In this document: in pieces, positions 1 through 34,935 of the stretch
Layout of the letters: each line of letters opens with the position of its first letter
Position numbering within the stretch: position 1 is the stretch's first letter
NCBI GenBank assembly: GCA_026421245.1
Contig: JAPKDJ010000041.1
Location: 1 to 34,935 of the forward strand
Length of the DNA: 34,935 nucleotides
Source of the DNA: Akkermansiaceae bacterium
GTDB lineage: Bacteria; Verrucomicrobiota; Verrucomicrobiia; Verrucomicrobiales; Akkermansiaceae
Direction of reading: 5' to 3'
Notes under the pieces: generated by a model
Told to the model about the DNA's origin: nothing
What the model saw: only the letters and a program-made list of their open reading frames with translations
Databases searched by the model: none
Made by a program: the position numbers and the translations under genes

Positions 1-1
1 C

Positions 2-430
2 ATGATCTGGATGTATTCGCAGGGACTATACGAAGGCCTCGCTTCACGCACCACCGAAGCCAAAAGCTTCGAAAGACGAGTCCTTCCCTGGCTGAAGGAA
101 CTGACCGAGACTTCCGGGGAAGATGCCGCCTATCTCGCCCAAACGCTTGCCAAGGAATGCCCTCTGCGTGGAAGTTTTAAAAATGAGATCGACGAGTTTC
201 GATCCAAGCTTGGCCAAAGTGAAGCAGCGATCGCCCACGTCAAAGGCCGCGAAGCACTCGATGAATTTTCGAAAAAAGAACTCTCAAAATACGGGGACCA
301 CTACTCCCCTCTCAAGGAACACGCTCCCAAGAAATTCGAACGAATGACTGAGCTCCTTGCTGACAAAAATCCGAAGGCAAAAGACCTACACGAGATCTTC
401 AAACAGCTTGCGAAGCCAACGCATCGGTAA
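2..430 (+). CDS. Hypothetical protein, possibly 5'-partial
   Basis: I do not recognise this protein. From the first in-window ATG it has 142 residues, is mostly charged and predicted helical, and has no signal peptide or membrane segment. The frame is open to the window edge, so the true start may lie upstream and this could be the C-terminal part of a longer protein. The tail is rich in Lys and Glu (AKDLHEIFKQLAKPTHR). It ends with TAA 15 nt before the next plus-strand gene, so the two may be cotranscribed. Confidence 0.55.
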   Translation: MIWMYSQGLYEGLASRTTEAKSFERRVLPWLKELTETSGEDAAYLAQTLAKECPLRGSFKNEIDEFRSKLGQSEAAIAHVKGREALDEFSKKELSKYGDHYSPLKEHAPKKFERMTELLADKNPKAKDLHEIFKQLAKPTHR

Positions 431-445
431 CGGAAGGGGCCTCAC

Positions 446-757
446 ATGGATCCCCGGATTACCCGGCCCATTCTCTTTGCAGAGTGGCCTGCATTGATGA
501 TGCTCGGCACCATGGTTTTCACTTTTCTTCGCCTGATTCTCTACGGAACCGTAAATCCAGACCAAACCCTTGGTTATTTTAAACTCATACAAGGAATGAT
601 GAGATTTTCCGCAATGGGATGGGCCGCCTCGGGAATGTTAGGGCCGCTCTGGCTCGTTTTGGCCGGTCTCAGGGGGCATCGTGAAAAGAAAGACCGCCGC
701 GACCACTGGCTTACCATCGCAGGTTCGGAATTCTTTGGGATGTGGATGAGCCTCTAG
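446..757 (+). CDS. Small two-helix membrane protein, unknown function
   Basis: A 103-residue protein of unknown function. Two hydrophobic stretches are visible, about residues 17-34 (ALMMLGTMVFTFLRLIL) and 54-74 (MGWAASGMLGPLWLVLAGL), followed by a basic segment (RGHREKKDRRDH) that should stay in the cytoplasm by the positive-inside rule. A GGAAGGGG stretch precedes the ATG by about 7 nt and may act as ribosome binding site. It follows the upstream ORF by 15 nt. The end faces the convergent smpB gene. No family motif was recognised. Confidence 0.55.
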   Translation: MDPRITRPILFAEWPALMMLGTMVFTFLRLILYGTVNPDQTLGYFKLIQGMMRFSAMGWAASGMLGPLWLVLAGLRGHREKKDRRDHWLTIAGSEFFGMWMSL

Positions 758-779
758 CTCGTTCCAGAATGGAAGCAGC

Positions 780-1247
780 CTACAAACCTCGCCCTTTATT
801 AAAGCGCGCAACCTCCCGCTGCGCTTCACGAAGCTCGGTCTTTTTCTTCAAATCCTGACGCTGATCGCTATGGCCTTTCCCTTTTCCGAGGCCCAGTTGC
901 ACTTTCACGCGACGCTCCTTGAAGTAGAGCTTCAGGCAAATCAAGGTGAAGCCTTTTTGCAGAGTCGACTGCGAGAGCTTCAGAATCTCATTCTTGTGAA
1001 GAAGCAGCTTTCGGGGACGTTTGGTCTCGTGTTGGAAAAATGTTCCCGCCGTTTGCCATGGCTGAATATCGCACCCATAGAGCCAGCATTCGCCACGCTC
1101 AATACGAGCAAAGGATTCAGTAATACTGACCTTACCGGCTCGAATGGACTTCACTTCCGTTCCACGCAGCACAAGACCAGCCTCGAAGGCCTCCGAGATG
1201 GTGTAATCTCGGCGTGCGCGTTTGTTAGTAGCTACTTCTTGAGACAT
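780..1247 (-). CDS. smpB: SsrA-binding protein SmpB
   Basis: SmpB binds tmRNA (SsrA) and brings it to stalled ribosomes for trans-translation in the cytoplasm. The 155-residue length fits the family. The N-terminal core shows the typical pattern RRDYTISEAFEAGLVLRGTE followed by VKSIRAGKVS, then a Gly-Asp-like hairpin region with WLYGCDIQPW, and a basic C-terminal tail ending ELREAQREVARFNKGRGL that enters the decoding centre in known structures. It lies 44 nt downstream of rpoZ on the same strand, probably one transcript. No tmRNA gene is seen nearby. Confidence 0.96.
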   Translation of the reverse strand: MSQEVATNKRARRDYTISEAFEAGLVLRGTEVKSIRAGKVSITESFARIERGECWLYGCDIQPWQTAGTFFQHETKRPRKLLLHKNEILKLSQSTLQKGFTLICLKLYFKERRVKVQLGLGKGKGHSDQRQDLKKKTELREAQREVARFNKGRGL

Positions 1248-1291
1248 GACACGAAAACGAATGCCTCTGCCCTTGAGGAAGCAGATCGGGA

Positions 1292-1561
1292 CTAGGACTC
1301 TGGCTTTTCGATAAGCTTAATCTTGCCCTCGATGATTTCGGTGAGAGCAATATCAGCAAACCCCATGCTCGGAAGAGCATCGATCAAGGGAGAACGACCC
1401 TTATTGAGCTGACCCACGCGCTTTGACACGAGGTTAATCAGAACAAGAGGATCGGGAACAATTTCAGCAGCCTTTTCAACAAGATCGTTTTTCATAGGGA
1501 TCGCACTAGAACGGGGAGGAGGTTTGGGTGCTTCAAAAGGAACAATATTATCAGCATCCAT
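1292..1561 (-). CDS. rpoZ: DNA-directed RNA polymerase omega subunit
   Basis: The omega subunit assists beta-prime folding and RNA polymerase assembly. The 89-residue product contains the omega signature around VPDPLVLINLVSKRVGQLNK, followed by a conserved helix with Arg-Ser-Pro-Leu and the segment FADIALTEIIEGKI. I chose the ATG at 1561 (MDADNIVPF); an in-frame GTG lies at 1591, and a later ATG at 1495 (MKNDLVEKA) would give the shorter core found in many homologs. The pairing with smpB downstream suggests a housekeeping transcript. Identification rests on the core motif; the N-terminus is uncertain. Confidence 0.85.
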   Translation of the reverse strand: MDADNIVPFEAPKPPPRSSAIPMKNDLVEKAAEIVPDPLVLINLVSKRVGQLNKGRSPLIDALPSMGFADIALTEIIEGKIKLIEKPES

Positions 1562-1656
1562 AATTCCGGAAAATAATGAGCGGAAATCCACCCGTGGGCG
1601 GAGTGGAAAACCACAAATCCACCTTTATGACAAGCCCAATCTACCTCTGATATCGT

Positions 1657-3702
1657 TTAGAATTCCAAACCAACGCGGACACCAAAGATCTGAGGGTCGC
1701 CAGGAGTGCCAGCCGAGATCTGCTTATTCATGAAAGTGTAGTAATCTTCGTCGAAAAGATTGCGGGCAAAAACAACGGCATTCCAGCTCTCGGCTTCGTA
1801 GCCAATCTGGGCATCCCAGACCTCGTAGGAACCTTGCTTGAAGTTCCGGCTGTTGGCCTCGTCATAGTAGGTCGCTCCGACCGATCGAAGACCGGTTTGG
1901 ACAAAAAACCCGCCCTCAAAGTCATATCGCAACCCCAGCCCCGCCGTAAACGCGGGAAGAAATGGCACTTCGTTACCATCAAAGCCGGCATGATCGTCAA
2001 ACTCGATCTGGCTCAACCCTGCCGTCGCCTGCACGGTGATATTGTCGGTTGGCTTCCAGTAAAGCTCGCCTTCGACGCCAAGAGCTTCGACGCGATCCGC
2101 ATTCACAATGATGAAATCAGTGGTGAACGGCACGCTGCGGTTGACCTGATAATCGTCAATCTGCTTGTAGTAGCTACGAACCTCGAGTCCGAGGGTTTTG
2201 GCCGGGGTTTGATAACGAACGCCTAATTCGGTCTCCCAGGCGCGCTCCTCGTCGTAGTTTGCGGTTGTGGGATTGTCGCTGAAAGCGGTGAATCCTTGTG
2301 GCTTGAATGAGGCGGAAGTCCTCGCAAAGAGATTGGTCTCGGAATTGAGGGCGTAATTCAGGCCCAATGATGGGGAAATATACCAACCTTCGCTCTCACC
2401 TGTTGTTGCGGGATAAAGAGCGGGAAATCCAGGGGTGTTCCCTAAATCAGACTTTGAGCGGCTGAGGGAGGTTTCGACATACTCCAGTCGGCCGCCGACC
2501 TCGAAAGTGAGGCTCTCATTGGCATCCCACTGGACGTTTCCGAAGAGGGCCGCGCTTTCTTCCTCGACCGAAAAATTCGTGAACTGATTGGCAAAAGTAA
2601 AAGCGCTGGTGCCGAAGAAACGATTCGCCACTCCTTCGTTATCTTTCCAGAGATAGGCCAATCCGGCAGTCCAGCGAACGCTCTCGCTGGCATCAGATTC
2701 CAGTCGGAATTCCTGGCTCCAAAGCTCCTGCTCCTGGCCAATAGAGGAAGTCGAGGCAGCTGCTGGAGAAAGATCAAGGTCCACCAAGCTCGGTCCAAGC
2801 TGCCAGTTTTGGTACGAGGTGATTGATTTTAAGTTCGCCCAACCCAAATCCTGGTCAAAGTGCAGCGAGAGCTGGTAGCGGTCGATCTCGGTGACTCCTT
2901 TGAAATCACTCGCGACGCGGAACGGATCCTGGGCGCGAAGAAAATCAATGCCGGGCCCGAAAGCAGATGGCACTCCGGGAAGGGCTGATAACCGCTGGCT
3001 TCCGTCACGAGTCCGCTCATACATCGCACGAAAACGAACCTCTAGATCAGCACTTGGGTTGTAGTAGAGGCTTCCGAGAGCTCCGAACTGCTCGCGAGTG
3101 TCATTGAATCCTCCCACGGCGGGATTCACATTGTCGATGTAGCCATTGCGCTCCTTATAGTAGCTTTGAAAAGTGTAGGAGAGTTTCTCATTGATCGGAC
3201 TACTGGCACGGAATCGGTTGTGTAAGAGACCGTAGCTGCCGTATTCAGAACTAAAGCGATATTCGGGGGTATCAGTCGGCCCGGAAGTTTTCATTTCGAT
3301 CAAGCCTCCCGCCCCGTTTCGAGCAAAACGGCTGCCCTGCGGACCACGGTGAAGGGTAAATGAATCCAGATCAAAAAACTCGGTCGAGTAGCCAAAGACA
3401 TCGCCGTATGGAACATCATCCACGACCACTGCAACCCCAGCTCCTCCAAAAAAGAGGGTGTTGGACGTTCCGCGCACGGAAATCCGATCTCCATATCCGG
3501 CGGAATCGGAGGCGATCACCGAAAGGCCGGGGACATATCCCATCAGCTCACTCACCCGCTCGGCTGCGATTTCCTCAACCACCACATTACCTGCTGATTC
3601 CACCTCCCGCTGACCAGTGACGACCAGAGGCTTCAGTACGTCCTGACCAGAAGCCAGCTGTCCAAACAAAAATGCGCTAAGGCAAAAACCGATATGTTTC
3701 AT
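1657..3702 (-). CDS. TonB-dependent outer membrane receptor
   Basis: A 681-residue outer membrane beta-barrel receptor that would import an unknown ligand using TonB energy. It has a signal peptide (residues 1-19, ending QLASG), a short TonB-box-like stretch LKPLVVTGQ, a plug domain (about residues 25-150, with RISVRGTSNTLFFGG and LHRGPQGSRFARNGAGGLIE), and a barrel with many alternating aromatic strands. The C-terminus ends in Phe (FGVRVGLEF), as expected for BAM-assembled porins. The plug contains the GPQGSRFARN motif common in receptors of the FecA/IroN-like group. The gene stands alone with no TonB, ExbBD or transporter gene next to it, so the substrate cannot be inferred. Confidence 0.93.
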   Translation of the reverse strand: MKHIGFCLSAFLFGQLASGQDVLKPLVVTGQREVESAGNVVVEEIAAERVSELMGYVPGLSVIASDSAGYGDRISVRGTSNTLFFGGAGVAVVVDDVPYGDVFGYSTEFFDLDSFTLHRGPQGSRFARNGAGGLIEMKTSGPTDTPEYRFSSEYGSYGLLHNRFRASSPINEKLSYTFQSYYKERNGYIDNVNPAVGGFNDTREQFGALGSLYYNPSADLEVRFRAMYERTRDGSQRLSALPGVPSAFGPGIDFLRAQDPFRVASDFKGVTEIDRYQLSLHFDQDLGWANLKSITSYQNWQLGPSLVDLDLSPAAASTSSIGQEQELWSQEFRLESDASESVRWTAGLAYLWKDNEGVANRFFGTSAFTFANQFTNFSVEEESAALFGNVQWDANESLTFEVGGRLEYVETSLSRSKSDLGNTPGFPALYPATTGESEGWYISPSLGLNYALNSETNLFARTSASFKPQGFTAFSDNPTTANYDEERAWETELGVRYQTPAKTLGLEVRSYYKQIDDYQVNRSVPFTTDFIIVNADRVEALGVEGELYWKPTDNITVQATAGLSQIEFDDHAGFDGNEVPFLPAFTAGLGLRYDFEGGFFVQTGLRSVGATYYDEANSRNFKQGSYEVWDAQIGYEAESWNAVVFARNLFDEDYYTFMNKQISAGTPGDPQIFGVRVGLEF

Positions 3703-3800
3703 AGAAGGGGCAAAACTGACTCAATTCCCGATTCAGTCAACCAAGAAGAACTTGATAGATTTCTCCGCTCCGAAAAGTTGCCGAGTCACTCAACTCCATC

Positions 3801-4662
3801 ATGACTCGTCCGAGAACACTCTCCTCCCTCACTCTTGGCTTGTGCGCCATTCTCAGCTCATCCTGCCAGCGCAAGCCCTACCCAAAAAGAAGTCGAGCCT
3901 ACCGCAGCCGAACTTAAGGAGGCCGAAGCCGCGGCAGCTCCGATCTCCACCGGATCCCTAAATATCATCCCCGGAGAACTTCCGGACAAAGCCTCCACGT
4001 TTCTACCGGTCACCGAGAAAATCTTTTCCACCCTCAAGAAAGTTCCGGAAGGGGACCTGAAGGCCTACACTGAGACCATGTCCCAGTCTGGCGACGCAAC
4101 CATCGAAATGATTCCCATTCCCCGAGGGGAATTCACGATTGGCTCACCCGAGGGACAGGAAGGCCGATCCGACGACGAAGGGCCGCAACGCAAAATCACA
4201 ATTGAGCCCTTCTGGATGGCCTCCAAGAAAATCACCTGGAAGCTTTACCAATCGTTCATGGAAAACGGGAAAAACCGCAACAAGGACGGCACCCTCGATC
4301 TCGACGGAAACAAACTCAATCCCGAGCCCCCATTCGCCAGCAATCCCGATCTACTCGATGCCTACCTCCCAAATTATAAACAGCGCCCGGAAGGTGGCGT
4401 GAATCCTTTCGCCCTCACACCCAAGCGCTACTCACGCGTCACCCCCGGAGACGACTGGGATTGCGATCCCGAGGATCTTCGCTCAGGTGCCCGCCTTCCA
4501 TCCGCACAAAGCTGGAAGAATACCGACCCACAGGATCCCAAGTCCATCTGATATCACACTGATATGTGGGGACTTGGTTTCCGCATCATCCGCCCGGCCA
4601 AAAATCCTACTCTGGAAGAAATGCACCTCCTTTGGAATACCGGACCAGGCGAACGTTTTTAA
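3801..4662 (+). pseudogene. Decayed FGE/sulfatase-modifying-factor family lipoprotein
   Basis: This appears to be a broken formylglycine-generating-enzyme-like (SUMF1 fold) lipoprotein. A lipoprotein signal starts at ATG 3801 (MTRPRTLSSLTLGL then SSSC, lipid Cys at codon 22), but the rest of the protein is in another frame, shifted soon after the Cys. The second frame carries the family N-terminus (MIPIPRGEFTIGSPEGQEGR then EGPQRKITIEPFWM). After PDLLDA it jumps to YLPNYKQRPEGG, missing the central part of the family domain that normally contains the AANKFCQWLS and HGNVAEW regions. A TGA at 4549-4551 sits where family members usually have Trp in SIWYHTD; the frame then continues with MWGLGFRIIRPAK to TAA at 4660. 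Three independent lesions argue for decay rather than sequencing error. Family alignment is from memory. Confidence 0.8.
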
Positions 4663-4752
4663 ACCCTCCCGAAAAATTCAGGAGTGTCACCGTCAGAATG
4701 AGAAGAACGATCCTGCACTCCTCTTCTCGACATTTTTTTTAGGCCTGCTAAT

Positions 4753-4759
4753 AGGAGGT
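4753..4759 (+). promoter_or_regulatory. Strong Shine-Dalgarno site
   Basis: AGGAGGT lies 2 nt before the ATG at 4762. A full anti-SD match is uncommon among the genes in this window, but the spacing is unusually short, so its effect on translation is uncertain. Confidence 0.6.
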
Positions 4760-4761
4760 CT

Positions 4762-5640
4762 ATGAAAAAATTCATATCCACCCTGACACTCACCGCGCTC
4801 CTCGGGGTGTCGGCCACCGCCCAACAAACAGATCAAAAACACGATCAGGGCCGTGATCACAAGGCAAACACAGAACAAGTCGACTGGGCCTCCATCAAAA
4901 AGCGCCTTGAAGCCGCCGTCAAACGTGGCGACCTCACCCGCGATCAAGCAGACGAAAAATATACGGAGATTAAGAAAAAACTCCAATCAAATCCCCAGCA
5001 GCATCGTGGGCGCCCGATGATCAATCCCAATCGAGGTGAGGCTCTAGAAAGAGTCCTCGGTCAGCTTCTCAGGGACGAAAAAATCACTCACGATGACGCC
5101 CGCCGCATCATGCAGGCGGCCTTTGAAAACCGCCCTCCCCAGCGCGGCGAACAAGGTCAATCCCGTGACCACGACAGTGACCACGACAGTGACCACGACA
5201 GTGACCACGACAGTGACCACGACCACGACCGCGACCACGACCACGACCGCGAAGAAGAACAGCATCCCCGCGGTCACGACGAGGACGAAGACCGTGAACA
5301 TGGCGAGCATCAGGAACACGCTGAGATGTTTGAGAGGACCGCCCAAGAAATGAGGGAAGTTTTGGAACAGGCCCGTAAGGAACTCCACGACCTCCGCGAG
5401 GCCCGTGAACACATGGCCAATGCGCATGAGCACCACGAAAAGCAGGTGCAACAGAACCGCCGTAAACTTGAGGAACGCCGTGTCGTTGAAGCGAAACACG
5501 CAGAAGCACAACGAGCCGAAATGGCAAAGCGGGCCCGGGGCGAGCATGAAAAAGGGAAGTCTGCCAACAAGAAAGCCAAGGAAGAGGCTCATAAAAAGGA
5601 GCACAAGGACGACCACGAAAAGAAGGAAAAAAAGAAGTAA
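4762..5640 (+). CDS. Exported His/Asp-rich repeat protein
   Basis: A 292-residue exported protein without a recognised family. It has a signal peptide (MKKFISTLTLTALLGVSATA, cleavage near residue 20), a helical region, then a low-complexity run at residues 136-163: four DHDS units followed by DHDHDR-type units, and a long Glu/Lys/His/Arg-rich helical tail (about 185-292) that is probably coiled coil. The two N-terminal segments around WASIKKRLEAAVKRGDLT and LGQLLRDEKITHDDARRIM resemble a repeated short helical unit ending in (K/R)GDLT or EKIT-DDA. Alternating His/Asp suggests divalent metal binding (Zn, Ni, Cu), an inference. A terminator follows at 5664. Confidence 0.8.
   Translation: MKKFISTLTLTALLGVSATAQQTDQKHDQGRDHKANTEQVDWASIKKRLEAAVKRGDLTRDQADEKYTEIKKKLQSNPQQHRGRPMINPNRGEALERVLGQLLRDEKITHDDARRIMQAAFENRPPQRGEQGQSRDHDSDHDSDHDSDHDSDHDHDRDHDHDREEEQHPRGHDEDEDREHGEHQEHAEMFERTAQEMREVLEQARKELHDLREAREHMANAHEHHEKQVQQNRRKLEERRVVEAKHAEAQRAEMAKRARGEHEKGKSANKKAKEEAHKKEHKDDHEKKEKKK
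5167..5250 (+). repeat. 12-bp tandem repeat coding DHDS, then 6-bp DH/DR units
   Basis: The 12-mer GACCACGACAGT is repeated four times perfectly (5167-5214), followed by six hexamers of the form GACCAC or GACCGC (5215-5250). It is in frame with the His/Asp-rich protein and length changes would keep the frame in multiples of two or four residues, so copy number may vary between strains. Confidence 0.95.
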
Positions 5641-5663
5641 CGTCCTTCCCACACACCCTCACC

Positions 5664-5698
5664 AGCCACCTTCGCAGTGATGCGGGCGTGGCTTTTTT
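5664..5698 (+). terminator. Rho-independent terminator after His-rich gene
   Basis: AGCCAC pairs with GTGGCT (5664-5669 with 5688-5693), with inner CGCA/TGCG pairing, followed by a T6 run. It lies 24 nt after the stop codon. Confidence 0.8.
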
Positions 5699-5838
5699 CA
5701 CGAAGAAAAATCCCCAATCCGCTTCTCTCTACCTCCACGCCAGCTGAATCGCTACCGCGTCTTTCCGTCTTTCCTTTTCCCGCCTTTCTTGACGACGAAT
5801 TTTGACTCCCTAATTGTCAGCCTCACCGTGCAAAGGTT

Positions 5839-6011
5839 ATGATCGAAGAGATTCGCGACAATGAACTTCCCGCCCTGCGTCAGGATGTCTTGGCCCCGGT
5901 GTTATCTCGATTTTTCTAAAGAAAAGCGAAAACAACGTTGTCCGTTCCACCACCCTCCTTTTTGTCGGAGGAATGGCATTCATTTTCGTCGTAGCCCGTT
6001 TTTCTACATGA
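5839..6011 (+). pseudogene. Possible small membrane protein gene with frameshift
   Basis: ATG at 5839, preceded by AAAGG, opens a 26-codon frame (MIEEIRDNELPALRQDVLA, ending LSRFF) that stops at 5917. The adjacent frame continues from 5916 as LKKSENNVVRSTTLLF and a hydrophobic segment (FVGGMAFIFVVARFST) to TGA at 6009. Joined across the T5 run at 5911-5915 they would make a protein of about 57 residues with a single C-terminal membrane helix. A plus-strand terminator-like hairpin follows at 6076. I do not recognise a family, and coincidence cannot be excluded. Confidence 0.35.
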
Positions 6012-6063
6012 TGATCAGTGCCGCAAGCGGAACAGGAGGATCATTCCAGCCTGTCGAAAGAAA

Positions 6064-7008
6064 CTATGAATCAGCGGCCACATTCGCGGCAAAGCGGGCG
6101 TGGCCTTCTTTTCCCATGTATTTCTTGAGAAGCATCTGGGGAGCCTCGCGAAGATCGACCAATACCATCGCTTCCAGACAGTGCTGGAAGTGCGGATTGT
6201 AGGCGAAATCCAACAAAGTCGCATTCATTTTGAAATACTGTCTCAGAAGAACCGGCATCCCTTTTCCATCGGGCTCCTGGATTGCAACCTGGGCCGAAAC
6301 CTCCTCCATACTTGAAAAAGTCGCACTGAGATCTTCGGGAGCATCCTGCACCGGGAGCAAAGCCTGCATGGCCTCACCCCAGGTTCGATTAGTCTTGGTT
6401 CGACGAAGATAGCGCACGATGAGATTTTGAGAAATCGAAGTGTAGTCATCGCTCGTGCTCACTGCTCCAAAGAGCTTGTGATAGCGAGGGTAACGCGAGA
6501 CAAACTGCCCGATTCCCTTCCAAAGCCCGAGCAATGAATGAAGTGAGCGCTGGTAGTCCGGCAAGACCCAGGATCGGCCCAGTTCAAGGGCGGGGTTCAA
6601 ATAATCTACAAGCGCTTGGTCGCATTCACAGATCGAGGAAGTATAAAGCCCTTCAAAACCGAACTCTCCAAGAATCAAATCTGTTCGCCCCAAGCGGTAT
6701 CCTCCCGCAAGGCATTGGCGCTCCCGATCCCAAAGGAAAAGGTGAAGATAATACTCGTCATACCGATCAAAATCTCTCGATTTTCCGGTTCCCTCACCCA
6801 CGGAGCGAAAAGTGATTTCACGGAGTCGCCCGATCTCCATAAGCACGTTCGGAATCGCGTTCGCAGGTGCCAGATAGACGTCAAGCGAGCCTTGTCTTGC
6901 AAGGGGGCCGCTTTCACTAACCTGCGCGATGTCCTCAAGCAAAACCTCCACAGGGACGGCTTCCGCGATTTCATTGAAGGAACTTTTCATCTTCGAGGCT
7001 GTGTTCAT
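6064..7008 (-). CDS. OlsB-like GNAT N-acyltransferase
   Basis: A 314-residue GNAT-fold protein of the type related to OlsB (ornithine N-alpha-acyltransferase) and the hemolysin-like N-acyltransferases. Supporting segments are REITFRSVGEGTGKSRDFDRYD, a classic OlsB-type motif, then LHLFLWDRERQCLAGGYRLG, ELGRSWVLPDYQRS and LLGLWKGIGQFVSRYPRYHK. It would transfer a 3-hydroxyacyl group from an acyl carrier protein to an amine such as ornithine, the first step of aminolipid synthesis. Starts at 7008 (MNTASKMKSS) or 6990 are both possible; longer frames overlap the upstream gene. A PlsC-like gene lies two genes upstream, the usual partner activity. The last codons overlap a hairpin that looks like a plus-strand terminator. 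Confidence 0.82.
   Translation of the reverse strand: MNTASKMKSSFNEIAEAVPVEVLLEDIAQVSESGPLARQGSLDVYLAPANAIPNVLMEIGRLREITFRSVGEGTGKSRDFDRYDEYYLHLFLWDRERQCLAGGYRLGRTDLILGEFGFEGLYTSSICECDQALVDYLNPALELGRSWVLPDYQRSLHSLLGLWKGIGQFVSRYPRYHKLFGAVSTSDDYTSISQNLIVRYLRRTKTNRTWGEAMQALLPVQDAPEDLSATFSSMEEVSAQVAIQEPDGKGMPVLLRQYFKMNATLLDFAYNPHFQHCLEAMVLVDLREAPQMLLKKYMGKEGHARFAANVAADS
6076..6112 (+). terminator. Plus-strand terminator-like hairpin inside convergent gene end
   Basis: GGCCAC (6076-6081) pairs with GTGGCC (6100-6105), with a TTCTTTT tract after it on the plus strand. It sits within the last codons of the minus-strand OlsB-like gene, and resembles the terminator at 5664. Confidence 0.5.
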
Positions 7009-7073
7009 TTGCGATGGAGAATACCGGATCTTCCTGGATCGCGCATATTGAAAAAAAGTGACGCTAAATCGAG

Positions 7074-7586
7074 TCAATCAATGTTTGCCAACTGTCGGTG
7101 GCGTAGGGTGGAGGGTGCAATTCCGAAGCCGTCTTCCATCGGCAATCCCCGTTGGCGACACATTCCGTTGATCATCGCAAAGTGATGAACCGTATGGCTC
7201 ACCAAAAACTGGAGTTCCCGGCCCAACGTTGAAAGGTGCCATTCATGATCCCCCCCTCCACAGTCCATCTTCACCTTCACCCGGGTCGTGACATCAAAAG
7301 ATTTTGCATTTCTCAACCCCGCTTTGAGTCTTTCAATTTTCTCTAAAGCACACCCCGTCGAACACTCCAGACTCTCAGCACGTTCACGATGGTCGTAGTC
7401 AATCGAAGCATCGGGCAGGCCATTTAAAAAAGAAGAATAGTGGTCAAGACAGTGCCTTAAATGCTGCCCCAAAGTCGAGCCGTAAAGGTTCCCAACCGGG
7501 TCGGCATAGTCATGATCTGCCATCACGGCGAGCAGCTGTTCTGCTTGATTCAGAAGATGAGTGTTCGCGCTAATCAGATCCTCCAT
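7074..7586 (-). CDS. DinB-like family protein
   Basis: A 170-residue protein with the four-helix DinB/YfiT-like pattern. Candidate metal ligands are in GQHLRHCLDHY (His42, His45, His49) and SHTVHHF (His131, His134, His135); the DinB superfamily typically uses three His residues from such helices to bind a divalent metal. The biochemical role is unknown; relatives include thiol-dependent transferases and uncharacterised proteins. It sits between the PlsC-like and OlsB-like genes on the same strand, 38 nt after the PlsC-like stop, so it is probably in the same transcript. Confidence 0.75.
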   Translation of the reverse strand: MEDLISANTHLLNQAEQLLAVMADHDYADPVGNLYGSTLGQHLRHCLDHYSSFLNGLPDASIDYDHRERAESLECSTGCALEKIERLKAGLRNAKSFDVTTRVKVKMDCGGGDHEWHLSTLGRELQFLVSHTVHHFAMINGMCRQRGLPMEDGFGIAPSTLRHRQLANID

Positions 7587-7624
7587 CAGGGGTAATTTTG
7601 TCGTAGGAGGCGGAAACGGTCGAT

Positions 7625-8428
7625 CTAATTCCCTAATTCTGCAAGAGATTCAAGACGACGACGAAACCATGGCCCGGCCTCGTCCCCCATGGCTCGCAAC
7701 TCTTTTCCAGAAACCGGTTCACCTGCCCGTGCGACAATTTCCTGCCCCTTCATTTTTGCCAACCCGGTGGGAATCAAGGCGGTCCTCACAAAAGGTGACA
7801 AGCGGGACAAGAAGTTGATGAGAGGCGGCGGACTGCCATAAAACCAAAGCGGAATAATCGTGGCATCCATTCGTTGCAATAATTTCACGACATGATCATT
7901 CCACGGAGGATCCTTCATTCGGTCGCCTTGCCAATAGGCCACCTTTCCGGCCGGAAAAACCCCGAGGGATCCTCCCTGCCGAACGTGCTTGAGCATCGCC
8001 CGAAGACTCCGCGTGTTTTCCTTCGTCTCTCCGGTATTCAAAAGGGTTACCGGAAAGGTCGCCGGAGCCATTCCATCCAGCAACATCACCTCTCGATTCG
8101 CGAGAATCCGGAAGTCGCGCCTCAAGTCACACATCGCCGCCATCATGGCGAGCGCATCAGAACCGCCAAAACCGTGATTGGCCACAACGACAACGGGGCC
8201 TGTTTCGGGAATTTTTCCCGCGAACTCTTCCATGCGGAACTTAAGCCCAAGTCGCATTACCACGCCCGCAAAGGGGTTTTTCTCCTGTGCCGAATCCGCA
8301 AACGCTTTCCGAATCTTTGGATAGCAAAGAAGCTCTTCCAGCACACGGGCCACTCCTTCATGCTTCGCAAGAAAAGGAAGATGAGTGCGAACGTCCGCAA
8401 ACTGCTCAGTGATTTCGTTCGAATTCAT
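7625..8428 (-). CDS. PlsC-like lysophospholipid acyltransferase
   Basis: A 267-residue 1-acyl-glycerol-3-phosphate acyltransferase-type enzyme. The catalytic block appears as ANHGFGGSDAL (His85, Asp91 from the chosen start), which is the NHxxxxxD variant with five or so residues between His and Asp, and the FPAGKVAYW block (about 158-166) replaces the usual FPEG/FPAGE phosphate-binding motif. In combination with the OlsB-like gene this resembles the OlsF/hemolysin type pair that makes acyl-oxyacyl aminolipids. The start at 8428 (MNSNEITEQF) has GGAAG just upstream and overlaps the ATP-grasp gene by 23 nt, suggesting translational coupling. Confidence 0.85.
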   Translation of the reverse strand: MNSNEITEQFADVRTHLPFLAKHEGVARVLEELLCYPKIRKAFADSAQEKNPFAGVVMRLGLKFRMEEFAGKIPETGPVVVVANHGFGGSDALAMMAAMCDLRRDFRILANREVMLLDGMAPATFPVTLLNTGETKENTRSLRAMLKHVRQGGSLGVFPAGKVAYWQGDRMKDPPWNDHVVKLLQRMDATIIPLWFYGSPPPLINFLSRLSPFVRTALIPTGLAKMKGQEIVARAGEPVSGKELRAMGDEAGPWFRRRLESLAELGN

Positions 8429-9494
8429 CAACTTCCAGATAGTCTTTCTCACAATGACGGCGGATGAGATCAAGCAAATCTCCCGGTTCCGGAGGCTGAA
8501 CTCCCTTTGCTCTCCACGCTGCGCCCACTTCAGCCGCCCTCCTAAACTGGCCACAAAGATCCCTCACCCCTTTCCACCAAGGATATCCCGGTTGATAAAT
8601 ATGCGCGTGCTCCCCCATCACACCGTTGAGTTCCAGCACCACGATATTACGCCCTGCTTGCAAATTCTCCACCGAGGGAACCTTCACGTCGTAACGACCG
8701 TGATTAAATCCCGGAAAGCGCGCTCCCAATTCATCAAAAACCTCCCGGAGTTCGTCCGTGATCAGCGAACGCTCATCCGTGAAAACCGCCCCCCGGGCAT
8801 GAGTTCCGATTGGAGCCAGCGTAAATCGCTCATTTCTTTCGAGGACCTTCCCCAGCGAACCAACGAATTTGCAAAAGTAATATCGCGCCATCAACACGGC
8901 ACGATCGTCATCAAGAATCAACCTCTCCAGTGTCCGCTCACCATCTCCCCTGACAAACTGGGGATGCTTTCCGCAAAGGGAAGCAATCATGCCCTTCTCT
9001 TCATCGGGATACTTTGACCAATGGACCCCGAATTCCAATCCGGTGATTAGCTCCTGAACCAAAAATCCTTCCTGGCAATTCTCCATCCAGCACTTGGCCG
9101 CCTTCTCATTCTTCACAATCTCCACGCCCTGTCCACGCTGGCCAAAGTCAGGTTTGAAGACGACAGGATACTCCAGCCCCCGCTCTTTCATAAATCCCTT
9201 CACTTGTTGAAAGGCATCCTCTGCACCGGCCTCGATCCTCAAATATCGCGCCAGCCTCACGCGCCCCGCAGGACCGCTGAAGGAGTCCAAGATCCCTCCC
9301 TTCGCTTCCAGGGCCATCCCGCTGGCCTCCATCGCCGGATTGCAGTTCGTCCACAAGGTCAATCCACGAAGTCGGATCCCATGCCACACCACCGAAGCCA
9401 ACACCGGAGGATAGACCGCCCACACCGGCCAAAACTCCCAACGTTTGAGACGCTGCCAACGGGCCCATAGGAAGCGTTTCGTTTTGTAAGTCAT
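8406..9494 (-). CDS. ATP-grasp domain protein
   Basis: A 362-residue protein with an ATP-grasp fold, related to D-Ala-D-Ala ligase-like and carbamoyl-phosphate-synthase-like enzymes. Visible features are the ATP-binding Lys segment PVVFKPDFGQRGQGVEIV, the EFGVHW stretch after LVQELITG, and the metal-binding block GRYDVKVPSV followed by IVVLELNGVMGEHAHIY (Glu and Asn ligands). The N-terminus has a basic/aromatic and hydrophobic segment (about residues 20-40, FWPVWAVYPPVLASVVW), so it may be membrane-associated. Substrate unknown. It overlaps the NRDE gene by 4 nt and the acyltransferase gene by 23 nt, a tight operon, which suggests that it works on a lipid or peptide-like substrate with the acyltransferases. 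Confidence 0.82.
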   Translation of the reverse strand: MTYKTKRFLWARWQRLKRWEFWPVWAVYPPVLASVVWHGIRLRGLTLWTNCNPAMEASGMALEAKGGILDSFSGPAGRVRLARYLRIEAGAEDAFQQVKGFMKERGLEYPVVFKPDFGQRGQGVEIVKNEKAAKCWMENCQEGFLVQELITGLEFGVHWSKYPDEEKGMIASLCGKHPQFVRGDGERTLERLILDDDRAVLMARYYFCKFVGSLGKVLERNERFTLAPIGTHARGAVFTDERSLITDELREVFDELGARFPGFNHGRYDVKVPSVENLQAGRNIVVLELNGVMGEHAHIYQPGYPWWKGVRDLCGQFRRAAEVGAAWRAKGVQPPEPGDLLDLIRRHCEKDYLEVDEFERNH

Positions 9495-10174
9495 CGGAGG
9501 GGTAATTCGACGACCATTTTCTCAGGCTCCCCGATGAGTCCGGGGCGCTCGGCAAAATACTCCCAAAGGACCCGATCAGTCACACGCACTCGCGAGCGAC
9601 TCCAGGTCTGGGCATCAGGTCGATTCATTCGGACCGAATATGCCGAAGGAGGCTCCCACGGTGAAGCGTGGAATTCTGCGCCGGCCATACCCGTGGAAAA
9701 ACAGGCTTCCCTTGCCGCACGAACCGCTCCGAACTGAAACGAGGAGGAAGTCATAAACGAGGGCACCACTTTCACGAGTAACTCTTTCCCATCCCATTCC
9801 CAACATCGATCTCCAAGCGGAGAAAATGCCACCAAGGCGAATGCTTGGTAGCTTTCCAGATCCTCCAAAAGCCTCGCGACTTCCTCCGGCGAACCAGCTT
9901 GCGCCATGCTCCAGACCAATCGCCCCCTGCTCTTCGGAACCGCGATATCCCTCCCCTCAAGCTCCCACTTGTTCAGGAGACAAACCACGAGCCCCTGATC
10001 ATTCGCCAACATCCAGGTCCCGGCCCCCTTGGGGTCGCGGGGACTCAAAAACGAAAAATCCCCCGACTCATGAAGAGACGGAGGATCTGCAATAGGACGC
10101 GTCTTTAATTCGTCTCTGTTAAAAAAAATTTCCAACCCGTCCGACGGATCACGTTTCCAGGTTAGTGTGCACAT
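9491..10174 (-). CDS. NRDE (TANGO2-like) family protein
   Basis: A 227-residue protein of the NRDE/TANGO2 family. It begins MCTLTW, the conserved start in which Cys2 would become N-terminal after Met removal as in Ntn hydrolases, and carries the name-giving FFNRDELKTR motif at about residues 17-26, then GTWMLANDQGLVVCLLN. The biochemical activity of bacterial members is not established; the eukaryotic relative is linked to heme and lipid handling. Its stop overlaps the start of the ATP-grasp gene by 4 nt, and it follows the small UGA-containing gene by 18 nt, so it probably belongs to a single minus-strand operon. Confidence 0.88.
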   Translation of the reverse strand: MCTLTWKRDPSDGLEIFFNRDELKTRPIADPPSLHESGDFSFLSPRDPKGAGTWMLANDQGLVVCLLNKWELEGRDIAVPKSRGRLVWSMAQAGSPEEVARLLEDLESYQAFALVAFSPLGDRCWEWDGKELLVKVVPSFMTSSSFQFGAVRAAREACFSTGMAGAEFHASPWEPPSAYSVRMNRPDAQTWSRSRVRVTDRVLWEYFAERPGLIGEPEKMVVELPLR

Positions 10175-10192
10175 GGGGTGCCTGAACCGGGC

Positions 10193-10393
10193 TTACTCGC
10201 CCTCTTTTTTATCCTGATCTTTATCAGCTTTGTCGTCACTTCCGACCGGAAGTGTTGCATTGGCCTTTGGTCATCCTCCACCTGAGGACATCGCTTTGCT
10301 CGCTCATGTCTGGACGCCCATCATGGGCAAGATCCACATCTGCAGGGCGATATATGCGCCTACAACTCCGACTCCGATTAATATTCCTTTCAT
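10193..10393 (-). CDS. Candidate 66-residue membrane selenoprotein with two UGA codons
   Basis: From ATG at 10393 the frame reads one membrane helix (MKGILIGVGVVGAYIALQM, then WILPMMGVQT), a TGA at codon 30 (10304-10306), ASKAMSSGGG, a second TGA at codon 41 (10271-10273), then PKANATLPVG and an acidic/basic tail (DDKADKDQDKKEGE) to TAA. Each TGA is followed by a hairpin: a 5-bp stem with loop AGGUG starting 15 nt after the first, and a perfect 7-bp stem with loop GGUC starting 16 nt after the second. Both match the bacterial SECIS pattern (apical loop 16-37 nt away, G in its first two bases). If real, two selenocysteines face the outside of the membrane helix. No family is recognised. If not translated past codon 29 it would be a bare membrane peptide. 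It lies 18 nt upstream of the NRDE gene. Confidence 0.68.
10237..10254 (-). promoter_or_regulatory. Candidate bSECIS hairpin for second UGA
   Basis: On the minus strand CACTTCC, loop GGTC, GGAAGTG form a perfect 7-bp stem (8 bp if the C-G of the loop closes). The loop begins 23 nt after the UGA at 10271-10273. Confidence 0.65.
10274..10288 (-). promoter_or_regulatory. Candidate bSECIS hairpin for first UGA
   Basis: On the minus strand TCCTC, loop AGGTG, GAGGA form a 5-bp stem. The loop begins 20 nt after the UGA at 10304-10306, and the 3' strand of the stem ends exactly before the second UGA. The loop is similar to the AGGUCU loop of the Escherichia coli fdhF SECIS. Confidence 0.6.
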
Positions 10394-10575
10394 AGTGCTT
10401 TCGGGAGGTAAGAGCCTCCCACAAAGTGATTATTCCCAAGGAATGCCAAAACGCAACCAGTAGGATGAAAATCGCCCCACAGGAATTCTCACCTTCCATC
10501 GACCAAAAAACCTTTCCCCTGCGGGATTTCTCCTGTTTCCTCGCGGCCCGGGAAAAAATCACTCGCCCATAGACA

Positions 10576-11973
10576 ATGGCCAACAAAGACCAGACCGACA
10601 CCACCCGCATGGAGAAGATCGTCTCCCTGTGCAAACGCAAAGGATTCATTTTTCAATCTGCCGAACTCTACGGCGGCTTGAATGGTTGCTGGGATTACGG
10701 TCCGCTTGGGACGGAAGTGAAACGCAACCTCAAGGAACTCTGGTGGCGGAAAAACGTCCAGGAACGTGACGAAATCCTCGGATTGGATGGTTCAATTCTG
10801 ACCCACCATTCTGTTCTCACGGCCTCCGGCCACGTGGGAGGATTCTCCGACCCCATGGTTGATTGCAAAGTCTGCAAGAAACGCTACCGCGCCGACCAAC
10901 TCGAGGCACCACCTTCTTGTGAAAAGAAAGCCACCCTTCCCAAAGGTGAGGACAAGACCTGCGAACTTACGGAACCCCGCGAGTTCAATCTCATGTTCCA
11001 AACCCAGATGGGAGCTTCGGCCGACGAAAACGACCCAAATGCCGTCGCCTACCTCCGTCCGGAAACCGCTCAATCAATCTTCGTGCAGTATAAGAACGTC
11101 GTTGATTCTAACCGCGTGAAACTTCCCTTTGGTATTGCCCAGATCGGTAAGTCCTTCCGCAACGAGATCAACCCACGCAACTTCATCTTCCGCTCTCGTG
11201 AATTCGAACAAATGGAGGTCGAGTATTTCTGCCGTCCGGAAGACGGCCTCCGTCTCACCGACGAGTGGCTCGAAAACCGTCTCGCCTTCTACAACGAGAT
11301 CGGACTCGACAAAGAGAAGCTTCACGTCCTCGACATCCCCGATGGCGAGCGAGCGCACTACTCCAAGAAGACTTACGACATCGAGTATGATTTTCCCTTT
11401 GGACAACAGGAACTCGAGGGTGTCGCCTACCGTGGTGACTACGATCTCGGCAAGCACCAGGAGCACTCCGGCAAGCCCCTCGAATACTTCGATGAGCAAA
11501 CCAAGGAGCGTTTCATCCCACACGTCGTGGAACCTTCCGCCGGTTGTGATCGCACCATCCTCGCGCTCATCTGCGAAGCCTTCGACGAAGAAGATCTTAC
11601 CAAGGAAGGCGGCAAGCCCGATGTCCGCACCGTGATGCGCTTTAAGCCAGCCGTTGCGCCGATCAAGGCCGCCATTCTCCCCCTCCTTAAGAACAAGCCC
11701 GAACTCGTGGAGAAGGCCAAGGAGGTCAAGAACCTCCTCCAGCCCTTCATGAACATCTTCTACGACGAGACCGCAGCCATTGGCCGCCGCTACCGCCGTC
11801 AGGACGAAGTGGGAACCCCTTTCTGCATCGCGATCGACTTCGAAACCCTCGGTCTCGAAGAAGGCAAAGAAGATCTCAAGGACACCGTCACCATCCGTCA
11901 CCGCGACTCCATGGAACAGGAGCGGATCGCCATCAGCGATCTCCTCCCATGGTTGCTTGGGCGCATTCGGTAA
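10576..11973 (+). CDS. glyQS: Glycyl-tRNA synthetase, dimeric class II type
   Basis: Charges tRNA-Gly with glycine. The 465-residue product is the single-chain alpha2 type, not the GlyQ/GlyS tetramer type. Motifs include an N-terminal GFIFQSAELYGGLNGCWDYG, the insertion with two Cys pairs (CKVCKKRYRADQ), motif 2 around FRNEINPRNFIFRSREFEQM, and motif 3 around PSAGCDRTILALI with the anticodon-binding domain after it (about 340-465). The C-terminal domain has RYRRQDEVGTPFCIAIDFET. Start at ATG 10576 with no SD-like site. A terminator follows at 11996. Confidence 0.97.
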   Translation: MANKDQTDTTRMEKIVSLCKRKGFIFQSAELYGGLNGCWDYGPLGTEVKRNLKELWWRKNVQERDEILGLDGSILTHHSVLTASGHVGGFSDPMVDCKVCKKRYRADQLEAPPSCEKKATLPKGEDKTCELTEPREFNLMFQTQMGASADENDPNAVAYLRPETAQSIFVQYKNVVDSNRVKLPFGIAQIGKSFRNEINPRNFIFRSREFEQMEVEYFCRPEDGLRLTDEWLENRLAFYNEIGLDKEKLHVLDIPDGERAHYSKKTYDIEYDFPFGQQELEGVAYRGDYDLGKHQEHSGKPLEYFDEQTKERFIPHVVEPSAGCDRTILALICEAFDEEDLTKEGGKPDVRTVMRFKPAVAPIKAAILPLLKNKPELVEKAKEVKNLLQPFMNIFYDETAAIGRRYRRQDEVGTPFCIAIDFETLGLEEGKEDLKDTVTIRHRDSMEQERIAISDLLPWLLGRIR

Positions 11974-11995
11974 GCTCAGACTCCTCAATCCCAAA

Positions 11996-12025
11996 AGCCC
12001 CGAGCCTCAGCACGGGGCTTTTTTT
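11996..12025 (+). terminator. Rho-independent terminator after glyQS
   Basis: AGCCCC pairs with GGGGCT (11996-12001 with 12014-12019), followed by a T7 run, 23 nt after the stop codon. Confidence 0.9.
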
Positions 12026-12210
12026 GCACCGGCTGCTCACTTCTCGGAGGGCGGTTCCTTTGCCTCATCCTCTCATTCCTTTTCACTTCTTGCTCTCTTC
12101 AAATCGAGCAAGACGAAATAATGCTAAAAAAAATGCATTTCTTAATGGCGCGGATATAAAAAATACGTCATCCTTGAATAATCCTAAGCAACCAATCGTT
12201 TAAGAATCAC

Positions 12211-12648
12211 ATGAAAACCACTCAGATTATTGCGGCCGGCTTGACTGCCGGAGCTCTCACTCTCGTTTCCTGCACTCAGTCCCAGCAACAATATGGCTTG
12301 GGTGGTGCCGCCGCTGGGGCCGCCATTAGCGCAATTGTCGGAGGCGACGGAGGCGACATCGCCAAATCTGCCGCCATCGGAGGTGCCGCTGGAACCGGAT
12401 ATGCAGTCTATCGCGAAAATCAGAATGAAAATCGCGGCGCCTATAACACCGGAGGTGACACTTACAACCAGCCAGCTCCGGCTCCCCAGCCCACTATCCC
12501 AAAGTATCCAACCGCCAATCATAGCGATATCGCCGGCGTGGTCGTGAGCCCTCACGAGCCATACAACAAAGTCCGTGTGACCGGCTTCAAACCCGGGGAC
12601 CTCGCCAAGGACCCCACCACAGGCAAAATCTTCGTGGTTCCCCAGTAA
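12211..12648 (+). CDS. Glycine-zipper lipoprotein
   Basis: A 145-residue exported lipoprotein. The signal peptide ends in lipobox LVSC (lipid Cys21). After it a glycine-rich, small-residue segment (LGGAAAGAAISAIVGG then IAKSAAIGGAAGTGYAVYRE) has the glycine-zipper pattern found in outer-membrane lipoproteins. The middle is Pro/Gln/Asn-rich, and the C-terminus (VVVSPHEPYNKVRVTGFKPG, then DPTTGKIFVVP) resembles a short conserved tail seen in PVC lipoproteins. Probable role in the envelope; no enzymatic function is apparent. A terminator at 12680 lies between it and the convergent DUF1552 gene. Confidence 0.85.
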   Translation: MKTTQIIAAGLTAGALTLVSCTQSQQQYGLGGAAAGAAISAIVGGDGGDIAKSAAIGGAAGTGYAVYRENQNENRGAYNTGGDTYNQPAPAPQPTIPKYPTANHSDIAGVVVSPHEPYNKVRVTGFKPGDLAKDPTTGKIFVVPQ

Positions 12649-12679
12649 AGGATCTAAAGAGTTAAAATCCCAACAAAAA

Positions 12680-12715
12680 GCCCGCTCGCAAATCTCTCGC
12701 GTCGGGCCTTTTTTT
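12680..12715 (+). terminator. Rho-independent terminator after glycine-zipper lipoprotein
   Basis: GCCCG (12680-12684) pairs with CGGGC (12703-12707), with an inner CGC/GCG pairing, followed by T7. It separates two convergent genes. Confidence 0.75.
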
Positions 12716-12736
12716 AATCTTAGGAAGAGGAGAACT

Positions 12737-14095
12737 CTAGATCTTCTTGAGGGATCCAGTCGAGTCGCCGAAGCGCTTGGTCTCAACTCCAAACTCGTTG
12801 AGCATGCGAACGTAAAGATTTGAAAGGGGCACTTCCTCTCCAAGATCGACATGACGGCCGGTCTCGAAAGCTCCACCACCGTTACCGGCAACAATCACAG
12901 GGAGGTCACTGTGGCTATGGCGATCTCCGTCAGCGATTCCGCTACCGTAAACGATCATAGAGTTGTGGAGGAGTGACTTCCCGTCCACGTCCTCGGTGGC
13001 CTTCATCTTCTCCATAAAGTAGGCCAATTGCTCAATGTAAAATTGATCGATCTTTTGGATCTTCTCCAAATTGTCCTCCTGGCGTTTGTGGTGTGAAAGG
13101 TTGTGGTGACCTTCTGATACGCCGATGTCCTTAAAGGAGCGATTGCTTCCATCGTGGGCCAGTAAAAAGGTCGAGATCCGGGTGCTGTCGGTCTGGAATG
13201 CGAGAACCATCATGTCCATGAGAAGACGCATGTGGTCTTTGTAGTCCCCAGGCTGACCTTGCGGAGCTGGAACGCCGGGGTCAACGGGTGACCCTAGGAT
13301 TTCTGTCTTCTGAATCTGGCGCTCGATCTCCCGCACGCCGGTGAGATATTCCTCCAGCTTGTGCTGATCATTCCGTCCAAGATGCTTGTGCATCGCCTTG
13401 GCATCGTCGCTAATGAAATCAAGAATGGATTTTTGTGTCGAACGACGCTGGGCCAAGCTCTTGGCCCTCTCATCCGCTGACCCCGCACCAAAGAGTCGTT
13501 CAAAAACGAGCCGCGGATTGGCTTCCGGGGTGTTCGGTTGATTCTCGGAGCGCCAGGACAAGTTAAATTGATAGGCACACGAATACCCGGAATCACACCG
13601 TCCGGACTTGCGCACCCCGTCGCATGTGAGTTCGAGCGAAGACAAGCGTGTCTGATTCTGGACCGCCTGGGCAGCGATCTGATCCACCGAAGTTCCCACT
13701 TTGATGTCGGAACCGGAAGTCTTCTTGGCTCGCTGGCCGGTCAGGAAGGTCGCGTTACTTCGGGCGTGATCGCCCGCCCCATCACGTCCCGCGTAGGCGT
13801 GCTTGTGGGTAAATCCCGAGTAGATTTGCATGTCCCCTTTGAGCTTCTCCAAAGCCGCCATGCTCTTGCCCAGCTGATAGTTGCTTCCTTTGCCCTTCGG
13901 TTTCCAGTGCTCGAGATTCACTCCGTTCGGAATGTAGAGATAAGCCATGCGGAGCGGGCTTCCCTTGGCCGTGGTCGCCAGCCCGTCGGCGGTCGCAGCC
14001 ATGAGTGGACTCAGCGAGTCCATGGCAGGAAGGCCAACCGCAGCGCCAATTCCGCGAAGAAACTTGCGACGATCCAATCCGGTTCGAGAGTTCAT
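12737..14095 (-). CDS. DUF1552 domain protein with Tat signal
   Basis: A 452-residue exported protein of the DUF1552 family. The Tat motif is RRKFLRG near residue 9, followed by a hydrophobic region and a cleavage site near LSPLMAATA. The family body shows LRMAYLYIPNGVNLEHWKP, GFTHKHAYAGRDGAGDHARS, DQIAAQAVQ, then SDLPVIVAGNGGG and a C-terminal LGEEVPLSNLYVRMLNEFGV. DUF1552 proteins are almost always encoded with DUF1592 proteins in PVC bacteria; the pair is thought to act in the periplasm on an unknown substrate, possibly a sulfated or plant/algal polymer. It lies 53 nt downstream of the DUF1592 gene on the same strand. Confidence 0.95.
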   Translation of the reverse strand: MNSRTGLDRRKFLRGIGAAVGLPAMDSLSPLMAATADGLATTAKGSPLRMAYLYIPNGVNLEHWKPKGKGSNYQLGKSMAALEKLKGDMQIYSGFTHKHAYAGRDGAGDHARSNATFLTGQRAKKTSGSDIKVGTSVDQIAAQAVQNQTRLSSLELTCDGVRKSGRCDSGYSCAYQFNLSWRSENQPNTPEANPRLVFERLFGAGSADERAKSLAQRRSTQKSILDFISDDAKAMHKHLGRNDQHKLEEYLTGVREIERQIQKTEILGSPVDPGVPAPQGQPGDYKDHMRLLMDMMVLAFQTDSTRISTFLLAHDGSNRSFKDIGVSEGHHNLSHHKRQEDNLEKIQKIDQFYIEQLAYFMEKMKATEDVDGKSLLHNSMIVYGSGIADGDRHSHSDLPVIVAGNGGGAFETGRHVDLGEEVPLSNLYVRMLNEFGVETKRFGDSTGSLKKI

Positions 14096-14148
14096 AATAG
14101 CATCTTACGTCTACTTTCCGGTATTTCTCACAGTATTTTCACTCATCG

Positions 14149-16461
14149 CTACCCGCCACGACGCTTCTGAAACGGGGCACTCTCAATAATGGCAACAACA
14201 AGCTCTTTCAGGCTACCCTTGTGCTCCTTGAGCCGATTGACAAGGAAATCAATGGTGACCGCGTCGTAATATTCCGGCCCCCGACCAATCGCGTAGGTGA
14301 GGATCTTTTCACTCAGGCATCGATAGAAGTCATCCTTTCGTTTTTCAGCGAGCACCTTCTTCAGCCCGGCGACATCGTGAAATTCCTCGCCCGTGATCAG
14401 CTTGCCCCCTGAGTCGATGGCTTGACCTGCTTCCTTGGTGCGGAATTGACCGATGGCGTTAAAATTTTCAAGTCCAAGACCGATCGGGTCCATGCGCTGG
14501 TGACAGCTAGCACAAATGGGCTTTTCCCGATGCTCCTCCATCATCTGGCGCATTGTGAGCGGTTTTTCACTGTCGTGGCCCACTTCCTCAAGCTCCGGGA
14601 CATTAGCTGGAGCAGGGGGAGCCGGTGTCCCCAGAATGTTATCGAGGACAAAAAGGCCTCGTTTCACCGGCGAGGTGCGGGTTGGGTTTGACGTGACCAC
14701 CAAAAAAGTTCCCTGAGAGAGCAGGCCTCCCCGCTGCGGATGTTCATGAAGATCAACGAGGCGGTGCTCCTCTCCTTTTACTCCGGGAATGCCGTAAAAA
14801 TTGGCAAGACGCTCGTTGAGAAAACTATAGCGGGCTGAAATCAATTCCTCGGCCGGGCGGCCATTCTTGAGAATGAAATCAAAGAAACGTTCGGTCTCCT
14901 CTTTCATATCAGAACGGAGGCGACTGCTAAAAAGACGCTCGGCATACCGGCTGTCCCGTGTTTTCAGGACACGACGGGCATCAATGGCGACACTCTCAAT
15001 ATCACGAGCCTGCAGCCATTGCCCCACAAAGTTATCGACGAACCTTCGGGACTTTTGACTCGCAAGCATCCGCTCAATTTGCGGGCGCAGATTCTTCCGC
15101 AGTTCTTTTCGAAACGCCAGACTGAGAAGTTCATCATCAGGCACGGAACTCCAGAGAAAAAAGGAAAGACGCGAAGCCAATGCATATTCATCGAGTTGGA
15201 CAATCTTCCCCTTGTTATTGGGTTCCGGCTGAATCTCGGCCCGGAAAAGAAACCGTGGCGAAGCCAGCACCGCTGTCATGGCATGCTTGATCCCCTCTTC
15301 GAAGCTTCGCCCCGGAGACTGATCCACTTCCATTGCCATCTTGACCAAACGAGCCACCGTCCCCCGGTCGAGTGGGCGGCGAAACGCGCGGCTCACGAAA
15401 CTGCGCATGATCTTGCTGGCATAAAGTTCGCGCTCACGCATGTCACTAGGAGCGCCCCCATCGACCATGATCATGCTGAAGCCTTTGGGATACTCTTTGT
15501 AGCTTCCATCAAGAGGCCCCTTCACCGTAACAAGCTTGAGAACGGCCGACTGCTCACCTTCGCCCTCACCTGGCGGATTTTTGGGCGCCAGGTGAACTTC
15601 GATGGTATTCTCCCCTTTCACCATGTCGGCCTGCCCCCCGAGAGTGATTTTGTCCCGCTGATCCCAGCCGACGAGACGCTCGGCGATTTTCTTTCCGTTG
15701 ACGAAAAGGTAGACCGTCGCGCTTTGGTCTGTGGCCTGATCCGAACCTCGAACCGCGTAGTCGAGGTTCACCTGGTAAACGCCCTTCGCTGGCACCTCTC
15801 CCTTCAATTGGACTTTATCCTCGCTCTTGAATGCAAGCCAATCGGCGCGTTGCTTTTCATCTCCCTCTTTTCGAAAACGTGAACCGTCAAAGGTTCGAAC
15901 CGGAATCTGCGCGGCGGTTCCTTTCGGAAGAGCATTCTCCACAATCGAGGATGCCGCCTCGAGATATTTCTCCATATGAAGCGGCGAAATCGTCAGAACA
16001 TCGCCAATCGTATCAAAGCCCCAACCGGTATCATCGGCCGGAAAATTCTCCCAGGTTTCGTATTCCACACCGAGCAGGTCCTTGATCGCATAATAATACT
16101 CGACCCGGTTGAGTCGTCGAATTGTCACGCGGCCGGGATCAGGATTCTTGGGATCCAGCTTAAAGACCCTCTTTTCGATCCACCCGAGAAGATCGCGTTT
16201 CTCCTCCAGATCCGGCTGATCCTTCTTGGAAGGTGGCATGATCTGGGAGCGGAGATTGCGCCAAACCGCGAGCCAGTGCTCGACATCGTCAAGGTGTTTG
16301 GAGAGATCCTTATATTCATCCATCGAGAATTCTCCCTTCGCCGTGCCATCGCCATGGCAGTCGTAGCAATAATCCTGGAGTAGAGGTTCGATCTCCTTTT
16401 CAAAGGTCACGTCACCCAAAACTGCAGCTGGCAGGAAAAAATAGGGTAAAAGTCGCTTCAT
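14149..16461 (-). CDS. DUF1592/1587/1588/1585/1595 multidomain cytochrome-like protein
   Basis: A 770-residue exported protein of the multi-DUF family typical of Planctomycetes and Verrucomicrobia. After a signal peptide there is an N-terminal PSCyt1-like c-type heme domain with CYDCH (Cys32, Cys35, His36), and a MPPSKKDQP loop that usually supplies the axial Met. DUF1587, DUF1595 and DUF1592 blocks follow (VTIRRLNRVEYYYAIKDLLG; ASRLSFFLWSSVPDDELL), then a second Cys pair in the DUF1588 region (PICASCHQRMDPIGLGLENF), and a C-terminal DUF1585 region ending LVVAIIESAPFQKR. The family is an outer or periplasmic redox protein with unknown substrate. It is cotranscribed with DUF1552. Confidence 0.96.
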   Translation of the reverse strand: MKRLLPYFFLPAAVLGDVTFEKEIEPLLQDYCYDCHGDGTAKGEFSMDEYKDLSKHLDDVEHWLAVWRNLRSQIMPPSKKDQPDLEEKRDLLGWIEKRVFKLDPKNPDPGRVTIRRLNRVEYYYAIKDLLGVEYETWENFPADDTGWGFDTIGDVLTISPLHMEKYLEAASSIVENALPKGTAAQIPVRTFDGSRFRKEGDEKQRADWLAFKSEDKVQLKGEVPAKGVYQVNLDYAVRGSDQATDQSATVYLFVNGKKIAERLVGWDQRDKITLGGQADMVKGENTIEVHLAPKNPPGEGEGEQSAVLKLVTVKGPLDGSYKEYPKGFSMIMVDGGAPSDMRERELYASKIMRSFVSRAFRRPLDRGTVARLVKMAMEVDQSPGRSFEEGIKHAMTAVLASPRFLFRAEIQPEPNNKGKIVQLDEYALASRLSFFLWSSVPDDELLSLAFRKELRKNLRPQIERMLASQKSRRFVDNFVGQWLQARDIESVAIDARRVLKTRDSRYAERLFSSRLRSDMKEETERFFDFILKNGRPAEELISARYSFLNERLANFYGIPGVKGEEHRLVDLHEHPQRGGLLSQGTFLVVTSNPTRTSPVKRGLFVLDNILGTPAPPAPANVPELEEVGHDSEKPLTMRQMMEEHREKPICASCHQRMDPIGLGLENFNAIGQFRTKEAGQAIDSGGKLITGEEFHDVAGLKKVLAEKRKDDFYRCLSEKILTYAIGRGPEYYDAVTIDFLVNRLKEHKGSLKELVVAIIESAPFQKRRGG

Positions 16462-16533
16462 CGACTGAGAGATACGGTAGAAAAGCGCAATTTCTAATTC
16501 GTAATATCATAAATTTCATCTTATCGTTCTTGC

Positions 16534-17427
16534 ATGAAACGTCGCATTTTCCTCACTACCGCTGCTGCGACCGCCGGAGCCGTTCTTGCCAACCACCACG
16601 GAGAAAAGAAATCAACCGGAGATGACTCGTCTCTCTACCTCTCCCTGAAGGACGGAATGATTGGTGGTGGCGGTTCGTTGGAGGAGAAATACGGTCTTGT
16701 CAAAGAACTGGGCTACGACGGAGTAGAGTTAAGCGTGCCCAAACGCGAGAATCTCGAACAAGCGGTCGCCGCTTCAAAAAAAGTGGGCCTTCCAATCCAC
16801 GGTTCGGTCAATTCGGTTCATTGGTCCATCAAGATGTCCTCTCCCGACGAAACCGAACGCACGAAAGCGGTGGAAGCGATGAAAACCTGCCTCATGGAGA
16901 CTCATCAGGCTGGTGGTTCGTCCGTGCTTCTGGTTCCTGGAGTCGCCGGTGGTAAGGTCACCCAAAAAGCAGCGTGGGAGCGCTCCATCGTTGAAATTCA
17001 AAAATGTCTTCCGCTGGCCTCGAAACTTGGTCTTCATATTCTCATCGAGAATGTTTGGAACGGCATGTTCTATGACCCCAAGGGGCCAAACACCCAGTCA
17101 GCCGACCGTTTGAAAAACTACCTCGATGAAATCGGCTCACCCTGGGTCGGGTCCTACTTTGATATCGGCAATCATCAACGCTTCGGCAAACCCGCCGAAT
17201 GGATCAAGACCCTCGGCCGCCGCATCGTGAAACTCGACGTGAAGGACTGGGGAATCAAAGGAGGCTTTGGGAAAATCGGTGAAGGCGACGTCGATTGGCC
17301 TGCCGTGCGAGCTTCGTTAAAAGAGATCGGCTACTCCGGTTGGGCCACTGCCGAAGTAGGAGGCGGCAAAAAAGACCGCCTTGCCGAAGTCCTCCAAAAC
17401 ATGCGCCTTCATCTTCTTGGAAAGTAA
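16534..17427 (+). CDS. Sugar phosphate isomerase/epimerase (TIM barrel), exported
   Basis: A 297-residue xylose isomerase-like TIM-barrel protein. The start MKRRIFLTTAAATAGAVLA looks like a signal peptide (twin-Arg near residue 3-4), as is common for this family in Verrucomicrobia. The barrel shows the conserved GYDGVELSVP, HGSVNSVHWS, HILIENVWNG (Glu ligand), YFDIGNHQRFG (Asp and His), VKLDVKDW and ATAEVGGG (Glu). These give the usual Glu/Asp/His/Glu metal site. Substrate unknown. The stop abuts the tdh start at 17428 with no gap, so the genes may be cotranscribed. Confidence 0.88.
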   Translation: MKRRIFLTTAAATAGAVLANHHGEKKSTGDDSSLYLSLKDGMIGGGGSLEEKYGLVKELGYDGVELSVPKRENLEQAVAASKKVGLPIHGSVNSVHWSIKMSSPDETERTKAVEAMKTCLMETHQAGGSSVLLVPGVAGGKVTQKAAWERSIVEIQKCLPLASKLGLHILIENVWNGMFYDPKGPNTQSADRLKNYLDEIGSPWVGSYFDIGNHQRFGKPAEWIKTLGRRIVKLDVKDWGIKGGFGKIGEGDVDWPAVRASLKEIGYSGWATAEVGGGKKDRLAEVLQNMRLHLLGK

Positions 17428-18462
17428 ATGAAAGCTCTCGTTAAGGCCGAATCCGCTCCCGGACTCACTCTCACTGATGTCCCCCGGCCCGTTCCGGGTT
17501 CACGCGATGTCCTCATCCAAGTGGATCGAACCGGTATTTGTGGAACTGACCTCCACATCTACAACTGGGATTCCTGGGCTCAAAAAACGATCCCGGTTCC
17601 CCTCGTCGTGGGCCACGAATTCGTAGGCCGCATTGTTGAGCTCGGCAAAGATGTCGATTTCCTCAAGATTGGCGACCTCGTTTCAGGGGAAGGACATCTC
17701 ATTTGCGGTCGTTGCCGCAACTGCCTCGCCGGCCGGCGCCACTACTGTAAAGACACCCTCGGTGTCGGAGTTAACTCGCCCGGCGCTTTTGCCGAATTCA
17801 TGGTGCTCCCTTCCACTAATGTTTGGAAACTCGCACCCGAAGTCTCAAAGGACAGTGCTGCCATCTTCGATCCCTTCGGCAACGCCACCCACACCGCATT
17901 GGCGTTCCCGCTTCTCGGGGAAGACGTCCTCATCACCGGAGCAGGCCCCATCGGCTGCATGGCCGCGGCCATCGCCAAACACGCCGGAGCCCGCCACGTG
18001 GTCGTCACCGATCTCAACCCCAACCGCCTCGCTCTCGCCAAAAAACTCGGTGCGACCCGAATCGTCAACGTCACGCAAGAGAAGCTCCCCGATGTCCAAA
18101 CCGATCTGGGTATGACCGAGGGCTTTGACGTCGGCCTTGAAATGTCAGGAAACAAGCATGCCTTCAACGACCTCATCGCCAACATGCGACACGGAGGCCG
18201 GATCGCCCTCCTCGGCATCCCGGAGCCCGGCATTGGAATCGATTGGAATCAGGTCATTTTTAACTCGCTCACCATCCAGGGAATCTACGGACGAAAAATG
18301 TATGACACCTGGTATCAAATGACGTCAATGATCCAGTCCGGTCTTGAAATCGAACCCGTCATCACTCACCGCTTCGACTTCACCGACTTCGAAAAGGGCT
18401 TCTCTGCCATGAACGAAGGATCGTGCGGAAAGGTCATCCTCAAATGGGCCGACCTCGGATAA
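17428..18462 (+). CDS. tdh: L-threonine 3-dehydrogenase
   Basis: Oxidises L-threonine to 2-amino-3-ketobutyrate with NAD+. The 344-residue product belongs to the zinc-dependent medium-chain dehydrogenase family. Catalytic zinc ligands are in [12 protein letters not shown] and GHEFVG; a structural zinc site is formed by [15 protein letters not shown]; the Rossmann motif is [18 protein letters not shown]. The conserved [20 protein letters not shown] also fits Tdh. The next gene, kbl, takes the product further, so the two together convert threonine to glycine and acetyl-CoA. Gap to kbl is 19 nt. Confidence 0.95.
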
Positions 18463-18481
18463 TTCTTCAATCAACACTCTC

Positions 18482-19678
18482 ATGCTCGCCGAACAATTTC
18501 AAAGCCAGCTCGCCAACACGCTCGACGAAATCAAAACCGCCGGCCTTTACAAAAGCGAACGTAAAATTGCTTCGGCACAGGATGCCGAAGTAACCCTAGA
18601 AGATGGCCGCCGGGTCATCAACATGTGCTCCAACAACTACCTCGGACTGTCCAACCATCCCGAGGTTTGTGACGCTGCTCGCTCCGCCATTTCAAGCCAC
18701 GGCTTCGGACTTGCCTCAGTCCGTTTCATTTGCGGAACACAAACCCTGCATCGCCAACTCGAGGAAGCCCTCAGCGAATTTCTCGGTACCGAAGACACCA
18801 TCCTTTACCCCTCGTGTTTCGATGCCAATGGCGGGCTCTTTGAAACCATTCTGACGGCCGAGGACGCTGTCATCTCCGACGCCCTCAACCACGCCTCCAT
18901 CATCGATGGCATTCGTCTCTGTAAAGCCAAGCGATTCCGCTACGCCAACAACGATCTCGTAGATCTTGAGAAACAACTGCAGGAAGCCGATGCCGCCGGA
19001 GCACGCCATAAACTCATCACAACTGATGGTTCCTTCTCGATGGATGGCGTCATTGCCAACCTCGCCGGTATCCATGCACTCGCTGACAAATACAACGCAC
19101 TGGTCCACTTCGACGATTGCCACTCCACCGGTTTCCTCGGAGCAACCGGTCGTGGCACTCACGAGCACTGTGGACTCATGGGAAAAATTGATCTCACCAC
19201 CGGCACCCTTGGAAAAGCCCTCGGCGGAGCCTCCGGCGGATACACCTCAGGCAAAAAGGAAATCATCGATCTCCTCCGCCAACGATCCCGCCCCTACCTC
19301 TTTTCAAACAGCATCGCCCCGCCCATCGTGGCAGCTTCGCTCAAGGTGCTCGAACTCCTCACTGCATCCACTGAGTTGGCTGATCGGGTAAAAGCTAATA
19401 CGAAGTATTTTCGCGACGAACTTGCCTCCACCGGCTTTGAGATTCTCGGCAAAGAACATCCCATCTCGCCCGTCCTTCTCGGCGACGCCGAACTCTCCCA
19501 GCAGTTCTCAGCCAAGCTTCTCGAGCGAAGCATCTACGCCATCGGCTTTTTCTTCCCGGTCGTCCCGCAAGACAAGGCCCGCATCCGCACCCAAATTTCA
19601 GCCGCCCATACAAAAGACCACCTCGATCAGGCTCTGGAAGCCTTCATCGAGGTGGGTCGTGAATTGGGAGCCTGTTAG
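18482..19678 (+). CDS. kbl: Glycine C-acetyltransferase (2-amino-3-ketobutyrate CoA ligase)
   Basis: Cleaves 2-amino-3-ketobutyrate with CoA to glycine and acetyl-CoA using PLP. The 398-residue length fits the alpha-oxoamine synthase family. The PLP lysine lies in [15 protein letters not shown] (Lys245), with [23 protein letters not shown] (Asp and His that hold PLP), and [15 protein letters not shown] near the N-terminus. Kbl and Tdh form a complex in other bacteria; here they are adjacent, which supports the threonine degradation pathway. Confidence 0.96.
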
Positions 19679-20029
19679 TGACCCTTACTCGTCGTCCAGA
19701 ATTCGAATCCGGAAGAAGCTCCTAGAAGCAACAGGAACGTTCAGGAGGGGCATCCACCTCGATCTAATTGGTTCCATCAGCTCCGACAAAGTTAGCCAGT
19801 TCCTTCGAGGGATCGAGAAGGGGCGCAGACTCTTCAACAAGATAGGTTAGCCCGAGAACGGTGCCATCAACAGTGAAGTTTGCCTAATTCGCAGCTGCGA
19901 TTGAAAATGCCGCGATCGATTACAGATTTCATGGGTGGGACACTTTGTCGTGGAGCAGAATCCCACCAAAGACTTTCACAATTCAAGACCCTCCAAGCGA
20001 CAGCGAACGTCCCACCCCTTTTAAGAGGG
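19679..20029. other. Gene-free region between kbl and rlmN
   Basis: No intact gene is seen. A minus-strand open segment between two TAG codons (19764-19883, reading VDGTVLGLTYLVEESA then PLLDPSKELANFVGADGT) has gene-like codon use and could be a fossil. A 7-bp inverted repeat (GGTGGGA with TCCCACC) flanks about 20 nt near 19934-19968. Function unknown. Confidence 0.4.
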
Positions 20030-21070
20030 TTACAGAGTCCCCTTTTCCTTCTTCAATCGGAGCTGCCCACAGGCCGCATCAATGTCGTGACCTTTTTCCA
20101 ACCGGAGTGTCGCGGAAACACCCGCATTGGACAGCACGCTTTTAAAATCTTTGCAACTCGCATCCGACGGCCTGATCCACTCCAGACCCTCAACCGTATT
20201 GTAGGGAATTAAATTCACCTTGGCCCTGATCGAAGCTGCACGCTTCGCGAGAATCTGGGCATGTTCAAGATCAGCATTCACACCATCGATAAGGATATAT
20301 TCGAGTGTGATTTTCTGATTCTTCTTAGAATTCCAAATGCGAAGGGCATCGAAGAGTTGGGCAACAGGAAACTTTCGATTCACCGGCATGATCTTGTCAC
20401 GGGTTTCGTCGTCAGGACCGTGCAGTGAAATCGCGAGACGAATTTGCTGCGGCAGCTCGGCGAGTTTTTCAATCTGCGGAACGAGACCCGAAGTGGACAC
20501 CGTGATTCGTCGGGCACCAATATTAAGCCCCCAATCCGAAGTGATCATTTCCAACGCTTCGCACAGGTTTTTGAAATTCGCCAGAGGTTCTCCCATTCCC
20601 ATGAAGACGAGATTGTTGACCTTTTCACCTGAAAGTTCTTCGGCCACGATGACCTGGGAAACGATCTCTGCAGAGGTAAGATTTCTCGAAAATCCATCCA
20701 GCCCCGAGGCGCAAAACTTACAACCGTAGGCACACCCAACTTGCGAGGAAACGCAGAGCGTGTGGCGGTCGGATTTTTCTCCGTAAAGAGCCGGAGAAGC
20801 AGGAATGAGAACTGTCTCGATGTAGCGCCCGTCAGGAAGCTCGAGCAGGAATTTCCGAGTCGTATCCTCGGAGCCTTTTGTAAGCGTGTGCTTGAGCGGA
20901 CGCAGCGGATACCGATCGGCAAGAGCCGTGCGGACGGACTCGGGAAGATTACTCATTTCATCCCAGGAGCGAGCTCTCTTTTTATAGATCCAATCAAGAA
21001 TCTGCGTCGCCCGGTAGAGTGGTTGCCCTTGTTCTTCAAGAAGCTCGATGAGTTGGGTCTTGGTCAGCAT
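20030..21070 (-). CDS. rlmN: Dual-specificity rRNA/tRNA adenine C2-methyltransferase RlmN
   Basis: Radical SAM enzyme that methylates A2503 of 23S rRNA and A37 of certain tRNAs. The 346-residue product has the CAYGCKFC iron-sulfur motif (CxxxCxxC, Cys113/117/120), GMGEPLANFKN, and the C-terminal GHDIDAACGQLR that holds the second catalytic Cys. I chose MLTKTQLIELLEEQ at 21070 because a longer in-frame start at 21121 would overlap DUF2288. The DUF2288 stop is 1 nt upstream of this ATG, indicating translational coupling. The operon appears to be MOSC, DUF2288, rlmN. Confidence 0.95.
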   Translation of the reverse strand: MLTKTQLIELLEEQGQPLYRATQILDWIYKKRARSWDEMSNLPESVRTALADRYPLRPLKHTLTKGSEDTTRKFLLELPDGRYIETVLIPASPALYGEKSDRHTLCVSSQVGCAYGCKFCASGLDGFSRNLTSAEIVSQVIVAEELSGEKVNNLVFMGMGEPLANFKNLCEALEMITSDWGLNIGARRITVSTSGLVPQIEKLAELPQQIRLAISLHGPDDETRDKIMPVNRKFPVAQLFDALRIWNSKKNQKITLEYILIDGVNADLEHAQILAKRAASIRAKVNLIPYNTVEGLEWIRPSDASCKDFKSVLSNAGVSATLRLEKGHDIDAACGQLRLKKEKGTL

Positions 21071-21071
21071 C

Positions 21072-21401
21072 TCAAGATATGGGTCGGAAAAGAACGAAGG
21101 GAGAAACAACCAATGCCTCAAATTGTTGATCTGAATCTTTCCACTGAGTGGCGTGGAGGGCCTCGATTTTCACCAGATCGGCCGTCTTCAGCCAGCCTTC
21201 CACTTTCTTAGTTTGATCGTCTGTTATTGCCGCTCCAGCCTCTTCCAACTTCAGCTCCGGATCGACAAAAAAAAGGACGCCATTTTTATAGTGTTCGCTA
21301 AGATACTCCCACCCCACCTGTCCGGAATATTTCACCAGCTTCTCCTCGTCGGTCGATTGGTCATCGCCGAGCATTCCATATCGCATTTCTTCTGAAGCCA
21401 T
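21072..21401 (-). CDS. DUF2288 family protein
   Basis: A 109-residue protein of the DUF2288 family, unknown function. The conserved region is WEYLSEHYKNGVLFFVDPEL, then LEEAGAAITDDQTKKVEGWL and a C-terminal ALVVSPFVLF. No signal peptide, so cytoplasmic. It lies 4 nt after the MOSC stop and 1 nt before the rlmN start, a tight operon whose meaning is unclear. Confidence 0.82.
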   Translation of the reverse strand: MASEEMRYGMLGDDQSTDEEKLVKYSGQVGWEYLSEHYKNGVLFFVDPELKLEEAGAAITDDQTKKVEGWLKTADLVKIEALHATQWKDSDQQFEALVVSPFVLFRPIS

Positions 21402-21405
21402 CTTT

Positions 21406-21897
21406 CTAAATCAGTTTCAATGTGTGGGCCCCTTTCACAAGTGTCCCACCTTGTCGAATCCGGCAACGTAACCCGCCGCGACCGCGTAAAAACTTTTCAA
21501 CACCAGGCGCGCAAGCCTCGTCCATCCAATAGCAGGGCTTTGCCTCCTCACTCCCTGAAAGTTCAATCTCTCCCAAGTGGAAAATCTTCCCAATCAAATC
21601 ATTAAGATCAACTCCCTTCACCACAATATTCCTCCGGAACGCACTCGGCCCGAGATCGGGCAGCTCAAACTCATTCATCACCCTTTCGTAAATCGAATGA
21701 TCGAACAAAGTAACCTGCCCCTTATAGTCCTCTTCGTAGTCAAAAAAGCGATCATTCAGCACTCCTCTCTCCGCCACCAGCTCGATCTCATCTTGATCGA
21801 CGATTTCGTGATCCTCAGATCCCTTTCCATGCCTGCCATAATAATTATGGCCGGGGGAAATAAAGAGGTGGGTCAAATCCACCGACTGGTTGCTCAT
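21406..21897 (-). CDS. MOSC domain protein
   Basis: A 163-residue MOSC (molybdenum cofactor sulfurase C-terminal) domain protein. Evidence includes SPGHNYYGRHGKG, RRNIVVKGVDLNDLIGKIF, GEIELSGSEEAKPCYWMDEA with the typical conserved Cys, and GRGGLRCRIRQGG near the C-terminus. MOSC proteins are thought to carry sulfur or act on reduced nitrogen compounds with a molybdenum cofactor; here no molybdenum genes are near. It follows the coiled-coil lipoprotein by 45 nt on the same strand. Confidence 0.9.
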   Translation of the reverse strand: MSNQSVDLTHLFISPGHNYYGRHGKGSEDHEIVDQDEIELVAERGVLNDRFFDYEEDYKGQVTLFDHSIYERVMNEFELPDLGPSAFRRNIVVKGVDLNDLIGKIFHLGEIELSGSEEAKPCYWMDEACAPGVEKFLRGRGGLRCRIRQGGTLVKGAHTLKLI

Positions 21898-21942
21898 GCG
21901 AAGACCCTATCAAACAACCCTTCAAGCGCAAGAATCCCCCTG

Positions 21943-22995
21943 TCAACGGCTTCTTCGATTCATCGGGCGGGGCGTCGGACTGGGTCGTGATGGCGGCACC
22001 GCCGATCGCGTGGGCCGTGACCGCTGCGCCGCTGGTTGCGACGTCGTCGTCCGGGAACTTGGGCGCACAACCGTTGAAACCGGCCGGAGAGCAGGAGTCG
22101 GGCGACTTACGGGAGGAGAGGTGGGGCGACGGACCGAACCTCCGTTTCCTCCCCGAATAAGCGGAATTGATGACTTCGGGGTTCGAACCACTGTCGGCCG
22201 TATGATCGGAGGGCAATAGACGTCGTCATTAATACGCCTCTCCTTATGAACGATAATCGGCCGATTCACCACGATCTGCCCCTTGGCCGCCGGGGGGGCT
22301 GGCACGAGATTGGGCTTGTTAAGATCTTCCACAGCCCGGGCCAGTCTTTTCAAACTGATATCCTGCCTCTTCATCTCATCCTCTTCTTTCATCGCGATCA
22401 TCTGATCCCTCACCACTTTATTGAATCGTAACCGATTCAAATCCTCATCCTTCTGAGCCTTCAGCGCCAATTCGCGGTCATAGTAGAAGCGGTCCTGCCA
22501 GGGGACTGGCAAATCTTGAAAAGACACTCGGGCAATCCCTCCTTTATGCCGGAATGTCACTCCAATATCGGTCACACGACTGATCACAATGTCATGAAAC
22601 GGATCTCCCGTGTTTGTCACAAGAATCTCGTGCTCTTCCCCTTGGGCTTTCAAACGAGCCACTCGACGGGTCTCAATATTCGGATCTCTTTTCTCTTCTG
22701 CTTGATCGGGTTTTCCAAGCGGCTTCACGACCGCAGGCTCAGTCGCAACCCGTTCCTCCCCCAACTTCTTAACTAAGTCCCTCAATTCATAAAGAACACT
22801 CGTTTGCTCAGCATCCTGTTTGAACCTCAAATTTTGCTCTGCAATCAAATTTTCTTCGAGGCGTTGTAGCTTTTCCTCCAAAGCCGCGATTTTTTCCTCG
22901 GACTGATCATCCGAGACAGGAGCTACTTCTGCTTTCTTCTGACATGAAACGAGTAACAACGGGATGATAAGTAGGGGCGCGAAGAATTTGAACAT
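21943..22995 (-). CDS. Coiled-coil lipoprotein with basic Pro/Arg/Ser-rich tail
   Basis: A 350-residue lipoprotein of unknown function. The signal peptide ends in LLLVSC (lipid Cys18). A coiled coil follows (about 33-80, KIAALEEKLQRLEENLIAEQ). Then comes a small domain (about 115-170: HEILVTNTGDPFHDIVISR, then VTDIGVTFRHKGGIARVSF and QDLP) resembling the short beta domain widespread in Verrucomicrobia, in which a residue pattern H-GGIARV(S/P) leads to a conserved L-P. The tail (270-350) is rich in Arg, Pro, Ser and Thr (RPTPALRPVSTVVRPSSR) and likely disordered. Its role may be in the envelope, for example peptidoglycan or outer membrane linkage, but this is an inference. Confidence 0.75.
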   Translation of the reverse strand: MFKFFAPLLIIPLLLVSCQKKAEVAPVSDDQSEEKIAALEEKLQRLEENLIAEQNLRFKQDAEQTSVLYELRDLVKKLGEERVATEPAVVKPLGKPDQAEEKRDPNIETRRVARLKAQGEEHEILVTNTGDPFHDIVISRVTDIGVTFRHKGGIARVSFQDLPVPWQDRFYYDRELALKAQKDEDLNRLRFNKVVRDQMIAMKEEDEMKRQDISLKRLARAVEDLNKPNLVPAPPAAKGQIVVNRPIIVHKERRINDDVYCPPIIRPTVVRTPKSSIPLIRGGNGGSVRRPTSPPVSRPTPALRPVSTVVRPSSRTTTSQPAAQRSRPTRSAVPPSRPSPTPRPMNRRSR

Positions 22996-23301
22996 AACAG
23001 AAAGCTTAATTCTAATAGGACCGACCCTAATTCGGAATTATTCGATTCCACGCAAAAAAAGACCGCAAAGTTTCCTTCCAGGTCTTTCAAATCACAAAAT
23101 CTGCCTCAGAAACTAGGGACGGCTTACGAACCGACAACTTCATCACCAACGAAATCGCCAGCACCGACACAGACCGCGTTGCCCTCAAAATGCCAATCAC
23201 CCCCTCATCTTCCGACAAAAGGCCCAGTGAGGATCCCCCGGACTGAGCAACGCCATCAAAGGTAACTTTCCAAATCACGACAGAATGTCATCCTCCTGCT
23301 C
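22996..23301. other. Intergenic region with an orphan coding fragment
   Basis: Between two divergent genes. From 23031 to 23246 one plus-strand frame is open and shows gene-like codon use (KVSFQVFQITKSASETRD, GLRTDNFITNEIASTDTD, RVALKMPITPSSSDK, ending TGA at 23244), but there is no good start codon after the upstream TAA at 23028. It may be the tail of a lost gene. No other signal was recognised. Confidence 0.45.
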
Positions 23302-24066
23302 ATGCTTCGCAAAGTCATCCCCATCATCGCTCTTCTCCTCCCCGCCCACGCCTCCGAATGGGTCACCCTTTTCAACGGCAAGGACCTCTCCGGCTGGACC
23401 CCGAAAATCGCCCAACATCCCCTCGGCGAAAATACCTACGACACCTTTCGCGTCGAAAGCGGCGTCCTCAAATGCGAATACGGAAACTACCCCAAATTCG
23501 ACAAAAAGTTTGGCCACCTCTACTCCAACCTCTCCTACTCCCACTATATTCTCCGCATGGAATACAAATTCGCCGGAAAGATGATGCCCGACGCCCCCGG
23601 CTACGTGAACCTCAACAGCGGAATCATGGTTCACTCCCAGCCCCCTCAAAGCATGACTCTCGACCAAGGCTTCCCCGTCAGCCTCGAGTTCCAATTCCTC
23701 GCCGATGAAGGCAAAGGAAAACGCCCCACCGGCAACGTCTGCACCCCCGGCACCAACCTCGAGATGGATGGCAAGCTCGTCACCCAGCACATCGTCCAAT
23801 CCACTTCTCCCACCATCCCCGCCGATCAGTGGGTCAAAATTGAAATCGAAGTACGAGGAAACAAAGAGATCATCCATCGCGTCAACGGAAAGGAAGTCCT
23901 CCGCTACCAAAAACCCCAACTCGATCCCAAAGGAGCCGTCGTCCCCACCGAGTCCCTCCTCAAGGCCGGCCAACCCATCCAACTCTCCCACGGCCACATC
24001 GCCCTCCAAGCCGAAGGCCAACCCGTCTGGTTTCGTAATATTCAACTCAAGCAACTCGAGAAGTAA
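23302..24066 (+). CDS. DUF1080 (3-keto-disaccharide hydrolase domain) protein
   Basis: A 254-residue exported protein of the DUF1080 family, related to 3-keto-glucoside hydrolases and with a jelly-roll fold. A signal peptide (MLRKVIPIIALLLPAHAS) is followed by WVTLFNGKDLSGWTP, the family start, SHYILRMEYKFAG, NSGIMVH, VSLEFQFLADE and a C-terminal GHIALQAEGQPVWFRNIQLKQL. It acts in the periplasm or outside the cell on polysaccharides or glycosides. It stands alone; a GNAT pseudogene follows 14 nt downstream. Confidence 0.95.
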   Translation: MLRKVIPIIALLLPAHASEWVTLFNGKDLSGWTPKIAQHPLGENTYDTFRVESGVLKCEYGNYPKFDKKFGHLYSNLSYSHYILRMEYKFAGKMMPDAPGYVNLNSGIMVHSQPPQSMTLDQGFPVSLEFQFLADEGKGKRPTGNVCTPGTNLEMDGKLVTQHIVQSTSPTIPADQWVKIEIEVRGNKEIIHRVNGKEVLRYQKPQLDPKGAVVPTESLLKAGQPIQLSHGHIALQAEGQPVWFRNIQLKQLEK

Positions 24067-24080
24067 CCGCCTATTCACCG

Positions 24081-24523
24081 ATGCCGCGCGTCAAGACCTT
24101 TGCTTTCTGAAAGACTATCTGCCCCGCTCTCTCGCCCTGTCGAGTTTCGGAAACTACTCCATTCTTGCGTGGGGCCATCCGCATCACCTCAAAGCTACCG
24201 CGTTGTTGCCTATCGCTGGTTTCCGGCAGCTTCCGTTACATCCTCTTCAACTTCTATGGTCCCCTCAACCTGATCGATTCAAAATCTGGCAAGTCTATGT
24301 GCTTCGTGAATTTCTCGACCAAGGCCTCAGCGACCAACTCATGGCGTGGGCCTTCTTCCAACTCCAAGCGCGCCACGTCAGCGAAATCTACGATCGCGCC
24401 TTCCGGCTCTACCAAAAATACGGATTCCAAATGTGCGGAGAATACGACTTTCCCGCCGAAGAGCACATCGATCTCGAGTGGATCATGAAAAAAGCTAACT
24501 TCCGGGGAATAAATAAGTTTTAG
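24081..24523 (+). pseudogene. GNAT acetyltransferase pseudogene with several frame jumps
   Basis: Segments of a GNAT-like protein are found in three different plus-strand frames. Frame 1 starts MPRVKTFAF at 24081 then meets TGA. Frame 3 then reads APLSRPVEFRKLLHSC and SYRVVAYRWF. Frame 1 resumes with GSFRYILFNFYGPLN. Frame 2 then gives DRFKIWQVYVLREFLDQGLS, the GNAT acetyl-CoA loop region, followed by LYQKYGFQM and DLEWIMKKA to TAG at 24521. The acetyl-CoA-binding pattern (R/Q-x-x-G-x-G/S) is recognisable but the gene is not intact. The codon use of each segment fits its own frame, so I think the gene was real and has decayed by at least three indels. Confidence 0.65.
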
Positions 24524-24597
24524 GCAAATCACCCATTTTATGCTTACCTTAATCTTACGCAGAGAGGGTTATTCTGTCTGCACAACCAATTAAAGAA

Positions 24598-24948
24598 ATG
24601 AAAACTACTATCACCATGATCGCTGCTTGCGCAGCATTCACGGCCGGAGCCTTCGCCGCTCCAGCCGCTATCGGTGCGACCTCCACTTCGGAAGTCGTTG
24701 CCGCCGACGAAAAAACCGTCACTCTCGAAGTGACGGGCCTTAAATGAGCTGCCGGTTGTCCAAAAAAAGTGCAGGCTGCACTTAAAAGCGTCAAAGGAGT
24801 CTCGAAAGCCGTCTGCGGCAAAAAAAACGGTACCAAGGCCCAAACGGTCGTCACCGCCGAGAAATCAGTGCAGGTCAAAGCCCTCATCCAAGCCCTCAAG
24901 AAAAAAGGCTTCGGTGCTAAGGAAATGACCAAGAAGGGAGACGCCTAA
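24598..24948 (+). CDS. Exported heavy-metal-associated (MerP-like) selenoprotein candidate
   Basis: ATG at 24598 opens a signal peptide (MKTTITMIAACAAFTAGAFA, cleavage near residue 20) and a heavy-metal-associated (HMA) fold: TVTLEVTGLK, then TGA at codon 50 (24745-24747), then AAGCPKKVQAALKSVKGV and a C-terminal half ending at TAA 24946. With selenocysteine the protein has 116 residues and a UxxxC motif where HMA domains normally have CxxC; the downstream spacing to the helix is one residue longer too, so the loop carries an extra residue. A bSECIS-like hairpin lies at 24767-24783. Without read-through the product would be a signal peptide and one strand. Predicted role is periplasmic metal or redox chemistry (inference). 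A strong terminator follows at 24976. Confidence 0.85.
24767..24783 (+). promoter_or_regulatory. Candidate bSECIS hairpin of HMA gene
   Basis: AAGTGCA, loop GGC, TGCACTT form a perfect 7-bp stem (or 6 bp with loop AGGCT). The stem starts 19 nt after the UGA and the triloop 26 nt after it. The upper stem and loop (TGCAGGCTGCA) are strikingly similar to the upper part of the E. coli fdhF SECIS (TGCAGGTCTGCA). Confidence 0.82.
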
Positions 24949-24975
24949 ACCGCGCCCTCAATTCTACTTAATTTC

Positions 24976-25009
24976 AAAACCCCGCATCGCTTCGGCCATG
25001 CGGGGTTTT
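24976..25009 (+). terminator. Strong terminator after HMA gene
   Basis: A perfect 12-bp inverted repeat, AAAACCCCGCAT with ATGCGGGGTTTT, around a 10-nt loop. The A and T runs at its ends could let it act on both strands. It lies 27 nt after the stop and 68 nt before leuB. Confidence 0.92.
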
Positions 25010-25077
25010 CTATGCTCCCACCTCATTTTCCCAAATTAAGAGTTTAGCATTCCCCCTCCCCGCCCTAGACAACACTC

Positions 25078-26181
25078 ATGCCTCACACCATCACTGTTCT
25101 CCCCGGCGACGGAATCGGCCCCGAAGTCATGGACGTCGCTCTCGAAGTCCTCGACGCTGTCGCTTCCAAATTCGATTTTCAAATCTCCCGCTCCACCCAT
25201 CTCGTCGGCGGCGCAGCTCTCGACGCCACCCACAACGAAACGCCACTCCCTCAGGACACCATCGAGGCTTCGGAAAAAGCCGACGCCATCCTCTTCGGCT
25301 CCGTGGGGGGGCCCAAGTGGGAAAACCTCCCACCCGAAATCCAGCCCGAGCGCGGCGCTCTCCTTCCCCTTCGAAAACACTTCGGCCTCTTTGCCAACCT
25401 CCGGCCCGGCTCCTGCCTCCCCGCCCTCACCCACGCCTCCCCCGTCAAAAACGAACTCATCCCGAACGGATTCGACGTCCTCTGCGTCCGAGAACTCACC
25501 GGCGGCATTTACTTTGGAGACCCCAAGGGCCGCGAGGAACGCGATGGTGAAACCGTCGCGTTCGACACCATGGTCTATAAAAAGTCCGAGATCGAAAACA
25601 TCCTCCACGTCGCCTTCAAAGCCGCCATGGGTCGCGACAAGCGCCTCACTTCCGTCGACAAGGCCAACGTCCTCGCCACCTCCGTCCTGTGGCGCGAAAC
25701 CGCCAACGAAGTCGCCTCACACTATCCCGAGGTCACCATGGACCACCTCTACGTCGACAATGCCGCCATGCAGTTGGTGAAACGTCCCGACTCCTTCGAC
25801 GTCCTCGTCACCGAAAACCTCTTCGGCGACATTCTCTCAGACGAAATGGCCATGATCTCCGGCTCCATCGGCATGCTCCCCTCCGCCAGCCTCGGCAAGG
25901 TACAGGACAACGGCCTCTACTTTGGCATGTACGAGCCCTCCGGTGGTTCAGCACCCGATATCGCCGGCCAAGGGATCGCCAACCCCGTTGCCCAAATCCT
26001 CTCCGTCTCCATGATGCTCCGCTACTCACTCGGTGAAGCAACCGCCGCCGACGCCATCGATGCCGCCGTCCAAGCCGTCATCGATTCCGGCCTCCGCACC
26101 GGCGATCTCTTCACCGGCGCCGCAGGAGAAACCAAAGTCAACACCGCCGAAATGGGGGCCGCCATCCTTGCTGCAATTTGA
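25078..26181 (+). CDS. leuB: 3-isopropylmalate dehydrogenase
   Basis: Oxidises and decarboxylates (2R,3S)-3-isopropylmalate to 2-oxoisocaproate in leucine biosynthesis. The 367-residue product starts [17 protein letters not shown], has [32 protein letters not shown] (substrate-binding RELTGG), [15 protein letters not shown] (catalytic Lys), [20 protein letters not shown] (metal Asp residues) and [17 protein letters not shown]. The leucine operon neighbours leuA and leuCD are not in the window. The TGA stop overlaps a TTG start of the next gene (TTGA). Confidence 0.97.
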
Positions 26182-26759
26182 TCACGCGCCTTGTCAGCCT
26201 CGCCCTCATCTTCCTCTCCTCATGCTCCGAGGAGAAGAAAGCCACCTCGGCAGACCCTCCCGCATACCAGACCCTGTATCGACCTGAGTTTAAGGGGGCC
26301 CTTTTCCAATTCGAGCACGACGGTGACTACTACCTCGCCTGCTCCATCCATCAGGGCAGCACAGCCCCCGATGTCGAAATCTTCCGCGAGGGACAAAAAA
26401 CTCCTGTTGTCGTCGGCCAGCGAGTTCACATCCAGAAAGACCTTCACGTCTGGGCCTACGACGAAGACACCCTGTCACCTGACCACGCCCTCTCCTACCA
26501 ACCCGAACCCAAGGTTGAAGTCGGAGACCGCATCTACCTCCTGAACAAAGGTCAAAAGATCGCCGCCACCATTGTCGCCGAACCCAAAGGGAAGAACTTC
26601 CGATACACCTATGAAACCGACGAGCCCTTCCCCGCCGGCGGCATGAGCGGCTCCCCTGTTTACCTTCCCCGCACCGGCTCCGTCATCGGCGTCCTCCAAA
26701 CCGCCAACGACAAAGAAAAGGCGACCCTCGGAGGCTTCGAGCTTTTGGAATTGGAATAG
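26178..26759 (+). CDS. Lipoprotein with trypsin-like GMSGSPV segment
   Basis: A 193-residue lipoprotein of uncertain function starting at TTG 26178, which overlaps the leuB stop. The signal peptide ends LIFLSSC (lipid Cys near 16). The body shows [19 protein letters not shown], then [20 protein letters not shown] and a C-terminal [27 protein letters not shown]. The GMSGSPV block matches the Ser-containing loop of trypsin-like proteases, and SIHQG could carry the His, but there is no clear catalytic Asp. It may be a degenerate or non-proteolytic member. Function is not assigned. Confidence 0.7.
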
Positions 26760-26887
26760 GCGCGCCCCTCCTCACCTCCCACTCCCTTTCCCCTGACAAA
26801 AGGAGAGACAAATTCGGTATTCTGGGGCATTTCTTGCGTATTCTCATCCCAACACCATTCTCCCCACGTTAACCACATTCGCCCGTC

Positions 26888-29800
26888 ATGCGTTTCACCT
26901 CCCTCTTTTTCTCCCTCGCTCTTCCAGCTGCCGCCACTGACCTTGTTTTTGATACCTTCGAATCCGATGGCTTCGGGGAATGGGCCGTCGATGGCAAGGC
27001 CTTCGGTAAATCGCCCTCCGCCACCACCCCGAACGGGGTCAATGGCAAGATCACCGGCTACTCAAACGCCTACTTTGTCAGCTCCGCTCATGGCGGTGAC
27101 AGTTCCACTGGCACCCTCACCTCCCCCGAATTTGAGATCAGACTCCCCTATCTCGGCTTCAAAATCTGCGGAGGGAATCACAAGGGAAAAACCGCCGTCC
27201 AGCTCCTCATCGACGGAAAAGTCGCCCTCGAAGCCAACGGCAAAAATTCTCTTACCATGGAAGAGGTCGTCTGGCCCCTCAAAGACCACCTCGGTAAAAA
27301 AGCCCAACTTCGTGTCATCGACACCGAACCTGGCGCGTGGGGCATCATCAATGCCGACCACTTCGTCTTCTCCGACAACGAAAAACCCTTCTTCGCCAAG
27401 GCCGAAATCAAAGATGTTCCCGTCAAGGAAGGAGAACTGGTGGCTACCGACATCATTCCCGGTATGACCGTTCCAGCCGGTTCCGAAGTCACCCTTTTCG
27501 CCGAAAACAAAACCCTCGGCGTCTACTCTCCCACCGCTCTCACAATCGACGAAAAAGGCCACGTCTACGTGGCCGAGACCCACCGCTTCCGCTTCGGCAT
27601 CGAAGACAACCGCAACCACCTCTACTGGTTAATGGATGACATGTCCGCCCAGACCACTGCGGACCGCGTCGCCATGCACGAAAAATGGCAGGAAAAGCTC
27701 CCTCTCGAAAAGATGACTCAGAAGTCTGAAAAAATCCGCGTCCTAGTCGATACCGATGGCGATGGCGTGGCCGACAAACAGGAAATCTTCTCGGAAAAAT
27801 TCAACGACCTTCTCGATGGCACCGCTGCCGGCATCATGGCCTTTGAAGGGAAAATCTACTTCGCCTGCATTCCTAAAGTCTGGATGTTGAGCGATGACGA
27901 CGGAGACCTAAAGGCGGACGAGCATCGCGTCATTCAGGATGGCTTCGGCGTCCGCGTCTCCTTCTCCGGACACGATCTCAATGGCTTCGCCCTCGGCCCC
28001 GACGGACGCCTATACACCACCATCGGCGACCGGGGCTTCAGCTTCACCACTCGCGAGGGCCGTGAATATAAGTTCCCCAATCAAGGCGCCATCCTCCGCT
28101 TCGAACCTGACGGTTCAAACATGGAAGTCGTCCACACCGGCCTCCGCAACCCGAAGGAAATCGCCTTCGATCAATTCGGCACCGGCATCACGGTCGACAA
28201 CAACTCCGATCAGGGTGACCGCGCCCGCGTCGTCTTCATGCTCGAAGGAGCCGACTCAGGCTGGCGCATGGGCCACCAGGTCCTCCACTCTTTCCACAAA
28301 ACCGCAGGAATCCCCGACCGCCCCATCAACCAATGGATGCAGGAAAAAATGTGGGAGCCTAAAAACGATGCCCAACCCGGCCACATCGTTCCTCCCATGC
28401 TCAACCTCACCTCCGGGCCCTCCGGGCTCGCCTATTATCCGGGCACAGGGTTCAAGCTCGGTGGCATCGAAAACCAATTCCTGATCTGCGACTACCGTGG
28501 CGGAGCCGCCGCTTCCGGCATCTGGAATTTCAGCATCAAAGATGACGGTGCCGGATTCGCCGTCGACCAATCCAGCAAGTTCAACTGGGGCGTCGCTGCA
28601 ACAGACATCGAATGGGGATACGACGGCAAGCTCTACGTCTCGGACTTCGTCACCGGTTGGCAGTCCCATGATGCCGGCCGCATTTACACCTTGGCCGAGA
28701 AACAACCCGGAAAAAGTGTCGCGGAGATTCTCGCCACCATCGACTTCAAAAAGGCACCCGTCATGGACCTTGCCGATCTCCTCTCCCACCCCGACCAACG
28801 AGTTCGCCTCCGCGCCCAACTCCACCTTGCCGACCGCCCCGAGTCCCTCTCCGTCTTTACCGGTGCCGCCAACCAGCAGATTCATCCTATTGAGCGCCTC
28901 CACGGCATCTGGGGACTCGGAATGATGGCCCGCAAATATAAAAATCAGGGAGCCACCTTCTTCCTCTCCCAACATCTGAAAAACAACGACCCCCGTGTCC
29001 GTGCCGAGGTTGCCAAGGCCCTTGGGGAATCCACGCTCAAGAAATCAGACCTCCTCGTCCCCCTCCTTTCTGATGGCTCCCCTCGCGTCCGTGCTCTCGC
29101 TGCCATCTCGGTCGGTCGCATTGGCGATACCACCGCACTTCCCGCGGTCCTTGAAATGATCAAAATGAACGGAGACGAGGACCCCGTCCTTCGCCATGCC
29201 GGCGTCATGGCTCTCCTTGGCACCTCCACCGATCAATACCTGTCCACCCTCGTCCGCAACGATTCGGATGCCATCCGCCACGCCGCCGTCATTGCCCTCC
29301 GCCGCATCGGGAGCCCAAAGGTCATGACCTTTCTTGGCGACACCAACCTGAAGATTGCCGACGATGCCATCAGGGCCATCCACGACACCCAGATCGAGGA
29401 AGCCCGCGCAGTCATCTCAGCGCTCCTCGATGATGAATGGCTCGGCACTCCGCAGCGCCCTGTCACCCGCATGATCCTGCGACGCCTCATTCACAGTGCC
29501 TACCGCATCCCCAACGAGCGAAACCTCACCCGCCTCATCAAGGCGGCCGCCAACCCAAAATTCCCCAAAGAAGAACGAGAGGAAGCCATGCGTCTCCTCG
29601 CCGCGTGGGAGAATCCCCACGTCGTCGATCAATCGATTGGCTTCCATTCGCCCATCCCTCCACGCGATCAGAAGATTCTTAAAAGTGTTCTCACCAAAAA
29701 TATCGACCTTCTTCTTGGCGCAGGACCCGACGTCTTTGCCAACACCATGAAGCTTGCCATGAAAAATGGTATTGCGACCGAATCGCTCGATTCAGGCAGC

Positions 29801-31384
29801 CTCACCCGCATCATTCGCGATCAAAAATCCGACGGGGATACCCGTGCCAGCGCCCTCGATCTCTTCCTGAAAGGCAGCCCAGAAAATGCCGACGAGATAC
29901 TCGCCGAAGCAGCTCGCTCAAACAATCACACCCTTGCCACCAAAGCCCTCAAGCTCGCTTCCGAACGAAACCCCGCCTCCACCGTCGCCGCCCTAAAGGG
30001 AGCATTGGAATCCAAAAGCCTCGAACGTCGCCAAACCGTATGGAACATCGTTGCCGACCTTCCTGCGGAGCACGCTATTCCGATCCTCCGCGATGGTCTC
30101 TCCGCTCTCATGGATGGAAAGGGTGATCGCTTCACTAAGCTCGACCTCATCCTTGCCGCCGGGAAACGACAGGAACCCGTCATCAAATCAGCCCTCGCAG
30201 ATTACCAAAAATCTCTCGACGCCAACGACCCTCTGGCCAAGTGGCAAGTCACCCTCGCCGGGGGAAATGCCGAACGTGGATTGGCTCTCTTCAAATCCCA
30301 CGGCGCCGCCCAATGCATGCGCTGCCATCGACATGAACCCGGCCACTCCGAAGCTGGAAATGCCGGCCCCAGCCTGATGGGCGTTGCCCTCCGCCAGGAC
30401 GCCAAAGGCCTCCTCGAATCCCTCATCCTCCCTCACGCCAAGATTGCCGATGGCTTTGGTATCGCCACTCTCGCTCTCAAAAATGGTTCCAGCAAAGGAG
30501 GCACTATCGTCGCCCGCACCAAGGAACACATCGATCTCAAGGAAAGTGAGGACACCGTCTGGAGAATCAAAACCAGCGATCTGACCGAAGATCCAAAACC
30601 CCTCTCCTCCATGCCAGCCATGGGAGCTATCCTCACTCCCTACGAAACCCGGGATCTCATCACCTGGCTCTTGACTCTCACCAAAGAAAACGATGAAAAA
30701 GCTCCAGCGTATGAGGTGAAAGAACTTTCCCTTACCGGGCCCAAAAAGATGGACGAAAGCGCTAAAACGACCAAGACTCCCGCGCCTCAACCCATAGACC
30801 CTGAAAACACCGTGAGCGAAGAAAATAAAATCGACCCCGCCGTGATGGAACTCGGCAGCACTCAATACATCTTATGCGTAGCCTGCCACGGGCAGACCGG
30901 ACAGGGAACGCCCAACATCGGACCTCCTCTCTCCAACTCCGAGTGGGTCACCGGCCCAGTCGAAAACCTCATTGGAATCCAGCTTCGCGGTCTTGGAGGC
31001 CCGATCACTGTTGCCGGAAAAGACTACAGCTTTCCCGCTCCCATGGCCGCCATGGGAGCAGGTCAACCTGACGCCAACCTTGCTGCGGTCCTGACCTACA
31101 TCAGAAATTCCTTCGGTAACAGCGCTCCTGCAGTCACCAACGAAATGGTCGCAAAATATCGCGAGGACAATAAGGAAATCCTGAGCCAAACTCCCCCACC
31201 TGCTCTCAAGGTGTCCGAACTTATCAGCCCCTTCGCCGCCACCGCAGGCGACGCCCCGGCTCCCACCCTCGCCGAAGTCCCCTCAGCCGGCCTCGGCGCA
31301 TCCGGTTCTGACATTTTCATTTTTCTCGTCATCGGCGGCCTCAGCGTCCTCGGAGCTCTCCGCATGAAGGCGAGCAACAAGTAA
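26888..31384 (+). CDS. PVC-type membrane-bound dehydrogenase/cytochrome c fusion with HEAT repeats
   Basis: A 1498-residue exported protein with the architecture of PVC heme-binding dehydrogenases. In order: signal peptide (1-16); an N-terminal beta-sandwich similar to a glycosidase C-terminal domain (about 17-165); a six-bladed beta-propeller of the sugar-dehydrogenase type (about 190-600, with VYVAETHRFRFG, GLRNPKEIAFDQFG, GDRGFSF); HEAT-like repeats (about 630-1100, with VRAEVAKALGES, PRVRALAAISVGRIGD); a c-type heme domain with CMRCH (Cys1143); a second with CVACH (Cys1330); and a C-terminal membrane anchor (FIFLVIGGLSVLGALRM, about 1475-1492). It would oxidise an unknown, probably sugar-like, substrate and pass electrons to c-type hemes at the cytoplasmic membrane. 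Confidence 0.93.
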   Translation: MRFTSLFFSLALPAAATDLVFDTFESDGFGEWAVDGKAFGKSPSATTPNGVNGKITGYSNAYFVSSAHGGDSSTGTLTSPEFEIRLPYLGFKICGGNHKGKTAVQLLIDGKVALEANGKNSLTMEEVVWPLKDHLGKKAQLRVIDTEPGAWGIINADHFVFSDNEKPFFAKAEIKDVPVKEGELVATDIIPGMTVPAGSEVTLFAENKTLGVYSPTALTIDEKGHVYVAETHRFRFGIEDNRNHLYWLMDDMSAQTTADRVAMHEKWQEKLPLEKMTQKSEKIRVLVDTDGDGVADKQEIFSEKFNDLLDGTAAGIMAFEGKIYFACIPKVWMLSDDDGDLKADEHRVIQDGFGVRVSFSGHDLNGFALGPDGRLYTTIGDRGFSFTTREGREYKFPNQGAILRFEPDGSNMEVVHTGLRNPKEIAFDQFGTGITVDNNSDQGDRARVVFMLEGADSGWRMGHQVLHSFHKTAGIPDRPINQWMQEKMWEPKNDAQPGHIVPPMLNLTSGPSGLAYYPGTGFKLGGIENQFLICDYRGGAAASGIWNFSIKDDGAGFAVDQSSKFNWGVAATDIEWGYDGKLYVSDFVTGWQSHDAGRIYTLAEKQPGKSVAEILATIDFKKAPVMDLADLLSHPDQRVRLRAQLHLADRPESLSVFTGAANQQIHPIERLHGIWGLGMMARKYKNQGATFFLSQHLKNNDPRVRAEVAKALGESTLKKSDLLVPLLSDGSPRVRALAAISVGRIGDTTALPAVLEMIKMNGDEDPVLRHAGVMALLGTSTDQYLSTLVRNDSDAIRHAAVIALRRIGSPKVMTFLGDTNLKIADDAIRAIHDTQIEEARAVISALLDDEWLGTPQRPVTRMILRRLIHSAYRIPNERNLTRLIKAAANPKFPKEEREEAMRLLAAWENPHVVDQSIGFHSPIPPRDQKILKSVLTKNIDLLLGAGPDVFANTMKLAMKNGIATESLDSGSLTRIIRDQKSDGDTRASALDLFLKGSPENADEILAEAARSNNHTLATKALKLASERNPASTVAALKGALESKSLERRQTVWNIVADLPAEHAIPILRDGLSALMDGKGDRFTKLDLILAAGKRQEPVIKSALADYQKSLDANDPLAKWQVTLAGGNAERGLALFKSHGAAQCMRCHRHEPGHSEAGNAGPSLMGVALRQDAKGLLESLILPHAKIADGFGIATLALKNGSSKGGTIVARTKEHIDLKESEDTVWRIKTSDLTEDPKPLSSMPAMGAILTPYETRDLITWLLTLTKENDEKAPAYEVKELSLTGPKKMDESAKTTKTPAPQPIDPENTVSEENKIDPAVMELGSTQYILCVACHGQTGQGTPNIGPPLSNSEWVTGPVENLIGIQLRGLGGPITVAGKDYSFPAPMAAMGAGQPDANLAAVLTYIRNSFGNSAPAVTNEMVAKYREDNKEILSQTPPPALKVSELISPFAATAGDAPAPTLAEVPSAGLGASGSDIFIFLVIGGLSVLGALRMKASNK

Positions 31385-31708
31385 ATCCAACTGCTTTCAA
31401 ATTTCCAAAGCGCCTCTCCAAAAGGAGCGACGCTTTTTTGGAATTTGGACACTTCGATCTGCATCGAAAAAACGAGATCGGGTTCAATAGAAGAAGACGA
31501 TCTTACCCCTCACCCTCGTGGAGCTCCTGAACGTTCATTCAAGGAGTTCGAAGCAATCACAGTGGTCTGACCAAGATCATGTCTTTGAATCGCTGATCAC
31601 ATCATGAGGAGTCAAGGGATCATCGCCGCAAACTCGGACGATGGTGAGAGGTGCCCCCTTCCCAGAGACTCCTCCGACGCAAAACCCCGATCAACGTAGC
31701 CGCCCGTT
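31385..31708. other. Intergenic region after the cytochrome fusion
   Basis: It holds a terminator at 31409-31439 and no intact gene. A minus-strand frame with a plausible composition (GYVDRGFASEESLGRG, then HLSPSSEFAAMIP) overlaps the end of the FAD oxidoreductase gene, but I cannot support it as a gene. Confidence 0.5.
31409..31439 (+). terminator. Terminator after the cytochrome fusion gene
   Basis: AGCG pairs with CGCT and inner CTCC with GGAG around AAAA, followed by a T6 run; outer AAATTCC-like sequence can extend the stem. Located 25 nt after the stop. Confidence 0.75.
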
Positions 31709-32590
31709 TCACTCTTGAAGGATCTCGGCCATCTCCAAACCAACCCGGGGAGCATAAATAACGCCCTTGGAGCCGAGACCGTTGACCATCCAACCCCTCC
31801 CTTCTTGAAATCGCACCACTGGTTTGCTGCGATTAATGATAGGGCGAATTCCTGCAACATGCCCCGTCACTTCAAAATCACGATCTGTAAATGTCCTTAA
31901 CAAGCTTTCCACTTTCTCCCTGCCTTCTTCCGTAGGACCGGAGGTGAGGTGATCCCAATCGTAGGTCGCCCCCACACGGTAAAGATCATTCCCTATCGGG
32001 ATGACCCAGCCATTCCGATTTAAGATTCGGTTCTCTCCCCAACCGGGAATCTTAACCGTTAAAATTTCGCCCTTCGCACTTCGATGAGCGACGTCATCAA
32101 AGTCTCCTCGAATCAAACCCGCAGCCCCGGCGCACCAGACCTGTTTCCCCCCTCGCGGAACCGCGGCCCACTCGCCCCCTGATTTCAAACACTCCTCTCG
32201 GGCAATTTTCAAAAACCTCGAACAGTCCAGCCAGCCGCCCCCTCTCCAGGTCACGCCCTCGTCGTCGACTTTTTGGATCCACGACCCGAGCTGTTCCCGC
32301 TTTCGCTCAAATTTTCTCCGATCCTTTTCGTCCCGCCATAAACGCAATATCGGAACTGACTGAAACAGGTGGTCACCCAGCTCCTCATAAAACGGCAGGG
32401 CCACATCCCAGGCCTCTTTCACCTCCCAACTTGGTTCAAAATTCCTTCCTGCCACGAGATTCACCAGTCCTCCCGCGACATGTGAACTCCCCACGCGCCC
32501 GTCATCCACGACCCGGACCTGTATTCCCGCCCGCTGGAGTTGCAACGCCACACACGCTCCCGCAAGCCCAAAGCCGATGACTTCCACCAT
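31709..32590 (-). CDS. FAD-dependent oxidoreductase (DAO family)
   Basis: A 293-residue flavoprotein of the D-amino acid oxidase/glycine oxidase family. The dinucleotide-binding start is VEVIGFGLAGACVALQLQRAG, then VRVVDDGRVGSSHVAGGLVN, VWCAGAAG, a middle region with VIPIGNDLYRVGATYDWDHL, and a C-terminal GHVAGIRPIINRSKPVV with MVNGLGSKGVIYAPRVG. It probably oxidises an amine or amino acid, like ThiO or the MnmC FAD domain; the substrate is unknown. It starts 5 nt after the purT stop and is likely cotranscribed with it. Confidence 0.88.
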   Translation of the reverse strand: MVEVIGFGLAGACVALQLQRAGIQVRVVDDGRVGSSHVAGGLVNLVAGRNFEPSWEVKEAWDVALPFYEELGDHLFQSVPILRLWRDEKDRRKFERKREQLGSWIQKVDDEGVTWRGGGWLDCSRFLKIAREECLKSGGEWAAVPRGGKQVWCAGAAGLIRGDFDDVAHRSAKGEILTVKIPGWGENRILNRNGWVIPIGNDLYRVGATYDWDHLTSGPTEEGREKVESLLRTFTDRDFEVTGHVAGIRPIINRSKPVVRFQEGRGWMVNGLGSKGVIYAPRVGLEMAEILQE

Positions 32591-32595
32591 TGCCC

Positions 32596-33780
32596 TTAAA
32601 GATGAGTTTCCAGCCCCGCAATCACGCCACGTGCTTTCGCCCGAGCCTGCTCAACATCAGCTGCCCGACCCAGCCCCACCGCCATCCGACGCTTCCCTGC
32701 CACCGCCGGTTTTCCAAATAAACGAAGCTGGGTATCCGGTTCCGCCAAAGCTCGATCGAACTGGCTAAAACTCACTTGCTCCGAATGCCCCTCAACAACA
32801 TGCGCGCACGATGCCGACGGCCCGTGATTGTGAATGTTCGAAATAGGTAATCCCAGAATGGCCCGCGCATGGAGGGAGAATTGGCTCAGGTCCTGCGAAA
32901 TCATCGTGACCATCCCGGTATCGTGCGGACGCGGTGAGACTTCAGAAAAAATCACGTCGTCTCCCTTCACAAAAAGCTCCACGCCAAACACTCCGCGCCC
33001 TCCCAAATTCTCTGTCACTTTCGTGGCCATTTCGCGGGCACTTTGGAGGGCTGCCTCGCTCATTGGCTGCGGTTGCCAGGATTCCCGGTAATCACCATCG
33101 ACCTGAATGTGCCCGATTGGATCACAGAATGACGTTCCGCCAATGTGACGAACCGTGAGCAAGGTGATCTCATAATCAAACTCCACGAAGCCTTCCACAA
33201 TGACCTTGCCTGCTCCCGCCCGCCCTCCTGCCTGCGCATACTCCCACGCCGGCACAATGTCACCCTCGGTTTTAAGAGTCGATTGTCCCTTCCCGGAAGA
33301 AGACATGATGGGCTTCACCACACACGGCAGGCCGATCTCGGCAATTGCTTCCTGATAGTCTTCTAGTGTTTCCGCGAATCGGTAGGGCGAAGTCAGGCAA
33401 CCCAATTCCTCGGCTGCCATTTTACGAATCCCCTCACGGTTCATCGTCAACTGGGTCGCGCGAGCGGTCGGGATGATCGTCACCAGCCCCTCTGCTTCTA
33501 TCTCGGCCAGCGTATCCGTGGCAATCGCCTCAACTTCCGGCACCACAAAATCCGGATTCTCTTCCTCTATGACACGGCGCAAAGCCGCACCATCAAGCAT
33601 TGAAAACACATGGGCCCGATCCGCCACCTGCATGGCAGGTGCGTTTTCATAGGCATCACAGGCAATCACCTCCACTCCATAGCGCTGCAGTTCAATCACA
33701 ACTTCCTTGCCCAGTTCGCCCGAGCCGCAAAGAAGCACCTTTTTCGCCGTTGCCGTAAAGGGAGTTCCGATCGTCGCCAT
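32596..33780 (-). CDS. purT: Formate-dependent phosphoribosylglycinamide formyltransferase
   Basis: PurT makes formyl-GAR from GAR, formate and ATP in purine synthesis. The 394-residue product is ATP-grasp: [94 protein letters not shown] and [20 protein letters not shown] are all diagnostic. I chose ATG at 33780 ([19 protein letters not shown]); an upstream in-frame ATG lies at 33798. It is followed by the FAD oxidoreductase gene after 5 nt. Confidence 0.97.
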
Positions 33781-34010
33781 AGTGAGAGTGAAACCCACAA
33801 AACCCGATCTGAAAAGCGGGAACCTCTCACTCTACCACCGCGTAGCATCCCAGCATCATGCCAAGAAGAGCCACGACAGGAACAACGTGGTCGGCAGCAG
33901 CAAAAATCATATGTCACCCATCTTAGATGACTCACCACGTATTCCAAGAACCACCATTAAAAACCGTAAGCTTGCCCTCTCGAAAACTCGTCCTACTCTC
34001 CCTCCAAGTT

Positions 34011-34685
34011 ATGAAAATCCTTCCCGCACTGACCATTGCTCTCAGCTCCATGGCCGGAGCCTTTGACATCCCGAAGGGATCGCACAATCTCGGCCAACTG
34101 GAAGAGACCCAAAAGAAAGCCGTCCAGGCGAAGCAACCGATCGCCTTCGTCATAGCGAAAAAAAACATGACCGCCACATGAGTGGCCTGTCCTGGAGCCG
34201 TCAGTGTGTCGGCTAGCAAAGCAGTTCTTACCTTTTCCAAAAGCATCGTTGTTGACACCTCCGAAACGGCCGGGCTTCCCGATCTCATTAAAAATGCCTA
34301 CCGCACGGGTGGAGCCTCGATTCCCATCGTGATTTTCACCGACCCGAGCATGACCCAGATCTATGGACGGTATGACCATCCCGCGATGAAAAGCCAGAAA
34401 TACGGAGAAGTTTTCAAGGAAGCCAAGGACCGTATTCAAAAATCCAAAAAAGACGGCTCCTTCTCCTCCGGAGGAAAGAAGGTCGTCCTTGTCAAAGTCG
34501 AAGGAACCGCTGTCGAATCATGGAAAAGTGCCAAAGGCACTGGAATCAAAGCCAAATTGGTGGGAGTTGAAGACGACACCACCTACCTCTTCGAAACCGA
34601 AACCGGCAAAATCATCCGGGCAACCGCCGCCCAACTCGATAAGGAAAGTGTTGCCAACGCCCGCAAGGCCGCTGGATTAAAGTGA
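34011..34685 (+). CDS. Exported thioredoxin-like selenoprotein candidate with SHD1-like tail
   Basis: ATG at 34011 starts a signal peptide (MKILPALTIALSSMAGA, cleavage near residue 17) and the frame runs PIAFVIAKKNMTAT, TGA at codon 57 (34179-34181), VACPGAVSVSASKAVL onwards to a TGA at 34683. With selenocysteine the motif is TUVAC (UxxC), in the position of the thioredoxin CxxC. SIPIVIFTDP matches the usual cis-Pro strand. A Lys/Ser linker leads to an SHD1-like domain (about 160-222, SWKSAKGTGIKAKLVGVEDD then IIRATAAQLDKES). The 224-residue protein is likely periplasmic and redox active; partner unknown. A hairpin with G-first triloop lies at 34196-34214. Termination at 57 would give a bare signal peptide plus one strand. 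Confidence 0.86.
34196..34214 (+). promoter_or_regulatory. Candidate bSECIS hairpin of thioredoxin-like gene
   Basis: AGCCG (34196-34200) pairs with CGGCT (34210-34214). Inside, a T-T mismatch and CA/TG pairing leave triloop GTG (34204-34206), 22 nt after the UGA, with G first. It is weaker than the hairpins in the other two genes. Confidence 0.6.
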
Positions 34686-34708
34686 TCCTTCTCCCCCAAT
34701 TTCGCAAC

Positions 34709-34935
34709 ATGAAGCAGCAGACTCTGCGAGGCCTCATCAGAGGTCTTGTTTTTTGACCCTCGCATCGTGCGGAGGTGGCAAGGTCGATCCAAATGAATTT
34801 GGTCAATTTGCTCTATCCAAAAACCTCTTCTATCAGGACCAGACTCGCTTGGGCATCGACTACGCTTAGCGGGAAGACATCGTCATTTACCGCGACGGCG
34901 ATACCGACGGAGCTGACGGAGCTCACGACGGAGCT
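34709..34935 (+). pseudogene. Broken lipoprotein gene, truncated by window edge
   Basis: ATG at 34709 (MKQQTLRGLIRGLVF) meets TGA at 34754 within a T6 run. The adjacent frame from 34753 reads LTLASCGGGKVDPNEFGQ, a lipobox (ASC) and a mature start, so one T shift would join a complete lipoprotein signal. A TAG at 34867 then interrupts it after GIDYA, and the frame resumes as REDIVIYRDGDTDGADG to the window end. The end shows repeated GACGGAGCT units. Two lesions suggest a pseudogene; a programmed minus-one slip at T6 could fix only the first. Confidence 0.5.

Follow-up and report, generated by a model that had tools for sequence, protein, structure and literature searches.

A 2026 inventory counts 119 prokaryotic selenoprotein families or subfamilies (PMC13188914). 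Among the entries in the part available here are MerT (C/SxxU), a P-type ATPase (UxxC), and NF041115 (UxxU); no UxxxC row is seen in Table 1 of the inventory, where some rows give no motif (PMC13188914). The P-type ATPase, MerT, and the NF045683 MerT/CopZ-fusion place selenocysteine (Sec) in heavy-metal transport proteins, which is their likeness to the protein presented here; however, they are membrane transporters by name, whereas the present protein is a free-standing UxxxC domain. NF041115 (UxxU_metal_bind) likewise has Sec in the metal loop of a small HMA-type protein that stands alone, but its motif is UxxU, whereas the present protein combines UxxxC with a signal-like N-terminus. The NF041115 model gives 37.2 bits for residues 37-110 of this protein and 32.4 bits for its paralog (L070), below the cut-off of 95. 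MerP (TIGR02052) shares the HMA fold and apparent export and differs in that the present protein has Sec for the first Cys and one extra loop residue. CxxxC HMA proteins (P0009, P0012, P0025, L130) have the same loop spacing, and signal- or lipobox-like starts by eye, but carry Cys at the Sec position. In addition, the accessible portion of a GOS survey includes, under the name "Mercuric transport protein MerP", a selenoprotein represented by two sequences, with no motif given and no Cys homologs in GOS (PMC2398784, Table 2). Compared by description only, this protein is like the present family in name and marine metagenome source and may belong to it. No description of a UxxxC HMA selenoprotein family was found in the literature searched, most subscription papers being outside its reach.

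The window, as the whole stretch of 34,935 nucleotides analysed here is called, probably comes from a bacterium of the Verrucomicrobiales. On its plus strand, which also carries the gene features given next, a frame at 24598..24948 runs from ATG to TAA and encodes 116 residues with, at codon 50, an in-frame TGA (24745..24747) that is kept at the motif in relatives and is very likely a selenocysteine codon. The frame opens with a signal-peptide-like N-terminus, MKTTITMIAACAAFTAGAFAA (24598..24660, by eye), and continues as VTLEVTGLK-U-AAGC-PKKVQAALKSVKGV, an HMA-type sequence; the HMA domain, placed by its Pfam PF00403 score and modelled fold, covers residues 42-105 (24721..24912). The second residue of the UxxxC motif is Cys54, a TGT codon (24757..24759) whose Cys is invariant in 43 aligned rows. 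The initial annotation had described this frame, the signal-like start, the TGA at codon 50, and the Cys at codon 54, and all four agree with the sequence. Lipobox-like starts are seen in 12 of 49 rows with a simple pattern, L055 being a doubtful one of the 12. A second TGA-HMA gene of the same genome (L070:1168-1506, G000:C137) is lipoprotein-like and reads GMT-U-PNGC, followed by the hairpin GUGCAGUCUGCAC. On balance, the window gene probably encodes a small HMA selenoprotein with predicted export, and its Sec-x-x-x-Cys loop would be the site that takes up a soft metal ion outside the cytoplasm.

Conservation of the TGA can be followed across the bacterial family. A family-wide search gives matches in 52 of 195 genomes, and TGA stands at the HMA motif in at least 41 of the 195 where the DNA was read. 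The 41 are a hand listing made after that reading, and a lower bound because G027 (L131, L132), a profile-only match, is left out. Outside the TGA set lie 11 matched genomes. Eight of these were read and hold ordinary Cys HMA domains, a remnant (G008), and G084, whose stops lie outside the motif site; in the other three (G002, G176, G180, DNA unread) the rows show no stop. Among 48 full-length TGA frames, picked by a pattern that demands the second Cys and thus leaves lone-Sec forms outside, 47 carry UxxxC and one carries UxxC (L064), which bears out, for frames with that Cys, the three residues between Sec and Cys seen at the outset. Across the window protein and 42 TGA homologs (43 aligned rows), M1, G47, U50, C54, A61, G67, and V68 are invariant. 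In addition, six comparisons between the window gene and relatives show more third-position changes after the TGA than first- and second-position changes. The same TGA and hairpin occur in public contigs L019-L023 from Verrucomicrobiales, Verrucomicrobiaceae, and Akkermansiaceae MAGs, which are the same loci as those of G148, G102, G040, G130, and G138 and add no members.

An order-wide profile search matched 185 of 288 genomes, ordinary HMA domains included, and TGA occupies the motif position in 13 of the 30 order-wide loci read, seven of them UxxxC, four UxxC, and two lone-Sec. When 387 genomes sampled across the phylum were searched (E <= 1e-8), the window gene and its own paralog took the top two places, and the rest are mostly long frames. 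No further family members were recognised in this sample, six stop-bearing matches outside the order being unread (one TGA inside G491, G551, and G366; TAA or TAG in G401, G526, and G531). A search of viral contigs found no relatives of the query.

Relatives with Cys at the same place, and with the same spacing, have the motifs GMTCPNGC and GMTCPTKC, the latter in L130 (G212, same order). One such Sec/Cys pair is GMT-U-PNGCVKSVQSAL in the paralog L070 versus GMTCPNGCVKKVHAAL in P0009, which came up when proteins were searched with the Sec profile. The UxxC branch shows comparable pairs, GVV-U-GGC (L064) and GVT-U-GGC (L120) versus GVTCGGC (L074). In a second profile search, the best 120 of 223 matches include CxxxC in 7 by pattern, plus P0025 by eye, and CxxC in 86. 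Since the Cys relatives share the spacing, Sec occupies the place that the first Cys has in an HMA branch with CxxxC. The homolog alignment at codon 50 proposed in the initial annotation thus gives TGA or Cys in relatives, so that the outcome named there as refuting, a sense codon other than Cys in all close homologs, did not occur, and its claim that TGA lies where the first Cys of an HMA motif belongs is confirmed. Its remark on the unusual three-residue spacing holds in that the spacing is real and conserved, but the spacing is not peculiar to the Sec form, given the CxxxC relatives. A three-residue spacing is also a feature of Sco proteins, whose fold is different and whose CxxxC binds copper.

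Downstream of the TGA lies a SECIS-like hairpin, AAGUGCA-GGC-UGCACUU (24767..24783), supported by covariation, codon use, and a recoding test. Its stem begins 19 nt and its loop 26 nt after UGA, and it may resemble the E. coli fdhF SECIS, as the initial annotation proposed. It had been described as a 7-bp hairpin with an AGGCT loop; the hairpin is there, but it has 7 bp when the loop is taken as GGC and 6 bp when it is taken as AGGCT. At the exact register, at least 5 bp form in 41 of 41 homologs versus 1.54 expected under uniform random synonymous recoding (41 distinct 48-mers trimmed to 45 bases, which leaves two rows identical), and synonymous recodings of the window peptide reach at least 7 bp in 0.5% of cases. 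The hairpin counts leave out L064 (UxxC), L065 and L072 (both lone-Sec), L067 (the remnant), and all loci of the order-wide and later searches, while the second domain of L055 is outside the codon counts and inside the covariation alignment.

Over the 41 distinct sequences, 97.2% of pair cells are formed, and in three pairs both bases have changed: the pair beside the loop from A-U to G-C, one within the stem from U-A to C-G, and the basal one from A-U to U-A. Of the five pair measures, the percentage paired, the number of both-side-changed cells, and the covariation score are each reached by 0 of 500 shuffles; the other two are matched by some shuffles, both-side-changed pairs by 16 of 500 and further pair types by 138 of 500. 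Slid controls are at most 50.5% paired and score 0.059 versus 0.157 for the hairpin. Because the shuffles keep relatedness, the covariation counts as support and not as a probability. Codon use in the stem is uniform for Val (GTG 39/39), Gln (CAG 33/33), Arg (CGG 8/8), and Ala (GCT 21/21), and less so for Ser at that Ala GCT position (TCT 13, TCC 4), a further Ala (GCA 39/41), and Leu (CTT 36/41). Both GCG exceptions in the stem are L063 and L071, in which the partner codon went from GTG to GCG. Seven codons past the stem Val, another Val is encoded by GTC (14), GTT (11), GTA (5), and GTG (3), and the Ala directly after UGA by GCA (10), GCG (7), GCT (4), and GCC (4). Uniform codons also occur outside the stem, namely Ser AGC at codon 14 (13/13) and Gly GGC at codon 1 (9/9).

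The fold-test suggested with the initial annotation gives a divided answer: the isolated 21-nt window hairpin, at -7.4 kcal/mol, stands out from shuffles (z -2.52), but the whole 45-57 nt region has a free energy like that of shuffles (z about +0.2), and the best predicted fold over 45 nt is another structure, not the hairpin. A published bSECIS model, in the part of the source available, has a loop of 3-9 nt, a stem of 4-16 bp, G in the first two loop positions, a UGA-loop spacing of 16-37 nt, and an energy of at most -7.5 kcal/mol (PMC13188914). Stem and G fit in 41 of 41 sequences, the 3-nt loop and the 26-nt spacing lie within the model's ranges, and the energy limit is reached by 20 of 41 25-nt pieces, the window hairpin having its -7.4 kcal/mol on 21 nt. 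Run over its own genome, a covariance model of the hairpin scores the window at 63.5 bits, the C137 paralog at 48.7, and a third match at 16.9. The gap below the top two is the informative part, because the window and the paralog were training rows. Rfam at gathering thresholds gives no match in the window.

The machinery for Sec insertion is present in the genome. It encodes tRNA-Sec (55 bits, anticodon TCA) and selB (299.5 bits, followed by a sulfatase-like ORF), whose joint absence had been named beforehand as fatal to the selenocysteine reading, and selD as well. The selD gene (L141, G000:C68:142009-142938) itself contains an in-frame TGA, SCGG-U-ASKLG, followed by the hairpin CGCAAGUCUUGCG, with an AGUCU apex as in 10 of the 41 family hairpins. 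Within the bacterial family, selB is above the cut-off in 68 of 195 genomes. It is found in 36 of the 41 TGA-HMA genomes versus 32 of 154 others (p = 2.7e-15, kinship ignored); the five TGA-HMA genomes without selB above the cut-off (G041, G097, G115, G138, G157) are 65-93% complete. Taken with the conserved UGA, the covarying hairpin, and the Cys relatives, these genes strongly support the initial selenocysteine reading, and UGA50 is very likely read as Sec, as judged from sequence comparison.

The nature of the domain is indicated by profile scores and a structural model. With C in place of U, the window protein scores 23.8 bits with PF00403, below the gathering cut-off of 24.8, which is passed by P0002 (31.8) and P0003 (25.2). 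An AlphaFold model built with 43 sequences has pLDDT block means of 81-87 over residues 41-110 (69.9 overall; pTM 0.52) and appears to have the ferredoxin-like beta-alpha-beta-beta-alpha-beta HMA fold. The best PDB matches by Foldseek are 4a48 (TMt 0.88) and, second, oxidised MerP, 1osd (TMt 0.83). The description "MerP-like" is therefore apt for the fold, as the model matches 1osd, but not for the family, as the MerP model TIGR02052 gives 39.2 bits versus a cut-off of 92.55.

Soft-metal binding is favoured, by a little, as the main role of the protein. It is proposed that SelB would use the hairpin to insert Sec at UGA50 and that the protein would leave the cytoplasm by means of its signal peptide, some paralogs doing so as lipoproteins. 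Within the HMA loop, the Sec50 selenolate and Cys54 thiolate might then coordinate a thiophilic ion such as Cu(I), Hg(II), or Ag(I), which could be buffered or passed on. A selenolate stays ionised at a lower pH than a thiolate, forms tight complexes with soft metals, and is more easily re-reduced. Such chemistry fits a carrier outside the cytoplasm, since its selenium ligand would be ionised at low pH and, in an oxidising compartment, readily reduced again.

A possible but rather less probable account is that of an extracytoplasmic selenol/thiol redox selenoprotein, in which a Sec50-Cys54 selenenylsulfide is made and broken and no metal is carried. Most uncharacterised selenoproteins are judged likely redox proteins in the part of the inventory available (PMC13188914). 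The lone-Sec relatives L065, L072, L124, and L132 keep Sec with no second Cys, and a metal partner gene was not found in either the neighbourhood or the genome; for these two reasons the redox account is retained. The genome has no match to MerT, for which control genomes are equally silent, and no metal or selenium gene neighbours were recognised by eye among the 30 most shared ORF clusters of 50 loci. Only one heavy-metal ATPase was found in the genome; its sequence contains SPC, by eye, and points to no partner. Against the redox account stand the HMA fold, with metal carriers as the closest solved structures to the model, and the Cys relatives, which, where named, are copper chaperones or metal-binding proteins, by similarity only. 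As to gene context, the leuB side is common to 13 of the 50 loci, with other contexts in other genera. One of the 13 is L067 (G008:C27:46651-46791), a degenerate gene remnant beside leuB that lacks the TGA site, in a genome that has selB.

Database proteins P0004-P0006, P0053, P0094, P0117, and P0124 are fragments that end at the TGA, and P0011 and P0013-P0017 are fragments that start after it, at the GTG of the hairpin. Since the nearest database matches are mostly fragments cut at UGA, annotation hides the family. Gene callers split the gene just as would be expected if the TGA were a true stop, giving a short secreted peptide and a second frame that restarts at the hairpin GTG; this account is nonetheless highly improbable, as the hairpin keeps a constant distance from UGA and covaries, TGA-HMA genomes are associated with selB, Cys relatives run through here without a break, the same pattern occurs twice in one frame in L055 and L112, and a restart at GTG would lose the metal-site Cys and the first HMA strand. 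That TGA is read as Trp, through a changed code or simple readthrough, has a negligible chance: Trp does stand at the Sec site in P0002 (both domains) and P0003, but 7 of the 22 genes in the window end in TGA, which is thus no general sense codon, relatives have Cys at the site, and L027 and L029 encode a near-P0003 protein with TGA in the DNA, so that the Trp is probably TGA translated with another code table, as some gene callers may apply.

A family in at least 41 of the 195 genomes of one bacterial family can in this way stay nearly invisible in protein databases. On a wider and more tentative view, Verrucomicrobiales may run an extracytoplasmic Sec-based soft-metal system. This would consist of a clade-wide family of secreted or lipid-anchored HMA proteins with Sec for the first Cys of CxxxC, in UxxxC, UxxC, and lone-Sec forms and in single, tandem, or double domains, with up to four Sec codons, each with its own hairpin, and hidden by gene callers that cut at UGA. 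With Sec in the loop of a predicted metal carrier and Cys relatives of equal spacing, the family makes the use of selenium as an extracytoplasmic metal ligand directly testable.

Several variants were observed among the loci read. In L112:354-926 (G212:C31, plus strand), four TGAs lie in one frame: a Lys/Ser-rich stretch past a signal-like start has two of them, and two UxxxC domains have one each. After every one of the four comes a hairpin whose apex is AGUCU; among 74 genomes of the family of G212, the four-TGA frame is seen only in G212. In genus g9, L055:979-1542 (minus strand) has two domains in one frame, each with its own TGA, and TGA-HMA genes occur in tandem in L058 (817-1191 and 1219-1545) and L061 (114-479 and 510-860). 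The UxxC branch (L064, L120, L121, L122, L123) has another hairpin type, with a CGUGC loop by eye. HMA-like proteins with a lone Sec and no second Cys are found at L065, L072, L124, and L132, and the frames of L065 and L072 have two TGAs each.

At the 3' side of the window gene, before leuB (25078), a terminator-like stem-loop lies at 24989..25006 on the plus strand, identified by a consensus match only; the region has 3 such matches versus 1.3 expected from shuffles. Terminator-like stem-loops also occur on the minus strand within the HMA gene, at 24716-24736 and 24767-24783, the latter being the complement of the SECIS-like hairpin.
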